Assembly: GCF_029894425.1 (NCBI RefSeq)
Contig: NZ_JARXYJ010000001.1
Coordinates: forward strand, 6,200,001-6,264,000
Source: Streptomyces sp. SAI-127
GTDB taxonomy: Bacteria > Actinomycetota > Actinomycetes > Streptomycetales > Streptomycetaceae
Length of the DNA: 64,000 bases
Direction: 5' to 3'
Shown: piece after piece, positions 1 through 64,000 of the stretch
How positions within the stretch are numbered: the first letter of the stretch is position 1
How the letters are laid out: each line of letters starts with the position of its first letter
Program-made: the position numbers and the translations under genes
The notes under the pieces: model-generated
What the model was told of the DNA's origin: nothing
Databases searched by the model: none
What the model saw: the letters and a program-made list of their open reading frames with translations, nothing else

Positions 1-268
1 TGCTGAGGATGAGATCTTCGACCGGCGGGTCCGGCTCGTCCCCGGGCGCCCCCGCATCAGCGGCCCGGGAACTCTCGGAGGCGAAGGCGCGCTGCTCGGC
101 GGCGAGCCGGGCGAGCTCGGCGGCCTCCGCGGCGGCCGCCTCCTGGTCGCCGCCGGGGGCTTCCCCGACGGCGCCCAGGGCCAGCCCGCTCGTCCAGTCG
201 ACCAGCGCGGCCCCCCGCGCACCCGGCAGTCGCATGGCTTCCAGCAGGCACTCGTCGATTCCCTGCAC
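1..268 (-). CDS. N-terminal part of a conserved unknown protein, possibly roadblock/LC7-like (cut by window edge)
   Basis: About 89 codons are visible, opening with MQGIDECLLEAMRLPGARG and then a region rich in Ala and Glu; the C-terminus lies beyond base 1. The GTG start at 268 is preceded by a purine-rich GGGAGGGGAG ribosome site. Codon use is typical GC3-rich Streptomyces. The opening, with LPGARGAALVDWTSGLALG, resembles small streptomycete proteins annotated as roadblock/LC7-like, but the diagnostic part of that fold is not in the window, so function is unassigned. It is separated from the upstream decarboxylase gene by about 170 bases holding a 16-bp palindrome. Confidence 0.7.
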   Translation of the reverse strand, partial: MQGIDECLLEAMRLPGARGAALVDWTSGLALGAVGEAPGGDQEAAAAEAAELARLAAEQRAFASESSRAADAGAPGDEPDPPVEDLILS

Positions 269-407
269 CGTGGCTCCCCTCCCGCCTGGGGTTCGGCTGA
301 GTGACGCCGAAACTACGCAACGTGTGCGCGAGGGGTGAGGGATCTGGCATTTTCCGGTGGAACATGCTCCGGGTGGCTAGAGTGGGTCAACTTGCCTTGT
401 TTGCAGG

Positions 408-423
408 CCCATTGATCAATGGG
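408..423. promoter_or_regulatory. Perfect 16-bp palindrome, possible operator
   Basis: CCCATTGATCAATGGG reads the same on both strands. It lies between the stop of the decarboxylase gene and the start of the leftmost gene, both on the minus strand. With no loop it is more like a dimeric repressor site than a terminator. A TTGACC hexamer follows it on the minus strand at 389-384, so it could sit just upstream of a promoter for the leftmost gene. This is inference. Confidence 0.4.
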
Positions 424-437
424 TCCGCCGCTGCGTG

Positions 438-1808
438 TCAACGGCTCCCGGGCGTGTGGAGGGTGGTGAGCGCACCGGCGTGCGCCCCTCCGGACTCGGC
501 CACGATCGAGGCGAGCGTCTGAGGATCCCGCACGGTCGCGAAGCGAGCGCCTCCCGCACGGTCGGGGACGAAGCCGTAAATGCCCGGCCGGGCCAGCGAG
601 TTGTACGCGTAGTGGTGCGCGAAGTAGTACGCGCCCGTGTCCAGCGCCGCCGCGTAGTCTCCCTGGTCGAGCAGCGGCAGCGCACGCCCCTCGGCCAGCA
701 GGTCGCCCGCGAAACAGGCGGGACCGGCGACGTCCTGCACCACCTCGGGCCCGCTCTTGGGCCGTCCCTTGCCGTCGTACGCGCTGATCCGGAGCGGCCA
801 CGACCCCGGCACGTACACCGTCCGCGTCGCCACCTGCACACCCGCGTGCGTCACCGCGACCGCCCGGCCGCCCGCGCTCTTGGCGTACTCCACCCGCGCC
901 ACGATCGTGCCGTGCTTGGCCAGCAGCGACCGCCCGAACTCGGTGACCAGCCCGTACCGCCCGTCGAACAGCCCCGGTACCGCCTCCCTGAGTGCCCGCG
1001 CGTACTCCGCGTACGTCGGTGCCGTCACCTCCGAGGCGAAGTTCACCGGCAGCCCGCCGCCGATGTCGATCGTGTCGATCTGCGGCCGCCCGATGCGCCG
1101 GTTGATCTCCTCGGCGAGCGCGTACGTCTCCGCGACCCCCTGGGCCATCAGAGGGAACGGGATGCCCTGCGAGCCGGTGTGCGCGTGCAGCCGGCTCAGC
1201 CAGGGCCGGTCGAGGTAGGCGCGCACGACCCATTCGCGCGCCCCCTCGTCCCGCAGCGCCACCCCGAACTTCGAGGTCGCCGTGGCCGTGGAGGTCGCCC
1301 CGATGGAGCCGCCTCCGACCTGCGGGTTGACCCGGATCCCGAGCGGGGAGCGGCTGACCGCCGACCTCATGAGGCCGTCGATGCGGTCCAGCTCCTGCGG
1401 GTTGTCCGCGTTGACGGCGATCCCCAGCGCCAGTGCCTCCCTGAGCTCGACCGGCGTCTTGGCGGGCGAGTCCAGGACGGTTTCGGCCGGTGCCACCCCG
1501 GCCGCCCGCGCCAGCGCGAGTTCGCCCGGGCTCGCCACCTCCGCGCCGATGCCCTCCTCGCGCAGCAGCCGCAGCACCGGCACCAGCGGAGTCGCCTTCA
1601 CCGCGAACGCGTGCAGCACCGGAGTGCCCGGCGCGGTGACCTCGGCGAAGGCCGCGCGGAGCTCCGCCGCCGACTCCCGGATCCCGGTGACGTCGAGAAG
1701 TCCGACGATGGGGGAGTCCGGCCCCAGCAGGCCCTGCTCCACGGCCGCGCGCACCGCCTCGTCCCGGCGGGCGGCCCGCCCTTCACCGGTGTTGCCGTAC
1801 TCGTCCAC
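438..1808 (-). CDS. PLP-dependent decarboxylase of the diaminopimelate/ornithine (fold III) family
   Basis: A 456-residue cytosolic protein with the two-domain plan of LysA-type decarboxylases: an N-terminal PLP barrel with the Schiff-base lysine in HAFAVKATPL (Lys72 counted from the first GTG), the HTGSQ histidine near 211 and the glycine loop DIGGGLPVNF near 249-258, then a C-terminal beta domain. It departs from true LysA at two sites: the usual EPGR motif is EFGR (291-294) and the usual CESGD is CFAGD (366-370). The catalytic-type Cys is kept but the substrate-contacting Glu is lost. The substrate is therefore probably not diaminopimelate. Two GTG codons overlap the start; the second (1808) has better spacing from AGGAG. 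It is divergent from hutU. Confidence 0.85.
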   Translation of the reverse strand: MDEYGNTGEGRAARRDEAVRAAVEQGLLGPDSPIVGLLDVTGIRESAAELRAAFAEVTAPGTPVLHAFAVKATPLVPVLRLLREEGIGAEVASPGELALARAAGVAPAETVLDSPAKTPVELREALALGIAVNADNPQELDRIDGLMRSAVSRSPLGIRVNPQVGGGSIGATSTATATSKFGVALRDEGAREWVVRAYLDRPWLSRLHAHTGSQGIPFPLMAQGVAETYALAEEINRRIGRPQIDTIDIGGGLPVNFASEVTAPTYAEYARALREAVPGLFDGRYGLVTEFGRSLLAKHGTIVARVEYAKSAGGRAVAVTHAGVQVATRTVYVPGSWPLRISAYDGKGRPKSGPEVVQDVAGPACFAGDLLAEGRALPLLDQGDYAAALDTGAYYFAHHYAYNSLARPGIYGFVPDRAGGARFATVRDPQTLASIVAESGGAHAGALTTLHTPGSR

Positions 1809-1844
1809 CACGACTCCTACTCGTCGTCCCTGCCGTCGCGCCGC

Positions 1845-1860
1845 GTTCGGATGTCCGAAC
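1845..1860. promoter_or_regulatory. Inverted repeat GTTCGG-ATGT-CCGAAC, candidate operator
   Basis: A perfect 6-bp inverted repeat with a 4-base centre sits about 40 bp upstream of the predicted -35 element of the hut operon, in the divergent region shared with the decarboxylase gene. TTCG...CGAA palindromes of this layout are common for IclR-family regulators. The regulator is not encoded in the visible neighbourhood, so its identity is inference. Confidence 0.4.
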
Positions 1861-1899
1861 GAAACATCCCTGCCCTACCGATGCTGACGCGAGAACGTA

Positions 1900-1928
1900 T
1901 TGACTAGTTCTATTCAGAAAGCAAAGAT
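1900..1928 (+). promoter_or_regulatory. Predicted hut operon promoter with overlapping palindrome
   Basis: TTGACT (1900-1905) and AAAGAT (1923-1928) are separated by 17 bases, a plausible vegetative-type promoter about 50 bp upstream of the hutU ribosome site. Inside the spacer lies a second palindrome, TTCT-ATTC-AGAA (1908-1919), placed where a bound protein would block polymerase. Confidence 0.45.
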
Positions 1929-1964
1929 GTGAATATCGACAGCAACAATCCGCAGCAGAGCCCC

Positions 1965-2058
1965 AGGAGGCAGACCATGTCAGGACCCCCGCCCCGTACG
2001 AGCGCCGCGCGGTACGGAACTGAGCGCCCTGGGATGGCAGCAGGAAGCCGCCCTGCGG
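1965..2058 (+). other. hutU: Original hutU start region, displaced by an apparent one-base frameshift
   Basis: A strong AGGAGG site (1965-1970) is followed six bases later by ATG at 1977, but that ATG is out of frame with hutU. Dropping one C from the C5 run at 1986-1990 makes the reading frame continuous: it then encodes [19 protein letters not shown] and runs directly into the known hutU frame. The usual urocanase N-terminus is therefore present but shifted. Either the base is a homopolymer sequencing error, or this strain makes a shortened enzyme from 2059 or none at all. Confidence 0.75.
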
Positions 2059-3642
2059 ATGCTCCAGAACAACCTCGACCCCGAGGTCGCCGAGCACCCC
2101 GACAAGCTCGTCGTCTACGGCGGCACCGGCAAGGCCGCCCGCGACTGGCGCTCCTTCGACGCCATGGTCCGCACGCTGCGCACCCTCAAGCAGGACGAGA
2201 CCATGCTGGTCCAGTCCGGCCGCCCCGTCGGTGTCATGCAGACCCACGAGTGGGCCCCGCGCGTCCTGATCGCCAACTCCAACCTGGTGGGCGACTGGGC
2301 GAACTGGGAGGAGTTCCGGCGCCTGGAGCAGCTGGGCCTGACCATGTACGGCCAGATGACCGCCGGCTCCTGGATCTACATCGGCACCCAGGGCATCCTC
2401 CAGGGCACCTACGAGACCTTCGCCGCCGTCGCCGCCAAGAAGTTCGGCGGCACCCTCGCCGGGACGATCACGCTGACGGCCGGTCTGGGCGGGATGGGCG
2501 GCGCCCAGCCGCTGGCCGTCACCATGAACGACGGCGTCGCGATCTGCATCGACGTCGACCCGCGCGCGATCGAGCGCCGTATCGAGCACCGGTACCTCGA
2601 CGTCAGGGCCGACAGCCTGGAGCACGCCCTCCAGCTCGCGGTCGAGGCCCGGGACGCCCGCCGCCCGCTCTCCATCGGTCTGCTGGGCAACGCGGCCGAG
2701 CTGCTGCCGCGCATGCTCGCCGAGGGCGCGCCCGTCGACATCGTCACCGACCAGACCTCGGCCCACGACCCGCTGGCGTATCTGCCGGTGGGGGTCGCCT
2801 TCGAGGACATGGCCGACGCCGCCGCCAAGGACCCGGCCGGGTTCACCGTGCGCGCCCGTGAGTCGATGGCCCGGCACGTCGAGGCCATGGTCGGCTTCAT
2901 GGACGCCGGCGCCGAGGTCTTCGACTACGGCAACTCGATCCGGGGCGAGGCCCAACTCGCCGGGTACGACCGGGCGTTCGCCTTCCCCGGGTTCGTCCCC
3001 GCCTACATCCGGCCGCTGTTCTGCGAGGGCAAGGGACCCTTCCGCTGGGCCGCGCTGTCCGGTGAGGCGTCCGACATCGCCAAGACCGACAAGGCGATCC
3101 TGGAACTGTTCCCCGAGAACGAGTCCCTCGCCCGCTGGATCAAGATGGCGGGAGAGCGGGTCCACTTCCAGGGCCTGCCCGCGCGTATCTGCTGGCTCGG
3201 CTACGGCGAGCGGGACAAGGCCGGGGACCGGTTCAACGACATGGTGGCGAGCGGAGAGCTGGCGGCGCCGCTGGCGATCGGGCGGGATCACCTGGACGCC
3301 GGGTCCGTCGCCTCCCCGTACCGCGAGACCGAGGCCATGCTCGACGGATCCGACGCGATCGCCGACTGGCCGCTGCTGAACGCGATGGTCAACGTGGCTT
3401 CGGGCGCGTCCTGGGTCTCCCTTCACCACGGCGGTGGCGTGGGGATGGGTCGGTCCATCCACGCCGGGCAGGTCACGGTGGCCGACGGCACGAAGCTGGG
3501 CGGGGAGAAGGTCCGGCGGGTGCTGACGAACGACCCGGGCATGGGTGTCATCCGGCACGTGGACGCGGGATACGACATCGCCGAGTCCGTCGCCGACGAG
3601 CGGGGTGTGCGGGTGCCGATGCGTGAAGGTGATTCGGCGTGA
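2059..3642 (+). CDS. hutU: Urocanate hydratase (open frame; natural N-terminus frameshifted)
   Basis: Urocanase converts urocanate to 4-imidazolone-5-propionate, the second step of histidine degradation, using tightly bound NAD+ in the cytosol. The frame has [26 protein letters not shown], the NAD-binding stretch [12 protein letters not shown] near 143-154, and the active-site cysteine in [11 protein letters not shown] (Cys378 from this Met). The open frame gives 527 residues; adding the 27 residues encoded upstream in the shifted frame restores the roughly 555 usual for the family. The Met at 2059 has no ribosome site of its own, so the real start is probably ATG 1977 if the extra C is an artefact. 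First gene of the operon; its stop overlaps the next start. Confidence 0.93.
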
Positions 3643-4928
3643 CGGAGCGCGGCACCTCCGGAACAGTCCAGAGCCACGGCCCCGCCGGAACGGTCCGGAG
3701 CCACGGCACCGCCTCCTTCCAGGAGATGTGGCGTGAACTGCGCCCCATCGGCCGGCACCCCGACTCCCACGGCTACCGGCGCTTCGCCTGGACCGGGGCC
3801 GACACCGAGTGCCGGGCCTGGTTCAAGGAGCAGGCCGAAGCCCGCGGACTGACCTACGAGGTCGACCGGAACGGCAACCAGTGGGCCTGGCTGGGGGACC
3901 CCGCCCAAGGGGACGCCGTCGTCACCGGGTCGCACCTCGACTCCGTGCCCGACGGGGGCGCCTTCGACGGGCCCCTCGGAGTCGTGTCCTCCTTCGCCGC
4001 GCTCGATGAACTGCGCGCTCGGCAGGCCGAGTTCACCAAGCCCCTCGCCATCGTCAACTTCGGGGACGAGGAGGGCGCCCGGTTCGGGCTCGCGTGTGTC
4101 GGGTCCCGGCTCACCGCAGGGCAGCTCACCGTCGAGCAGGCGCACCGGCTGACCGACGGGGAGGGGGTCACGCTCCCGCGGGCCATGGAAGCCGCCGGAC
4201 ACGACCCCGACGGCATCGGAGCCGACCCGCAACGGCTCGCCCGCATCGGCGCCTTCGTCGAGCTGCACGTCGAGCAGGGACGGTCGCTGGACCTCTCCGG
4301 CGACCGGGTCGGCATCGCCAGCGCCATCTGGCCGCACGGCCGTTGGCGGTTCGACTTCCGGGGCGAGGCCAACCACGCCGGCACCACCCGCCTCGTGGAC
4401 CGGCGCGACCCCATGCTGTCCTACGCCGAGACCGTGCTCGCCGCCCGCCGCGAGGCCGAACTCGCCGGTGCCGTCGCCACCTTCGGCAAGATCGCCGTCG
4501 AGCCCAACGGCGTCAACGCCATCCCCTCCCTGGTGCGCGGCTGGCTCGACTCCCGTGCCGCCGACCAGGAGAGCCTCGACCAGGTGGTCGGCGGGATCGA
4601 GAAGGCCGCCAGGGAGTACGCGCAGGCGCACGGCATCGCCCTCGACGTCGTCCGGGAGTCCTTCACACCCGTCGTCGAGTTCGACCACGCCCTGCGCGAC
4701 GAACTCGCCCGCATCCTGGGCACCGGCGCCGGTCTCAAGGTGCCCGTCCTGGGTACCGGCGCCGGACACGACGCCGGGATCCTCTCCGGGAGCATCCCGA
4801 CCGCCATGCTGTTCGTGCGCAATCCCACGGGCGTCTCGCACTCCCCGGCGGAATCCGCCGCCGAGGACGACTGCGTGGCCGGGGTCCTCGCGCTCGCCGA
4901 CGTACTGGAAGGGCTGGCCTGCAGGTGA
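3639..4928 (+). CDS. M20-family amidohydrolase (allantoate / N-carbamoyl-amino-acid hydrolase type)
   Basis: A 429-residue dinuclear-metal hydrolase. Visible motifs are [15 protein letters not shown] (His99, Asp101, Asp110), the DEE triad in [10 protein letters not shown] (143-145, general-base Glu), [16 protein letters not shown] and [11 protein letters not shown], the pattern of the AllC/HyuC/AmaB branch. It overlaps hutU and hutF by GTGA at both ends, so it is translationally coupled into the hut operon. Since no HutG-type deformylase is present, it may hydrolyse N-formylglutamate to formate and glutamate; related carbamoylases accept N-formyl amino acids. The first 24 residues contain a doubled GTV-SHG-AGT unit, encoded by two similar 30-base segments; an alternative Met lies at 3726. 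Confidence 0.88.
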
Positions 4929-6262
4929 CACCGAAGACCTACTGGCTGGAGCACGCCTGGCTCGACACCCACGTCGAGCCGGGGGTGGCCGTGGACGTGG
5001 AGGGCGGCCGCGTCGCCGCCGTCCGCACGGACGCCGACACCCCGCCCCCCGGCGCCGAGGTCCTGCGCGGACTGACGCTCCCGGGCCTGGCGAACACCCA
5101 CTCGCACGCCTTCCACCGGGCCCTGCGCGGCACCGTCCAGGTCGGCTCCGGAACCTTCTGGACCTGGCGCGAGGTCATGTACTCGGTCGCCGACAGGCTG
5201 ACCCCGCAGACGTACCACGCGCTCGCCCGTGCCGTGTACGCGGAGATGGCACTGGCGGGCGTGACGGCGGTCGGCGAGTTCCACTATCTGCACCACGCCC
5301 CCGGCGGCACTCCGTACGCCGACCCCAACGCCATGGGCGAGGCCCTGATCGAGGCCGCCGCCGAAGCCGGTATCCGTATCACCCTCCTCGACACCGCCTA
5401 TCTCTCCTCCGGCTTCGGACAGCCGCCCACCACCCACCAGCTCCGCTTCTCCGACGGAAGCGCGGACGCCTGGGCCGAACGCTGTTCAGTTCTCAAGGAC
5501 CGGGATCACGCGAGGATCGGCGCGGCGATCCACTCCGTACGGGCCGTGCCCGCCGGCCAGTTGGCGACCGTGGCCCGCTGGGCCGAGGAACGCCGGGCCC
5601 CGCTCCATGTGCACCTGTCCGAGCAGACCGCCGAGAACGACGCGTGCCGTGAGGCCCACGGGTGCACGCCCACCGAACTGCTCGCCGAGCACGGTGTCCT
5701 CGGGCCGCGCACCACCGGCGTCCACAACACCCACCTCACCGACCAGGACATCGCCCTGATCGGCGACAGCGGCACCGGCACCTGCATGTGCCCGACGACG
5801 GAACGGGACCTGGCCGACGGCATCGGACCCGCGGTCGCCCTGCAGCGCAAGGGCTCACCGCTCTCCCTCGGCTCCGACAGCCACGCCGTCATCGACCTGC
5901 TCGAAGAGGCCCGCGCGATGGAGCTGAACGAGCGCCTGCGCACCCGCAGGCGAGGTCACTGGACGGCGGCGGCCCTCTTGCGGGCGGCCTCGGCCGACGG
6001 CCACGCGGCCCTCGGCTGGGACGGCGCCGGGACCCTGGAGCCCGGCGCGCTCGCCGACTTCACCACCATCGCCCTCGACTCGGTCAGGACGGCAGGGCCG
6101 CTTCCGCGGCTCGGGGCCGAGACGGCCGTATTCGCCGCGTCGGCAGCAGACGTGTCGCACACGGTCGTGGGAGGCCGGCACGTCGTACGGGACGGGGTCC
6201 ACGCGCTCGTGCCGGATGTGCCGGGAGCCCTCGCGGACGCCGTCGCAGCGCTGCACGGATGA
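4925..6262 (+). CDS. hutF: Formimidoylglutamate deiminase
   Basis: This 445-residue amidohydrolase-superfamily enzyme releases ammonia from N-formimino-L-glutamate to give N-formylglutamate, the third step of the five-enzyme hut branch. The TIM-barrel metal motif is [12 protein letters not shown] (His59, His61), followed by the family signature [11 protein letters not shown]. Further metal and catalytic positions are visible in [11 protein letters not shown] and [16 protein letters not shown], and [13 protein letters not shown] is typical of HutF. The GTG start at 4925 overlaps the preceding stop by GTGA. It precedes hutI by about 70 bases. Confidence 0.92.
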
Positions 6263-6333
6263 CCCCGGGCCGCCCGCCCCCGCGGCCGGCCCCCGAACCC
6301 GCCCCCACCGCCGACCAGGCCACCGAGGACGCC

Positions 6334-7548
6334 ATGAGCAACGCGACGACCGTCAGCCCCGCCCACTCCGCGAGCACCGCAAGCACGCTCATCACCAACA
6401 TCGCCGCCCTGGTCACCAATGACCCCTCCCTCGGTGACGGATCCCCCCTTGGACTGATCCAGGACGCGGCCGTCGTCATCGAGGGCGACCGCGTCGTGTG
6501 GACCGGTGATCAAAGCAAAGCACCCGCCACTGACAATCGGGTCGACGCGGACGGCCGGGCGGTCCTCCCCGGCTTCGTCGACTCCCACAGCCACCTCGTC
6601 TTCGCGGGCGACCGCACGCAGGAGTTCAACGCCCGCATGTCGGGGCGGGCCTACAGCGCGGGCGGCATCCGTACGACGGTCGCCGCGACCCGCGCGGCCA
6701 CGGACGCAGAACTGGAGGCGGGCCTCACCCGATACCTCGCCGAGGCCCTGCGCCAGGGCACGACGACCTTCGAGACCAAGTCCGGCTACGGCCTGACGGT
6801 CGAGGACGAGGCGAGGGCCCTGCGCATCGCCGCCGCCCACACCGACGAGGTCACCTACCTCGGTGCCCACATCGTGTCGCCGGACTACACGGACGACCCG
6901 GCGGGCTATGTCTCCCTCGTCACCGGCGAGATGCTCGACGCCTGCGCCCCGTACGCCCGTTGGATCGACGTCTTCTGCGAGAAGGGCGCCTTCGACGGCG
7001 ACCAGGCCCGCGCGATCCTCACGGCGGGCAGGGCGAAGGGCCTGCACCCCCGCATCCACGCCAACCAGCTCTCCTACGGCCCCGGCGTACAGCTGGCCGT
7101 CGAGCTGGACGCGGCCAGTGCCGACCACTGCACCCACCTCACCGCCGAGGACGTGGACGCCCTGGCGAACAGCCGTACGGTCGCCACGCTCCTCCCCGGC
7201 GCGGAGTTCTCCACGCGCGCCGAGTGGCCGAACGCCCGCCGTCTCCTGGACGCGGGTGTCACCGTCGCCCTGTCCACGGACTGCAATCCGGGCTCCTCCT
7301 TCACCTCCTCGGTGCCCTTCTGCATCGCCCTCGCGGTACGCGACATGCGGATGACGCCGGACGAGGCCGTCTGGTCGGCCACGGCGGGCGGAGCGGCCGC
7401 CCTCCGCCGCGAGGACATCGGCCGTCTCACTCCCGGCGCCTACGCCGACCTGATCCTCCTGGACGCCCCGAGCCACGTACACCTGGCGTACCGGCCGGGG
7501 GTGCCGCTGGTCAGCGGGGTGTGGCGGCGCGGCGCACGCGTGGCCTGA
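6334..7548 (+). CDS. hutI: Imidazolonepropionase
   Basis: A 404-residue amidohydrolase that opens the imidazolone ring of 4-imidazolone-5-propionate to give formiminoglutamate, acting between HutU and HutF. Motifs are the metal pair [13 protein letters not shown] (His85, His87), the substrate loop [28 protein letters not shown] and [14 protein letters not shown] 6334 is chosen because GAGGA lies 5 bases upstream and the family N-terminus matches; upstream in-frame codons read as Pro/Arg-rich noise. It is the last gene of the hut operon and ends against a convergent gene with a short hairpin between. Confidence 0.93.
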
Positions 7549-7567
7549 GCCGGCCGCACGGGCCGGC
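7549..7567. terminator. Short GC hairpin between convergent genes
   Basis: GCCGGCC-GCACG-GGCCGGC forms a 7-bp stem in the 27-base gap between the hutI stop and the stop of the opposing gene. There is no T-run, as usual in Streptomyces. It could act in both directions. Confidence 0.5.
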
Positions 7568-7575
7568 CGCGACGA

Positions 7576-9090
7576 TCACGCTGCCCCCGCCCGCCACCGC
7601 TGCCCCGCGCCCCCGGTCAGCGGCTCCAGTGAGACACCGTCCCCGCCCCCGGGTGTCAGCCCCGTCGCGATGGCGATCGCCGGGCGGATCACCCCGTCGG
7701 GGTCGACCGTGAAGCGGAGGTTGTCGCCGTTGTCGCCCTCGACCGAGTCGCAGGACCAGATGCCGAGGCCCTTGTCGACGTCGCCGCGGCTGTCGAGGCA
7801 GAAGTCGGGGTCGGCGGCGGACTGGAGCACACCCCGGCCGGAGTCGACGCGCCAGCGTTGGGAGCTGGCCGAGGAGCAGGGGGCCGTGACGACGTCCGTG
7901 CCGTTGCCGAAGTCGCCGGCGACGTCCAGGCAGCGGGCCGTGGAGACGTTGACCACCTGGGCGTAGGAGCCGCCCGGCGGGCGGAACGGGGGCGGGCTCG
8001 TCCTCCGGGGCGGGGCCGAACTCTTTGTGGCGGAAGGGGACGCAGAGGGGGACGGCGGTCTGCTGGTCGAGGAAGGCGAGGGCGAGACCGTCGTCGTCAC
8101 CGTCACCTGCGGTGGGCCGGGCAGCGCCCCGCCCGCTGAAGCCGAGGCCGAGGCCGGAACCGAGGCCGACGCGTCGGTCGGAGAGTCACCGCCCTGTGCC
8201 ACCAGGAACAGCAACAGCGGCGCGAGAGCCACCCCCAGCGCCGCCGAGGCCAGGACGAGCCGACGCGGGCGTGGCCAGGTGCCGGACGGCGTACGGGACC
8301 CCGCCCGCGGTCGCGCCTCCGGCTCGGCCGTGCTCCGCCCCACGTACGCGGTCCCGCCCCACGGCAGCAGCCCCTCCGCCAGCGCCGACCGCGGAGCGTC
8401 CCGTAAGGCGCACTGCTCCTCGTGGGCCGCGGTGCAGTGCGGGCAGCGGACCATGTGGGCGTGCAGGTCGGTGCTGGCGCGGGGACTGACCGGACGTACG
8501 GACTCCTCGATGAGGCGGCGGAAGTCCGCGCAGCGGGAGTCGTCCGAGGCGGCGAGGCGCAGCCTCAGACAGGTCCGGGCCAGGGACTGCAGGGCCCCCT
8601 CCATGCCGTAGACCACGTCCTCGCGGGTCAGGCCCAGGTGGTCGGCGGTGCGGGCTTCCGGCTCGGCCTCCACCAGGCCGTACCAGACGAGGCCCTGGGT
8701 GCGGGCCGGCAGGGACTCGAAGGCGGTGAGCACGGGCGGCACCGGGCCACCGGGCCCCGCCGTGTTCAGGAGCAGCAGGACGCTCGGGTCCAGGCCCGCC
8801 GCCCGCTCGTCCCCGGCCCACGCCGCCGCCGAGCGGGCCGTCAGCAGCAGGAGCCGGTGGCGCCACGGGACACCCGGGTCGACCCCGCGGGCCGTCTCCC
8901 GGGCCGCGAGGGTGAAGGTCTGCGCGGTCAGCTGCCGTGCGGCGCTCTCACCGGCCGTGCAGAGGCGGGCGTAGGCCAGGACCGAGGGCTGGTGGCGGGC
9001 GCGGAGCTCCAGCAGGGCCGCGTACGCCGTGACCGTGTCGGCGCGCAGCAGCTCCGTGAGCCGGGCGTCGGACGCCCCGTCGGGGGTCAT
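7576..9090 (-). CDS. ECF-sigma-like protein fused to anti-sigma zinc finger, membrane helix and ricin-B lectin domain
   Basis: A 504-residue multi-domain protein. Residues about 20-65 (AYAALLELRARHQPSVLAYAR) look like sigma region 2 and about 122-178 (FESLPARTQ...LGLTREDVV) like sigma region 4. Next comes a ZAS-type motif, HMVRCPHC (His212, Cys216, Cys219), a single membrane helix near 279-297, a long Ser/Pro/Thr linker, and a ricin-type beta-trefoil (about 376-504) with SQRW and QRW repeats. The orientation would put sigma and zinc finger in the cytosol and the lectin outside, suggesting a membrane-held transcription factor that senses sugars. ATG 9090 is preferred over GTG 9096 because GGAGGAGG is well spaced only from the ATG. 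It may belong to the ECF groups with C-terminal anti-sigma extensions. Confidence 0.85.
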   Translation of the reverse strand: MTPDGASDARLTELLRADTVTAYAALLELRARHQPSVLAYARLCTAGESAARQLTAQTFTLAARETARGVDPGVPWRHRLLLLTARSAAAWAGDERAAGLDPSVLLLLNTAGPGGPVPPVLTAFESLPARTQGLVWYGLVEAEPEARTADHLGLTREDVVYGMEGALQSLARTCLRLRLAASDDSRCADFRRLIEESVRPVSPRASTDLHAHMVRCPHCTAAHEEQCALRDAPRSALAEGLLPWGGTAYVGRSTAEPEARPRAGSRTPSGTWPRPRRLVLASAALGVALAPLLLFLVAQGGDSPTDASASVPASASASAGGALPGPPQVTVTTTVSPSPSSTSRPPSPSASPSATKSSAPPRRTSPPPFRPPGGSYAQVVNVSTARCLDVAGDFGNGTDVVTAPCSSASSQRWRVDSGRGVLQSAADPDFCLDSRGDVDKGLGIWSCDSVEGDNGDNLRFTVDPDGVIRPAIAIATGLTPGGGDGVSLEPLTGGAGQRWRAGAA

Positions 9091-9200
9091 GCGCACCCTC
9101 CTCCCGACGTACCGGCCAGTCTGTGAGGGACCATAGTGGGGGAAGTGAACCGCTGGGGAAAGGGTTTCTCCGAGTAACCACGAGCCACCCCGAACGCACG

Positions 9201-9230
9201 GTGCCCGGTGTCCGAATGGACACCGGGCAC
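9201..9230 (-). terminator. Strong hairpin downstream of sigI
   Basis: A 13-bp perfect stem, GTGCCCGGTGTCC / GGACACCGGGCAC, with a GAAT loop lies 26 bases past the sigI stop, before the next gene on the same strand. It separates sigI from the ECF-like gene. Confidence 0.8.
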
Positions 9231-9256
9231 ACGCGCAGGTCAGTAGTGCCGACGCG

Positions 9257-10159
9257 TCACTCCTCGACGGTCAGCCCCTTGCGCAGCCGTACCAGAGTCC
9301 GCGACAGCAGCCGCGAGACGTGCATCTGCGAGATCCCGAGTTCGTCGCCGATCTCCGACTGGGTCATGCCCGCGACGAAGCGCAGCGAGAGGATCGTGCG
9401 GTCCCGGGACGGGAGCTCGGCGATCAGCGGCTTCAGGGACTCGACGTACTCGATGCCCTCGATGCCGTGGTCCTCGTAACCGATCCGGTCGGCCAGCGCA
9501 CCCTCGGAGTCGTCCTCCTCGGGCTGGGCGTCCAGCGAGGAGGCGGTGTACGCGTTGGACGCGGCCATGCCTTCGACGACCTCGTCCTTCGACAGTCCCA
9601 GACGCTCGGCGAGCTCGCCCACGGTCGGGGCGCGGTCGAGCCTCTGGGCCAGTTCGTCGCCGGCCTTGGCCAGGTCGAGCCGGAGCTCCTGGAGGCGGCG
9701 CGGCACCCGCACCGACCAGGACGTGTCCCGGAAGAAGCGCTTGATCTCGCCCACGATGGTTGGCATCGCGAAGGTGGGGAACTCCACACCGCGGCTGAGT
9801 TCGAAGCGATCGATCGCCTTGATCAGGCCAATGGTGCCGACCTGGATGATGTCCTCCATCGGCTCACTGCGGGAGCGGAAGCGGGAGGCGGCGAACTTGA
9901 CCAGGGCGAGGTTCAGTTCGACGAGCGTGTTGCGGACGTACGAATACTCGTGCGTGCCCTCCTCCAGCGACTCCAGCCGCGCGAAGAGGGTCTTGGAGAG
10001 CGCGCGCGCGTCCACGGCCCCCACCTCTTCGAAGGGTGGGATGTCCGGGAGCCCGGCGAGCACATCGTCTTCGCTGCCCTGCTCGATGGGATTCAGATGT
10101 TCCGGGGGGGATGTCGACGTCGCCTGATGGGTATGCGAGGCGTCGAGCCGGGGTGACAT
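9257..10159 (-). CDS. sigI: SigB/SigF-type alternative sigma factor, SigI-like
   Basis: A 300-residue group 3 sigma factor. Region 2 is clear (LVELNLALVKFAASRF, MEDIIQVGTIGLIKAIDRF, FPTFAMPTIVGEIKRFFRD), region 3 follows (LAQRLDRAPTVGELAERLG), and region 4 ends with TQSEIGDELGISQMHVSRLL. Together with the divergent anti-anti-sigma and anti-sigma genes this matches the S. coelicolor sigI-arsI-prsI locus as I know it, where activity is set by partner switching. Three in-frame ATGs exist; the third (10159) is best placed after GGAGGAC, while 10183 would add eight residues. SigB-type factors read promoters resembling GNNT-N14/16-GGGTA. Confidence 0.88.
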   Translation of the reverse strand: MSPRLDASHTHQATSTSPPEHLNPIEQGSEDDVLAGLPDIPPFEEVGAVDARALSKTLFARLESLEEGTHEYSYVRNTLVELNLALVKFAASRFRSRSEPMEDIIQVGTIGLIKAIDRFELSRGVEFPTFAMPTIVGEIKRFFRDTSWSVRVPRRLQELRLDLAKAGDELAQRLDRAPTVGELAERLGLSKDEVVEGMAASNAYTASSLDAQPEEDDSEGALADRIGYEDHGIEGIEYVESLKPLIAELPSRDRTILSLRFVAGMTQSEIGDELGISQMHVSRLLSRTLVRLRKGLTVEE

Positions 10160-10314
10160 GATGTCCTCCATCGTTCTCGGCATAAGGCTGCCGAAGCCAG
10201 TTCGTGCACTGCGGTGTGCGGCGCCTCCAAAGCCGGCCGTGTCGAGTACGTGTCTCTACTAGCCCTACCCGGTTTCCCGACACGACCGCAAGTGTGTTCT
10301 GTGTGGTTATGTCC

Positions 10315-10338
10315 GTTTGTGGGTGATTGTTCGGGTGT
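10315..10338 (+). promoter_or_regulatory. Candidate SigB/SigI-type promoter of the anti-anti-sigma gene
   Basis: GTTT (10315-10318) and GGGTGT (10333-10338) are 14 bases apart, close to the streptomycete SigB-family consensus, about 70 bases before the ATG at 10410. A weaker GGGTAG on the opposite strand near 10268-10263 could serve sigI. If real, the switch is autoregulated. Confidence 0.5.
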
Positions 10339-10409
10339 CGGAGGGTGTGGAGAAGGCGTAGTGTTCGAGGGCGTCATCAGCAGCCACGATGTCGGGAGAG
10401 AGAGACGGC

Positions 10410-10790
10410 ATGGACCGCGGGACGGTCGGCAGCGCACAGTCTGGCCGGCTTCTGGTTGAGGTGCGGCAAGAGGGCTCCAGCGCCGTCGTGACTCCAGCAG
10501 GTGAGTTGGATCACCACACGGCCGATTTGTTGCGTGAGCCACTCGAGGACTGCCTCGCCAAGGGGAAGAGCCGGCTTGTCGTCGACTGCACACGGCTGGA
10601 GTTCTGTGACTCCACCGGACTGAATGTGCTGCTCGGGGCGCGGCTGAAAGCTGAGGCGGCGGGAGGTGGCGTGCACCTCGCGGGCATGCTGCCGGTCGTG
10701 GCACGGGTCTTCGAGATCACGGGGGCCGATGCGGTCTTCACCGTGCACGACACCCTGGACGAGGCCCTGGCCGAGGAATCCGGCGGCTGA
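10410..10790 (+). CDS. arsI: STAS-domain anti-anti-sigma factor, ArsI-like
   Basis: A 126-residue single STAS domain of the SpoIIAA/RsbV type. The phosphorylation loop reads LEFCDSTGLNVLLGA, with Ser68 as the predicted phospho-acceptor. Unphosphorylated forms of this family bind the anti-sigma kinase and free the sigma factor. ATG 10410 is chosen because GGGAGAGAG lies about 9 bases upstream and MDRGTVGSAQSGRLLVEV is the natural domain lead-in; ATG 10389 would add seven residues. It is divergent from sigI and followed in the same direction by the anti-sigma gene. Confidence 0.88.
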   Translation: MDRGTVGSAQSGRLLVEVRQEGSSAVVTPAGELDHHTADLLREPLEDCLAKGKSRLVVDCTRLEFCDSTGLNVLLGARLKAEAAGGGVHLAGMLPVVARVFEITGADAVFTVHDTLDEALAEESGG

Positions 10791-10868
10791 GGCGGCGAGA
10801 CGAGTGGCGGTCACGGTGTCCTGGCTCGCGCCCCGCTCGTCTCCTCCGGCCGGTCCCCATCGGGTGTC

Positions 10869-10909
10869 ACACCCCTCGTGCCGGACATACGTCCCCAATG
10901 GAGGGGTGT
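10869..10909. other. Inverted repeat ACACCCCTC / GAGGGGTGT between arsI and prsI
   Basis: Two 9-base arms are separated by 23 bases in the 225-base gap between the anti-anti-sigma and anti-sigma genes. The long spacer argues against a simple terminator. It could be an operator or a weak RNA fold that uncouples the two genes. No function is shown by sequence alone. Confidence 0.35.
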
Positions 10910-11015
10910 TCTACCGGTCCGCTCGGGCAGGAGACATCCGTACTGACTGTTCGGTGAGCGACCATGCAGTGACGTTTTGAATCGTGAACCGGTGAATCGG
11001 TGAGGTGAAGCGCTG

Positions 11016-11510
11016 ATGAGCACCACCCGGCCCTACTCGCCGGGCGACCGTGACCCGGAGCCCAGCGTGGAGCCTGGCGGCGAAGCCGAGGTGCCGACGG
11101 GACGGCAGGTCCGGCGGCTGAGCTTCGAGGGGGAGAGCGGGGTCGTCCCGCTCGCGCGCGACTTCACCCGGCAGGCGTTGTACGCGTGGGGGTGGCTTCC
11201 GGCGGCGTCCGCCGACCGGAGGGCCGTGGCGGAGGACGTGCTGCTCGTCGTCTCCGAGCTGGTGACGAACGCGTGTCTGCATGCGGAGGGCCCGGACCAG
11301 TTGTGGATCTCGTGTGACAACAAGGTGATCCGCCTCGAGGTCTCGGACAAGGGCACCGGGCAGCCGGCGCCGCGGACTCCGCACCGGGCCGGACGGCCGG
11401 GCGGGCACGGGATGTTCATCGTGCAGCGGCTCTGCCTGGACTGGGGAGTCGTACGGGCCCCCGGATTGGCCGGCAAGACCGTGTGGGCGGAGCTCGGGGC
11501 ACCCGCCTAG
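11016..11510 (+). CDS. prsI: Anti-sigma factor / serine kinase of the RsbW-SpoIIAB type, PrsI-like
   Basis: A 164-residue protein with a GHKL ATPase fold: N-box ELVTNACLHAEG (Asn85), G1 box SDKGTG (111-115) and G2 box GRPGGHGMFIV (127-136). Proteins of this family bind SigB-type sigma factors and phosphorylate a serine in the STAS partner, here probably Ser68 of the upstream gene. The first 30 residues are Pro/Glu-rich and probably disordered. ATG 11016 follows GGTGAGGTGAAG at suitable spacing. The setting next to sigI is the main reason for the PrsI assignment. Confidence 0.85.
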   Translation: MSTTRPYSPGDRDPEPSVEPGGEAEVPTGRQVRRLSFEGESGVVPLARDFTRQALYAWGWLPAASADRRAVAEDVLLVVSELVTNACLHAEGPDQLWISCDNKVIRLEVSDKGTGQPAPRTPHRAGRPGGHGMFIVQRLCLDWGVVRAPGLAGKTVWAELGAPA

Positions 11511-11593
11511 CACCGGCCCGGCGCTCTCCCGTTGGTGTCCCCACAGTTCCGACACTTACTTTCTCTTCCTTCCTCTGGTGCCCCGGCGTACCT

Positions 11594-11618
11594 TGACGGC
11601 CGATCTGATGTGCCGTCA
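11594..11618 (+). promoter_or_regulatory. Inverted repeat in the leader of a sortase-substrate gene
   Basis: TGACGGC and GCCGTCA flank an 11-base loop in the short leader of the LPQTG gene, ending 24 bases before the GTG start and just ahead of the ribosome site. It could be an operator or an mRNA hairpin acting on translation. No second copy was seen upstream of the other surface-protein genes in this window. Confidence 0.4.
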
Positions 11619-11642
11619 GGAACGAGTAAGGGGAGCGGAACC

Positions 11643-12338
11643 GTGTCGTACCCGAAACGAACCGCCGCGCTCGCGTCCGTCGCGGCTCTGGCCGGCTCGG
11701 CGGTGCTGATGGCCGCCCCCGCTGCCCGTGCCGAGGTCGTGAACGTCAACTACCAGTGCAAGACACCGATCGGTGACAAGAGCGCCGTCTCGCCCATCGA
11801 CATCAAGGGCGTCAAGAGCGGCGGCGGCTACAAGCTCACCATGTCCTGGCAGAAGGGCGTCTCGTCCAGCCCGGTCGATCTCGGCAAGGGCGCGATGAAC
11901 CCGAGCGCCACCATCAAGCTGGGCGGCGCGGACAGCGGGACCATGAACGTGACGGGCCCGGCCAACCAGGCGACCGTCCCCGCCAACACTCCCATCAAGA
12001 TCAATGACCTGACCGGGACGTACACCCCGAAGAAGTCCGGCAAGGTCACCTTCACGGCGGGCGTGCTCACCATCAAGGCGCTCGGAACGACGACCACCTG
12101 CACGCCGACCAACAGCCCCGGCGCCTCGCTGACCCTGGACGTCACCGCCGCCTCGGGCTCCTCCGGCGGCACCCAGAGCGACAGCGACGCGTCCGGCAGC
12201 GGCTCCGCCCTCCCGCAGACCGGCCCCGAGGACTCGGCGATCGCCCTCGGCACGCTCGGCGGCACGGTACTGCTCGCGGGCGCGGCCGGCGCGCTGTGGC
12301 TGACCCGGCGCAACCAGGCGGCCCGCGCGCGCCGCTGA
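11643..12338 (+). CDS. Exported LPXTG-type surface protein
   Basis: A 231-residue protein with a signal peptide (about 1-30, ending AAPAARA), one beta-rich domain with a cysteine in NVNYQC and another in TTTTCTP, a Gly/Ser/Asp linker, and a C-terminal sortase signal: LPQTG near 190, a hydrophobic helix and the basic tail RRNQAARARR. It is therefore predicted to be wall-anchored by sortase. The domain recurs twice in the protein encoded 1.3 kb downstream. The GTG start is supported by AAGGGGAG. Function is unknown; the domain may correspond to a named DUF that I cannot verify. Confidence 0.85.
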   Translation: MSYPKRTAALASVAALAGSAVLMAAPAARAEVVNVNYQCKTPIGDKSAVSPIDIKGVKSGGGYKLTMSWQKGVSSSPVDLGKGAMNPSATIKLGGADSGTMNVTGPANQATVPANTPIKINDLTGTYTPKKSGKVTFTAGVLTIKALGTTTTCTPTNSPGASLTLDVTAASGSSGGTQSDSDASGSGSALPQTGPEDSAIALGTLGGTVLLAGAAGALWLTRRNQAARARR

Positions 12339-12566
12339 GCGGCCCCGGACCGCGTTCGTACGACAGCTGGAGCCGCGCATGCCGTCCACCGCCCGTGTCC
12401 TGCCTCCACCGATCCCGCCGGCCCGCGTCGCCGACGGGTCGTCCGGCACGCCCCACGGCGTGGTGGCGGGGTGCGGTTGGTCTCGCGTACGGCGTCCAAG
12501 GCGTCGTACGGCCGCATCCGGGCCCGAATCCCCGTGTACGGACGCCGAGTTGACGGGAGTGACGAC

Positions 12567-13658
12567 GTGAGCGCGAGCGGCAGGGTGCGGTGGGCGGTGC
12601 TGGTGGCAGTGCTCTCGCTGCTGCTCGCGCCCCTGGCGGGGACGGCGGCCGCGGCGGACAAGCCGAGTGTGAAGCTGTCGAAGTCCCAGGCAGGGACCGG
12701 GAGTTCGATCACCGTGAGCGGAGGGGGATGGCGTGAACGGGCGCTGCTGATGATCCTGATCTGCGGGCAGGCGGTGCCGTCGCGCGGGGTGCCCGGTGGC
12801 ACCAACTCCTGTGCCAACGCGGACGGCCGGGCCGTCACCACGGACTCGAAGGGGCGCTTCAGCAGGAAGCTGCCCGTCGCGGAGCCGCCGGTGCCCTGTC
12901 CCTGCGTGGTGCACGTGGCCACGGTGACCGGGGCGAAGGCCGAGGCCGACGCGATCTTCCAGGTGGCCGGACACGCCGTGGAACCGCTGCCCGCCGAGAC
13001 GGACGGCGGGCGGCTGTCCGTCCTCACCGACACCCGGCTCGACGGCTCGGGTGGCCTGCTGACCTGGTTCGGGGCGCCCCCCGCCCGCACCCTCGTCTTC
13101 ACCGTCGGCAACGTCGGCACCTCCGCCGTCAAGAACCCCGTCTTCCAGGTCGGCACCGCACACGGCGTGTTCGCCCCGCAGTGGGAGGAACAGCAGTGGC
13201 GCGGCACGATCCAGCCGGGCAAAAAGGCGCGGCTCGAACTGCCCGTCGAGCTGACGGGCGGCGCGCACGGCGAGTACACGGTGTCGCTGAAGTACGGCGG
13301 CAAGGTGCTGGCCGAGCAGCCCTGGGACGTGGGCCGGCCCTGGGGCGTGACCCTGTTCTGGATCCTGGTCTGCCTGGTGGTGCCCGCCGCGCTGTTCCGC
13401 ATCGGCATGGCGGTGGTGGACCGGGTACGGCCACGGCCCGCCGGAGGCATCCGGCACCGCGGCCTGCGGCTGCCCGAACTCGCCCTGCGCCTGCCGGGCT
13501 TGAAGCCCTCCACGGCCGCGCACGCGGCCACCCCGGCGTCCACCCTGCCGTGGTTCAGCCCGGACGCGGATCCGGGCGCGGCCGGTGGCCGGCTCTCCGC
13601 ACCGCACGACGACAGCCCGACGAGTCCGACGACTCCCACCAGAGAGGGATCCCCGTGA
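12567..13658 (+). CDS. Exported membrane-anchored protein of unknown function
   Basis: A 363-residue protein with an N-terminal signal (VLVAVLSLLLAPLAGTAAA), an extracellular beta-rich region whose start (VSGGGWRERALLMILICGQ) recalls neocarzinostatin-like immunoglobulin folds, several cysteines (CPC motif), and one membrane helix near residues 263-290 followed by a basic cytosolic tail. GTG 12567, after GGGAG, gives the cleanest signal peptide; the frame is open further upstream but reads unlike protein. Its stop overlaps the start of the next gene (GTGA), so the two are probably coupled. It lies between two proteins sharing a domain that it lacks. Confidence 0.8.
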   Translation: MSASGRVRWAVLVAVLSLLLAPLAGTAAAADKPSVKLSKSQAGTGSSITVSGGGWRERALLMILICGQAVPSRGVPGGTNSCANADGRAVTTDSKGRFSRKLPVAEPPVPCPCVVHVATVTGAKAEADAIFQVAGHAVEPLPAETDGGRLSVLTDTRLDGSGGLLTWFGAPPARTLVFTVGNVGTSAVKNPVFQVGTAHGVFAPQWEEQQWRGTIQPGKKARLELPVELTGGAHGEYTVSLKYGGKVLAEQPWDVGRPWGVTLFWILVCLVVPAALFRIGMAVVDRVRPRPAGGIRHRGLRLPELALRLPGLKPSTAAHAATPASTLPWFSPDADPGAAGGRLSAPHDDSPTSPTTPTREGSP

Positions 13659-14980
13659 GCATGCGAAGGAGAGTCACCCCGGCCGCCGGGCCGAGAAGAG
13701 CGGGCGCGGCGGGTGCGGCGCTGGTGCTGGCCGGGGCGGGCGTGGTGCTCGGCCTGGCCGCCGGGCCCGCCCAGGCCGCGGAGGTGTCGTTCGCGACCCG
13801 GTGCGTGCCACCCGCGGGCGTCGGACTCGACCCTGTCAACGGCACCACCAAGGTCGAGATCACCGCGCCGGCCGGCGCGAAGGTCGGCGACGAGATCGAC
13901 GTGGTGTGGAAGTTCACGCAGGCCGCGTCGAAGAACCCGAACATCATCGATCTGCCCGCCAACTCCGTCCAGCCGACCGGCACGTTGAAGGCGGCGGGCG
14001 CGCAGACCGCCGACATCGCGATGACCGGACCGCGCGAGAACCCGGCGATCCCCAAGGGCGGCGACATGGTGCTGTCCGACATGAAGGGCACGCTGAAGCT
14101 GACGGCGGCCGGGGAACTCACCCTGACGCCCGGCCCGTACACGGTGAACGCGATGGGGACGAACACGGTGTGCACGCCGACGGAGACGGTGCCGAAGGGG
14201 GCGACGGTCACCGTGGCGGCGGGTGACGGGACGTCGACTCCCACGCCGACCGGGACGGAGTCCCAGTCCCCCGACCCGACCGACAGCGCCACGCCGACCG
14301 ACAGCGCGAGCCCGACGGACAGCGCGAGCCCGACCGCCACCGCGTCGGATGACGGTCAGACCGACTTCACCGGCAAGGCGGTCGACATCCCCTACACCTG
14401 CCAGTCGCCCCTCGGGGAGAAGAAGGCCACCTCCACGATCCAGATCAACGCCAAGAAGAACGGCGGCAGTTACGGCCTCACCGTGCAGTTCAAGAACTCC
14501 CCGATGGACAGCCCCGCCGACATCCCCGCGGACTCGGTCAAGCCCTCCATGGACGTGGTTCTGGGCGGCGACGACACAGGCTCGGTCCATGTCGAGGGCC
14601 CCACCAACTCCGAGGCCATCAAGTCGGGCGACCCGATAGAGATCCCGGACATGACGGGCACGTACAAGCCCGGTGCGACAGGTGAGTCGACCCTGTCGCC
14701 GGGGGTTCTGACGATCAAGGCGCTGGGCACGACCACGACCTGCAAGCCGGACCGGACGCAGGTCTCCCTGACCCTGACCACGCAGGAGCAGGAGGGCGGG
14801 GCGTCCGGTGGGTCGTCGTCCTCCGGCGGTTCCTCGTCCGGTACGTCGACGAGCGGCGGCCTGGCGGCGACGGGTGCGGACGGCCACGCGGCGCTGAAGG
14901 CACTGGGCCTGGTGGCGGGCACGGCGGTGCTACTGGGCGGGGCGGTCTTCACGTTCATGCCTGGAAGGCGGACCAGGTAA
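13655..14980 (+). CDS. Two-domain exported surface protein with LAATG sortase-like signal
   Basis: A 441-residue protein with a signal peptide (about 1-42), a first beta-rich domain (about 43-190), a Ser/Pro/Thr/Asp-rich linker with repeated DSA-PT units, and a second domain (about 240-370). A Ser/Gly linker then leads to LAATG, a hydrophobic helix and GRRTR. The second domain closely resembles the single domain of the LPQTG protein upstream, including TGTY and GVLTIKALGTTTTC; the first is a more distant copy. GTG 13655 overlaps the preceding stop. Confidence 0.85.
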   Translation: MSMRRRVTPAAGPRRAGAAGAALVLAGAGVVLGLAAGPAQAAEVSFATRCVPPAGVGLDPVNGTTKVEITAPAGAKVGDEIDVVWKFTQAASKNPNIIDLPANSVQPTGTLKAAGAQTADIAMTGPRENPAIPKGGDMVLSDMKGTLKLTAAGELTLTPGPYTVNAMGTNTVCTPTETVPKGATVTVAAGDGTSTPTPTGTESQSPDPTDSATPTDSASPTDSASPTATASDDGQTDFTGKAVDIPYTCQSPLGEKKATSTIQINAKKNGGSYGLTVQFKNSPMDSPADIPADSVKPSMDVVLGGDDTGSVHVEGPTNSEAIKSGDPIEIPDMTGTYKPGATGESTLSPGVLTIKALGTTTTCKPDRTQVSLTLTTQEQEGGASGGSSSSGGSSSGTSTSGGLAATGADGHAALKALGLVAGTAVLLGGAVFTFMPGRRTR

Positions 14981-15017
14981 CGCGCTCGGGGGCGCGGGGA
15001 ACGCACAGCGGTGACAT

Positions 15018-15061
15018 CGACGGGGCCGTCAGAACCCACCCGGATTCCAACGGCCCCGTCG
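15018..15061. terminator. Bidirectional hairpin between convergent genes
   Basis: CGACGGGGCCGT and ACGGCCCCGTCG form a perfect 12-bp stem with a 20-base loop in the 94-base gap between the surface-protein gene and the convergent transporter gene. Confidence 0.7.
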
Positions 15062-15074
15062 CTTCGGCCCGGCC

Positions 15075-16619
15075 CTAACGAACGTCCCCCATAAGGGACT
15101 TCACCTTCCGCCGGTACATCCACACGGCGAACCCGGCGAGAGCCGCGAGCGCGGCCTCCCCGAACACCGCGGGCGTCCCGCTGAGGTCGACCCCGGCGAT
15201 CGCCGGGTTGGACAGCAGGCCGGTGATCGAGTCGCCCGCGGTGACCGCGAGGAACCAGACACCCATCATCTGCGAGGCGTACTTCGCGGGAGCCATCTTC
15301 GTCGTCACCGACAGGCCGACCGGCGAGAGGCACAGCTCACCCACGGTCTGGATGAAGTAGATGCCCACGAGCCACATCGGGCTGACCACGGTGCCGTTCG
15401 CCGCCATGGCGATCGGGACCAGGAAGAAGAAGAACGAGACACCGACCAGGACCAGGCCCATCGCGAACTTCACGATGGTGCCGGGCTCCTTGCCCTTGCG
15501 GTTCAGCCACACCCACAGCCAGGCGAAGACCGGGGCCAGCGCCATGATGAACAGCGGGTTCAGCGACTGGTACCAGGAGGTCGGGAAGTCGAAGCCGAGC
15601 AGTGAGCCGGCCGTCTTCTGGTCGTTCGAGCCGAACGCCTGGACCGTGGACGCGCCCTGGTCGTAGATCATCCAGAAGACGGCGGCGGCGACGAAGAACC
15701 AGATGTAGCCGGACATCTTCGACTGCTCGTCGGCCGTCAGCTCCTTGTCCCGCTTGATGCGCAGCAGCACACCCGCCGGGACGACCAGACCGATGACGGT
15801 GAGCGGGATCATCGCCCAGTTCAGTGTGAAGTGGCCGGTGAAGCCGACGGCGCCGTAGAAGACGGTCGCGGCGATCACCCAGAACAGGCCCTTGCGCAGC
15901 CAGGCCGCGCGCTCCTCGGCCGCCAGCGGCTTGGGCACGAGGTTGCTCTGCGGGCTCAGGTTGCGGGTGCCGAGCAGGAACGCGGCCAGACCGATCGCCA
16001 TGCCGACCGCGGCCATGCCGAAGCCGAGGTGCCAGCTGACCTCCTGGCCGACGGTGCCGATGGCCAGCGGGGCGAAGAAGGCACCCGCGTTGATGCCCAT
16101 GTAGAAGATCGTGAAGCCGCCGTCGCGGCGCGGGTCGTCCGGGCCGTCGTAGAGGTGGCCCACCATCGTGGAGATGTTGGCCTTGAGCAGACCGGAACCG
16201 GCGGCCACGAGCGCGAGACCGGCGAAGAACGGTGCCTGGCCGCCGGGCAGCGCCAGCACCAGGTGGCCGCACATGATCGTGACGGCCGCGATGGCCACGG
16301 TCTTGCGCGGGCCCCAGACGCGGTCGCCGAGCCAGCCGCCGGGCATGGCGAGCAGATAGACCATCGCCGAGTAGACGGAGACGATCACGGTGGTGGTCGC
16401 CAGGTCCATCGCGAGGCCGCCGCCCATGCTGCCCTTGCCGGCGTCGGGGCCGCCGGAGAGTAGGTAGACGGTGAGCAGGGCCTTCATGCCGTAGTAGGAG
16501 AACCTCTCCCACATCTCGGTCATGAAGAGTGTGGCCAGTCCGCGGGGGTGGCCGAAGAAGGCTTTGTCGGAACCGGGGGTGCCCGGAGTCACCGAGTCCT
16601 TCGTCAGGCTGGACGCCAT
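15075..16619 (-). CDS. POT/PTR2-family proton-dependent oligopeptide transporter
   Basis: A 514-residue inner-membrane protein with about 14 hydrophobic segments. The family signature ExxERFxYY is present in EMWERFSYYGMKALL near the N-terminus, and FYMGINAGAFFAPL and GELCLSPVGLSVTTKMAP match the other POT signatures. It should import di- and tripeptides with protons. ATG 16619 is preferred because AAGGAA lies upstream; the frame stays open to 16694 but would add a hydrophobic-poor stretch. It is single-gene and divergent from the two-component system. Confidence 0.93.
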   Translation of the reverse strand: MASSLTKDSVTPGTPGSDKAFFGHPRGLATLFMTEMWERFSYYGMKALLTVYLLSGGPDAGKGSMGGGLAMDLATTTVIVSVYSAMVYLLAMPGGWLGDRVWGPRKTVAIAAVTIMCGHLVLALPGGQAPFFAGLALVAAGSGLLKANISTMVGHLYDGPDDPRRDGGFTIFYMGINAGAFFAPLAIGTVGQEVSWHLGFGMAAVGMAIGLAAFLLGTRNLSPQSNLVPKPLAAEERAAWLRKGLFWVIAATVFYGAVGFTGHFTLNWAMIPLTVIGLVVPAGVLLRIKRDKELTADEQSKMSGYIWFFVAAAVFWMIYDQGASTVQAFGSNDQKTAGSLLGFDFPTSWYQSLNPLFIMALAPVFAWLWVWLNRKGKEPGTIVKFAMGLVLVGVSFFFFLVPIAMAANGTVVSPMWLVGIYFIQTVGELCLSPVGLSVTTKMAPAKYASQMMGVWFLAVTAGDSITGLLSNPAIAGVDLSGTPAVFGEAALAALAGFAVWMYRRKVKSLMGDVR

Positions 16620-16915
16620 GGTCGTTCCTTGCTGGTGGGGATCACCGCACACAAAAGAGACCTTCAGCGACAGATACGCGCCAAAGGCCCCCACGATGCG
16701 ACAGGTATTGATTCACCATACGGCAGGATACGGCCGGAAATGGAAGGACTTGAGACGTGAATCACAGGTGACCGAGGAACCGTACACCCTGTTTCTAAGG
16801 TCCTTACGGGATTGGCACCCCACAGTCACAGGTTCACCCCACAACCACAAAAGGTAAGAACCACTGGGTTGCGATCACACCACAGCATCTGTCAGGAGCG
16901 GTCTACCATCAGCTC
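16620..16915. promoter_or_regulatory. Divergent intergenic region (296 bases)
   Basis: No gene is seen. The region is less GC-rich than its surroundings, as expected for two back-to-back promoters serving the peptide transporter and the response regulator. I do not see an unambiguous -35/-10 pair or a strong palindrome. Confidence 0.4.
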
Positions 16916-17593
16916 ATGACCCGTGTACTGCTCGCCGAGGACGATGCGTCCATTTCGGAGCCGCTGGCCCGCGCCCTGCGCCGGGAAGGGTACGAGGTCG
17001 AGGTGCGTGAGGACGGCCCCACGGCACTCGACGCCGGAATGCAGGGCGGCATCGACCTGGTCGTCCTCGACCTGGGTCTGCCCGGCATGGACGGCCTCGA
17101 GGTGGCCCGCCGACTGCGCGCCGAGGGCCACGCCGTACCGATCCTCATCCTCACCGCACGTGCCGACGAGGTGGACACCGTCGTCGGTCTCGACGCGGGC
17201 GCCGACGACTACGTGACCAAGCCCTTCCGGCTCGCCGAGCTGCTCGCCCGGGTCCGGGCCCTGCTGCGACGCGGGGCGTCCGAGCCGGCCCAGCCGCCGG
17301 CCACCCACGGGGTGCGCATCGACGTCGAGTCGCACCGGGCGTGGATGGGCGACGAGGAACTCCAGCTCACCGCGAAGGAGTTCGACCTGCTGCGGGTGCT
17401 GGTGCGGGACGCGGGGCGGGTGGTGACCCGGGACCAGCTGATGCGCGAGGTCTGGGACACCACGTGGTGGTCGTCGACCAAGACGCTCGACATGCACATC
17501 TCGTGGCTCCGCAAGAAGCTCGGCGACGACGCGGCCAACCCGAGGTACATCGCGACGGTACGAGGAGTGGGCTTCCGCTTCGAGAAGAGCTGA
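16916..17593 (+). CDS. OmpR/PhoB-family response regulator
   Basis: A 225-residue regulator. The receiver domain (1-120) has the acidic pair in LLAEDD, the phospho-acceptor Asp52 in VVLDLGLPGMDG, Thr80 in LILTA and Lys102 in DDYVTKPF. The C-terminal winged helix (about 130-225) has KEFDLLRVLV, RDQLMREVW and the TVRGVGFRF wing. It is followed after 33 bases by its likely cognate kinase. The target genes are unknown; the divergent peptide transporter is a candidate by position. Confidence 0.9.
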   Translation: MTRVLLAEDDASISEPLARALRREGYEVEVREDGPTALDAGMQGGIDLVVLDLGLPGMDGLEVARRLRAEGHAVPILILTARADEVDTVVGLDAGADDYVTKPFRLAELLARVRALLRRGASEPAQPPATHGVRIDVESHRAWMGDEELQLTAKEFDLLRVLVRDAGRVVTRDQLMREVWDTTWWSSTKTLDMHISWLRKKLGDDAANPRYIATVRGVGFRFEKS

Positions 17594-17626
17594 CTCCCCG
17601 GGTACCCGGCTAGCAGGTAAGAGGAC

Positions 17627-18901
17627 ATGCGCCGTCGACTGATCCAGTCCACGCTCGCCGTAGTGCTCGTGGTGATCGCCGTCTTCGGCGTCTCCCTCGT
17701 CATCGTCGAGACCCGCACCATCAGCAACTCCGCCCAGGAGCGGGTCGACTCCGAGGCGATCCGGCTGGCCGGGATCGTGGACAGCCGGCTGTTCGCCGCG
17801 GAGGACGTGACCGCGGAGATCCTGCGTGACCAGGTCGCGCAGGAACGGTACGCCGTGATCCGGATCCCCGGAAGGGCACCGATCGAGGTCGGTTCCAAGC
17901 CGGTCGGCCAGGTCATCAGCTCCACGGAGAAGGGCGAGGAGGGCGAGACGGTCACCGTGCAGGAGCCGCGCTCCTCGGTGACCCGGGAGGTCGGCCGCAC
18001 GCTGCTGATCATCGGCCTCGTGGCACTGCTCGCGGTGATCGCCGCGGTGCTGCTCGCGATCCGCCAGGCCAACAAACTGGCCTCGCCGCTGACCGACCTC
18101 GCCGAGACCGCTGAACGGCTCGGCTCGGGCGACCCACGACCCCGGCACAAGCGGTACGGCGTCCCCGAGCTGGACCGGGTCGCCGATGTGCTGGACTCCT
18201 CCGCCGAGCGCATCGCGCGCATGCTGACGGCGGAGCGGCGCCTGGCCGCCGACGCCTCCCACCAGCTCCGTACGCCGCTGACCGCGCTCTCGATGCGCCT
18301 CGAGGAGATCACCCTCACCGACGACCCGGACACGGTGAAGGAGGAGGCGAACGTCGCGCTGACCCAGGTGGAGCGGCTGACGGACGTGGTCGAGCGGCTG
18401 CTGACCAACTCCCGCGACCCCCGGGCCGGCAACGCCGTCACCTTCGACCTCGACGAGGTCATCCAGCAGCAGCTCGCGGAGTGGCGGCCGGCGTACCGCA
18501 GTGCGGGCCGGGCGATCGTCAGCTCGGGCAAACGGCACCTCACAGCCGTCGGCACGCCCGGCGCCGTGGCCCAGGTCCTGGCCGCGCTGATCGAGAACTC
18601 CCTCATGCACGGCGGCGGCACGGTCGCGCTGCGCACCCGCGTCACCGGCAACCAGGCCGTCATCGAGGTCACCGACGAGGGCCCCGGCGTCCCCGCCGAC
18701 CTCGGCGCGCGGATCTTCGAGCGCACCATCAGCGGCCGCAACTCCACGGGCATCGGCCTCGCGGTCGCGCGGGACCTGGCGGAGGCCGACGGCGGCCGCC
18801 TGGAGATGCTCCAGGCCCAGCCTCCGGTCTTCGGCCTGTTCCTCTCCCGCACCCCGCTCAAGTCGACGGTGCTGGACGACGATGAGCCGACGGTGCGGTG
18901 A
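17627..18901 (+). CDS. Sensor histidine kinase
   Basis: A 424-residue membrane kinase: transmembrane helix 1 (about 8-26), an extracytoplasmic loop of about 95 residues, transmembrane helix 2 (about 124-145), a HAMP segment, HisKA with the phospho-acceptor His212 in ADASHQLRTPL, and a GHKL ATPase domain with LIENSLMHGGG and TDEGPGVP. It should phosphorylate the regulator encoded just upstream. Its 3' end is copied, in degenerate form, in the 260 bases downstream. Confidence 0.9.
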   Translation: MRRRLIQSTLAVVLVVIAVFGVSLVIVETRTISNSAQERVDSEAIRLAGIVDSRLFAAEDVTAEILRDQVAQERYAVIRIPGRAPIEVGSKPVGQVISSTEKGEEGETVTVQEPRSSVTREVGRTLLIIGLVALLAVIAAVLLAIRQANKLASPLTDLAETAERLGSGDPRPRHKRYGVPELDRVADVLDSSAERIARMLTAERRLAADASHQLRTPLTALSMRLEEITLTDDPDTVKEEANVALTQVERLTDVVERLLTNSRDPRAGNAVTFDLDEVIQQQLAEWRPAYRSAGRAIVSSGKRHLTAVGTPGAVAQVLAALIENSLMHGGGTVALRTRVTGNQAVIEVTDEGPGVPADLGARIFERTISGRNSTGIGLAVARDLAEADGGRLEMLQAQPPVFGLFLSRTPLKSTVLDDDEPTVR

Positions 18902-19160
18902 GGTGCGCGGGCTGAGCCGGGGATGGTGGGTCAGGGGCCTGTGTCCGAGGATCCGCTGCTCGGGGCGGAGGCCGACGGCGAGCCGTTGGTGCGGTGTCCT
19001 GCGCGGGCTGAGCCGGGGGATCCGCTGTTCTGGGCGGAGGCCGACGGCGGCCGCCTGGAGATGCTTCAGGCCCGGCCCCGGCCGTGCTGGACGACGACGA
19101 GCCGACGGTGCGGTGAGCTGCGCGGGCTGAGCCGGGGATGGTGGGTCAGGGGCCTGTGTC
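18778..19160 (+). repeat. Degenerate duplication of the kinase gene 3' end
   Basis: Segments of the kinase 3' end recur after its stop. GCGGAGGCCGACGGCG recurs at 18965 and 19034 (a near copy lies at about 18780). GCGCGGGCTGAGCCGGGG occurs at 18905, 19001 and 19120. The stretch around the stop (GAGCCGACGGTGCGGTGAG) and the following GGATGGTGGGTCAGGGGCC reappear at about 19100-19156. The second full copy lacks about 50 bases of coding sequence. This is a partial tandem array with internal deletions, lying outside any gene and ending at the stop of the opposing GtrA gene. Confidence 0.85.
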
Positions 19161-19677
19161 AGAGCACCCGCTGCTTGGGCCGGGGCGGCTTCTTGACCGC
19201 CGCCTGCTCCGCCTCCTCCAGGAAGGACTCCGCGCTCGCCACCGCCTCGCGGGCGGGGAGGGTCTTGAAGACCCAGCTGCGGTAGGACCAGAAGCGGAAG
19301 AGGGTGGCGATGCCGATGCCGACGAACTTGAAGATGTTGCTCTGCAGGGGGCTGTCCCAGCCGAAGCCGTAGGTCGCGGCGTACAGGATGCCGTTCTCGA
19401 TGACCAGGCCGACCACGCTGAACAGCAGGAACAGCGTCAGTTCCTTGGTGCGGCCGCTCTTGTCGCGGTCACGGTACGTGAAGTACCGGAACCCTATGTA
19501 GTTGAAGACGATCGCCACAACCGTGGCGATGACGCTCGCACGGACCACCGGAAGCTCGGTGACATGCCGTACGAGGTTGAACACGACGAGGTTGACGAGG
19601 AGGCCGGCTCCGCCCACCGCACCGAATTTGGCGACCTCGCGAACGATCCTTCGCAGCCCTGAGGAACCATGTCCCAT
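19159..19677 (-). CDS. GtrA-like family membrane protein
   Basis: A 172-residue protein with four predicted membrane helices (starting FGAVGGAGLLVNLVVFNLV), the family hallmark FNYIGFRYFTYRDR between helices 2 and 3, and FRFWSYRSWVFK after helix 4. GtrA proteins are thought to help flip lipid-linked sugars for cell-surface glycosylation. The C-terminal 30 residues are Ala/Glu/Lys-rich. It is convergent with the kinase repeat region and divergent from purK. Confidence 0.9.
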   Translation of the reverse strand: MGHGSSGLRRIVREVAKFGAVGGAGLLVNLVVFNLVRHVTELPVVRASVIATVVAIVFNYIGFRYFTYRDRDKSGRTKELTLFLLFSVVGLVIENGILYAATYGFGWDSPLQSNIFKFVGIGIATLFRFWSYRSWVFKTLPAREAVASAESFLEEAEQAAVKKPPRPKQRVL

Positions 19678-19842
19678 GGTCGTACAGGCCCCCAGTCGAT
19701 TGGTTTCGTCAACTCAGCCATGCTAACCACCCCTCTGGCCCATTGCCTGTGGACGAACTCACACACAGGGAAACAAGCTGGTAAGAGGGCCGGTAAGAGG
19801 CGCTGAATCCAGCCGCCGTGGCGTGACCGATACCCTGGGGTC

Positions 19843-20982
19843 GTGACGTTCCCCGTAGTCGGCATGGTCGGCGGAGGCCAGCTCGCTCGTATGACACACG
19901 AGGCAGGCATCCCGCTCGGCATCAGGTTCAAGCTCCTCAGTGACACCCCTCAGGATTCCGCGGCGCAGGTGGTGAGCGACGTCGTCATCGGCGACTACCG
20001 CGACCTGGACACGCTGCGCGACTTCGCGCGCGGGTGCGATGTGATCACCTTCGATCACGAGCACGTACCCACAGAGCACCTCAGAGCCCTGGAGGCGGAC
20101 GGCATCCCCGTGCGCCCCGGCCCCGACGCGCTCGTGCACGCCCAGGACAAGGGCGTGATGCGCGCGCGGCTCGACGCGCTCGGCGTCCCGTGCCCCCGGC
20201 ACCGCATCGTCGTCGATCCCCAGGACGTGGCGGCCTTCGCGGCCGAGGGCGACGGCTTCCCCGTCGTCCTCAAGACCGTCCGCGGCGGCTACGACGGCAA
20301 GGGCGTGTGGGTCGTCGACTCCGTCGAGGAGGCCGCGGACCCCTTCCGGGCCGGCGTCCCCGTCCTCGCCGAGGAGAAGGTCGACTACGTCCGCGAGCTC
20401 GCCGCCAACGTCGTACGGTCGCCGCACGGCCAGGCCGTCGCCTACCCGGTGGTCGAGTCCCAGCAGGTGAACGGCGTCTGCGACACCGTGATCGCCCCCG
20501 CTCCCGGCCTCGACGAGGCCCTCGCCCTCAAGGCCGAGCAGATGGCCCTGTCCATCGCCAAGGAACTGGATGTCGTCGGCCACCTCGCCGTCGAGCTCTT
20601 CCAGACCCGCGACGGCCGCGTCCTCGTCAACGAACTGGCGATGCGCCCGCACAACTCGGGCCACTGGTCGATGGACGGCGCGATCACCTCCCAGTTCGCC
20701 AACCACGTCCGGGCCGTCCTCGACCTCCCGCTCGGCGACCCGCGCCCCCGCGCCAAGTGGACCGTGATGGTCAACGTCCTCGGCGGCGACTTCCCCGACA
20801 TGTACTCCGCGTACCTGCACTGCATGGCCCGCGACCCCAAGCTGAAGATCCACATGTACGGCAAGGACGTGAAGCCCGGCCGCAAGGTCGGCCACGTCAA
20901 CACCTACGGCGACGACCTGGACGACGTTCTCGAACGCGCACGTCACGCTGCCGGCTACCTGAGAGGCACGATCACCGAATGA
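19843..20982 (+). CDS. purK: 5-(carboxyamino)imidazole ribonucleotide synthase
   Basis: A 379-residue ATP-grasp enzyme that adds bicarbonate to AIR using ATP, giving N5-CAIR in purine biosynthesis. The N-terminal nucleotide loop [12 protein letters not shown], the ITFDHEHVP segment, the ATP-grasp stretch [13 protein letters not shown] and the metal-binding RPHNSGHW are present. The GTG start at 19843 gives the normal family N-terminus. Its stop overlaps the purE start (ATGA), so the two successive enzymes are translationally coupled. Confidence 0.96.
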
Positions 20983-21500
20983 GCCCCGTTGTTGGCATCG
21001 TCATGGGTTCGGACTCCGACTGGCCCGTGATGGAGGCCGCCGCCCAGGCCCTCGACGAGTTCGAGATCGAGTACGAGGTCGACGTCGTCTCCGCGCACCG
21101 CATGCCGCGCGAGATGATCGCGTACGGCGAGCAGGCGGCCGAGCGGGGTCTGAAGGCGATCATCGCGGGGGCCGGCGGAGCCGCCCACCTCCCGGGCATG
21201 CTCGCCTCCGTGACCCCCCTCCCGGTCATCGGCGTCCCGGTCCCGCTGAAGTACCTCGACGGCATGGACTCGCTGCTCTCCATCGTGCAGATGCCGGCCG
21301 GCGTCCCGGTCGCGACCGTCTCCGTCGGCGGCGCCCGCAACGCCGGTCTGCTCGCGGCCCGCATCCTCGCCGCACACGACGAGGAACTCCTCGGCCGGAT
21401 GCGGGAGTTCCAGCAGGAGCTCAACGACCAGGCCACCGAGAAGGGCAAGCGCCTGCGCGCCAAGGTCGAGGGCTCCAACGGCTTCGGCTTCGGCAAGTGA
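20979..21500 (+). CDS. purE: N5-carboxyaminoimidazole ribonucleotide mutase
   Basis: A 173-residue class I PurE that converts N5-CAIR to CAIR. The substrate loop GSDSDWPVM, the SAHRMP motif with its catalytic His, and the [11 protein letters not shown] loop are all present. It is coupled to purK upstream and overlaps the dipeptidase gene downstream by GTGA, making a three-gene unit. Confidence 0.96.
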
Positions 21501-22684
21501 CGGCCGTGGGACCGCTGGAGACGGCCCGGGAACTCCTGCGCGAGTTCCCGGTCGTCGACGGCCACAACGACCTCCCGTGGGCGCTGCGTGAACAGGTCCG
21601 CTACGACCTCGACGCGCGGGACATCGCCACGGACCAGTCGGCCCACCTGCACACCGACCTGGCGCGGCTCAGGGCGGGCGGGGTCGGTGCGCAGTACTGG
21701 TCGGTGTACGTCCGCTCGGACCTGCCCGACGCGGTGCCGGCGACACTGGAACAGATCGACTGCGTACGGCAGTTGCTGGCGCGCTACCCGCAGACACTGG
21801 CGCCCGCGCTGACGGCCGCCGACATGGAGGCGGCGCGCTCTCAGGGCCGTATCGCCTCCCTCATGGGTGCCGAGGGCGGTCACTCCATCGCCAACTCCCT
21901 CGCCACGCTACGCGCGTTGTACGCCCTCGGGGTGCGCTACATGACCCTCACCCACAACGACAACGTGGACTGGGCGGACTCGGCGACCGACGAGCCCGGC
22001 GTCGGGGGGCTTTCGGCCTTCGGCCGTGCGGTGGTCCGGGAGATGAACCGCGAGGGCATGCTCGTGGACCTCTCGCACGTGGCGGCGACGACCATGCGGG
22101 ACGCGCTCGACGCCTCGCTCGCGCCGGTGATCTTCTCGCACTCCTCCTCGCGGGCGGTGTGCGACCACCCGCGCAACATCCCGGACGACGTCCTGGAGCG
22201 CCTCCCGTCCAACGGCGGCATGGCGATGGTGACCTTCGTCCCGAAGTTCGTCCTCCAGGCCGCCGTCGACTGGACGGCCGCGGCCGACGAGAACATGCGC
22301 GAGCACGGCTTCCACCACCTCGCGACCACCCCGGAGGCGATGAAGGTGCACCGCGCCTTCGAGGAGCGCACCCCGCGCCCGGTCGCCACCGTCTCGACGG
22401 TGGCCGACCACCTGGACCACATGCGCGAGGTGGCCGGCGTGGACCACATCGGCATCGGCGGCGACTACGACGGCACCGCCTTCACCCCCGACGGCCTCAG
22501 CGACGTCGCCGGCTACCCCAACCTCATCGCCGAACTCCTGGACCGCGGCTGGTCGAAGCCCGACCTCGCCAAGCTGACCTGGCAGAACGCGGTACGGGTG
22601 CTGGGCGCGGCGGAGGACGTGGCCCGGGGCCTTCAGGCGACCCGTGCGCCGTCCAACGCGACCATCGAGTCGCTGGACGGCTGA
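21497..22684 (+). CDS. Membrane dipeptidase (renal dipeptidase, M19), complete active site
   Basis: A 395-residue zinc dipeptidase. All five M19 ligands are visible: His23 and Asp25 in VDGHNDLPW, Glu126 in GAEGGHS, His194 in VDLSHVAA and His215 in FSHSSSRA. The active-site Asp in GIGGDYDG is kept. M19 enzymes cleave dipeptides, including D-amino-acid ones, and have been linked to wall-peptide recycling. It is coupled to purE by GTGA. A catalytically dead paralogue lies 1.1 kb downstream. Confidence 0.94.
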
Positions 22685-23605
22685 CCGCCGTCCGCCCCCA
22701 GGGCGGGGTAGTCGGTGTAGCCGTCCGCCCCGCCCACGTACATCAGATACCGGTCCCGGACCGGATTGAGGGGCACGCCCCGCCGCAGCCGGTCCACCAG
22801 GTCCGGGTTGGCGAGGAACGGCCGACCCAGGGCGACCAGGTCGGCCCCCGCGGCCAGCATGTCGTGGGCGGCCCGGGTGACGGCCCCGGTGGTGAGCCCG
22901 GACAGCACCGGGTTGCCGATCAGGACGCCGGGCCAGTCGGCGCGGATCCCCCGGTACCACTGTGTGCCGGGGTCGGCGTGCACGAGATGCAGGTAGGCCA
23001 GGTCCAGGCCCTTCGGCCGGGCCAGCAGAGCCGGGTAGAGGACCTCGGTGTCGTCCTCCTCGACACCGTTGACCGTGCTCCCGGGAGAGCCGTACGCCCA
23101 CCCGGTCCGCGCCGATCGCGTCGGCCACCGCCTCGGTGACCTCCGCCGTGAACCGCACCCGCCGCTCCACCGACCCGCCGTAGCCGTCCGTCCGGCGATT
23201 GGTGTTCCCGGCGAGGAACTGGTGCAGCAGATGCCCGTTGGCCGAGTGCACCTCGACGCCCTCGAAGCCCGCTTCGACGGCCCGGCGGGCGGCGGCGGCG
23301 AAGTCGTCGACGGTGGACCGGATGTCGGCCGCGGTCATCTCCCGGGGCACGACGGCCGCCCGGTGTCCGCCCGGAGTGAAGATCGTCTCCGGAAGCGGTA
23401 CGGCGGAGGGTGCGACGGGCGTCAGGCCCGTGGTCGCCGGATGGCCGACCCGGCCGCCGTGCTGGAGCTGGAGGAACATCCGCCCGCCGGTCGCCCGCAC
23501 GGCCTCGGTCACCCGCCGCCAGCCGGCCGTGTGCCGGTCGGTGTGGAGCGCGGTGATGTTCGAACCAACCGCCCCCAGCCGGCGCACGGCACCTCGGGCG
23601 CGCAC
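22633..23605 (-). pseudogene. Old-yellow-enzyme (ene-reductase) pseudogene: frameshifted and lacking its N-terminus
   Basis: Reading leftward, one frame encodes ALHTDRHTAGWRRVTEAV through FLQLQHGGRVGHP, GFEGVEVHSANGHLLHQFL and the OYE signature NRRTDGYGGSVERR. At about 23079-23086 the frame breaks: VRLS should continue PGSTVNGVEEDDTEV, which is encoded in another frame. The rest runs to GADLVALGRPFLANPDLVDRL and GYTDYPAL. A two-base loss in the CCCGGG run, or a one-base gain, explains it. The first 80-100 residues of the usual flavin barrel are absent, since homology begins abruptly near 23580. The 3' end overlaps the dipeptidase gene by about 50 bases. Confidence 0.82.
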
Positions 23606-23749
23606 TCACACTCACCAGAAGTCACTCCTGCTCCGTACACCAGCAGCAGTTCCCGACCCCCGAACGCCCCGCCCACCAGGAAGCCCCCCGCGCTCCGTGC
23701 GACGGTGGCCGTACGGCGATGAGGAAGATCACGACGTACGGAGCCCGTC

Positions 23750-24862
23750 ATGGCAGACCTCCAGGACGAACTGCCCCCCACGGCCGAGATGGGAGAGCTG
23801 CCCCGGCTCTTCGAGGCTGTGCCGGAGCTGTACACCCCCGTCTCCGACCCGGACAGCGAGCCCCTGGACCGTGCCCGCGCGATCCTCGCCGCACATCCCG
23901 TCGCCGACGGCTACAGCGGATTGCCCTGGGCCCTGAGACACCTGCGCTGGTTCGATCTGGAGGTCGGCGAGAGCGCCGTGGACACGGATCTGCCCCGGCT
24001 CAGGGAGGGCCACGTCGGCGCCCTGATGTGGTCGCTGCACCTGCCCGAGGGGCTCGACGGGGACCGTGCCGTCGGCGCCACCCTGGAACAGCTCGACCTG
24101 GTGAAGACGGTCGTACGGAATCACCCGGAGGGGCTGCGTCTGGCCTGCACCGCAGGACAGACCACCGACGCCCGCAACTGCGGCCGCGTCGCCGTCCTGC
24201 TCGGCCCCGCCGGAGCCGCCGCCCTCGGCGACTCGCTCGGCATCCTGCGCTCCCTGCACACCCTCGGCCTCCGTGTCCTCACCCTGTCCGGGGTGTCCTG
24301 GGCGAGCGAGGCGGGGCTCACCCGGTTCGGTGAGGAGGTGCTGCGCGAGATGAACCGGCTCGGAGTCCTCGCCGACCTCTCCGGCGCCTCCGAGGCCACC
24401 GTCCGGCGGGCCCTGGCGGTGGCCAAGGCACCGGTGCTCTTCACGCGCTCCGCCGCCCGCGCCCTGCGCCCCCATCCGGCCAACCTTCCCGACGACGTGC
24501 TCGCCCAGCTGGGCGCCGCCCGGGGCCTGTGCATGGTGCCGCTGACCGCCGAGCAGGCCGGCCCTACGGTCCGGGACGTCGCCGACCACCTCGACCATCT
24601 GCGCGTGGTCGCGGGCGCCGAATGCGTGGGCCTGTCCGGCACCTACGACGCCGGCATCGCCCACCCCCAGGAGCTCGACGACGCCGCCTGCTACCCGCAT
24701 CTCGTCGCCGAGCTGCTGCGCCGCGGCTGGGAGGAGGCCGACCTCGCACTGCTGACCTGGGGAAACGTCCAGCGGGTGCTGCGCGAGTCCGACTTCACCG
24801 CACGGGCGGCCCAGCTACGGCGCGAGCCGTCCACGGCGAAGATCGCCGAGCTCGACGGATAG
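23750..24862 (+). CDS. M19 dipeptidase paralogue lacking all metal ligands (predicted pseudoenzyme)
   Basis: A 370-residue protein that aligns along its length with the M19 enzyme encoded 1 kb upstream (LPWAL, TLEQ, LREMNR-G-L-DLS, HPANLPDDVL, VADHLDHLR). Every zinc ligand is replaced: His/Asp become Tyr55 and Gly57 in VADGYSGLPW, Glu becomes Ala154, and the two His become Gly212 (DLSG) and Arg233 (FTRS). The frame and codon bias are intact, so it is probably expressed and selected for another role such as binding or regulation. ATG 23750 follows GGAG. Its last codons form the first unit of a 60-bp repeat array. Confidence 0.88.
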   Translation: MADLQDELPPTAEMGELPRLFEAVPELYTPVSDPDSEPLDRARAILAAHPVADGYSGLPWALRHLRWFDLEVGESAVDTDLPRLREGHVGALMWSLHLPEGLDGDRAVGATLEQLDLVKTVVRNHPEGLRLACTAGQTTDARNCGRVAVLLGPAGAAALGDSLGILRSLHTLGLRVLTLSGVSWASEAGLTRFGEEVLREMNRLGVLADLSGASEATVRRALAVAKAPVLFTRSAARALRPHPANLPDDVLAQLGAARGLCMVPLTAEQAGPTVRDVADHLDHLRVVAGAECVGLSGTYDAGIAHPQELDDAACYPHLVAELLRRGWEEADLALLTWGNVQRVLRESDFTARAAQLRREPSTAKIAELDG

Positions 24863-25139
24863 CCGGCGGCGCGGCACGGGATCGGTCCGGTGTAGGCGGG
24901 TCGCCGGGCTGGACGGATGGCCGGTGGCGCGGCACGTGCCCGATCCCGGTGGAGGTGGCATCGCCGGGCTCGACGGATGGTCCGGTGGCGCGCCACGGGA
25001 TCGGTTGGGCGGAGGCGGGATCGCCGGGCTCGACGGATGGCTGGCGGTGCCGCACGGGCCCGATCCCGGTGGAGGTGGCATCGCCGAGCCCAGGCGGATG
25101 GCCGACGGTGCTACACGGGGTCGATCCGGCAGAGGCAGA
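24843..25139. repeat. Five-unit 60-bp tandem repeat between convergent genes
   Basis: Units begin with TCGCCG at 24843, 24901, 24961, 25021 and 25081. Each contains a GACGGATGG-like core and a distal CACGG...GAGG part. Units 2 and 4 share CCCGATCCCGGTGGAGGTGG; units 1 and 3 share CACGGGATCGGT; unit 5 is more diverged. The pattern is thus A-B-A-B-A, a dimeric higher-order repeat. Unit 1 includes the last codons and stop of the pseudoenzyme gene, and unit 5 runs into the end of the opposing VOC gene. Confidence 0.9.
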
Positions 25140-25494
25140 AGGGGTGTCCCGCCGGGTCCGCGTAGACCCGGAAGTCCTCCTTGTCCTCCGCGTGCAGCGG
25201 CCGGCCACCCAGCTCCAGCACCCGGGCCTCGGCCGCGTCGATCTCCTCCCAGGTGGTCCCGCCGTCGAAGTCGAGGTGGAACTGCTGGGAGTTGCGGTCC
25301 GCCCGCGGCCACTCCGGCGGGGTGAGCCCCGGGGCGCTCTGGAAGGCCAGCCGGGGGCCGCCGGGGACGCGCAGGACCACCCACTCGGGGTCGTCGTCCT
25401 CCGGGGTGCCGCCCACGATCCCGGCGTAGAAACGGGCGAGCGCGCGGGGATCGGGGCAGTCGATCACGACGGAACGGAAGCGTGCGACAGTCAC
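25111..25494 (-). CDS. VOC-superfamily (glyoxalase/dioxygenase-like) protein
   Basis: A 127-residue two-module VOC protein: VVIDCPDPRALARFYAGIVGG opens the first beta-alpha-beta-beta-beta unit, and QQFHLDFDGGTTWEEIDAAEARVLELGG opens the second, ending in VYADPAGHPFCLC. His in FHLD and the acidic position in DPAGHPF fit the metal-site geometry, but the substrate cannot be told. GTG 25494 is chosen because AGGAGG lies 7 bases upstream. It is the second gene of a tandem pair whose products are near-copies in motif order. Its last codons lie within repeat unit 5. Confidence 0.85.
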   Translation of the reverse strand: MTVARFRSVVIDCPDPRALARFYAGIVGGTPEDDDPEWVVLRVPGGPRLAFQSAPGLTPPEWPRADRNSQQFHLDFDGGTTWEEIDAAEARVLELGGRPLHAEDKEDFRVYADPAGHPFCLCRIDPV

Positions 25495-25522
25495 GAGAGA
25501 TCCTCCTGGTTCGACAGGCGGT

Positions 25523-25882
25523 TCAGCAGGCGCAGAGACAGAACGGGTGCCCCGCCGGGTCCGCGTACACACGGAAGGTGCGGGAGTGGTCCTCGGCGTC
25601 CAACGGCTTCGCCCCGAGCGCCAGCACATCCTTCTCGGCCGCGTCGAGGTCCTCGACGGTCAGGTCCAGATGGAACTGCTGCGAGGCGTCGGGGGCGGGC
25701 CACTTCGGCGGTACGAAGCCGGGGGCGGCCTGGAAGGCCAGCGACGGTCCGCCAGGGGTCCTGAGGTCCACCCAGTCGCCCTCCCCCTCGACGCTGCCCC
25801 CGAGGACACCGGCGTAGAAACCCGCGAGCGCGCGGGGGTCCGGACAGTCCAGTACGACGACTCCGAGTTCGGCGATGGCCAT
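25523..25882 (-). CDS. VOC-superfamily (glyoxalase/dioxygenase-like) protein
   Basis: A 119-residue paralogue of the following gene, with VVVLDCPDPRALAGFYAGVLGG, QQFHLDLTVEDLDAAEKDVLALGAK and VYADPAGHPFCLC. AAGGAGGAAGCC just before the ATG is a strong ribosome site. Substrate unknown; enzymes and resistance proteins both occur in this fold. The upstream 120 bases hold a cluster of GGTTACC-like repeats that could be an operator for the pair. Confidence 0.87.
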   Translation of the reverse strand: MAIAELGVVVLDCPDPRALAGFYAGVLGGSVEGEGDWVDLRTPGGPSLAFQAAPGFVPPKWPAPDASQQFHLDLTVEDLDAAEKDVLALGAKPLDAEDHSRTFRVYADPAGHPFCLCAC

Positions 25883-25901
25883 GGCTTCCTCCTTGAAGTG
25901 C

Positions 25902-25968
25902 GGTTACCAGTAGAAGCTGGCAACCAGTAACGCTTACGGTTACCGCATGCTCCGTCATAGGCGGTAAC
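25902..25968 (-). promoter_or_regulatory. Cluster of GGTTACC-type repeats upstream of the VOC pair
   Basis: GGTTACCAGT (25902-25911) and GGCAACCAGT (25919-25928) are direct repeats 17 bases apart, and a third GGTTACC follows at 25938. GTTACCGC (25939-25946) is also the left arm of a perfect inverted repeat whose right arm, GCGGTAAC, is at 25961-25968. The layout suggests cooperative repressor binding over the VOC promoter. Confidence 0.45.
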
Positions 25969-26003
25969 GTCGCAAGCGAATTCACCTTTCTTGCGAGGGG
26001 GCT

Positions 26004-26085
26004 CCGGCGTTCACGCCGGGTAGGCATCGCATCCTGTGCTCGCGACGCGGAGCGTCGCCGCGTCGGGTTCAGGACGCGGAGCGTC
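26004..26085 (+). repeat. Left-end hairpins of the IS element
   Basis: CCGGCG-TTCA-CGCCGG forms a short hairpin at 26004-26019, resembling an IS605 subterminal fold. The 13-base near-palindrome GACGCGGAGCGTC then occurs twice, at 26044 and 26073, 29 bases apart. A further 168 bases before tnpB hold no recognisable gene. Confidence 0.55.
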
Positions 26086-26253
26086 CGTACCGCTGTCGGC
26101 GTTGCTGAGGTGATACGAACGCGTGTGCCGGTGATCGCTGGTCGGGGTGGCGGTTGTGGGATGGGGGTGCGTTTGTACGGCTGTCGTACGTACGGTCCTT
26201 CGGAGGGTTCGGGGCGGCGCAGTGGTTCCGGCCGCAGACCGTGAGGGGGCGAG

Positions 26254-27474
26254 GTGGCGCAGGTGACGGCGGCTGCGGAGGCCGGGCATGCGCGGTATAC
26301 CTACCGGCTGCGCGTGTCGGCCGCTGCCCGCACCGTCTTGGGGGCGGAGTGGGACCGGTGCCGCTGGGTGTGGAACGAATGCGTGGCCAAGTCCAGGGCC
26401 GTGCACCTGCACAGCAAGGCCACCGGCGAGAAGGCCACGTGCGGTCCCGCTCAGCTCGACCGGATGCTGACCGAGGCCCGCGCCCGTACGCCGTGGTTGC
26501 GTGAGGGCTCGTCGGTTTGCCAGCAGCAGGTCATCCGCGACTTCGGCCGCTCCCGTGCCAAGGCGCACAAGGACATCGAAGGGCGCCTGCCCATGGCGCG
26601 CCGGGCGGGGATGCCCACGTACAAGAAGAAGCGCGAGGCAGCGCCGACCCTCAACTACACCCGGCGCGGGTTCCGGTTGAAGGACGGCCGGCTGCACCTG
26701 GCAGGCGGCATCGTCGCGGCGGTGGTGTGGTCGCGGGAACTGCCGGCCGAGCCGTCCTCGGTGCGCGTGTACCAGGACAGCCTCGGGCACTGGTACGCCT
26801 CGTTCGTCGTGCCCGCCCACGTCGAGCCGCTGCCCAGGACCGGTCGCGTACTCGGTGTCGACTGGGGTGTGAAGGAGACCGCGACCACCACGTTTGACGC
26901 GTACGACCTTCCCCACGCCGGGCACGGCAGGGAGGCGAAGGCGAAGCTGGCCCGGTACGACCGGATGGTGGCCCGCCGCAAGCCGAAGAAGGGACATCCG
27001 GCGTCGAAGGGCTACCGTGAGGCGAAGAAGCTGCGGGCGAAGGCGTACAAGAAGGTCGCCAGGCAGCGGGAGGACACCGGCCGCAAGTGGGCCAAGAAGG
27101 TGGTCCGCGACCACGACGCCATCGCTGTCGAGGACTTCCGCCCGAAGTTCCTGGCCAGGACCACCATGGCCCTCAAGGCCGCTGACGCCGCCATCGGCGC
27201 CACCAAGGCCGCTCTGATCGAGATGGGCCGCAAGCACGGGCGGGACATCCGCCTCGTCCACCCCGCGTACACCACGATGGACTGCGCGCACTGCGATGCG
27301 AGAGCCAAGCATCGCCTGCCGCTGGGTGAGCGCACCTACACCTGCGCCGTGTGCGGAGCCGTGTCCCCACGGGACAAGAACTCCGCCCGCGTGATGCTTG
27401 TCCGGGCTGGTCTCGACCCGGCTGGTGCTGATGGCGGAAGACCTCCTGGAGCGCTGCTCCAGGAGGCGGCCTGA
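26254..27474 (+). CDS. tnpB: TnpB RNA-guided nuclease of an IS605-type element
   Basis: A 406-residue TnpB. The RuvC-like triad is intact: Asp203 in GVDWGVKETATTTF, Glu293 in AIAVEDF and Asp374 in SPRDKNSARVM. The zinc ribbon has CAHC (344/347) and CAVC (364/367). The N-terminal helical and wedge regions contain W-WNECVAKSRAVH and PTYKKKREAAPTLNY. TnpB proteins use an RNA from the element's right end to cut matching DNA and are relatives of Cas12. GTG 26254 follows GAGGGGGCGAG. Nothing suggests decay, so it is probably active. Confidence 0.92.
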   Translation: MAQVTAAAEAGHARYTYRLRVSAAARTVLGAEWDRCRWVWNECVAKSRAVHLHSKATGEKATCGPAQLDRMLTEARARTPWLREGSSVCQQQVIRDFGRSRAKAHKDIEGRLPMARRAGMPTYKKKREAAPTLNYTRRGFRLKDGRLHLAGGIVAAVVWSRELPAEPSSVRVYQDSLGHWYASFVVPAHVEPLPRTGRVLGVDWGVKETATTTFDAYDLPHAGHGREAKAKLARYDRMVARRKPKKGHPASKGYREAKKLRAKAYKKVARQREDTGRKWAKKVVRDHDAIAVEDFRPKFLARTTMALKAADAAIGATKAALIEMGRKHGRDIRLVHPAYTTMDCAHCDARAKHRLPLGERTYTCAVCGAVSPRDKNSARVMLVRAGLDPAGADGGRPPGALLQEAA

Positions 27475-27483
27475 GCCAGGAAT

Positions 27484-27533
27484 CCCCTTCTCTTCAGGGA
27501 GGGGAGGATTCAAGAGCTAGGTAGCGTGCAGCC
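27484..27533 (+). ncRNA. Predicted omega-RNA 3' hairpin and guide segment of TnpB
   Basis: CCCCTTCT (27484-27491) pairs with GGGAGGGG (27497-27504) around a CTTCA loop, followed by AGGATTCAA, the usual 3' scaffold of TnpB guide RNAs. The scaffold should end at 27513, so the guide would start at 27514 (GAGCTAGGTAGCGTGCAGCC) and its first 20 bases end exactly before the ATG of the next gene. The 5' part of the RNA would overlap the 3' end of tnpB. Confidence 0.65.
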
Positions 27534-28043
27534 ATGAGTGAACGATCGCCCGCGCCCGGGGCCCTGGCCCTGGTGGAGTCCCTGGTCAACACGCTGGACC
27601 TGGAGTCGGGAGCCGACACGCTGGACACGGCGGAGGGGCGGGCGCCGTTCGGGATCGTCGAGGGCGAGGCCGCGCAGGCGCGCGAGCTGCGGGAGTCGCT
27701 GAGAGTCGCTCTGCTGGCCCACGCTGGACACCCGCCGCATCGCACGGTGACGCCGCTGGGGGAGTTGCTGGCCGGGGCGCCCCTGTGTCTGGCGGTGGAC
27801 CCGTCGGACGGCTCGGCCGCCCTCGCCCCCGCCGACCCCCGCGCCCTCCTCTCCCGCATCGCCGCCGCCGTCGCCGAGTCCCTGGTCGCGGGCACCTGGA
27901 CCCGTCTGAAGGCCTGCGAGGCGACGGACTGCCACTGGGCGTACTACGACCGCAGTCCGGCGGGCCGGGGCCGCTGGTGCTCGATGCGGGTGTGCGGGGC
28001 GCGGGCGAAGATGCGGCGGTATCGGGGGAAGGGGGCGCCTTAG
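27534..28043 (+). CDS. CGNR zinc-finger protein
   Basis: A 169-residue protein with an N-terminal helical domain (about 1-115) of the type found before CGNR fingers, including LVESLVNTLDLESG, and a C-terminal finger: KACEATDCHWAYYDRS and RWCSMRVCGARAKMRRYR supply four cysteines in C-x4-C...C-x3-C form. The canonical CGNR is CGAR here. Such proteins are likely DNA-binding transcription regulators. The ATG lies only 20 bases from the right end of the IS element, so its original promoter may have been displaced. Confidence 0.87.
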   Translation: MSERSPAPGALALVESLVNTLDLESGADTLDTAEGRAPFGIVEGEAAQARELRESLRVALLAHAGHPPHRTVTPLGELLAGAPLCLAVDPSDGSAALAPADPRALLSRIAAAVAESLVAGTWTRLKACEATDCHWAYYDRSPAGRGRWCSMRVCGARAKMRRYRGKGAP

Positions 28044-28061
28044 GGAGTGCGGCGCCATGGG

Positions 28062-28140
28062 GGCCGGTCGCGCCCACGCGGAGCCGCATATCGATACAGC
28101 TTCGCGCCCTGCAGGGGCGCGGAGAGCTGCGCGACCGGCC
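28062..28140. terminator. Large two-level hairpin between convergent genes, common Streptomyces intergenic motif
   Basis: GGCCGGTCGCGC (28062-28073) pairs perfectly with GCGCGACCGGCC (28129-28140). Inside lies a second hairpin around CCCTGCAGGGG. The GCAGGGGCGCGG-GA-CTGCGCGACC wording is one I know as recurring in Streptomyces intergenic regions. It probably ends transcription from both sides. Confidence 0.65.
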
Positions 28141-28160
28141 ACGACGGCGCCGCACCCGAC

Positions 28161-28859
28161 CTACACTCCCTCCTCTCCTCCCCGCGGAGCCGAAGCCGCC
28201 GCCCGCGACCCCACCAGGAGCAGGCACAGCACCGCGACCCCCGCGACCAGGCCGGCCAGGACCAGCAGCGGATCCAGCGGCCGGGCCGTGGACGCGGCCG
28301 TCTGGGTCGCGGCCGGCGGCGCCGCCTGCGAGGCCTGCGGCGACGGTGCCGTCTGCGGTACGGCGGCCTGGGACGCCGTGGGTGAGGGCGACGAACCGGC
28401 ACGGGTCGCCGCGGGCCTGCGGCTCGTCGTCATGCCCGGCATCGTCGAGTGCTGTTCCTGACTCGTGGACGGCTGCGTGTGCTCGTGCTGCGTCGGTGCC
28501 GCCGGGGCCGGCGCCGGAGCCGCCGCCCGTACCGTGATGCCCGCCGTCATGTCCGGATGGACCGTGCAGACGTAGCCGTAGGAACCGGCCGTGGTGAAGG
28601 TGAAGCTCCAGCTCTCGCCCTTGTTCAGCATGGGGGAGTGGATCGCGAGCGGGCCGGAGGTGGTCTTCACGTCGTGCGGTGCCGTGTCGTCATTGGTCCA
28701 GGTGACCGTGGACCCGGCCGGCACGGAGAGGGAGGCGGGAGCGAACGCGTACCCCTTCATCGCGACCTGGAATGTCGCCGCCGACGCCTCGTGACCGTAC
28801 GGCAGCATCCCCACGACGAGCAGCGCGAGCACCGCCGCGGCCCGCAGCACCCCCCTCAT
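28161..28859 (-). CDS. Exported cupredoxin with C-terminal membrane anchor
   Basis: A 232-residue protein with a signal peptide (about 1-28, ending ASA) and a plastocyanin-like domain (29-112) carrying a full type 1 copper site: His62 in APHDVK and Cys98, His101, Met104 in GYVCTVHPDM. A His/Gln/Thr/Pro/Ala-rich linker leads to a single helix (LLVLAGLVAGVAVLCLLLVG) near 200-220. It should be held outside the membrane and bind copper for electron transfer or handling. ATG 28859 overlaps the stop of the upstream YceI gene (ATGA). Confidence 0.9.
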   Translation of the reverse strand: MRGVLRAAAVLALLVVGMLPYGHEASAATFQVAMKGYAFAPASLSVPAGSTVTWTNDDTAPHDVKTTSGPLAIHSPMLNKGESWSFTFTTAGSYGYVCTVHPDMTAGITVRAAAPAPAPAAPTQHEHTQPSTSQEQHSTMPGMTTSRRPAATRAGSSPSPTASQAAVPQTAPSPQASQAAPPAATQTAASTARPLDPLLVLAGLVAGVAVLCLLLVGSRAAASAPRGGEEGV

Positions 28860-29320
28860 GCGAATTCCGCCGCGACGAGCAGCCTGAGGCGCGTGGCCGG
28901 AAGCCGCCACGGCAGCCGGAATCCGGTGGCTCGGCGCAGCAGCCGGTACGGCAGCTTGGCCGCGCCCACGACGAGCAGCCGGTCCTCGGCCCGCTCGACC
29001 ACCCGCAGCCGCAGCAGGACGGGGAAGGCGACACCGTTCACATCCAGGTCGCCGGTGAGCTGGAGCCGGTCGCCGGGCACGGCGTCGACCCGCTCGGAGG
29101 TGAGGACGGCCCGCAGTTCACGATCGTCGAACGCGAAGCGGAACGCGGGCTGTCCGGCGGCGGCGTCCGCGGGCGTCTCCATGGACGCCTCGGCGAGCGG
29201 TACCCGCCGTCGCCGCAGCGGCAACGGTCCGTACCAGGCGGTGAGTTCGGCGAGCGAGCGGCCGGGGGCCACGGTGTGGCGCCGGGGCGGAGGAACGGTG
29301 GGCAGGGTGACGGTTGTCAT
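28856..29320 (-). CDS. Divergent YceI-like domain protein
   Basis: A 154-residue protein whose second half follows the YceI beta-barrel pattern (DRLQLTGDLDVNGVAFPVLLRLRVV, then alternating beta strands to RLRLLVAAEFA). YceI proteins bind isoprenoid lipids. It has no signal peptide and is Arg-rich, unlike typical exported YceI members, so it may act in the cytosol. It is translationally coupled to the cupredoxin gene downstream. Family assignment is moderate. Confidence 0.72.
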   Translation of the reverse strand: MTTVTLPTVPPPRRHTVAPGRSLAELTAWYGPLPLRRRRVPLAEASMETPADAAAGQPAFRFAFDDRELRAVLTSERVDAVPGDRLQLTGDLDVNGVAFPVLLRLRVVERAEDRLLVVGAAKLPYRLLRRATGFRLPWRLPATRLRLLVAAEFA

Positions 29321-29376
29321 CCCGAACTCCTTGGAAAGCGGTTCCCGAAATGTGGCGGGGGTGTGGAGAATGGGTC

Positions 29377-29423
29377 GTGGACGCCGCTCCGGCCGGCTGA
29401 GCCCCGGCCGGAGCGGCGTCCAC
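29377..29423 (-). terminator. Very strong 20-bp hairpin ending the copper operon
   Basis: A perfect 20-base stem (29377-29396 with 29404-29423) encloses a 7-base loop, just past the stop of the second cupredoxin gene and upstream of the YceI gene. It separates two copper-related transcription units on the same strand. Confidence 0.88.
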
Positions 29424-29439
29424 CCTTGCGCGGGACGCG

Positions 29440-30462
29440 TCAGCAGCTGGCGGTGAGGAAGTCCGTGGTGGGCTTGAGCATGTGCCCGGCCCAGACGGTG
29501 TGCATCTTCACGTAGCCGTCGACGTCGAGCAGATCGGTGACCTGCTGTCCGAGCGATTCCTCCAGGTGTGCCGAGTAGATGTGCTGGAGGAGCACGGTGA
29601 GGGTGTCGTCGGCCACCGAACCACCGTCACTGACGGCCGGCTTGAGGATGGACTCGATCCACACCGTGTGCATCTTGAGATACGAGTCGAGCGCCAGGGC
29701 GTCCTGCACCTGCTGGCCCGGCGACTCCTCCAGGTGCGCCGCGTAGAGGTGCTGGAGGATCGGCAGCAGCTCGTTGTTGATGCTGGCGCACTGCTCGCCG
29801 GAGCCGGAGCCACCACCGGAGGTCGGCGTGGGCGTCGGGGCCGCGGTGGGCGTGCCCGTGGGCGGCGTCGAGGTGGGGCTGGCCGTAGGGGTGGCCGTGG
29901 GTGTGCCGGTCGGCGTCGCGGTCGGGGTGGGCGCAGGCGTCGTACCGCCACCGCCGCCACCGGACGCGGCGACGACCTTCACGGACGACACCATGTCCGG
30001 GTGCACCGCGCAGTAGTACTCGTACGTCCCCACCTTGGTGAAGGTGTACGACCACGACTGGCCCTGCTTCAGCGTCCCCGAGTCGAAGGCCACCGGGGCC
30101 TTGGTCGTGGTCACCGTGTGCGGTGCGCTGTCGTGGTTGGTCCACTGGACGGTCTGGCCGGCCTCGACGACGAGCTGCTTACCGTCGCCGAACTTGTAGC
30201 TCATGATGTCGACCTGGTAGTCCGGCTCGGCGGCCGCGGCGGGCTGGACCTCGGCAGCGGCGGCAGCGGGCGCCTGAGCCGCGCCCGCGGTCTGCTGCGA
30301 GGAACTCGTGGAACCCGACGCCGCGTTCAGCAGTCCGAGACTGAGCACGGCCGCGAGCGCCGCACCGAGTCCCACGAACAGCAGGGACCGGCCCCCGGAC
30401 CTACCGGCCTTGGCCGTCGGCGGCTCGAGCCGCCGTTCGCCGGTCTCATCGCTTCTATTCAC
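29440..30462 (-). CDS. Exported cupredoxin with a C-terminal duplicated His-containing module
   Basis: A 340-residue protein with a cytosolic lead, one membrane/signal helix (about 27-46), a cupredoxin domain (81-166) with a type 1 copper site (His115, Cys151, His154, Met157 in YYCAVHPDM), a long Thr/Pro repeat linker (about 174-215), and a C-terminal region built of two similar modules. Each has ILQHLYAAHLEES-like and YLKMHTVW----LKP segments (about 230-276 and 288-333), bracketed by Cys225 and the terminal Cys340. I do not recognise this module. GTG 30462 follows AGGAG. Confidence 0.9.
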   Translation of the reverse strand: MNRSDETGERRLEPPTAKAGRSGGRSLLFVGLGAALAAVLSLGLLNAASGSTSSSQQTAGAAQAPAAAAAEVQPAAAAEPDYQVDIMSYKFGDGKQLVVEAGQTVQWTNHDSAPHTVTTTKAPVAFDSGTLKQGQSWSYTFTKVGTYEYYCAVHPDMVSSVKVVAASGGGGGGTTPAPTPTATPTGTPTATPTASPTSTPPTGTPTAAPTPTPTSGGGSGSGEQCASINNELLPILQHLYAAHLEESPGQQVQDALALDSYLKMHTVWIESILKPAVSDGGSVADDTLTVLLQHIYSAHLEESLGQQVTDLLDVDGYVKMHTVWAGHMLKPTTDFLTASC

Positions 30463-30475
30463 TTCAACTCCTATT

Positions 30476-30505
30476 GTTTCCCAGGGAGTTGTTTCCCATG
30501 GAGTT
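30476..30505 (-). repeat. Two direct 15-base repeats between copCD and the cupredoxin gene
   Basis: GTTTCCCAGGGAGTT (30476-30490) is followed at once by GTTTCCCATGGAGTT (30491-30505). They fill the gap between the copCD stop and the ribosome site of the next gene. TCCCAGGGA is itself near-palindromic. They could be a regulator site or a chance duplication. Confidence 0.5.
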
Positions 30506-31824
30506 CAGCGGCCGGGATCGGCCGTGACCAGCAGACTCGTCACGGCGAGGACGACGAGGACCAGCCCCGTCTCGACCGCGACCGAGTAACCGAAGGGCCG
30601 CACGGTGGCGGCATCGCCGCGCAGCAGCACGGCGAGATCGAGACGGGTGCGCACCCACTGGCGGCTCGCGTACGCGGCCACCAGGACGCCCCCGAGGACG
30701 GCTGTCTTGACGAGCAGCAGATGCCCGTACGAGGTGTGCAGCAGGGCGCCGTACGACCCCACCACCTGCCAGGCGAGGACCAGCCCGGCGCCGACGATGC
30801 CCGTGACGCTCACGGCCGCGAGCTTCGAGTAGCCCGGCACGACCCGCGCCAGCTCCGCGGCCCGGCGGCGCGGCAGCACAGCCAGCGCGAGCATCGCGAG
30901 CCCGCCGATCCACAGGGCGGCCCCGAGCAGATGCACGAAGTCGGCGACGGCACCCCAAGTGGGCTCGCTGCCCTCGGAGTTGTGGCCCGCCATCCCGGTC
31001 GTGCGCAGCAGCCCGAAGGTCACCGCGAGGGCGCCCACCCGCCAGCCCGGCGAGCGGGAGGTCGCCGCGCCGCCCTGGAGCAGCGCGCTGAGCACCACGG
31101 CCGCGAGCACCCACATCAGCCCCCGGGCGGCGAGCACGATGCCGGGCTCGGTGGCCAGGATGTCCGCGTAGGTCGCCGGGCGCAGCGCGTCCCGCAGCCC
31201 GCCGAAGGAGGTGTAGGCGCCCTGGAGCCCGACGGCCGCCACGGTCGCCAGCAGCCCGCCCGTCCAGGCGAGCCCCAGCAGCACCCGGGCCCGCGGCTCG
31301 TGGGTGCCGCCCGGCCACAGCAGGGCGACGAACGCGAGCCCGCCGACGAACAGGGCCAGTGCGAGGTATCCGGCCCAGCGGACGGCGACGAGGCCCTTGC
31401 GCACCGAGGGGGACGGAGCGGGAGCGGCGGCCGGGGCCTCGTCGCCGTCGGTCTTGGCGGAGGCCGTGCCGGCGGTGAAGGCGATCCGACCGGAGGAGGC
31501 GTGTCCGTCCTCCTCGTCCACGACGGACCAGACGACGGCGAACCTCCCGTCCGCCGGGCTGTTGAGAGCGACCCGCACCACACTCTTCCTCGCCGTACCC
31601 GACACCGGCAGCCGGTCGCCGTCCACCGTCAGCACCCGTACATCGGCCAGGTCGACGGCTTCGTCGAAGGTGAGGGTGAGCCGGTCGGGTGTCTTCGCCA
31701 GGTCGGCCCCGTCCTTGGGGGAGGAGCTCACCAACCCGGTGTGGGCAAAGGCGGGTTGGACCGCGCCGAACAGGGCGCAGAGCAGGGCGGCGAGCAGGAG
31801 CAGGGTTCGGCGCAGGGTCCTCAC
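30505..31824 (-). CDS. CopC-CopD fusion copper transport protein
   Basis: A 439-residue fusion. A signal peptide (about 1-26) precedes a CopC beta-sandwich starting AHTGLVSSSPKDG, with the N-terminal His27 and a second His in EEDGHASSGR as likely Cu(II) ligands. After a Pro/Ala linker the CopD part has about eight membrane helices with the family motif ADFVHLLGAALWIGGL and MAGHNS. Such proteins take periplasmic-side copper across the membrane. It overlaps the upstream gene (ATGA) and is followed by a cupredoxin gene. Confidence 0.93.
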   Translation of the reverse strand: MRTLRRTLLLLAALLCALFGAVQPAFAHTGLVSSSPKDGADLAKTPDRLTLTFDEAVDLADVRVLTVDGDRLPVSGTARKSVVRVALNSPADGRFAVVWSVVDEEDGHASSGRIAFTAGTASAKTDGDEAPAAAPAPSPSVRKGLVAVRWAGYLALALFVGGLAFVALLWPGGTHEPRARVLLGLAWTGGLLATVAAVGLQGAYTSFGGLRDALRPATYADILATEPGIVLAARGLMWVLAAVVLSALLQGGAATSRSPGWRVGALAVTFGLLRTTGMAGHNSEGSEPTWGAVADFVHLLGAALWIGGLAMLALAVLPRRRAAELARVVPGYSKLAAVSVTGIVGAGLVLAWQVVGSYGALLHTSYGHLLLVKTAVLGGVLVAAYASRQWVRTRLDLAVLLRGDAATVRPFGYSVAVETGLVLVVLAVTSLLVTADPGR

Positions 31825-32456
31825 GGGGTCGCCTCCGGCTGCGGGGAGGCGGCGGCCGGGGCGAGGATGCCGCCGAGGAGACTGGAGGCGGGGGCGAGCC
31901 CGACGCAGGGGGACGCGGTCGGCGACGGGGAGGGGGTGGCCGCCGGGCCGTCCAGGAGACCGAGGACGGAGTCGGTGACCCCGACGAGCAGCGGCTGTAC
32001 GAGCTCGACCTCGCCGTCCGCGCAGGAGTCCGTGCCCGAGGGGGAGGGCGTGGGGGTGGTGGGCGCGGGCGTCGGGGAGCCGGTGCCCGGAACCGGAGTG
32101 GTCCCGTGGCCGGCGTGCCCGCCGCCCTGGCCGCCACCGGAGCCGACGGGGACGGTACCGGTCACCGCGCCCCCGCCGCCGTATCCGAGACCCCCGCCGA
32201 CTCCGCCGACTCCGCCGTACGACGGCAACTCCCCGGAGCCCACCGGGGCTTGACCGGACCCCGGGGAGGTCGTCGCCGGTGCCGTGGCCGCGGGCGGGGT
32301 CACCGGGGGAGCGGCCTCGGCGGCGCCGGAGGCGGGGGCGCCGATGCCCGACGCGTACCCCAGCACGATCACCACGGTGCCGACGAGCGCCCCGGCGACC
32401 AGTTCGTCGCGGTGGTCACGCGGAGGGACACCCGTCGCCCTGCGGAACAAGGGCAT
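31821..32456 (-). CDS. Membrane-anchored low-complexity protein of unknown function
   Basis: A 211-residue protein with one N-terminal helix (ELVAGALVGTVVIVLGYASG) and then Pro/Gly/Thr/Ser-rich sequence, including a Gly-Tyr-rich stretch and HAGHG. Two cysteines (DSCADGEVELVQPLLVG and SPCVGLAP) may form a disulfide bracketing a short hydrophobic segment. No known domain is seen. It is first in the copper unit and coupled to copCD by ATGA, so a role in extracellular copper handling is plausible but inferred only from position. Confidence 0.72.
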   Translation of the reverse strand: MPLFRRATGVPPRDHRDELVAGALVGTVVIVLGYASGIGAPASGAAEAAPPVTPPAATAPATTSPGSGQAPVGSGELPSYGGVGGVGGGLGYGGGGAVTGTVPVGSGGGQGGGHAGHGTTPVPGTGSPTPAPTTPTPSPSGTDSCADGEVELVQPLLVGVTDSVLGLLDGPAATPSPSPTASPCVGLAPASSLLGGILAPAAASPQPEATP

Positions 32457-32691
32457 GACTCACTCCTGACATGCTCAGATCAATCGGACCGAAGAACGCG
32501 GCCGATGACGAACAGTGGAGTGGAGCGTGGATTCCGCATCACTACGCACCGGTTAACCGATGGTTGCCTACCTCTCCATCACGGGGGTGCGGTCTGTGAG
32601 AACGGTCGATTCCACACTGTGCTCGAATGCAAATCGAACTCGTGTTGAGGATTCCGGGAAGGGCGGGCATATGCCAGGTCGGCGCACGACA

Positions 32692-32722
32692 GGGCCCCGG
32701 CGCTGGAACGGCGCCGGGGCCC
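32692..32722 (-). terminator. 12-bp perfect hairpin downstream of UDP-glucose dehydrogenase
   Basis: GGGCCCCGGCGC pairs with GCGCCGGGGCCC around a 7-base loop, 20 bases past the stop of the minus-strand dehydrogenase gene. The 235 bases from here to the copper unit start (32457-32691) contain no recognisable gene and should hold the copper unit's promoter. Confidence 0.82.
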
Positions 32723-32742
32723 AGTACGACCCGTCTCCGGGG

Positions 32743-34086
32743 TCAGGCGGTCGGCCGCCCCATTGCCCGGTAAGTCCATCCGGCCTTCCGCCACAGCGCC
32801 GGATCCAGCGCGTTGCGGCCGTCCAGGACGACCTTTGCGGCCGCTACCTCGCCGAGGGCCGCCGGGTCCAGTTCGCGGAACTCCCGCCACTCCGTGAGGT
32901 GGAGTACGACGTCGGCGCCCCGGACCGCGTCCACGGCGGTGTCGGCGTAGCCGAGGGTCGGGAAGAGACGGCGGGCGTTGTCCATGCCCTTCGGGTCGTA
33001 GACCGTGACCTGGCCGCCCTGGAGGTGGATCTGCCCGGCGACGTTCAGCGCGGGCGAGTCCCGGACGTCGTCCGAGTCGGGCTTGAAGGTGGCGCCGAGC
33101 ACCGCGACCCGCTTGCCGAGGAACGGCCCGCCGCCCAGTATCTGCCGGGCCAGTTCCACCATCTGGCCGCGCTGGCGCATGTTGATCGAGTCGATCTCGC
33201 GCAGGAACGTCAGCGCCTGGTCGGCGCCGAGCTCACCCGCACGGGCCATGAAGGCCCGGATGTCCTTCGGCAGACAGCCGCCGCCGAAACCGATACCCGC
33301 CCGCAGGAACTTCTTCCCGATCCGGTCGTCGTAGCCGATGGCCTCCGCCAGCTTCGCCACATCGCCGTCCGCGGCCTCGCACACCTCCGCCATCGCGTTG
33401 ATGAAGGAGATCTTGGTCGCCAGGAAGGAGTTCGCGGACGTCTTCACCAGCTCGGCGGTCGGGAAGTCGGTCACCACGAACGGCGTGCCCTCGCCGAGCG
33501 GAGTCGCGTACACCTCGCGCAGCAGCTTCTCCGCACGCTCGCTGCGCACACCGACGACGATCCGGTCGGGGTGCAGCGTGTCGTCCACCGCGAAGCCCTC
33601 GCGCAGGAACTCGGGGTTCCAGGCCAGCTCGGCGTCGGCGCCCGCGGGGGAGTGGTCGGCCAGGTAGCGGGCCAGCCGGTCGGCGGAACCCACGGGCACC
33701 GTCGACTTGCCGACGACGAGGGCCGGGCGGGTCAGGTGCGGGGCGAGGGAGGCGATCGCGGAGTCGACGTACGACATGTCGCAGGCGTACTCGCCGTGCC
33801 GCTGCGGAGTGTTCACACAGACGAAGTGCACGTCCCCGAAGGCGCCCACCTCGGCGAAGTCCATGGTGAAGCGGAGCCGGCCGGTGGAGCCCTCGATCCC
33901 GGCGACATGCTTGCGCAGCAGGTCCTCCAGGCCCGGCTCGTACATCGGGACCTCGCCCCGCTGGAGCATCTCGATCTTCTCGGGCACCACGTCGAGCCCC
34001 AGCACCTCGAAACCGAGCTCGGCCAAGGCCGCGGCGTGGGTGGCGCCGAGGTAGCCGGTGCCGATCACGGTGATCTTGAGGGCCAT
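32743..34086 (-). CDS. UDP-glucose 6-dehydrogenase
   Basis: A 447-residue NAD-dependent enzyme that oxidises UDP-glucose twice to UDP-glucuronate, a precursor of surface polymers. The Rossmann loop is ITVIGTGYLGATHA, the middle domain has FLATKISFINAMAEVC, and the catalytic Cys271 lies in GFGGGCLPKD. ATG 34086 is preferred over the open upstream frame because it gives the exact family N-terminus and has GGAG about 8 bases before. It is a single-gene unit, divergent from the acyl-CoA dehydrogenase. Confidence 0.94.
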   Translation of the reverse strand: MALKITVIGTGYLGATHAAALAELGFEVLGLDVVPEKIEMLQRGEVPMYEPGLEDLLRKHVAGIEGSTGRLRFTMDFAEVGAFGDVHFVCVNTPQRHGEYACDMSYVDSAIASLAPHLTRPALVVGKSTVPVGSADRLARYLADHSPAGADAELAWNPEFLREGFAVDDTLHPDRIVVGVRSERAEKLLREVYATPLGEGTPFVVTDFPTAELVKTSANSFLATKISFINAMAEVCEAADGDVAKLAEAIGYDDRIGKKFLRAGIGFGGGCLPKDIRAFMARAGELGADQALTFLREIDSINMRQRGQMVELARQILGGGPFLGKRVAVLGATFKPDSDDVRDSPALNVAGQIHLQGGQVTVYDPKGMDNARRLFPTLGYADTAVDAVRGADVVLHLTEWREFRELDPAALGEVAAAKVVLDGRNALDPALWRKAGWTYRAMGRPTA

Positions 34087-34205
34087 GGAGACTCCAGAAA
34101 GGGGGACGGGCCAGTGCGCGCCCGAGCATAGTCGGACGGTCTGACGGGCAATTTTCCCGCTGTCGCCAAGCTCACGTATCACTCCCGTGGGCCGGGCCCT
34201 AAAAT

Positions 34206-34224
34206 TTGAGTTACTTAACGGTAA
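34206..34224 (+). promoter_or_regulatory. Candidate operator TTAC-TTAACG-GTAA before the acyl-CoA dehydrogenase gene
   Basis: In an unusually AT-rich patch, TTGAGT (34206-34211) overlaps the palindrome TTACTTAACGGTAA (34211-34224), about 40 bases before the start codon. Promoter and palindrome coincide, which fits a repressor, perhaps a TetR- or GntR-type regulator of fatty-acid use. Confidence 0.45.
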
Positions 34225-34264
34225 TTAGCACAGGCATTGCAGCGTCCTTGGAGCGTGAGAGACC

Positions 34265-35422
34265 TTGGCCGGATCGGCTGACTTCGACCTGTACCGCCCG
34301 TCCGAGGAGCACGACATGCTCCGGGACGCCATCCGCTCGCTGGCGGAGGCGAAGATCGCGCCCCACGCCGCCGCGGTCGACGAGGAGGCCCGCTTCCCGC
34401 GCGAGGCGCTGGACGCGCTGGTCGCGGGCGACCTGCACGCCGTGCACGTCCCCGAGGAGTACGGCGGCGCGGGCGCCGACGCGCTGGCCACGGTGATCGT
34501 GATCGAGGAGGTCGCGCGCGCCTGCGTGTCCTCCTCCCTCATCCCCGCCGTGAACAAGCTGGGCTCGCTCCCGGTGATCCTCTCCGGCTCCGAGGAGCTG
34601 AAGAAGAAGTACCTCGGCCCGCTCGCCAAGGGCGACGCGATGTTCTCGTACGCCCTCTCCGAGCCGGACGCCGGCTCCGACGCGGCCGGCATGAAGACCA
34701 AGGCGGTCCGCGACGGCGACCACTGGATCCTCAACGGCGTGAAGCGCTGGATCACCAACGCGGGCGAGTCCGAGTACTACACGGTCATGGCGGTCACGGA
34801 CCCGACCAAGCGCTCCAAGGGAATCTCCGCGTTCGTCGTCGAGAAGTCCGACGAGGGCGTCTCCTTCGGCGCCCCGGAGAAGAAGCTCGGCATCAAGGGC
34901 TCCCCGACCCGCGAGGTCTACCTCGACAACGTCCGCATCCCCGCCGACCGCATGATCGGCGACGAGGGCACCGGCTTCGCCACCGCCATGAAGACCCTGG
35001 ACCACACCCGCATCACCATCGCCGCCCAGGCCCTCGGCGTCGCCCAGGGCGCCTTCGACTACGCCAAGGGCTACGTCCAGGAGCGCAAGCAGTTCGGCAA
35101 GGCCATCGCCGACTTCCAGGGCATCCAGTTCATGCTCGCCGACATGGCCATGAAGATCGAGGCGGCCCGCGCCCTGACGTACCAGGCGGCGGCGAAGTCC
35201 GAACGCGGCGACAAGGACCTCACCTTCCAGGGCGCCGCCGCCAAGTGCTTCGCCTCGGACGTGGCGATGGAGGTCACCACGGACGCGGTCCAGCTGCTGG
35301 GCGGGTACGGCTACACCCGGGACTACCCGGTGGAGCGCATGATGCGCGACGCGAAGATCACGCAGATTTATGAAGGCACGAATCAGGTCCAGCGGATCGT
35401 CATGGCGCGCAACCTGCCGTAG
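34265..35422 (+). CDS. Acyl-CoA dehydrogenase
   Basis: A 385-residue FAD enzyme of beta-oxidation or branched-chain degradation, oxidising acyl-CoA to trans-2-enoyl-CoA. It has the FAD and substrate segments FSYALSEPDAGSDAAGM and WITNAG, RKQFGKAIADFQGIQFMLADM, LLGGYGYTRDYPVERMMRDAKI, and the catalytic Glu370 in IYEGTNQVQR, placed as in short- and medium-chain enzymes. The start is TTG 34265, with GGAGCG upstream; no better start codon fits the family N-terminus MAGSADFDLYRPSEEH. Confidence 0.94.
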   Translation: MAGSADFDLYRPSEEHDMLRDAIRSLAEAKIAPHAAAVDEEARFPREALDALVAGDLHAVHVPEEYGGAGADALATVIVIEEVARACVSSSLIPAVNKLGSLPVILSGSEELKKKYLGPLAKGDAMFSYALSEPDAGSDAAGMKTKAVRDGDHWILNGVKRWITNAGESEYYTVMAVTDPTKRSKGISAFVVEKSDEGVSFGAPEKKLGIKGSPTREVYLDNVRIPADRMIGDEGTGFATAMKTLDHTRITIAAQALGVAQGAFDYAKGYVQERKQFGKAIADFQGIQFMLADMAMKIEAARALTYQAAAKSERGDKDLTFQGAAAKCFASDVAMEVTTDAVQLLGGYGYTRDYPVERMMRDAKITQIYEGTNQVQRIVMARNLP

Positions 35423-35444
35423 CCGGTCCGACCGGCGACGACCG

Positions 35445-35473
35445 AGCCCCCGGATGCGTTCCGGGGGCTTTTG
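35445..35473 (+). terminator. Intrinsic terminator of the acyl-CoA dehydrogenase gene
   Basis: AGCCCCCGGA and TCCGGGGGCT form a 10-bp stem with a TGCGT loop, followed by TTTT. This is one of the few textbook terminators in the window. Confidence 0.9.
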
Positions 35474-35600
35474 TCGTACTGCGGCTGGGGTATTTCGGGG
35501 TGGATTGTTCGTGTCCGCCCGATGGCGCCCCGCGAGACAGGGGCGTAGGACGGAAGGGCACGGGGCCCGCCCCGGGTCCCCGCATCCCCCAGGAGGAGCC

Positions 35601-35963
35601 ATGACCCAGGCCGAGAGCATGTCCGCGATGAGCAAGGAGATGCAGGACTGCGTGGCGGCGTGCATGGAATGCCACAGCGTCTGCGAGGAGACCATGAGCT
35701 CCTGCATGCAGATGGGTGGCCAGGCGCAGATGCAGATCATGCGCGCGCTCATCGACTGCGCCGAGATGACCCGCATGTGCGCGGACATGATGATGCGCCG
35801 CTCGCCCCTGTCGGCGGAGATGTGCGCGATGTGCGCCAAGGCGTGCGAGATGTGCGCCGAGGCGTGTATGTCCATGCCGGACGATGCGCAGATGATGCGC
35901 TGCGCGGAGGCGTGTCGTCGCTGCGTGCAGACCTGTCGAGCGATGTCGGGGATGGCGATGTGA
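35601..35963 (+). CDS. Cys-rich four-helix-bundle copper-storage protein (Csp/DUF326 type)
   Basis: A 120-residue protein with 16 cysteines, mostly spaced C-x2-C, C-x3-C or C-x6-C along four predicted helices (Cys 17, 21, 24, 28, 35, 53, 60, 75, 78, 82, 85, 89, 101, 105, 108, 112), and many Met. This pattern is that of Csp proteins, whose helical bundle core is lined with thiolates that bind many Cu(I) ions. There is no signal peptide, so storage would be cytosolic, as in Csp3. AGGAGGAG precedes the ATG. It is near, but not joined to, the cupredoxin-CopCD genes. Confidence 0.92.
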   Translation: MTQAESMSAMSKEMQDCVAACMECHSVCEETMSSCMQMGGQAQMQIMRALIDCAEMTRMCADMMMRRSPLSAEMCAMCAKACEMCAEACMSMPDDAQMMRCAEACRRCVQTCRAMSGMAM

Positions 35964-35980
35964 CGCCTGCCGGCTGACGG

Positions 35981-36012
35981 GATCAAGGGCACCCGCCGGG
36001 GTGCCCTTGATC
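35981..36012 (+). terminator. 14-bp perfect hairpin after the copper-storage gene
   Basis: GATCAAGGGCACCC pairs fully with GGGTGCCCTTGATC around a GCCG tetraloop, 17 bases beyond the stop and before the next gene. Confidence 0.85.
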
Positions 36013-36034
36013 ATCGGGGGGCAGACTTCCGGAC

Positions 36035-36940
36035 ATGACCTCGCACGAGAACGCGACACCGCCCTACACGGATGGACAGGGGCGGCCCGCGGACCGGCTC
36101 TTCCAGCCGCCGCCGCTGCCCCCGGCGACGGACGCCACCGAGGCCTTCGACGCCGCCGAGCGGGACATGTGGCAGGGCCGGACCGAGGCCTACGCCGGGA
36201 GTTTCGCGCGGCTGTGCGCCCACCCGGTGGAGGCCCTGCTCGACGCGGCCGGAGTGGGCGAGGGGACGCGGGTCCTCGATGTCGGTACCGGCACCGGTAC
36301 GGCGGCCGTGGCGGCGCGGGCGCGCGGTGCCCGGGTGAGTGCCGTGGACGCCGATGCCGGGATGGTGGCGGCGGCGCGGGCCCGCGGGCTCGACGCACGC
36401 ACCGGTGTGCTGCCCGAACTCCCTTATCCTGACGGCGAGTTCGATGCTGTGGTAGGCAACTTCGTCCTCAATCACGTCGGCCGCCCCCGCACCGCCCTCG
36501 CCGAACTCCACCGCCTCCTGCGCCCCGGCGGCCGGATCGCCCTCACGACGTGGAGCGCACGGCGCGGCGCGGGACAGGACCTGCTGGGCCGGGCGTGCGA
36601 GGCGGGCGGGGCCGTACCGCCGGCCTACCTCCCGCGGCTGGATCCGGCGGAGGACTGGGCCCGTACGGCGGACGGCCTCGCCGAACTGCTCGGCGGGGCC
36701 GGGTTCATGGAGGCGGAGGCGGCCGAACTCACCTGGGAGCACCGTGCCGGGGTCGAGGAGTGGTGGAGCGCCGCCGTGGGCGGGGTCGCCACGATCGGAC
36801 TGATCGTCACCTCGCAGGGCCCGGAGACCGTCGTACGGATCCGGCGGGAGTACGAGCGTCTGAGCACTGAACACGCGGTGGCGGAAGGGCAGTTGGCCCT
36901 TCCGCACATCGCGTTGCTCGGCTCGGGACGGCGGGCGTAG
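36035..36940 (+). CDS. Class I SAM-dependent methyltransferase
   Basis: A 301-residue protein with a Rossmann-type methyltransferase core: motif I VLDVGTGTGTAAVAA (near 83-97), the acidic SAM contact in VSAVDADAGMV, motif FDAVVGNFVLNHV and LLRPGGRIALTTWS. A proline-rich N-terminus precedes the core. The substrate is unknown; the core is like UbiE/type 11 small-molecule methyltransferases. Its ATG lies 22 bases beyond the preceding hairpin, and its stop is three bases from the stop of the convergent LCP gene. Confidence 0.88.
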   Translation: MTSHENATPPYTDGQGRPADRLFQPPPLPPATDATEAFDAAERDMWQGRTEAYAGSFARLCAHPVEALLDAAGVGEGTRVLDVGTGTGTAAVAARARGARVSAVDADAGMVAAARARGLDARTGVLPELPYPDGEFDAVVGNFVLNHVGRPRTALAELHRLLRPGGRIALTTWSARRGAGQDLLGRACEAGGAVPPAYLPRLDPAEDWARTADGLAELLGGAGFMEAEAAELTWEHRAGVEEWWSAAVGGVATIGLIVTSQGPETVVRIRREYERLSTEHAVAEGQLALPHIALLGSGRRA

Positions 36941-36943
36941 GGC

Positions 36944-38254
36944 TCAGTTGCCCGAGACCGTGACCTTCTCGTCGTTCTTCAGCTCGTCGACCAGGGTCTT
37001 CACCTTGGCCTTGTCCCACAGCAGGTTGCCGCCCGTGGAGCCGGCGATCGGCATGTTCATGGACGTGCCGTCACCGCCGTTGACGCCCTTCATCGCCCAG
37101 AACATCTTGGCCAGGTCGTACAGGCCCATGTCCTTGTCGACGACCAGCGAGTCCAGGCCCGCGCCCATCGTGGGGTAGAGCTTGAACGGGTTCAGGATCG
37201 TGCTCGGGGTGGCGACCTGGTTGGCGAGCGCGTTCAGGAACTTCTGCTGGTTCTTCGTGCGGTCCAGGTCGGAGCCCGCGAGCGCGTACCGGGTGCGGAC
37301 GAAGGCGAGGGCCTGGTCGCCGTTCAGGGTCTGCTTGCCCGCGCTGAAGTCGGCACCGGACTTGGTGTCCTTCATGCCGCCCTTCGGGATGTCGATCTCG
37401 ACCCCGCCGACCGCGTCCACGATGTTCGCGAAGCCGGCGAAGCCGATCTCGACGTAGTGGTCGATCTTCAGGCCGGTGTTGAACTCGACCGTGCGCACCA
37501 GCAGTTCGGGACCGTCCTCGGCGTAGGCGGCGTTCAGCTTCACGTGCCGGCCCGTGCCCTTGTAGGTCTTGCCGGACTCGGAGCCCACGAAGGTCGGGAT
37601 CTCCACGTCCGAGTCACGCGGCAGCGAGATCAGCGTGTCGCCGTTGCTGCCGGTGTGCAGGATCATCATCGAGTCGGTGCGCTTGCCCGCGGCGGAGCCG
37701 GTGTGCAGCTGCTTCTTCTGCTCCGAGGAGAGCCCGGCGCGGCTGTCGGAGCCGACGATGAGGTAGTTGGTGCCGTCGCCCTGCTCCGGCCGGTCGATGA
37801 CCTTGGACAGGTCGACCTCGCGGTTGAGCTTGGAGTCGGCCCAGAAGTAGGTGGAGACGGTCGTCACGATCAGCCCGGTGATCACGACGATCGCGGTCCA
37901 CTTGATCCGCTTGCGCCAGTTCGGCGCGGGCCGCGGACCACGGCCGCCGCCCGGATCGCCGGGCCCGCCCTGGCCACCGCCGCCGCCGTAGACCTGGCCC
38001 GTGTTGTAGCCGCTGTCGTACGCGTCGTAGCCACCGCCGTGGCCCTGGCCGTTGACGTACGACGGCTGCTGGGGCACGCCGTTGCCGTACGGCGGCGCGG
38101 ACGGGCCCTGACGGCCGTACGCGCCCTGCCCGGGCGCCCCCTGATCGCGGCGGACCTGCCGCATCACGCGGGCGCTCTCGGGCTGTGCGCTCGCGCTGCC
38201 GCGTCCGTACCGGTCGCGGTTGTCGCCGGACCATCCCTCGGGCCAATCGTTCAT
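36944..38254 (-). CDS. LCP (LytR-CpsA-Psr) family protein without LytR_C domain
   Basis: A 436-residue protein with a Gly/Tyr/Pro-rich cytosolic lead, one membrane helix (near 118-136) and an extracellular LCP domain. Key LCP stretches are YLIVGSDSRAG, RTDSMMILH, LISLPRDSDVEIP, KLNAAYAEDGPELLVRTVE, IDHYVEIGFAGFANIVDAVGGV and ALAFVRTRYALAGSDLDR. LCP proteins join lipid-linked polymers such as teichoic acids or glycans to peptidoglycan. It is the first of seven LCP genes in 13 kb and the only one of them lying directly beside the thioesterase gene on its upstream side. Confidence 0.93.
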   Translation of the reverse strand: MNDWPEGWSGDNRDRYGRGSASAQPESARVMRQVRRDQGAPGQGAYGRQGPSAPPYGNGVPQQPSYVNGQGHGGGYDAYDSGYNTGQVYGGGGGQGGPGDPGGGRGPRPAPNWRKRIKWTAIVVITGLIVTTVSTYFWADSKLNREVDLSKVIDRPEQGDGTNYLIVGSDSRAGLSSEQKKQLHTGSAAGKRTDSMMILHTGSNGDTLISLPRDSDVEIPTFVGSESGKTYKGTGRHVKLNAAYAEDGPELLVRTVEFNTGLKIDHYVEIGFAGFANIVDAVGGVEIDIPKGGMKDTKSGADFSAGKQTLNGDQALAFVRTRYALAGSDLDRTKNQQKFLNALANQVATPSTILNPFKLYPTMGAGLDSLVVDKDMGLYDLAKMFWAMKGVNGGDGTSMNMPIAGSTGGNLLWDKAKVKTLVDELKNDEKVTVSGN

Positions 38255-38373
38255 GGGGCCCAGTGTGCAGGTACCGGCTGTGCCCTATACAAGGGTCGTC
38301 GGAAAATCAGGGCACCGCTGTTGCCAAGCTGACACAAATTCCGCGATTGTCATCACGGCATAAGGTGGAGGCC

Positions 38374-38931
38374 ATGACAGACCAGGCCACCCTCACGCAA
38401 CCGGGCACTCCGGAGATCCCGGGCAAGCCCACCTCGGCGTCCCGCACCACGCTGAGCCACATCATGACGCAGGCCGACACCAACCTCCTCGGTACCGTGC
38501 ACGGCGGCGTGATCATGAAGCTGGTGGACGACGCGGCGGGCGCGGTGGCCGGGCGGCACAGCGGCGGGCCCGCGGTCACCGCCTCCATGGACGAGATGGC
38601 GTTCCTCGAGCCGGTCCGGGTGGGTGACCTCGTCCATGTGAAGGCCCAGGTCAACTGGACCGGCCGCACCTCGATGGAGGTCGGTGTGCGGGTCCTCGCC
38701 GAGCGCTGGAACGAGTCCACGCCCGCCACCCAGGTCGGCTCCGCCTATCTCGTCTTCGCGGCCGTGGACGCCGACGGCAAGCCCCGCCGGGTCCCGCCGG
38801 TGCTCCCGGAGACGGAGAGGGACGAGCGCCGCTACCAGGAGGCCCAGATCCGCCGCACGCACCGCCTCGCGCGACGCCGGGCGATCATGGAGCTGCGGGA
38901 GAAGCGGGCGGCGGAGGGTTTCGAGGACTGA
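38374..38931 (+). CDS. Acyl-CoA thioesterase (hotdog fold)
   Basis: A 185-residue protein with a single hotdog domain: TQADTNLLGTVHGGVIMKLVDDAAG has the conserved Asn/His/Gly-Gly pattern of YciA/BFIT-type enzymes and FLEPVRVGDLVHVKAQVNWTGRTSMEVGV completes the fold. The Arg-rich C-terminus (RRTHRLARRRAIMELREKR) is typical of the actinobacterial branch. It hydrolyses acyl-CoA to free acid and CoA. ATG 38374 follows AAGGTGGAGG. Confidence 0.92.
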   Translation: MTDQATLTQPGTPEIPGKPTSASRTTLSHIMTQADTNLLGTVHGGVIMKLVDDAAGAVAGRHSGGPAVTASMDEMAFLEPVRVGDLVHVKAQVNWTGRTSMEVGVRVLAERWNESTPATQVGSAYLVFAAVDADGKPRRVPPVLPETERDERRYQEAQIRRTHRLARRRAIMELREKRAAEGFED

Positions 38932-38965
38932 GCCCGTGTGAGAGAGGTCACGGCCGGCGCTCCGC

Positions 38966-40426
38966 CTACACGCACCCCACCTCGTCTCCCGTGACCACCC
39001 CGAACTCACCCTGGAGCTCGTCCTCGGCCCGTACCTTGCGCACCCGCTCGAAGTCCGCGCCCGCGATCACCTTCAGCACCGCCCCCTGACCCTTGACCGC
39101 CCGCAGCTCGCTGCCGGGCAGGGCCGCCGCCAGGGAGCGGGCGGAGCGGTCCCAGCGGGGGTCGTAGGCGACGACCGTGCGCTTCAGCGTGCGGTCGGCC
39201 GCGTTCACCGGGAACCCCGTCGTACGGAACCCCGTCGCCGCCAGCGCCGCGTCCACGCGCTTGCCGAGTCCGCCCGCCGCCGTGCCGTTCTCGACCTGGA
39301 CGCGGATCTGCTGCGGGGCCACCGGGACCAGCAGCGCCTTGTTCTTCGGCTTGTACGCGGCCAGCGGCTGGTCCTCACGCAGGGACTTGAAGAGCCGCGA
39401 CGACTTCACCGGGTCCCACTTCAAGGTCGACCCCACGCCCTTGACGACGTATCCCATCTCTTCGATCGGCACGGTCGTGAACTCCGAGGAGGAGGGGGAG
39501 AAGTTCCGCATCGCCCGGCCCAGACCGAGCAGTTCGTCCGTGCCGAAGCCCTTGTCGGCGCGTACGGAGCCGAGGACGGCCCGGGTCACGTCGCGGAACC
39601 TGATCGGGTTCAGGAGGATGCCGGACGAGGTCGCCCGGTCGATCAGCGCCGCGAGGAAGCGTTGCTGCCGCTTCATCCGGCCGAGGTCGGAGGAGCCGTC
39701 GGCGTGCCGGGAGCGGACGTACTGCAGTGCCTGCCCGCCCATCAGCCGGTGCCGGCCGGCCGCGAGGTCGAGGCCGGTGTACGCGTCCTTGAGCGGGTCG
39801 GCGTTGCAGATGTCGACGCCGCCGAGCACGTCCACCGTCTTCATGAAGCTGGTGAAGTCGACCTCCAGATAGTGGTCGATCTTCACGTGGGTCATGTTCT
39901 CGACGGTCCGGACCGTCAGCTGGGGCCCGCCTTCCGCGTAAGCCGCGTTGATCTTGATGGGGTGCCTGTGGTGGCGTTCCCCCGTGGTCACGTCGACGTG
40001 ATCGGGCGTCATCGCGTACGAGTCGCGCGGCAGGCTCACCACGCTCGCGCGCTCCCGGTCCTCCGAGATGTGCACGATCATGATCGTGTCGGTGCAGTGA
40101 CAGGGCGCGCCGCCCAAGCGGTACTTCAGCCGCTCGACCTCGGAGATCTTGTCGCGGCCGTCGGTGCCGACCAGCAGCACGTTCATGCCGTCTCCGGCGC
40201 GCGGCCGGTTCTTCATGTCCTTGAAGGGGTCCACGCGCGCGATGTCCGCGTCGAGGCTGGTGACGACCGCGTGCCCGATCCCGGCGGAGGCGAGCACGAC
40301 GACGGACAGCGTGGTCGCCGCCCGCATGCCCCAGCGGGGCCGCTTGCGTCGCACGGGGGGCCGGGAGGGCCGGCGCTGCGGGGGGCGAGGGCGGGCGGCG
40401 GAGGGGCGGGGCGGCGTGGTGGGCAT
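38966..40426 (-). CDS. LCP family protein with C-terminal LytR_C domain
   Basis: A 486-residue protein: Pro/Arg-rich cytosolic lead, membrane helix (AATTLSVVVLASAGIGHAVV), LCP domain with MNVLLVGTDGRD, CTDTIMIVHISEDR, VVSLPRDSYAM, IKINAAYAEGGPQLTVRTVE and GSSDLGRMKRQQRFL, then a LytR_C domain (IRVQVENGTAAGGLGKRVDAAL). The LCP core has a Cys-His-Cys stretch (APCHCTDT) that its neighbours lack. ATG 40426 is preferred over the longer frame because GGAGG lies upstream. Confidence 0.92.
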   Translation of the reverse strand: MPTTPPRPSAARPRPPQRRPSRPPVRRKRPRWGMRAATTLSVVVLASAGIGHAVVTSLDADIARVDPFKDMKNRPRAGDGMNVLLVGTDGRDKISEVERLKYRLGGAPCHCTDTIMIVHISEDRERASVVSLPRDSYAMTPDHVDVTTGERHHRHPIKINAAYAEGGPQLTVRTVENMTHVKIDHYLEVDFTSFMKTVDVLGGVDICNADPLKDAYTGLDLAAGRHRLMGGQALQYVRSRHADGSSDLGRMKRQQRFLAALIDRATSSGILLNPIRFRDVTRAVLGSVRADKGFGTDELLGLGRAMRNFSPSSSEFTTVPIEEMGYVVKGVGSTLKWDPVKSSRLFKSLREDQPLAAYKPKNKALLVPVAPQQIRVQVENGTAAGGLGKRVDAALAATGFRTTGFPVNAADRTLKRTVVAYDPRWDRSARSLAAALPGSELRAVKGQGAVLKVIAGADFERVRKVRAEDELQGEFGVVTGDEVGCV

Positions 40427-40557
40427 GGGGGGACACCTCCGCGAGGGCAGCCGAACGAGGGATCGTGAGCACCGTAGGCCCATACGATCTGCGACGACCG
40501 GCACCGCCCCGGGCGGGGCGCGGCGGTGTCCCCCGTTCGCGGTAACGTGAGCCCCCT

Positions 40558-41586
40558 ATGAACGCCAAGCCCGACGTGCAGCTCCCCGCCGTATCTGTGA
40601 TCATGCCCGTCCTCGACGAGGAGCGGCATCTGCGCGGAGCCGTCCAAGCGATCCTCGCGCAGGAGTACGCCGGCGAGATGGAGGTCGTGATCGCCCTCGG
40701 TCCGTCCACGGACCGCACGGACGAGATCGCGGCCCAGCTCGTGGCAGAGGACTCCCGCGTCCACACCGTCCCGAACCCCACCGGCCGCACCCCCGCCGCC
40801 CTCAACGCCGCGATCAAGGCCTCCCGCCACCCGATCGTCGTCCGCGTCGACGGGCACGGCATGCTCTCGCCGAACTACATCGCGACCGCTGTACGGCTCC
40901 TGGAGGAGACCGGCGCGCAGAACGTCGGCGGCATCATGCACGCCGAGGGCGAGAACGACTGGGAGCGCGCGGTCGCCGCCGCGATGACCTCGAAGATAGG
41001 TGTGGGCAACGCCGCCTTCCACACCGGTGGCGAGGCGCAGGCGGCCGAGACCGTCTATCTCGGTGTCTTCCGGCGCGAGGCGCTGGAGCAACAGGGCGGC
41101 TACAACGAGGAGTTCATCCGCGCCCAGGACTGGGAGCTCAACTTCCGGATCCGTGAGGCGGGCGGGCTGATCTGGTTCTCGCCGGAGCTCAGGGTGTCGT
41201 ACCGCCCGAGGCCGAGCGTGAAGGCCCTCGCCAAGCAGTACAAGGACTACGGCCGCTGGCGGCACGTCGTCGCCCGCTACCACGAGGGCTCCATCAACCT
41301 GCGCTACCTCGCCCCGCCGACGGCGGTGTGCGCGATCGCGGCCGGGATCGTGGTCGGTGCCGCGCTGACCCCGCTCGGTTTCGTCGTCCCCGGCGGCTAC
41401 CTCGCGGCGATCGTCCTCGGCTCGCTGCCCGCGGGCAAGGGGCTCCCCCTGAAGGCACGGCTCCAGATCCCTGTGGCGCTCGCCACCATGCACATGTGCT
41501 GGGGCTACGGCTTCCTGACCAGCCCGCGCTCGCTGGCCAGGCGGGTCATCGCCTCGCGGCGGCCCGCGGTGCCGAACAAGGTGTGA
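40558..41586 (+). CDS. Family 2 glycosyltransferase with C-terminal membrane helices
   Basis: A 342-residue GT-A fold enzyme: VSVIMPVLDEERHLRGAV is the nucleotide-sugar entry motif, RVDGHGMLSPNYI replaces the usual DXD metal site, and RAQDWELNFRIREAGG is the acceptor/catalytic ED motif. Two or three hydrophobic helices follow (from about 255), so it works at the membrane. It lies convergent to, and seven bases from, an LCP gene, fitting a role in making a glycan that LCP proteins later attach. Sugar and acceptor are unknown. Confidence 0.9.
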   Translation: MNAKPDVQLPAVSVIMPVLDEERHLRGAVQAILAQEYAGEMEVVIALGPSTDRTDEIAAQLVAEDSRVHTVPNPTGRTPAALNAAIKASRHPIVVRVDGHGMLSPNYIATAVRLLEETGAQNVGGIMHAEGENDWERAVAAAMTSKIGVGNAAFHTGGEAQAAETVYLGVFRREALEQQGGYNEEFIRAQDWELNFRIREAGGLIWFSPELRVSYRPRPSVKALAKQYKDYGRWRHVVARYHEGSINLRYLAPPTAVCAIAAGIVVGAALTPLGFVVPGGYLAAIVLGSLPAGKGLPLKARLQIPVALATMHMCWGYGFLTSPRSLARRVIASRRPAVPNKV

Positions 41587-41592
41587 GTCGCA

Positions 41593-43152
41593 TCACCAGG
41601 TGAACCCCGGGTTGACGTGCATGCAGGCCGAGTCGTCCGCCCCGTTGAGGGCCTCAGCCGTCTTCGGGGTGGTGTTGTCCTCCTTGGCAGCCTTGTACGT
41701 CGTACCCTCGCGCCAGTCCGCTCCCACGACGAGCGTGACCCCGGAGACATCGGTCGACTTCTTCACCGAACTCATCGGAATGCCCAGGGACTTGGCGACC
41801 GCCTGGGCGTCGCCCTCCAACTCGGCGCTCGGGTAGCGCACGAGCGTCGTCGCCTCGCTCAGGGACCCCGTCCGGTCGGAGACCGCCTTGTCGTAGCCCT
41901 TCTCCACCAGCAGCCCGGCCACCGTGCTCGCGCGGCCGCCCGCCGCGGCCAGGGTGTCGGTGCGGGTGCCGTTCTGGACCAGGACCCCGATCTCGTCCTT
42001 CGCGGCGGCCGGGTCGCCGGAGGCCGCATCGGCCTTCTCGGCGGTCGCCTTCTTCGCGTCCTTGCCGTCCAGCGCGATGTCCTCGCGCACCAGCCGGAAG
42101 AGCTGCTCGGCGTCCTCGGTGGGCTCCACCCGGGCGCCCACGTACCGGTTGGGCATCGTGGTCATGGTGATGCGCTTCGGCTCGACCTTCCGCAGCTCGT
42201 TGCTGAGGTCGTAGAGCTTCTTCACGGTGCCGAGCCCGGAGTCGACCGTGATCGCCCTCGTGGCCTGCTCGGCGAGCCTGCGCAGCTTGTTCGGGCTGCT
42301 CAGGGTGGCGTTGGCGCGCAGCTCGCGGACCATCGAGTTCATGTACATGTGCTGGGCCTTGGCGCGGGCCAGGTCGCTGCCGTCCTCGAAGCCGTAGCGG
42401 GTGCGCAGCCACTGCAGGGCCTGCTCGCCCTTGATGGAGGTGGTGCCCTTCTCCAGCTTCAGGCCGGAGCCGTGCCCCTGGCTGTCCCGCGAGTGGATGT
42501 TGGCGTCCACGCAGACCGGGACGCCGCCGATGGCGTCGGCCATGGACACCACGCCCGAGAAGTCGACCATCATGAAGTGGTCGATGTGGATACCGGTGAG
42601 CTCCTGCCAGGTGGCCACCGTGCAGCCCGGGCCGCCGTGGCCGAGGCTCTGGTTGGTCATCGTCCGGCCGTTGCTCGCCTCGTACACCTTGCCGTCGTCC
42701 GGATCCGTGCACTTGGGGATCTTCACGAGGGTGTCGCGCGGCATGCTGACGACCGAGAGGTTGCTGCGGTCGGCGGACAGGTGCAGCAGCATCTGCACGT
42801 CCGCGAGCGGAGTGGAGCCGAACGTCTCCTTGGCGCCGCCCAGCTTCTGGTTCTCCTCGTTGTCCCGCGCGTCGGAACCGATGATCAGGATGTTCAGCGG
42901 GGTCTGGCCCGCCGCGTTCGGTGTCGGCTCGGCGACCTTGTTGTCGCCCAGGTTCAGGTCGTCCTGCTCGATGTTGGAGTTCAGGTGCCGGTAGTAGAGG
43001 TAGCCGGTCCCGGCCACCGCGAGTATCAGCACCGCGAGCGTCGTCGCGGACCATCGGAGCATCCGGTGCTTGCGCGGCGCCCTCCGGCTGCCGTGCCCGG
43101 ACTCCGCCTCGGTCCCCGGCGCGACTTCCTGCACGCTGTATTGCGTTGTCAA
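41593..43152 (-). CDS. LCP-LytR_C protein, copy A of a duplicated gene pair
   Basis: A 519-residue protein with a short basic lead (RRAPRKHRMLRW), one membrane helix (ATTLAVLILAVAGTGYLYY), an LCP domain (NILIIGSDARDNEE, DVQMLLHLSADRSNLSVVSMPRDTLV, IDHFMMVDFSGVVSMADAIGGVPVC, WLRTRYGFEDGSDLARAKAQHMYM) and a LytR_C domain (GVLVQNGTRTDTLAAAGGRA onward). The protein ends in CMHVNPGFTW. Its closest relative is the LCP gene two positions upstream. The likely start is TTG 43152 after GGAGGA; an in-frame GTG 24 bases upstream is possible. Confidence 0.92.
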   Translation of the reverse strand: MTTQYSVQEVAPGTEAESGHGSRRAPRKHRMLRWSATTLAVLILAVAGTGYLYYRHLNSNIEQDDLNLGDNKVAEPTPNAAGQTPLNILIIGSDARDNEENQKLGGAKETFGSTPLADVQMLLHLSADRSNLSVVSMPRDTLVKIPKCTDPDDGKVYEASNGRTMTNQSLGHGGPGCTVATWQELTGIHIDHFMMVDFSGVVSMADAIGGVPVCVDANIHSRDSQGHGSGLKLEKGTTSIKGEQALQWLRTRYGFEDGSDLARAKAQHMYMNSMVRELRANATLSSPNKLRRLAEQATRAITVDSGLGTVKKLYDLSNELRKVEPKRITMTTMPNRYVGARVEPTEDAEQLFRLVREDIALDGKDAKKATAEKADAASGDPAAAKDEIGVLVQNGTRTDTLAAAGGRASTVAGLLVEKGYDKAVSDRTGSLSEATTLVRYPSAELEGDAQAVAKSLGIPMSSVKKSTDVSGVTLVVGADWREGTTYKAAKEDNTTPKTAEALNGADDSACMHVNPGFTW

Positions 43153-43287
43153 CGTTTCCGTCCTCCCCACCCACCCCACCGGACCCGCACGCCATGCGAC
43201 GGGCCCGCCGCACGTCTTAGACATACGACGGGCCCGTGAGGTTGCCCTACGAAGCTGTGTGAGACCTGGGTCCTGCCCCGGGGGACC

Positions 43288-45021
43288 TCAACTCGCGCAC
43301 TGCGCCTTGTCCGCCGTGGACTTGTCCACGCCCGGTGCGGCCGCCGCGGAGGAGCTGAGCTTCACGCCCGCGCCCTTGAAGTCCTTGCCCAGGGTGAGGG
43401 TCATGGCCGGCAGGCCCTGAGAGTTGGTGACGCTCTTGCCCGGCTTCATCGCCGAGCCGGAGAGCCCCATGATGTCCGCGAGCCTGCGCGCCTGGTCGGC
43501 CTGGTCGGGGGCGTACTCCAGGGTCGTCTTCGCCAGCGTCACCTCGGCGTTGCCCGCGTTCTCGGACTTGGTCACGCCCTCCTCGGTCTGGAGCCAGGAG
43601 AGCTGCTGCTGCGCACTGCCCCCCGCCGCACCGCCGTTGAGGATGCGCACGCGGACGTCGGACGCGGCGGACTTGGTGCCCTTGAGCCGGGCCGCGACCT
43701 CCGCCTTCTCCTTCTTCTCCTGCTTCTTGACCTCGGTGAAGGAGACGTCGTTCTTGATCGCGTCGAAAATGGCGGGGGCTCGCGTCTCTTCGACGACCAC
43801 CGTCGCCTTGACCGTCTCGGCGGGATTGTCCTTGACCGGGATCGTCATGAAGCTGATGTTCTTCGTCGGCACCTTCTTCAGCTCCAGAGCGATGTCCTTG
43901 AGCGTGCCGACCTTGCCGATCGCCTTGTCCACGGTCAGCGCGTTGGTCGCGGCCTCCGCCAGCTTCAGCAGCTTGGCGGGGTTGGTGAGGGTGTCGCCGG
44001 AGGTCATCTTGCGCATCAGCGAGCCCAGGAACTGCTGCTGCACCTTGATCCGGTCCAGGTCGCCCTCGTTGCCGAAGGCGTGCCGGGTGCGCACGAAGGC
44101 GAGGGCCCGCTCGCCCTCCACCTTCGACTTGCCGGCGGGCAGGACGAGCTTCGACTTCTTGTCGTTGACGGCGTTCTCCACACAGACCTCGACCCCGTCC
44201 ACCGCCGTGGTCAGGGTCTTCACCGCGTTGAAGTCGGCCATCACGAAGTGGTCGGGCTTGATGCCGGTGGCCGCCTCGACCGTGCGCATCGTGCAGCCGG
44301 CGTCCCGGCCGCTCTCCCCGAGGCTCCTGTTGAAGCGGACGTCCTCCTGCCCCGCGACGACCTTCTGGGAGCCGTCCTCCTGCTTGGTCTCGCAGTCCGG
44401 TATGTCGACGATCAGGTCGCGCGGGATGCTGAGCGCGGTCGCGTTCGTCCGGTCCTTGGCGACGTGCAGCAGGATGGTGGTGTCGGCGTGGCCCACGCTG
44501 CCCGCGTCGCCGTAGCCCTCGTTGCCCTCACCGGTGCGCTTGTCGGTGCCGATGATGAGGATGTTGAAGGCCTCGTCCTTGCTGAAGCTGCTCGCGGCCG
44601 CGTCACCGACGTCGGCGACGCCGACGTTGCCTTCCAGGTGCTTGAGGTAGAAGTAGCCCCCCGTGGCACCGGCGACCAGGACGAACGCCATCGTGCCGCC
44701 GGTCCACAGCAGGGCCTTCTTCGCCTTCGACTTCTGCTTGACCGGCCGCCGTCCGCGCCGCCCCGGCAGCGGCTCCTCGGGCGGTGCGCCCCGGCGCCTG
44801 CGCGGCGGCGGTACGTCCCGGCCGGGGGCCACGGGGGCGGTCGTACGACTGCCCGGTGCACCCATCCTGCTCGGCGAGGGCGCGGATCCACGCGGACCGG
44901 GAACGGCCGACCGCGGTGCGGAAGCACTCAGTCGCAGTTCGTATTCACCGGTGTTCGGATTGAGCACCCACTGGTCTGCGGGGTCGACGTCGTCCGCCCG
45001 CCCACGGCCTTGTGCGTCCAC
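43288..45021 (-). CDS. LCP-LytR_C protein, copy B of a duplicated gene pair
   Basis: A 577-residue protein. The cytosolic lead has the phrase ADQWVLNPNTGEYELRL and a Pro/Arg-rich stretch, then a helix (ALLWTGGTMAFVLVAGATGGYFYL), an LCP domain (FNILIIGTDKRTGEGNEGYGD, HADTTILLHVAKDRTNATAL, SIPRDLIVDIPDCETKQEDG, DHFVMADFNAVKTLTTAVDGV, FVRTRHAFGNEGDLDRIK), a Lys/Glu-rich hinge and a LytR_C domain. It ends in KAQCAS. GTG 45021 is the start. It is nearly collinear with the LCP gene two positions upstream. Confidence 0.93.
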   Translation of the reverse strand: MDAQGRGRADDVDPADQWVLNPNTGEYELRLSASAPRSAVPGPRGSAPSPSRMGAPGSRTTAPVAPGRDVPPPRRRRGAPPEEPLPGRRGRRPVKQKSKAKKALLWTGGTMAFVLVAGATGGYFYLKHLEGNVGVADVGDAAASSFSKDEAFNILIIGTDKRTGEGNEGYGDAGSVGHADTTILLHVAKDRTNATALSIPRDLIVDIPDCETKQEDGSQKVVAGQEDVRFNRSLGESGRDAGCTMRTVEAATGIKPDHFVMADFNAVKTLTTAVDGVEVCVENAVNDKKSKLVLPAGKSKVEGERALAFVRTRHAFGNEGDLDRIKVQQQFLGSLMRKMTSGDTLTNPAKLLKLAEAATNALTVDKAIGKVGTLKDIALELKKVPTKNISFMTIPVKDNPAETVKATVVVEETRAPAIFDAIKNDVSFTEVKKQEKKEKAEVAARLKGTKSAASDVRVRILNGGAAGGSAQQQLSWLQTEEGVTKSENAGNAEVTLAKTTLEYAPDQADQARRLADIMGLSGSAMKPGKSVTNSQGLPAMTLTLGKDFKGAGVKLSSSAAAAPGVDKSTADKAQCAS

Positions 45022-45181
45022 GGTTGTCCGAATCCTCCGTCAGGGCCACGCGGCGATCGCTGGATCGCTCACACTATCCGCCCGGTTGGGCCTTGAGCGA
45101 CGTGAGTTGTTCCCGTGCCGATTCTGTAAGTATGTACGTACGCCCGGACCCTTCCGTTCGCCCCCCGGCCGTCGCGTTCGA

Positions 45182-46783
45182 CTACCAGCGGTAGACCGAG
45201 TACACGTTCATGCACTGACCGGTGTCCGAGCCGTTGATGGAGTCCGAGTTGCCCGGCAGGTCACCGGCCTTGGCCTCGGACTGCTTCGGATACGCCGTCC
45301 CGGTACGCCAGTCGGCGCCCACGACGAGGGTGACCCCGGAGACATCGGTCGACTTCTTCACCGAACTCATGGGGATTCCCAGGGACTTGGCGATGCGCTG
45401 GGCGTCGCCCTGCAGGTCGGCGCTCGGGTAGCGCACGACCGTCCGGTCCTCGGAGAGGCCCGCCGTCGCGTCCTTGGACGCCTGCGAGAAACCTTTTTGC
45501 ACGAGCTCCTCGGCGATCGTGCCGGCGCGTCCGCCCACCGGGCCGAGGGTGGCGGTCGCCGTCGCGTTCTGCACGAGGACGCCGATCTCGTCGTCCGGCG
45601 CGGAAGGGGGTTTGGTGGCCGCGACGGTCTTCTTCCCCTCCGAGGGCTTGCCCTTGTTGTCGAGGGACACGTCGTCGCGGAGCATCTCCCAGAGCTTGTC
45701 GGCGTTCGCGCCGTCGGGTACGACGTGCTCCTTGTTCTTCGGGTCCGGGACGTTCGGCATCGTCACCGAGGTGATGCGGTCCGTCGGCACCGACTTGAGC
45801 TGCATGCCCAGGTCGTAGAGCTTCTTGACCGAGCCGATCTCCTCGGACACCTTGAGGGACTTCGTGGCCGCCTCGGCGAGGCCCATCAGCCGCGGGGTGT
45901 CGGTGAAGACGTTCTGCCCCTTCAGCGTCCGGATCATCGAGTTCAGGTACATGTGCTGGGCCCTGGCCCGGATCAGGTCGCTGCCCCAGGCGTGCCGGGT
46001 GCGCAGCCACTGCAGGGCCTGCTTGCCCTGGACCTTGTGCGTGCCCTTCGTCATCTTCAGCCCGGATCCGCCGGGCACCTGGGCCGTCGGGCGGTCCCAC
46101 ACGTTCTGCTGGACACAGACGGAGACACCGCCGATGGCGTCAGCCATCCGCACCACGCCCGAGAAGTCGATCGTCATCCAGTGGTCGATGTAGACCCCGG
46201 TGAGGTTCTGCCAGGTGGCGAGCGTGCAGCCGGCGCCGCCGCGCGCCAGGGAGGTGTTGATGATGTCGGTGATCGGCGGGTATGTCTTCCCGGTGTCCGG
46301 GTCCGTGCACTTGGGGATGTCGACCCGGGTGTCGCGCGGGATGCTCACCATCGCGGCGCTCTTGCGGTCCGCGGACAGGTGGATGAGCATCTGCACATCG
46401 CCCAGCGGCGGGTTGCCGCGGTTGTCCCGGCTGCCGCCGAGCTTCACGTTCTCGTCGGAGTTACGGCTGTCCGAGCCGATCAGCAGGATGTTCAACGGCG
46501 TCTGCCCGGCCGCGTTGGCCTCGGCCTTGTGCGCCTTGGAGTCACCGCTGCTGCGCTCCCCCTTGCGGATGTTGCTGTTCAGATGCTGGTAGTAGAGGTA
46601 TCCCGCGCCGGCGCTGCCGAGTATCAGCACGGCGAGTGTGGCCGCCGACCATCTGAGCACCCGGTGCTTGCGCCGGGCCCTGGCCCGCCGCCGCCCGCGC
46701 CGTCCGGGTCTGTCAGGACCGGGCCCCTCGGCGGGCCGCACATCCGGCCGCGCCCCCTCCTCGTACACACTGCTGCGCCCCAT
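45182..46783 (-). CDS. LCP-LytR_C protein, copy A-prime of a duplicated gene pair
   Basis: A 533-residue paralogue of the LCP gene ending at 41593, with the same order: basic Arg-rich lead, ATLAVLILGSAGAGYLYYQHL, LCP domain (NILLIGSDSRNSDENVKLGG, DVQMLIHLSADRKSAAMVS, WLRTRHAWGSDLIRARAQHMY) and LytR_C. The stretch AKSLGIPMSSVKKSTDVSG is identical in both copies. ATG 46783 has GGGGAG at good spacing; an in-frame GTG lies 21 bases upstream. Confidence 0.92.
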   Translation of the reverse strand: MGRSSVYEEGARPDVRPAEGPGPDRPGRRGRRRARARRKHRVLRWSAATLAVLILGSAGAGYLYYQHLNSNIRKGERSSGDSKAHKAEANAAGQTPLNILLIGSDSRNSDENVKLGGSRDNRGNPPLGDVQMLIHLSADRKSAAMVSIPRDTRVDIPKCTDPDTGKTYPPITDIINTSLARGGAGCTLATWQNLTGVYIDHWMTIDFSGVVRMADAIGGVSVCVQQNVWDRPTAQVPGGSGLKMTKGTHKVQGKQALQWLRTRHAWGSDLIRARAQHMYLNSMIRTLKGQNVFTDTPRLMGLAEAATKSLKVSEEIGSVKKLYDLGMQLKSVPTDRITSVTMPNVPDPKNKEHVVPDGANADKLWEMLRDDVSLDNKGKPSEGKKTVAATKPPSAPDDEIGVLVQNATATATLGPVGGRAGTIAEELVQKGFSQASKDATAGLSEDRTVVRYPSADLQGDAQRIAKSLGIPMSSVKKSTDVSGVTLVVGADWRTGTAYPKQSEAKAGDLPGNSDSINGSDTGQCMNVYSVYRW

Positions 46784-46881
46784 CCCCTGTCTCCCCACCC
46801 TCACGCAGAACGAACGAAAAGACCTGCCGTACGACTGGTTAGACGCACGACAGGCCTCTTAGGTCACCGCAGAGCCGGCTC

Positions 46882-48627
46882 TCACTTGGCGCACTCGACC
46901 TTGTCGGCCGTGGACTGCTGCACCCCCTCGGGTGCCTTCGTCGCCGTGGTGAACGACACTCCGGCGCCCTTGAAGTCCTTGCCGAGGGTGAGGGTCATGG
47001 TGGGCAGGCCCTGGGAGTTGATGACGCTCTTGCCGGGCTTCAGCTGGGCCCCGGACAGGCCCATGATGTCCGCGAGCCTGCGTGCCTGGTCGGCCTGGTC
47101 GGGGGCGTACTCCAGCGTGGTCCTGCTCAGCGCCGCGTCCGCGTTGCCCGCGTTCTCCGACTTCAGTACGCCCTCTTCGTTCTGCAGGTACTCCAGCTCG
47201 GCCTGTGCGCTGCCCGCCGCCGCACCGCCGTTGAGGATGCGCACCCGCACCTCGGACGCGGCCGACTTGGTGCCCTTGAGCCGGGCCGCCTCCTCGGCCG
47301 CCTCGGCGCTCTTGGACGCGCTGGCCTTCTTCTTGACCTCGGTGAAGGACACGTCGTTCTTGATCATGTCGAAGACGGTGGGAGCCGTCGCGTCGTTGAG
47401 AACGACCGTCGCCTTCACCTTCTCCGTCGGGTTGTCGACGACCGGCACCGTCGTGAACGTCAGGTTCTTCACGTTCAGCTTGCCCAGTTCCAGACCGAGG
47501 TCCTTCAGCTTGCCGATGCTGTCGAGGTTGGAGTCGACGGTCAGCGCCTTGGTGCCCGCCTCCGCCAGCTTGATCATCTTCGTCGGGTCGGTGAGCGTGT
47601 CGTTCGACTTCAGCTTGCGCATCAGCGCGCTCAGGAACTGCTGCTGGAGCGTGATCCGGCTCAGGTCACCACCGAAGCCGACCGAGTGCCGGGTGCGCAC
47701 GAAGGCGAGGGCCTGCTCGCCCGAGATGGTGTGCGTGCCCTTCGACAGCTTGAGCTTGGAGTCCTCGTCGTCGATGTCCTTGGCCAGACAGATCTCGACC
47801 CCGCCGACCGCCGTGGTCAGCGTCTTGACCGCGTTGAAGTCGGCCACCATGAAGTTGTCGGCCTGGATCCCGGTGAGTTCGGTGACGGTCCGCACCGTGC
47901 AGCTGGGCGTCCGTTCGTCCTGGCCCAGGCTCGTGTTGAAGCGGACGTCGTCCGTGCCCGGGATGACCTTGGTGCTGCCGTCCTCCTGCTTGGTCTCGCA
48001 GTCGGGGACGTCCACGATCAGGTCGCGCGGGATGCTCAGCGCGGTCGCGTTCGTACGGTCCTTGGAGACGTGCAACAGGATCGTGGTGTCCGCGTGCCCG
48101 ACGCTGTTCTTGTCGCCGTAGCTCCCGTTGCCCGCGCCGGTGCGCTTGTCGGTGCCGATCAGCAGGATGTTGATCGCCTTGTCCGACTGGAAGCCGCCGG
48201 TGCTCGCACCGTCGTCGGAGACGGAGGTGATGTTGCCGTTCAGGTGCCGGATGTAGAGATAGCCGCCGCCCGCCGCCGCGACCAGCACGAACGCCATCGC
48301 GCCGCCGGTCCACAGCAGGGCCTTCTTCGCCTTCGACTTCTGCTTGACCGGCCGGCGCCCACGGCGCCCCGGCAGCGGCTCCTCGGGCGGCGCGCCCCGC
48401 CGCCTGCGCGGCGGCGGCACCCCACGGCCCGGCGCCACGGGAGTGGCCGTACGACCGGCGGGTGCGCCCACCCTGCTCGGGGAGGGCGCGGATCTACGGG
48501 GACCGGGAATACCCGACTGCGGTGCGGAAGGGGTCAGTCGCAGTTCGTATTCACCGGTGTGCGGGTTGAGTACCCACTGGTCTGCGGGGTCGATGTCGCC
48601 CGCCCGCCCACGGCCTTGTGCGTCCAC
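46882..48627 (-). CDS. LCP-LytR_C protein, copy B-prime of a duplicated gene pair
   Basis: A 581-residue paralogue of the LCP gene ending at 43288, sharing GEYELRL, APPEEPLPGRRGRRPVKQKS, ALLWTGGAMAFVLVA, DTTILLHVSKDRTNATALS, RDLIVDVPDCETKQEDGS and the C-terminal LADIMGLSGAQLKPGKSV...GLPTMTLTLGKDFKGAGV. It ends in KVECAK, again with a cysteine near the end. Regions around the two B genes are near-identical at DNA level in places, so the duplication looks recent or homogenised by conversion. Confidence 0.93.
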   Translation of the reverse strand: MDAQGRGRAGDIDPADQWVLNPHTGEYELRLTPSAPQSGIPGPRRSAPSPSRVGAPAGRTATPVAPGRGVPPPRRRRGAPPEEPLPGRRGRRPVKQKSKAKKALLWTGGAMAFVLVAAAGGGYLYIRHLNGNITSVSDDGASTGGFQSDKAINILLIGTDKRTGAGNGSYGDKNSVGHADTTILLHVSKDRTNATALSIPRDLIVDVPDCETKQEDGSTKVIPGTDDVRFNTSLGQDERTPSCTVRTVTELTGIQADNFMVADFNAVKTLTTAVGGVEICLAKDIDDEDSKLKLSKGTHTISGEQALAFVRTRHSVGFGGDLSRITLQQQFLSALMRKLKSNDTLTDPTKMIKLAEAGTKALTVDSNLDSIGKLKDLGLELGKLNVKNLTFTTVPVVDNPTEKVKATVVLNDATAPTVFDMIKNDVSFTEVKKKASASKSAEAAEEAARLKGTKSAASEVRVRILNGGAAAGSAQAELEYLQNEEGVLKSENAGNADAALSRTTLEYAPDQADQARRLADIMGLSGAQLKPGKSVINSQGLPTMTLTLGKDFKGAGVSFTTATKAPEGVQQSTADKVECAK

Positions 48628-48780
48628 GGTTGCTGAATCCTCCGTCGGCCGGATGCACCGGAGCGCTCACACTAGCCGTCCGATTCGCCGACAGGTTACG
48701 ACGGTGACAAATTCCACGCCCCTACAACCGGGCAATCCGCCCATTTGCTCGGACACCGGTTCGCCGCCTTGGGAAACGCT

Positions 48781-49965
48781 TTACCCGCAGCTGTCCTCGG
48801 CGGCCGTGTTGCCGCGGAAGGTGGGCGCCCCGCCCTCCTTCTCGGATTCTCCATAAGGTTCTTCGTCATGAGAATGTTCTGAAAACCTCGGGGCTTTCTC
48901 CGTCACCTTCACCGGCGCATCCTTGCGCAACCGTTCGAAAAGCCGCCGGGCCTCGGGTTCCGCGAGTTGATCACGATTGGCGTCGTTGACGTACGGCTCT
49001 CGCGGCACGGTAAGGAATTGCACACGCTCCGTGGGGATGTGCCGCAGGCCGCGCACGAGTTCGTACAGCCCGCGCAGACTCGCCAGATCGGGATCGGTGG
49101 TGAGTGAGGAAGTCGCCGCGTCCAGTACCGGATAGAGCTTCACCGGATTCAGCAGTACGTCATTGCTCTGCACCTTGTGGACGAGCGCCCCGAGAAAACG
49201 TTGCTGACGGTCCATCCGCTCGGTGTCGCTGCCGTCGCCGAGGGACTTGCGGGCCCGCACATAGCCGAGCGCCTCCTCGCCGTCCAGCGTCACCCGCCCC
49301 GCCGGAAGCCGCAGCCTGGCCGCCTTGTCGTTGATCGGTTCGTCGAGACAGACGGTCACTCCGTCGACGGCGTCCACCATGTCCTTGAAGCCGTGGAAGT
49401 CGACGACCATGTGGTGGTCCACGCGAATGTTCGTGAGTTTCTCGACGGTTCGGATCGTGCAGGCCGAACCGCCCTTCTGAAAGGCGCTGTTGAACATCGT
49501 GAACACGGCCTCGCCACGGGTCCCGTCCGACCCCAGACAGGCCGGCACCTCCACCATCAGGTCCCGCGGCAGCGACACGGCCGTCGCGGTGCGTCGCCCG
49601 GCGGCCAGATGCAACAGGATCGTGGTGTCCGACCGCTCGGTCCCCGAGTCCCGCCCGTACCGCGCGTTCTCGTCCCCCGACCGTGAGTCGGACCCGATCA
49701 GCAGAATGTTCTGCGCGTCCTTGACGAGCGAGGTGGGCCGCTCCTTCTCGTACCGGGCGAGCTCGGCGGCGGCCGCGTCGTCCGCGGTGATGTTCCCGTC
49801 GAGCTTGGCGTAGAGGGCCCATCCGGCACCGGCGGTGGCCGTGACGGCCACGGCGGCGGCGAGCCCCGCACCGCCCAGCCACCGCCGCCGACGCCGGCGT
49901 ATGAGCCCTTCACCACCGGCCGACGCCCCGAGGCCGGGTCCGAGGGCGCGAGCGCTGTCGGTCAC
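48781..49965 (-). CDS. LCP family protein without LytR_C domain
   Basis: A 394-residue protein with a short Arg-rich lead (RRRRRRW), a membrane helix (AGLAAAVAVTATAGAGWALY) and an LCP domain (NILLIGSDSRSGDENARYG, TTILLHLAAGRRTATAVSL, PRDLMVEVPACLG, VDHHMVVDFHGFKDMVDAVDGV, YVRARKSLGDGSDTERMD). It ends after the LCP core with an acidic tail containing SHDEEPYGESEKEGG. GTG 49965 is preferred because the purine-rich site is too close to GTG 49977. It is the last of the seven LCP genes. Confidence 0.9.
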   Translation of the reverse strand: MTDSARALGPGLGASAGGEGLIRRRRRRWLGGAGLAAAVAVTATAGAGWALYAKLDGNITADDAAAAELARYEKERPTSLVKDAQNILLIGSDSRSGDENARYGRDSGTERSDTTILLHLAAGRRTATAVSLPRDLMVEVPACLGSDGTRGEAVFTMFNSAFQKGGSACTIRTVEKLTNIRVDHHMVVDFHGFKDMVDAVDGVTVCLDEPINDKAARLRLPAGRVTLDGEEALGYVRARKSLGDGSDTERMDRQQRFLGALVHKVQSNDVLLNPVKLYPVLDAATSSLTTDPDLASLRGLYELVRGLRHIPTERVQFLTVPREPYVNDANRDQLAEPEARRLFERLRKDAPVKVTEKAPRFSEHSHDEEPYGESEKEGGAPTFRGNTAAEDSCG

Positions 49966-50084
49966 GAGTCGGCCCACCCCTCATGGCGTACGAATCTGTA
50001 CTTACGACCATGACGCGGACCGGTGTCCGGGGGCGGCCGGTACTGCTCCACTCGGGTGACCGCACCCGGCGTGCAACCGCCCGG

Positions 50085-50819
50085 TCAGCGACGAACAGCC
50101 GTGACCCGCTCACTCTCGATCCGCTTGGCGAGCCCCTCCTCGCCCAACCGCTCCAGATGACGGCACAACACCACGGACCCCCCGGTGGCGAGCGCTCCGT
50201 ACAACCCGGCGTTCAACCCGTCCCATGTGTCGTACGGCAACCCCGACAACACGCGATCCCCCGTCCCCTCGGCCCGGGCCCGCTCGACGACCTCCGCCGC
50301 GCTGAACTCCCGCCCCGCGACGATCAACGCGGGCTCGTCAGGCTCCACCGGAGCGAACGGAACAAACCGGTCACCCTGTCCCGGCACCTCCACGGCGTAG
50401 TCCACGAAGCCGTCCGGCGTCTGCGGGAAGCGCCCGCCCAGCGGCCGCAGGGCCAACGCGATCCGCTCCCCGGAACACGCCCGCGCCGCCTCCAGTGTGT
50501 CCGGCCCGCTCACGACCACGTCGGCCGCGGCCGGATCTCCGCCGACATCCGCGATCACCCCTACCGACGCGCAGGCCAGCAACCACACCGCCGTCTGCCA
50601 GTGCGCGGGCAGCAACAGCGTCACCCGGTCACCGGGCGCCGCGGCGAGGTCGCCCTGGAGGAGGTTCGAGGTCTTGGCCACCCAATTGGCGAAGGTGGCC
50701 ACGGACAATTCGACACGTTCGCCCGTGGCGTCGTCGTAGAAGGTCACCAGGGGGCGTGCAGGATCCGCGGCGAGCGCGGAACGCAGCAGGTCGGCGGGGG
50801 TGCGATCGGTGGCGTTCAT
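50085..50819 (-). CDS. Small adenylate-forming-like protein (TIGR03089-type)
   Basis: A 244-residue protein resembling only the N-terminal part of acyl-CoA synthetases: DPARPLVTFYDDATGERVELSVATFANWV, PGDRVTLLLPAHWQTAVWLLAC. The AMP-binding P-loop (TSGT-KGV) and the C-terminal lid are missing, so it cannot be a complete ligase. It matches the actinobacterial family I know as TIGR03089, of unknown function. ATG 50819 gives the family start. It is divergent from the amidase gene. Confidence 0.85.
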   Translation of the reverse strand: MNATDRTPADLLRSALAADPARPLVTFYDDATGERVELSVATFANWVAKTSNLLQGDLAAAPGDRVTLLLPAHWQTAVWLLACASVGVIADVGGDPAAADVVVSGPDTLEAARACSGERIALALRPLGGRFPQTPDGFVDYAVEVPGQGDRFVPFAPVEPDEPALIVAGREFSAAEVVERARAEGTGDRVLSGLPYDTWDGLNAGLYGALATGGSVVLCRHLERLGEEGLAKRIESERVTAVRR

Positions 50820-50924
50820 CCGCAGAAGCCTACGCGGGCACGCGGCTCGACACCCCCGCGCGGGGCCACCGGTTCGGCGCAACAACACCCGACGGTCCGT
50901 CAGTTTCCCGATGGACAGATTTAT

Positions 50925-52421
50925 ATGACTATGTCCAGGATCGGGAGCATGCGTGGACTACTTGCTTCCTCGGTCGGCGTCACCTGTGCGGCCGCCCTCG
51001 CCCTGCCCCTCACCTCGCCCGCGGTCGCGGCGAGACCGGTGTCCCCGGCGGCCGTGAGACCGGCGTCGGGCGCGGAAGCCCTCGGCAGCACCCAGTCGCT
51101 GCCCCTCGCGCCCCTCGCCTCCCGCGACTTCACCCTCGCCCCGGCCGACGAACAGGGCCTGCCCCGCCGGGACGTACGGCACTTCTCCCTCGCAGGCGTG
51201 ATCTGGGACGACCCGGACATCGAGCTGCATGGCCGCGTCCAGATCCGCACCCGTGCGGTCGGCACCGACACCTGGTCCGGCTGGCAGGACCTGGAGACCC
51301 ACAACGACGACACCGCCGACCCCGACACGGCCGAGCGCACGTCCGGCCGCGTCCACGGTGCGACGGCACCGCTGTGGGTGGGCGACTCGGACGGCGTGGA
51401 GGTGAGGGTCCGAGCCGAAGCCGACCACCGGACCGAGGACATGGCCCGCGGCTCCCGTACGGCGACCACGACCGCTCCTCTCCCGGCGGGGCTGCGTCTG
51501 GAACTGGTGGACCCGGGGGACAGCGCACCGGAGTCCGCCCGGCAGGAAGCCGCGGCGGCCGGCGCCTCCCACCGCGCCGTCGCACTTCGCTCCACCCCCA
51601 CCCCCGAACCGGCGGAGGATCCCGCCGCGACGGACGCGTCCGACCCCACCGCCGAACCGGCCGAGGATCCCGCCGCCATGGACGCGTCCGCCGCCAACGC
51701 CGGTCTGGCCGCTCCCGGCGCCATCGAGATCCCGGCGCTGAACCGGCAGCAGACCGAACAGGAGCTGTTCGCCCTGCGCGCGGGGGAGTTGACGGAACGG
51801 CAGCGGACGAAGCCGTACATCGGACCGCGCCCGCGCATCATCACCCGGCGCGGCTGGGGCGCCGACGAGAGGCTGCGCGAGCGGAAGTTCGTCTACACGA
51901 AGAAGTCCAAGGCGGCCTTCGTGCACCACACGGCGTCCGGCAACGGGTACCGCTGTACGCAGGCGCCCTCGCTCATTCGCGGTATCTACCGCTACCACGT
52001 CAAGAGCAGGGGCTGGCGCGACATCGGCTACAACTTCCTCGTCGACAAGTGCGGAAACATCTACGAGGGCCGGGCGGGCGGCGTGGCGAAGCCGGTCCTC
52101 GGCGCCCACACCCTCGGCTTCAACACCAACAGCGTGGGGATCGCCGTCCTCGGCAGCTACGGTTCCAAGAAGCCGCCCGCCGCCGTGACGCGGGCCATCG
52201 CACGGCTCACCGCGTGGAAGCTCGGCCTGTACGGCGCGAACCCGAAGGGGAAGACGTATCTGAAGTCGGGCGGTGGCAACCGCTATCCGAAGGGTAGGAA
52301 GGTACGACTGAACGTGATCTCCGGCCATCGGGACGGCTTCGTCACGGAGTGCCCCGGACGGCAGCTCTACCGCAAACTCGGGTCCACCCGCACGACAGCT
52401 GCCCGTCTCCAAGGTCGTTGA
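50925..52421 (+). CDS. Exported PGRP-type N-acetylmuramoyl-L-alanine amidase
   Basis: A 498-residue secreted protein with a signal peptide (near 9-37, ending SPAVAA), a beta-rich domain (about 80-180) common to streptomycete PGRP-like proteins, an Ala/Glu/Pro linker with two PAEDPAA-DAS repeats, and a C-terminal amidase domain (about 310-498). The zinc ligands fit His334/335 in AAFVHHTASG, and His468 and Cys476 in GHRDGFVTECPG; NIYEGRAGG is the core strand. It should cleave peptidoglycan stem peptides. ATG 50925 is chosen, though 50931 and 50949 are also in frame and the ribosome site is weak. Confidence 0.9.
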   Translation: MTMSRIGSMRGLLASSVGVTCAAALALPLTSPAVAARPVSPAAVRPASGAEALGSTQSLPLAPLASRDFTLAPADEQGLPRRDVRHFSLAGVIWDDPDIELHGRVQIRTRAVGTDTWSGWQDLETHNDDTADPDTAERTSGRVHGATAPLWVGDSDGVEVRVRAEADHRTEDMARGSRTATTTAPLPAGLRLELVDPGDSAPESARQEAAAAGASHRAVALRSTPTPEPAEDPAATDASDPTAEPAEDPAAMDASAANAGLAAPGAIEIPALNRQQTEQELFALRAGELTERQRTKPYIGPRPRIITRRGWGADERLRERKFVYTKKSKAAFVHHTASGNGYRCTQAPSLIRGIYRYHVKSRGWRDIGYNFLVDKCGNIYEGRAGGVAKPVLGAHTLGFNTNSVGIAVLGSYGSKKPPAAVTRAIARLTAWKLGLYGANPKGKTYLKSGGGNRYPKGRKVRLNVISGHRDGFVTECPGRQLYRKLGSTRTTAARLQGR

Positions 52422-52583
52422 CGGTCGCTGAGGACCGAAGAGAGTTCGTACCACCCGTTTCACCGCCGTCGGGGGGCAGGCGCGAATGCCGCACGGCCGC
52501 CGAAGGTGCCGCACAACGGTCTGCATACACTGGCCGGTCGAAAGACAGTTCGGGCCGGTCCCGGCAGGAAGCGGAGACAACAG

Positions 52584-53666
52584 GTGACAGAAGCGATCCT
52601 CCTGGTCGGCGGCAAGGGCACACGGCTGCGACCCCTCACGGTCCACACCCCGAAGCCCATGGTCCGCGCGGCCGGTGTCCCCTTCCTCACGCACCAGCTG
52701 GCCAGAGCGAGAGCGGCGGGCGTCGACCACATCGTCCTCGCGACGAGCTATCTCGCGGAGGTCTTCGAACCGCACTTCGGCGACGGCTCCTCCCTTGGGC
52801 TTCACCTCGAGTACGTCACCGAGGTGGAGCCCCTCGGCACGGGCGGCGCGATCCGCAACGTGGCCGCCCGGCTGCACTCCGCCCCCGACGAGCCGGTCCT
52901 GGTCTTCAACGGCGACATCCTGACGGGCCTGGACATCAGGGCGCTGGTGCGCACGCACGAGACAACGGGCGCGGACGTCTCCCTGCACCTCACGAAGGTG
53001 ACGGACCCGCGGGCCTACGGACTGGTCCCCACGGACGAGACGGGCAGGGTCCTGGCGTTCCTGGAGAAGCCCCAGACCCCGGAGGAGATCGTCACCGACC
53101 AGATCAACGCGGGGGCGTACGTCTTCCGCCGCTCGGTGATCGACGCGATCCCGGGGGGCCGCCCGGTCTCGGTGGAGCGCGAGACCTTCCCCGAGCTCCT
53201 GTCGGCCGGAGCCCACCTCCAGGGCATGGTCGACTCGACGTACTGGCTGGACCTCGGCACCCCCGCCGCCTTCGTGCGCGGCTCGGCCGACCTGGTCCTG
53301 GGCAGGGCACCGTCCCCCGCGGTGCCCGGCCGCTGCGGCGACCGCCTGATACTCCCCACGGCCAGGGTCGCCCCCGACGCGAAACTGACCGGCGGCACGG
53401 TGGTCGGCGAGGGCGCGTACATCGCGGAAGGCGCCAGGGTCTCCGGCTCGACGATCCTTCCGGGCGCGGTGGTCGAACCGGGTGCCGTCATCACCGACTC
53501 CCTGATCGGCACCAGGGCCCGCGTGGGCGAACGCTCGATCCTCACCGGCACGGTCATCGGCGACGGCGCGATCATCGGCGCCGACAACGAACTGCGGGAC
53601 GGCGCGCGAGTCTGGTGCGACGCGAAGATCCCCGCGGGAGCGGTCCGCTTCTCGTCGGACCAGTAG
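52584..53666 (+). CDS. Sugar-nucleotide pyrophosphorylase with hexapeptide-repeat C-terminus (mannose-1-P guanylyltransferase-like)
   Basis: A 360-residue protein. The N-terminal nucleotidyltransferase has LLVGGKGTRLRPLTVHTPKPM, the metal-binding FNGDILTGLD, FLEKPQ and a GAYVFRRSVID segment. The C-terminal third is a left-handed beta helix (repeats such as GGTVVGEGAYIAEGARVSGSTILPGAVVEPGAVI). The pattern fits ManC/GMP-type enzymes making GDP-mannose or a related NDP-sugar. GTG 52584 follows GGAG; the longer frame upstream reads unlike protein. Product sugar is not certain. Confidence 0.9.
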   Translation: MTEAILLVGGKGTRLRPLTVHTPKPMVRAAGVPFLTHQLARARAAGVDHIVLATSYLAEVFEPHFGDGSSLGLHLEYVTEVEPLGTGGAIRNVAARLHSAPDEPVLVFNGDILTGLDIRALVRTHETTGADVSLHLTKVTDPRAYGLVPTDETGRVLAFLEKPQTPEEIVTDQINAGAYVFRRSVIDAIPGGRPVSVERETFPELLSAGAHLQGMVDSTYWLDLGTPAAFVRGSADLVLGRAPSPAVPGRCGDRLILPTARVAPDAKLTGGTVVGEGAYIAEGARVSGSTILPGAVVEPGAVITDSLIGTRARVGERSILTGTVIGDGAIIGADNELRDGARVWCDAKIPAGAVRFSSDQ

Positions 53667-53700
53667 CGAACGCGTGTTGAGGACGGTCTGCCTCTGTCAG

Positions 53701-53816
53701 CCCGTCCGGCGTTTGAGGACGAGGCCCCTTCAGGGCCGACGGGGTCCGGGGCGGAGCCCCGGCGGGGGTGGAGGGGGCGGAGCCCCCTGGGCGGGGTCGA
53801 AGGGGCGGCAGCCCCT
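53701..53816. repeat. Streptomyces-type intergenic repeat with three successive hairpins
   Basis: Starting with GTCCGGCGTTTGAGGACGAG (53704-53723), a wording I know as recurring in Streptomyces intergenic regions, the segment folds as three GC hairpins: CCGGGGC-GGA-GCCCCGG (53746-53762), AGGGGGC-GGA-GCCCCCT (53772-53788) and AGGGGC-GGCA-GCCCCT (53801-53816). It lies between convergent genes and is likely a bidirectional terminator. The rest of the 215-base gap holds no gene. Confidence 0.75.
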
Positions 53817-53881
53817 GGGGATGGGACGGGTAGGGGCGGCGGGGGCGAAAAACCGCCACGCCAACCCCACCCACCGCACCT

Positions 53882-54889
53882 TCACAACCGCCCGATATCC
53901 CCCCGGGTCATCCGCGGCGCCCGCCGCCCCGGAACCCGCCCACTCAACAGGATCAACCGAGCCGCCCGATGCCGCTGCCCCGCATACGGCTCCAGCAGCG
54001 ACAACATCGCCGCATCGTCCGCATCCCGATCCCCCGCCAGCGCGAACCCCACGATCCCCGGCAGATGCAGATCCCCCACGGTCACCGCGTCCGCCGCCCC
54101 ATGACTCCGCTGCACCACCTCCGCGGACGTCCACGGCCCCACCCCCGGCACCACCTCCAGCCGAGCCTGCGCAGCCGCCGGAGACATCCCCACCGCCTCC
54201 TCCAGCCGCGCAGCCACCCGCACAGCCCGCAGAATCGTCGAGGCCCGCTTGTTGTCCACCCCGGCCCGATGCCACTCCCACGACGGAATCAACGCCCACG
54301 TCCGGGGCGCCGGCATCACCCACAACCGCCCACCCGCCGCAGGCCCGGGCGCGGGCTCCCCGAACTTCCGCACCAGCAACCGCCACGCCCGATACGCCTC
54401 ATCGGTCGTGACCTTCTGCTCCAGCACGGAAGGAATCAACGACTCCAGCACCAGCCCGGTCCGCGTCAGCCGCAGCCCCGGCCGCCGATGCCAGGAATGA
54501 GCCACCACCCGGTGCCGGGGCACGAAGACGGAAGGATCGTCCGCGGCGCCGAGCAGCTCCGGCAACCGCGACAGCAGCCACTCACCCCCGGGCCCCCACG
54601 CCTCACCGCGCACCTCACCGCCGTACACGCAAACCCGCAGGGTCCCTGGACCGACAGGCGTACGACTGGCCCGCCACACGGACCCGTCCGGAAGAGCCCG
54701 GAACGTGGGGTCCCCGGGCCCCCGCCTGAGCGCCCCGAGCACCAGCCCGAGATCGACGGGCCACCCCGGCGCCCACTTCCGCACCAGCGGTGCTTCCACC
54801 CGCGGCGCCTCCCGCCGCGCGGCGGGCACGACGACCTCCCCACCGCGCACGGTCGTACGCGTGGGCCGGGGAGCGAAACGTCCTGCCAC
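53882..54889 (-). CDS. AlkA-like HhH-GPD DNA glycosylase
   Basis: A 335-residue protein with an N-terminal beta domain (about 45-130) and an HhH-GPD core: LIPSVLEQKVTTDEAYRAWRLLV, the hairpin-helix-hairpin VVPGVGPWTSAEVVQ, and the catalytic Asp in VTVGDLHLPGIV. This is the pattern of 3-methyladenine/AlkA-type base-excision enzymes. The substrate could be alkylated bases. The GTG start is used. It sits upstream of, and is transcribed in the same direction as, nothing obvious: its 3' end faces the repeat region. Confidence 0.85.
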   Translation of the reverse strand: MAGRFAPRPTRTTVRGGEVVVPAARREAPRVEAPLVRKWAPGWPVDLGLVLGALRRGPGDPTFRALPDGSVWRASRTPVGPGTLRVCVYGGEVRGEAWGPGGEWLLSRLPELLGAADDPSVFVPRHRVVAHSWHRRPGLRLTRTGLVLESLIPSVLEQKVTTDEAYRAWRLLVRKFGEPAPGPAAGGRLWVMPAPRTWALIPSWEWHRAGVDNKRASTILRAVRVAARLEEAVGMSPAAAQARLEVVPGVGPWTSAEVVQRSHGAADAVTVGDLHLPGIVGFALAGDRDADDAAMLSLLEPYAGQRHRAARLILLSGRVPGRRAPRMTRGDIGRL

Positions 54890-54986
54890 GAATGAAGTCC
54901 TGGGGTACGAGAGGAACCGGAAGAAGCCCTACGAGACTAGGCGCAAGCCGAGGCCCACCACCGCACCTCGACGAAGCCGGCGCACA

Positions 54987-56753
54987 TCACCGCACCTCGA
55001 TGAAACTCCCCGCATCCCGATCCGGCCGGGGCCGAGGCTGCTCCGCCGGATGTCCCACGGCAACGGCCCCCATCGGATCCCAGTCCGCCGGCAGCCCCAG
55101 CACCTCCCGTACCTCCTCGCGGCAGAACATGGTGGACGACACCCACGCCGACCCCAGCCGCTCCCCGGCCAGCGCGACGAGGAAGTTCTGCACCCCGGCA
55201 CCCGCGGCGACGACGAACATCTCCCGCTCGGCCGCGTCCCGCCGCACATCGCCGTAGGTGTGCGAGCCGTCCATCACCAGACACGGCACGACGAGATACG
55301 GCGCGTTGCGCAGCACGTCCCCGCGCCGCACCCGCTTGGCTATGGACTCCTCGGACTTCCCGTCCCGCCGCAGATCGGCGATCCAGGCGTCCCGCATGGC
55401 GTCCAGCAGCCCGGTCCGCGAGGCCTCGGACTCCAGCAGAACGAACCGCCACGGCGTCGTGTGATGCGGTGCCGGCGCGGTGACGGCCGCGGCGACGGCC
55501 CGTCGTACGGCTCCGGGGTCGACGGGCTCGTCCGTGAAGGCCCGTACGGTACGACGCTGGGTGACCGCCTCCCGGACGGCCTCCGAGGTCCCCAGCCGGA
55601 ACATGTCGTCGCGCGCGTGACGCACCATGGCCCGCGCTCCCTCCCCGTGCTCCCCGGCCACGACGTGCGCCAGCCCGCGCACGACGGCGACGGGGAGACC
55701 TGCGGCCTTGCCCTTGACGAGATCACCGGCGGCGGCCAGTTCGTCGGCCGTCGCCACGACGGTCGCGCTGAGCGGATTGCCGTACGCGTCCGTGCCGCCC
55801 CGCAGATCGTCCAGCACCCGCACTCCGGCGGCGCCGATCGCGACATCGGTGAGCCCGGCGCGCCAGGGCCGCCCGAAGGTGTCGGTGACGAGGACCCCGA
55901 CGTCGACCCCGAGGGCGTCCCGCAGCCCGTCCCGGATCGCCCGCGCCGACGCGTCGGGGTCCTCGGGCAGCAACAGCACGGTCCCCGAAGGGGTGTTGGA
56001 GGCGTCGACCCCGGCGGCGGCCATCACGAGCCCCTGCCGGTTCTCGACGATCCTGAGCGCCCCGCGCCGCGCCACGACCCGTACGGTCTCGGCATCGATC
56101 GCGGCCTCCCGGTCGCTCGCCTCGACGACCCGCCCCTCCGCCTTCGACACGATCTTCGAGGTGACGAGCAACACGTCCCCGTCGACGAGCCCCGGCTCGG
56201 CGGCGGCGATCAGCTTGGCAAGGTCGTCCCCCCGCGCGACCTCAGGCATACCGGCCACGGCCCACACACGGAAACCACCCCCCGCCGAGTCCTGCGCGGA
56301 CTCGTGGCCGACCGGGTCCGTGGGGCCGTCTGCTGTCCCGTGACCGGACCCGCTCGTGGCGCTCCCAGCCGCTCCGTGACCGGACGGGTTCGCCGTGCCG
56401 TCTGCTGTCCCGTGGCCGGTCGGGTTCGCCACGCTGCTGCCCGCGGTCCCGCGCCCGGACTCGTCGGTCGTGTTGCCCGTTGTCCCGTGGCCGGTCTCGT
56501 CGGCTGTGTTGCCCGTCGTCCCGTGACCGGACCCGTCCGCCGTGCTGCCCGTCGACCCACGACCGGACCCGGTCACCGCGCCCCCCGCGACCCCGGACCG
56601 GCCGCTCGCGGCCGCTTCGTCGTTCACCGGCCCGCCGCCGGCGGCACGCGCGCTACCCCGGCTTCCGGCCACCCCTTCCGGAGCCGCGCGACCCCGGCTC
56701 CCGGCCACCGCTTCCCCCGAGCCCCGTGCCTCACCCGCCACCTCGCCGCTCAA
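54987..56753 (-). CDS. cofE: Coenzyme F420:L-glutamate ligase fused to nitroreductase-like domain, with repeat-filled N-terminal extension
   Basis: A 588-residue protein. Residues about 160-400 are the CofE/FbiB ligase ([56 protein letters not shown]), which adds glutamates to F420-0 with GTP. Residues about 400-588 are a nitroreductase-like FMN domain ([32 protein letters not shown]), as in mycobacterial FbiB. The first 158 residues are extra: they include about seven 12-residue units of the form SGHGT-GNTAD. ATG 56753 overlaps the cofD stop (ATGA), so the extension is within the coupled frame. The family is usually about 440 residues. Confidence 0.92.
56304..56573 (-). repeat. In-frame 36-bp coding repeats in the cofE extension
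   Basis: About seven units of roughly 36 bases, each with a CGGACACGG-type core on the coding strand, encode [14 protein letters not shown] 12-mers (residues about 61-150). Unit 4 is longer by three codons. Ser/Thr/Gly/His composition suggests a disordered tether. The period suggests expansion by slippage or unequal exchange that kept the frame. Confidence 0.8.
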
Positions 56754-57709
56754 GCTCCGCGCACCTCCTCCGCCAGCTCCAGCGCCTCCTGGGCCATCCG
56801 CGCGGTCGCGTCCAGGTCGGTCATCATCAGGGGTACGGCCCGGCAGCGGATGCCGGCCGACTCGATCCGGTCGACCGCTCCGGCGTCCACGGTGTCGACG
56901 AGCCAGCCGTCCAGCAGCCCCGAGCCGTAGTGCTCGGCGACGGCCGCGGCCGTGGACTCGACGCCGACCGCCGCCAGCACCTTGTCGGCCATGCCGCGCA
57001 CGGGCGCGTCCCCGACGATGGGGGACAGGCCCACCACCGGCACCCCGGCCTCGGCGATCGCCTCGCGGATGCCGGGCACGGCGAGGATCGTGCCGACGGA
57101 CACCACCGGGTTGGACGGCGGGAACAGCACGACGTCCGCCTCCGCGATCGCCTCCAGCACCCCCGGCGCCGGCTTGGACTGCTCCGCGCCCACCGGCACG
57201 ACCGCGTGGGCCGGAACGGACGCCCGCAGCCGCACCCAGTACTCCTGGAAGTGAACGGCCTTGCGCTCACCGTCGATCTCCACGGCCACATGCGTCTCGA
57301 CCCGGTCGTCGGTCATCGGGATCAACCGCACCCCCGGCTTCCACCGGTCGCACAGTGCCTCGGTCACCGCGCTCAGCGGATACCCGGCACCGATCATCTG
57401 CGTCCGCACGATGTGCGTGGCGAAGTCCCGGTCCCCGAGCCCGAACCACTCGGGTCCGACGCCGTACGCCGCGAGCTCCTCCTTGAGGTGGAAGGTCTCC
57501 TCGGCCCGCCCCCAGCCCTGCTCCTCGTTGATACCGCCGCCGAGCGTGTACATCACCGTGTCGAGGTCCGGGCAGACCTTCAGCCCGAAGAGGTGGATGT
57601 CGTCCCCGGTGTTACCGATGACCGTGATGTCCGCGTCCGGCGCGGCCTGCTTCAGACCACGCAGGAACCGGGCACCGCCGATGCCGCCTGCCAGAACCAC
57701 AATGCGCAT
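56750..57709 (-). CDS. cofD: 2-phospho-L-lactate transferase (F420 biosynthesis)
   Basis: A 319-residue enzyme that joins a phosphoenolpyruvyl or lactyl phosphate group from the guanylylated precursor to the deazaflavin Fo, giving (dehydro)F420-0. The N-terminal loop [40 protein letters not shown] and [14 protein letters not shown] are CofD/FbiA hallmarks. ATG 57709 is chosen for the exact family N-terminus; the frame is open 30 bases upstream. It overlaps cofE, so the two F420 steps are coupled. Confidence 0.95.
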
Positions 57710-57743
57710 GGGAGCAAGTCTTACAGGCGGGTACGACAACGCG

Positions 57744-58253
57744 TCATGCGGTTACGACGTCCACCTCGCCGTGGGTCTCGCGAGCGGTGCAGGCGGTGTA
57801 CATCGGCATCTCGGTCAGCCCCGGGTAGTAGACGTGCAGACTCACCGCCGGCTCCAGCGCGTCGTTGACGACTTCGTGCACGTACCCCGGCGCGAACACC
57901 CGCTGCGCCCCCGCCCCCAGCGCGCGCGTGCCCCGCTCGGCGCGCTCGGTCAGCGTGCCCTCCAGGACGGTGAGGACCCCCGAGGAGCGGCCGTGGTCGT
58001 GCAGCCCGCTGCCCTGACCGGGGACCCAGGACAGCAGCCACACCTCGTAGCCGGGCCCGGTACGCAGCCGGTGGTACCAGCGGCTCGTCGCGTCGTACTG
58101 GACGAGGTGCCCCCACTGCGAGCGGTCGGCGGCGATGGAGCGTGCCAGGCCGACGAAGTCGGCGACGGTGGCCGGGTGCTCGCGCGGGGCCTGGAGGAGG
58201 TGCGGGACCTCTAGGAGGTCGCCGGCGATCTGGAGGTCGTTGTCGCTGTTCAT
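57744..58253 (-). CDS. Cysteine dioxygenase-family protein
   Basis: A 169-residue cupin. The mononuclear iron ligands fit His85 and His87 in GSGLHDHGRSSGV and His126 in APGYVHEVVN. The 169-residue length is near that of bacterial cysteine dioxygenases, which oxidise cysteine to the sulfinate; other thiol dioxygenases are possible. ATG 58253 with GAGGAC upstream is preferred to the longer frame at 58322. It lies just upstream of cofD (34-base gap), probably in the same unit. Confidence 0.88.
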   Translation of the reverse strand: MNSDNDLQIAGDLLEVPHLLQAPREHPATVADFVGLARSIAADRSQWGHLVQYDATSRWYHRLRTGPGYEVWLLSWVPGQGSGLHDHGRSSGVLTVLEGTLTERAERGTRALGAGAQRVFAPGYVHEVVNDALEPAVSLHVYYPGLTEMPMYTACTARETHGEVDVVTA

Positions 58254-58851
58254 GGGTGCGATGGGTCCTCGGCGGAGAGTGTGGGGGCTGGCTGGGTGTC
58301 GCGTACCGTCCGCCCGGATCACGGGAAGACAGGAATGCCCGGATGCGGGCGGGGAACAAGCAGCCGAGTCACGGTGGACTCAGAGGCAGCCGGAGCGCGT
58401 TGGGCTCAACAGCTGGAACAGCAACAACAGCTACAGCGAGCGCGGGCAGCACCGTGGGACCCGGCAGTGCGGGTCGAGGTGAGTGCCAAGTTCGCGAGCA
58501 TGCCCACAAGGACAGCGGGTCACACGTTCACTGTCAACTCGACACCCGGGAAGTGGGACATGTTTCACCTCATCCGGTCCATCTCCCTGATGAAAGGTTT
58601 GTTCACGCGCCTACCGGGACACATGGCGCACAACCGGGCGCACGGGCCGCGACTTCGCACGACTTCCACGGGCGCACACGGAACGAGTTCGAACTGATGG
58701 GCGTCCTTCCCCGTACAGGTCCGAAAGGGCCGGCACGGCTCGGCAGCCCGCTCGGGTCTCGTCTGCTTGTCAAGGTTTAGGCCGATTTGAACACTTTCTG
58801 CAAGGCCTTGGTTCCGCAGAGTGAATAAGGGGCTCAATAGCAGATCTCGGC
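58254..58851. other. Non-coding divergent region upstream of whiB
   Basis: About 600 bases separate the cysteine dioxygenase gene and the whiB promoter. Short open frames occur but lack GC3 bias; one with a Gln-rich run (58381-58440) has mostly A or G at third positions. A large non-coding leader suits a developmental gene with several upstream regulators. Confidence 0.6.
58552..58569 (+). promoter_or_regulatory. BldD-box-like sequence upstream of whiB
   Basis: AGTGG and TCACC are separated by 8 bases, near the known BldD half-site pattern AGTGA...TCACC (one mismatch). A WhiA-type GACAC lies 11 bases to the left (58541). From the literature I know whiB is a BldD target. The match is short and inferred. 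Confidence 0.35.
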
Positions 58852-58881
58852 TTGACTCGCCCGGAGCAGCACACTTGTAAT
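58852..58881 (+). promoter_or_regulatory. Predicted proximal whiB promoter
   Basis: TTGACT (58852-58857) and TGTAAT (58876-58881) are 18 bases apart, with the -10 about 72 bases from the whiB ATG. The region is locally AT-rich. Confidence 0.45.
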
Positions 58882-58953
58882 TTCACTCGTGTCGTTCAGC
58901 CGAAATCGGTAACGGCCGTCACACGGGGACGCGAAGACAGACGAGGGGCGCAC

Positions 58954-59217
58954 ATGACCGAGCTGGTGCAGCAACTGCTGGTCGACGACGCGGACGAGGA
59001 ACTCGGCTGGCAGGAGCGCGCGCTGTGCGCCCAGACCGACCCCGAGTCCTTCTTTCCCGAGAAGGGCGGCTCGACCCGCGAGGCCAAGAAGGTCTGCCTG
59101 TCCTGCGAGGTCCGCTCCGAATGCCTCGAATACGCCCTCGCCAACGACGAGCGCTTCGGCATCTGGGGCGGCCTGTCGGAACGCGAACGCCGCAGGCTGA
59201 AGAAGGCCGCCGTCTGA
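58954..59217 (+). CDS. whiB: WhiB transcriptional regulator
   Basis: An 87-residue iron-sulfur transcription factor. The four cluster cysteines are Cys25, Cys48, Cys51 and Cys57 (C...C-x2-C-x5-C), followed by GIWGG (69-73) and the basic tail ERERRRLKKAAV, the DNA-contacting part. The N-terminal MTELVQQLLVDDADEELGWQ is the exact WhiB form, not that of the other Wbl proteins. WhiB works with WhiA at sporulation-septation promoters. GAGGGG precedes the ATG. Confidence 0.97.
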   Translation: MTELVQQLLVDDADEELGWQERALCAQTDPESFFPEKGGSTREAKKVCLSCEVRSECLEYALANDERFGIWGGLSERERRRLKKAAV

Positions 59218-59283
59218 CGCGAGGCACGCGTCGCCGCACTTTTCGTACGCAACCGAACGGCCCGTCGCACGTGGGTTATCCAC

Positions 59284-59302
59284 AGGCGGCGGGCCGCCGC
59301 CT
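59284..59302 (+). terminator. Hairpin downstream of whiB
   Basis: AGGCGGC and GCCGCCT form a 7-bp stem with a GGGCC loop, 66 bases beyond the whiB stop. The overlapping TTATCCACA (59276-59284) looks like a DnaA box but is single. Confidence 0.55.
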
Positions 59303-59400
59303 TGCCCAGCCGATAGTGTGGGCGCTCGTCCGAGACGCCTCGCCGCCCCCTCAGGGCACAGGCGCCCACCGCAGTCCACCGAACCGGGGCCCGTACCTCG

Positions 59401-62400
59401 ATGTCCGTGCACAGCCACACGGCAGCCCAAGACCACGCTGCCACTCCTGAGTTCCCGCGTCATGTGGTGACCGCGGTGCTCGTCTCCCACGACGGCGCCC
59501 GCTGGCTGCCCGACGCGCTCGCCGGGCTGCTCGGCCAGGAGCGCCCCGTGCAGTTCGCCATGGCCGCCGACACCGGCAGCGCGGACGACTCCGCCCAGCT
59601 GGTCACCGACGCTCTCGGGGCCGACCGGGTCCTGCACCTCGCCCGGCGCACCGGCTTCGGCCAGGCCGTCGAGGAGGCCGCCCGCACCGCTCCCGTCCTG
59701 ACGCCGGACCAGCTGCCGTATCTGAAGCGGCCCAGCGGCTGGGACCCGGTCACGCGCACGTGGCGCGACGACGCCTACGACCTGCCGGAGCTGCCGCACG
59801 GCGAGCCGGTCCAGTGGCTCTGGCTGCTGCACGACGACTGCGCCCCCGAGCCCGACGCCCTGGCCCAGCTGCTGCGCGTCGTGGAGAACGAACTGGAGCT
59901 CGGCCGGGACGACGTCGCCGTCGTGGGCCCCAAGCTCCGCGGCTGGTACGACAAGCGGCAGCTCCTGGAGGTCGGCGTCTCCATCGCCAACTCCGGCCGC
60001 CGCTGGACGGGCCTGGACCGCCGCGAACAGGACCAGGGCCAGCACGACCACGTCCGGTCCGTGCTGTCCGTGTCCACCGCGGGCATGCTGATCCGCCGCG
60101 ACCTGTTCGAGCAGCTCGGCGGCTTCGACCGGCGCCTGCCCCTCATGCGTGACGACGTCGACCTGTGCTGGCGTGCTCAGGCCGCCGGCCACCGCGTCCT
60201 CATCGCCCCCGAAGCCGTCGTACGCCATGCCGAGGCGGCCTCCCGGGAGCGCCGTACCGTCGACTGCGCGGGCCGCACCACCGCGTCCCCGCACAAGGTC
60301 GACAAGGCGGGCGCCGCCTACACCCTGCTCGTCAACACGCGTACGGCCGCGTTGCCCTGGGTGCTCGTGCGCCTGGTCCTGGGCACAGCGCTGCGGACCG
60401 TCGCCTACCTCGTCGGCAAGGTGCCCGGACAGGCTCTCGACGAGATCCGCGGCCTCCTCGGCACCCTGCTGCGGCCCGAGCGGATCATTGCCGGGCGGAG
60501 CAAGCGGGGCACGCCGGTCGTCGACAAGGACGAGCTCAGGCAGCTGTTCCCGCCGCCCGGCGCGACCGTCCGGGCCACCGTGGAACAGGTCGCGGGCAAC
60601 TTCTTCGGCGGCTCCGACGCCGAGGCCTCCGCGGCCGGACGCCATGGCGGCGGCATCGAGTCCGGGCCCGGCGGCGACGACGCGGACTTCCTGGAGATCG
60701 AGCAGTTCGCCCGCCTCAAGCGCGTCGCCCGCAAGCCAGGACCGGTGCTCTTCCTGGCGCTGCTGCTCGTCGCCCTGATCGCCTGCCGCAACCTCCTGGG
60801 CGGCGGCGCGCTCGCGGGCGGCGCCCTGCTGCCCGCCCCGGCCGACGCGAGCGAGCTGTGGTCGCGCTACACGGACGCGTGGCACGCGGTGGGCGCCGGC
60901 GGCACCCCGTCCGCGCCGCCGTATCTGGCGATCATCGCCGCGCTGTCCTCCGTACTGTTCGGCTCGACCGGTCTCGCACTGACGGTCCTGCTGGTCTGCT
61001 CGGTGCCGCTGGCCGGCTTCACGGCCTACTTCGCCTCCCGCCCGCTCGTCGAGTCCCGCCTCCTGCGCGCGTGGGGGGCAGTCGTCTACGCCTTCCTGCC
61101 CGCCGCCACCGGCGCCCTCGCCGGCGGCCGTGTCGGCACCGCCGTCCTCGCCGTCCTGCTGCCGCTCATCGCGCGCGCGGGCGTCGTGGCCGGCGGCCTG
61201 ACGAACACCACGGGCACGCGCGGCAGCTGGCGCGCCACCTGGGCGTTCGCGCTCATGCTCACGATCACCACCGCGTTCACGCCGATCATCTGGCCGATCG
61301 CGCTGATCCTCGGCATCGGCCTGCTGGTCGTGCGCCGCACCGACATCACCGCCTACGGCCTGCGCTTCCTGGCCCAGTTCGGCACCCCCCTGCTGGTCCT
61401 CGCCCCCTGGTCGCTGACGCTGCTCCCGTTCGGCTTCTTCGAGCAGGCGGGCCTCGAGTACGGCTCCTCGGCCGCCTCCGCCCTCGACCTGCTCGGCGCA
61501 AGCCCCGGCGGCCCCGGCACGGTCGACGGGCTGATGCTCATCGGCGTGGTGCTGGCGGCCCTGGCCGCCCTGCTGCGGACCGAGCGCCAGTTCGGCATCT
61601 GGACGGCCTGGGCGGTGGCCCTGGTGGGCCTCGTCTTCGCGGTCCTGTCCAACGACTCGACGTGGGCGGGCCCCGCCACCCTGGTCTACGGCCTCGCCCT
61701 GCTGGCCGCCGCCATGCTCGGCGCCGACGGGGCACGCGCACGCGTGGCCGAGCAGAGCTTCGGCTGGCGCCAGCCGGTCGCCGCCCTGATCGCCTTCGCC
61801 TCCGCCGCGGGCCCGCTGCTCGTCGCCGCGGGCTGGATGATCGGCGGCGCCGACGGACCGCTGGAGCGCCGCGACCCCGTACAGGTGCCCGCGTTCGTCG
61901 CCGAGGAGAGCGGCACCCGCGACCAGGCCCGCACCCTCGTCCTCGACAGCGACTCCGCGGCGCACGTCGGCTACATGCTGGTGCGCGGCTCCGGCGCCCG
62001 CCTCGGCGACGCCGAACTCGCGGCGGCCGACGGTGAGAACGACAAGCTGGACAAGGTCGTCGCGAACCTCGTCGCCGGCTCCGGCGCCGACCAGGCGAAC
62101 CAGCTCGGCGGCTTCGCCGTGCGCTACGTCCTCGTCCACAAGGGCGCGCCCCGCGAGGTCACGCGCGTGCTGGACGCCACGCCCGGCCTGACCCGGCTCA
62201 GCCAGCAGGACGGCAGCGGACTGTGGCGGGTCGACCAGGAGGTCGCGCGCGCCACCGTCGTCGCCAAGTCCGGATCCGGTACCGCGCAGCCCGTGGCCGC
62301 GGGCCCCGTGGACATCCACACCACGGTCCCGGCCGGCGCCGACGGCAGGATCCTGCGCCTCGCCGACACCGCCGACGAGGGCTGGACCGCCACCCTGGAC

Positions 62401-63060
62401 GGCAGGCCGCTGACCCGCACCACCGTCGACGGCTGGGCCCAGGGCTTCGAGCTGCCCGCCTCCGGCGGCAAGCTGGACGTCACCTTCGACGATCCCTTCA
62501 CCCACACGCTCTGGCTGTGGATCCAGGGCTTCCTCGCCGTCGTCCTCGTGGTCATGGCCCTGCCCGGCCGCCGCCGCGACGTCGACGACGACCTTCCCGA
62601 GGAGCCGTCGATCCCCGCCCAGGCCGTGGCGGGCGAGGGCCGCCGCGCCCGCCGTCTGCGTGCCCAGGCCGAGGAGGCCGCGCGCCCCGAGGACCTCCCC
62701 CCGCCTCCGCAGGAGGCCCCCGCCGCGGTCCCGCAGCAGCAGTCCTACGGCGACTGGGACGCCCCGACCTACGCGAACGCCGAGTACGGCACCTACGGCG
62801 GCGAGCAGTACCAGGGCACCGCCCAGCAGTACCCGACGGGCGGCTACGACCAGCAGCCGTACCAGGCGGACCCCTACCAGGGCGGCCAGTACGACCCGTA
62901 CGCCTACGGCGGCCAGAACCAGCAGGCGTCGTACGACCAGACGACGTACGGCGGCCAGTTCGAGCAGCAGTACGACCAGGGCTACGACCCCGCGTACGAC
63001 CCGGCGCAGCAGCACCCGGACGCCACCGGCAGTGAGCGTCCCGACGGGAGTCAGCAGTGA
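59401..63060 (+). CDS. Very large membrane glycosyltransferase (GT2) with multi-helix region and Tyr/Gln-rich tail
   Basis: A 1219-residue protein. The N-terminal GT-A domain (about 20-300) has AVLVSHDGARWLPDAL, the metal motif WLLHDDCAPEPDAL near 143-156, and the acceptor motif DDVDLCWRAQAAGHR near 250-264. From about 445 to 900 there are roughly ten membrane helices, then an extracellular region of about 170 residues, and a last helix near 1038-1056. The final 120 residues are cytosolic and very rich in Tyr, Gln and Gly. The enzyme may make or export a wall glycan. It overlaps the next gene by GTGA and is downstream of whiB. Confidence 0.92.
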   Translation: MSVHSHTAAQDHAATPEFPRHVVTAVLVSHDGARWLPDALAGLLGQERPVQFAMAADTGSADDSAQLVTDALGADRVLHLARRTGFGQAVEEAARTAPVLTPDQLPYLKRPSGWDPVTRTWRDDAYDLPELPHGEPVQWLWLLHDDCAPEPDALAQLLRVVENELELGRDDVAVVGPKLRGWYDKRQLLEVGVSIANSGRRWTGLDRREQDQGQHDHVRSVLSVSTAGMLIRRDLFEQLGGFDRRLPLMRDDVDLCWRAQAAGHRVLIAPEAVVRHAEAASRERRTVDCAGRTTASPHKVDKAGAAYTLLVNTRTAALPWVLVRLVLGTALRTVAYLVGKVPGQALDEIRGLLGTLLRPERIIAGRSKRGTPVVDKDELRQLFPPPGATVRATVEQVAGNFFGGSDAEASAAGRHGGGIESGPGGDDADFLEIEQFARLKRVARKPGPVLFLALLLVALIACRNLLGGGALAGGALLPAPADASELWSRYTDAWHAVGAGGTPSAPPYLAIIAALSSVLFGSTGLALTVLLVCSVPLAGFTAYFASRPLVESRLLRAWGAVVYAFLPAATGALAGGRVGTAVLAVLLPLIARAGVVAGGLTNTTGTRGSWRATWAFALMLTITTAFTPIIWPIALILGIGLLVVRRTDITAYGLRFLAQFGTPLLVLAPWSLTLLPFGFFEQAGLEYGSSAASALDLLGASPGGPGTVDGLMLIGVVLAALAALLRTERQFGIWTAWAVALVGLVFAVLSNDSTWAGPATLVYGLALLAAAMLGADGARARVAEQSFGWRQPVAALIAFASAAGPLLVAAGWMIGGADGPLERRDPVQVPAFVAEESGTRDQARTLVLDSDSAAHVGYMLVRGSGARLGDAELAAADGENDKLDKVVANLVAGSGADQANQLGGFAVRYVLVHKGAPREVTRVLDATPGLTRLSQQDGSGLWRVDQEVARATVVAKSGSGTAQPVAAGPVDIHTTVPAGADGRILRLADTADEGWTATLDGRPLTRTTVDGWAQGFELPASGGKLDVTFDDPFTHTLWLWIQGFLAVVLVVMALPGRRRDVDDDLPEEPSIPAQAVAGEGRRARRLRAQAEEAARPEDLPPPPQEAPAAVPQQQSYGDWDAPTYANAEYGTYGGEQYQGTAQQYPTGGYDQQPYQADPYQGGQYDPYAYGGQNQQASYDQTTYGGQFEQQYDQGYDPAYDPAQQHPDATGSERPDGSQQ

Positions 63061-64000
63061 ACCGCACCACCGTGTCCCTCCTCGCCGGCACCGCCGCGCT
63101 CGCCGCCGTCACCGGGTTCGCCACGCTCAGCTCACCGCAGGCCGCCGGCACCGCCAGGACGGCCGCCGAGCTGCCCGTGGAGCGCACCAGCCTGCTGTGC
63201 CCGGCGCCCAGCACCTCCGACATCGCGGAGACGTCGTACACGTCCTTCACGCCCGTCACCAAGGGTGCGGACAGCGGCGGCAAGGGCGAACTCCGGGCGG
63301 CCGCCGAGGAGTCGGACGGCAAGAGCGCGGGCAAGAAGGCCGGCAAGCCGGTCCTCAAGCCCGAGGAGCCCGGCAGGCCCGCCACCGGGGAGACCTCCGG
63401 CGGCGACGCGCAGGCCCTCGTCGGCACCGCCGAGGGGAAGTTCGCGCCCGGCTGGACCGTCCAGGAGACCACGAAGGTCGCCGCGGGCTCCGGACGCGGG
63501 CTGCAGGGTGTCAACTGCTCCGCCCCCGACACCGAGTTCTGGTTCCCGGGCGCGAGCACCGCCGCCGACCGCACCGACTACGTCCATCTGACCAACCCCG
63601 ACGACTCCGCCGCCGTCGTCGACATCGAGCTCTACGGCAAGGACGGCGCCCTTGACTCCACGCTGGGGGAGGGCATCACCGTCGCGCCGCACTCCAGCGA
63701 CCCGATCCTGCTGTCCACGCTCACCGAGGAGAAGCAGGAGAACCTCACCGTCCATGTAAACGTCCGCAGCGGGCGCGTGGGCGCGGCCGTGCAGGCGCTG
63801 GACGACAAGCTCGGCGGCGACTGGCTGGCCGCGTCGACGGACCCGTCCGGCAGCCTGGTGCTGCCCGGCATCCCGAAGGACGCCACCGCCGTGCGCCTGG
63901 TCGCCTTCACGCCCAGTGACTCCGACGCCGACCTGAAGGTGCAGCTCGCGTCCCCCACCGGCCTGATCACCCCCGCCGGGAACGAGACGCTGCACGTGAA
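63057..64000 (+). CDS. DUF5719-family exported protein (truncated by window edge)
   Basis: The frame from GTG 63057 is open to the end of the window (314 codons). A signal peptide (about 1-30; SLLAGTAALAAVTGFATL) is followed by ELPVERTSLLCPAP, a Lys/Glu/Gly-rich stretch, then LQGVNCSAPDTEFWFPGAST and beta-rich repeats. This fits the actinobacterial DUF5719 family, whose genes often follow a large GT2 gene. The start overlaps the glycosyltransferase stop (GTGA), so the two are coupled, suggesting that it acts with that enzyme outside the membrane. Confidence 0.88.
   Translation, partial: MNRTTVSLLAGTAALAAVTGFATLSSPQAAGTARTAAELPVERTSLLCPAPSTSDIAETSYTSFTPVTKGADSGGKGELRAAAEESDGKSAGKKAGKPVLKPEEPGRPATGETSGGDAQALVGTAEGKFAPGWTVQETTKVAAGSGRGLQGVNCSAPDTEFWFPGASTAADRTDYVHLTNPDDSAAVVDIELYGKDGALDSTLGEGITVAPHSSDPILLSTLTEEKQENLTVHVNVRSGRVGAAVQALDDKLGGDWLAASTDPSGSLVLPGIPKDATAVRLVAFTPSDSDADLKVQLASPTGLITPAGNETLHV

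Follow-up and report, generated by a model that had tools for sequence, protein, structure and literature searches.

What does a TnpB element do whose right end lies exactly 20 bp from the start codon of a regulatory gene? Such an element occurs in the 64,000-nucleotide stretch of the Streptomyces sp. SAI-127 genome analyzed here (the window), upstream of a gene for a CGNR zinc-finger regulator. An earlier note, made from the letters alone, described a predicted guide ending exactly at the CGNR ATG and suggested that the element might cut the empty site, protect its own copy, or affect expression of the CGNR gene.

A complete TnpB element

The tnpB reading frame is uninterrupted by stops and encodes 406 amino acids, in which the Pfam profiles OrfB_IS605 and Cas12f1-like_TNB both scored above cut-off. 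Its best natural match in the PDB was ISDra2 TnpB (residues 15-395, E about 4e-25), which was slightly outscored by an AI-designed TnpB-like nuclease. The hallmarks of TnpB nucleases are present, namely the RuvC D-E-D triad (D203, E293, and D374) and a zinc ribbon with cysteines 344, 347, 364, and 367, as the earlier note had described. Among 98 non-identical full-length TnpB sequences, the window's included, the triad residues were kept in 98, 98, and 97, respectively, and each zinc cysteine in 97 or 98. The dN/dS ratio of tnpB against 11 relatives was 0.25-0.43, which indicates that the gene family is under constraint.

The ends of the element were read from 111 TnpB loci, two from its own genome and 109 from others, with some insertions fetched twice. 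The comparison used 91 of these, all with a recognized tail and each with a flank of its own; the remaining 20 lacked a recognized tail, contained N letters, or repeated a flank. The hairpin and the GGATTCAA tail are common to the 91 loci, whose sequences agree between the tnpB stop and TCAA, hairpin included, and diverge past it. The right end therefore lies at 27513 and the flank begins at 27514, where the earlier note had placed it from the hairpin and tail. At the left edge, TCAC was found in 39 of 48 loci, TTAC in 4, TCAT in 2, and other letters in 3, at least one of which (L050) looks mis-set; the 48, which include the window, are the non-duplicate loci whose left end could be read, three more having been lost to a wrong duplicate flag. 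Since the window carries TTCAC at 25981-25985, the complete element is 1,528 bp long and occupies 25986-27513. It thus begins well before the tnpB start at 26254, from which the earlier note had counted it. Its parts are as follows.

25986..27513, + strand: whole TnpB element, 1528 bp (ends kept in relatives; absent as a block from the related locus L148)
25981..25985, + strand: candidate TAM TTCAC, the target motif retained at the left edge (TCAC at 39/48 left edges; TTCAC in L148)
26004..26019, + strand: left-end palindrome CCGGCGTTCACGCCGG (sequence; fold; kept in relatives)
26254..27474, + strand: tnpB, 406 aa, RuvC D203/E293/D374 and zinc ribbon (ORF, Pfam, PDB match, alignment)
27402..27513, + strand: predicted omega-RNA scaffold, overlapping the tnpB 3' end (RNAalifold, 91 sequences; same 112 nt retained by L188; length predicted)
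27480..27513, + strand: right-end GAAT box, hairpin, and TCAA tail (sequence, relatives, RNAalifold; boxes of the IS608 type, PMC5934647)
27514..27533, + strand: right flank, the predicted guide (first 16-20 nt; 19/20 bases identical to the L148 empty site)

The element is an ordinary TnpB-only (IS1341-like) member of the IS200/IS605 type. It is inserted 3' of a short motif, has subterminal palindromes, and lacks a target duplication, and the ORF list of 25986-27513 shows tnpB alone between the ends, the layout of the IS1341 group of TnpB-only elements (PMC9956272). The earlier note was right that TnpA is absent: no tnpA ORF lies within the element, and none adjoins it. The window yielded nothing at the Rfam gathering threshold and no tRNA.

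Mobility and other copies in the genome

No intact tnpA was found in the element's own genome with the Y1_Tnp profile, the sole match to which, 2.2 Mb from the element, is missing the first 34 positions of the profile. Excision, and hence retention, may therefore not occur now. In a low-sensitivity search, sequence similar to this Y1 fragment stood beside one of the 111 TnpB loci (L124). GAAT and TCAA are the right guide box and the right cleavage site of IS608 (PMC5934647), and because the window element carries both at its right end, its ends look Y1-mobilized.

A pattern search of the genome returned four right-end copies, one with an internal tnpB deletion and one without tnpB. In the copy without tnpB (L188, C1:6565018-6565054), about 112 nt of the right end are left and the stem is preserved with other letters, as judged by eye; its own flank is a possible guide for a TnpB acting in trans. 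The deleted copy (L189, C1:5876330-5876725) has both ends and an open frame, the middle of tnpB being gone (residues about 40-316 in window numbering). A further copy (L190, C1:5626977-5628239) contains a second full-length tnpB, 75% identical, and its right flank opens with TTCACC, itself a target-like motif.

The insertion site in relatives

The element stands between two divergent genes.

25523..25882, - strand: glyoxalase-like (VOC) gene, divergent neighbor of CGNR (ORF, Pfam; beside CGNR in 53/53 relatives)
27534..28043, + strand: CGNR zinc-finger (ABATE) regulator gene, downstream of the element (ORF, Pfam)

By Pfam, two Glyoxalase_6 frames adjoin in tandem here (25111-25629 and 25523-25882, - strand). 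In 53 relatives, 29 from a first search and 24 from a second, the glyoxalase and CGNR genes are divergent and 83-162 bp apart. None of these 53 other CGNR loci carries tnpB, which marks the window's as a one-off insertion, not a conserved regulator. By-eye comparison of positions showed tnpB next to CGNR in no other genome among the matches listed.

An empty site, for which the earlier note had advised looking in related strains, was found in L148, a related Streptomyces whose CGNR is 87% identical to that of the window. L148 reads GGATTCAC-TAGCTAGGTAGCGTGCAGCCATGAGT and the window reads GAATTCAC-element-GAGCTAGGTAGCGTGCAGCCATGAGT, so that the empty site, with TTCAC present, fits both ends of the element. 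In the L148 alignment alone, other breakpoints about 7-10 bases off score equally because both ends have similar letters; the choice was decided by the conservation of the ends across the TnpB family. The CGNR leader pattern occurs in 9 of 392 genomes of the genus, the element's own included, and among the other eight only that of L148 has TTCAC before the leader.

The predicted guide and omega-RNA

The right end does lie exactly 20 bp before the ATG, and to this extent the earlier description holds. The sequence itself does not determine where the guide ends at its 3' side, and the 20 nt are a length of choice. In known systems this end is determined by RNA processing; the reRNA of ISDra2 has a guide of about 16 nt (PMC8612924), and the 3' side of the AmaTnpB RNA is untrimmed (PMC10278001). 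In nine of 47 insertions with both ends read, the window's among them, a co-oriented gene begins no more than 100 bp downstream according to home-made gene calls; distances include +13 (L138), +20 (window), +48 (L046), +51 (L071), and +55 (L081). With nine insertions similarly placed, a special spacing to the ATG was rejected. The precise match between 20 bases and the start codon appears to be a positional accident with no meaning of its own, and it is unimportant by itself. That a predicted guide matches the insertion site is usual for TnpB elements.

RNAalifold of the 91 right ends gave an internal stem with compensatory changes in addition to the right-end hairpin; one pair of the internal stem is UA in 52, GC in 20, and CG in 13 of the 91 sequences. 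Since this stem overlaps coding sequence, it supports, but does not prove, an omega-RNA. When the genome was scanned for TCAC followed by 16 guide bases, with at most 3 mismatches allowed, only the element's own flank, preceded by TCAA, and one other site (position 5555399, 3 mismatches) were returned. Over the 20-base pattern, no TCAC site had 2 or fewer mismatches, and a guide aimed at another chromosomal gene was rejected. As the only close match in the genome is the element's own flank with TCAA instead of TCAC, the likely target is the empty allele.

A model for retention of the element

We regard a single insertion 3' of TTCAC, with RNA-guided cutting of the empty allele and sparing of the element's own copy, as the best explanation overall and a very probable one. 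An IS1341-like element would have landed once, 3' of TTCAC, in the short stretch that separates the divergent glyoxalase/CGNR promoter region from the CGNR ATG. TnpB would bind an omega-RNA made of the end of its own mRNA and about 16-20 nt of the right flank. The target of this RNA would be TTCAC+GAGCTAGGTAGCGTGC, a sequence that is complete only at sites lacking the element, either after excision or on incoming homologous DNA. A cut at the empty allele would then favor the return of the element by recombination with an occupied copy, while at the occupied locus TCAA stands before the match and the copy would be spared. Of the roles suggested earlier, cutting the empty site and sparing the own copy appear to fit these letters best.

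Sequence comparison established the anatomy, both boundaries, the target motif, the intact catalytic residues, the empty site, and the lack of another close genomic target; RNA production, TCAC as the TAM, cutting, and repair are what the model predicts from them. A retention model was proposed for ISDra2 (PMC8612924), and gene drive by TnpB was reported in plasmids (PMC11870625). The candidate TAM TCAC was read from the left edges of the family; TCAC is a proven TAM of AmaTnpB (PMC10278001). Self-sparing through TCAA is likewise a prediction. TnpB reportedly uses its TAM flexibly, to judge from the title of PMC11043419, so TCAA may not protect fully. With both ends, a target motif, and a natural empty site, this complete TnpB element is material for a test of cutting and retention.

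CGNR expression and alternative explanations

The one locus-specific twist may be the separation of CGNR from its probable promoter. A GTAAC core lies upstream of CGNR in 53 of 53 relatives, and in 22 of them the CGNR ATG follows 6-7 nt past it, which suggests a -10 box and a leaderless CGNR start. In the window, the corresponding site is immediately left of the element.

25965..25970, + strand: TAACGT, possible -10 box of a CGNR promoter, with a start point then at about 25978 (inferred from the GTAAC core in relatives)

A sigma-70 scan, which is of little use for Streptomyces, found no promoter, and no terminator-like site was found on the + strand in 25850-28100. The glyoxalase/CGNR intergenic region (25880-25985 in the window; also in the relatives L010-L038 and L148-L171) contains many GTTACC/GGTAAC repeats, possibly operators. 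Because the element separates CGNR from its probable promoter, tnpB, the omega-RNA, and CGNR may share a transcript; transcription could start near 25978, just upstream of the element, and continue across tnpB as far as CGNR. An effect on CGNR is possible, whether by parting the gene from its promoter or by joint transcription, rather than by TnpB binding at the occupied locus, which lacks the candidate TAM.

Such a transcript could also give the element a regulatory role. If tnpB, the omega-RNA, and CGNR were one RNA, the binding of TnpB to the guide, or its trimming by an RNase, might hide or remove the ribosome-binding leader of CGNR and lower CGNR expression. The interruption of an intergenic region that spans 83-162 bp in the 53 relatives, the promoter-like core at the left edge, the lack of a + strand terminator-like site in 25850-28100, and the function of AmaTnpB with a 3'-extended RNA (PMC10278001) are consistent with this. 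However, the start point is inferred and the promoter scan was empty, many bacterial insertions are simply polar, and the insertion is found in 0 of 53 relatives, so there is no sign of selection for CGNR control. We consider this reading improbable. Slightly more doubtful still is the related proposal that a single stretch of ~20 nt would act both as the guide of TnpB and as the ribosome-binding leader of CGNR within one transcript, with omega-RNA maturation or TnpB binding competing with translation and tnpB under the CGNR promoter. Titles and abstract openings in the literature offered nothing on point about polycistronic transcripts of tnpB with flanking genes.

Alternatively, the element may be an inert remnant, immobile and no longer transcribed, with a tnpB intact by sequence. 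The partial Y1_Tnp match and the two tnpB-damaged copies among the four right ends of this genome speak for such decay, and the open frame, intact residues, dN/dS below 1 against relatives, and conserved ends speak against it, although these reflect the lineage and are no proof of activity for the window copy. We hold this to be unlikely, if the least unlikely of the alternatives. The guide's position beside a gene's 5' end would also suit a domesticated, nuclease-dead TldR-like repressor of CGNR. With an intact triad, an insertion that is not conserved (0/53), an occupied site without a TAM, and no second close target, this interpretation was rejected as having next to no probability. Insertion followed by cutting of the empty allele thus remains our preferred reading.

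Insertions at stop codons

TCAC reads GTGA on the other strand. It can therefore share letters with a TGA stop, and such a stop is preserved by the TCAA tail. In 34 of 90 distinct insertions (L042, L043, L044, L068, L075, and L117 are examples), the TGA supplied by the right-end TCAA is precisely the stop of a convergent coding frame; the other two frames combined account for 6 of 90. Ordinary TCAC sites passed the same stop test in 83 of 2,658 cases. The 58 insertions with both flanks known, taken at a looser left-end threshold, comprise 17 that overlap stops, 31 intergenic, and 10 intragenic, compared with 48, 399, and 1,612 of 2,059 ordinary sites. The stop share of the non-intragenic sites is 35% for insertions versus 11% for ordinary sites (Fisher p about 2e-5). 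These counts rely on home-made gene calls, treat related insertions as separate events, and probably include a few misplaced left ends. Part of the enrichment may reflect selection against harmful insertions. The window insertion itself is intergenic. A narrow literature search, PMC7290912 included, returned no report of insertion at stop codons. The family thus hints at a simple rule, in which the target overlaps TGA and the tail restores the stop, and which may help explain where such elements survive.

Comparison with known systems

TldR repressors are nuclease-dead, with an inactivated RuvC, and they occupy a conserved locus from which the guide is directed to a regulated promoter elsewhere. 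They resemble the window element in being derived from TnpB and in having a guide near the 5' region of a gene. In contrast, the window triad is intact, tnpB is present at 0 of 53 other CGNR loci, and the genome has no second TCAC site with up to 2 mismatches over 20 bases.

IS608 of Helicobacter pylori has the right-end GAAT box and TCAA cleavage site seen in the window (PMC5934647). It differs in having tnpA and the target TTAC; the window element has no tnpA, and its family uses mostly TCAC (TTAC in 4/48). AmaTnpB and ISDra2 TnpB share with the window protein the RuvC triad, the zinc ribbon, and an omega-RNA, here predicted, that overlaps the end of tnpB. The TAM of ISDra2, TTGAT, is unlike the window's candidate TTCAC (PMC8612924), whereas AmaTnpB uses TCAC, the same as the window's candidate TAM (PMC10278001). 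The closest likeness is to the IS1341-like group: the window element, known from sequence alone, showed no difference from this group, in which tnpB likewise stands alone between hairpin-bearing ends and insertion occurs 3' of a tetranucleotide (PMC9956272).
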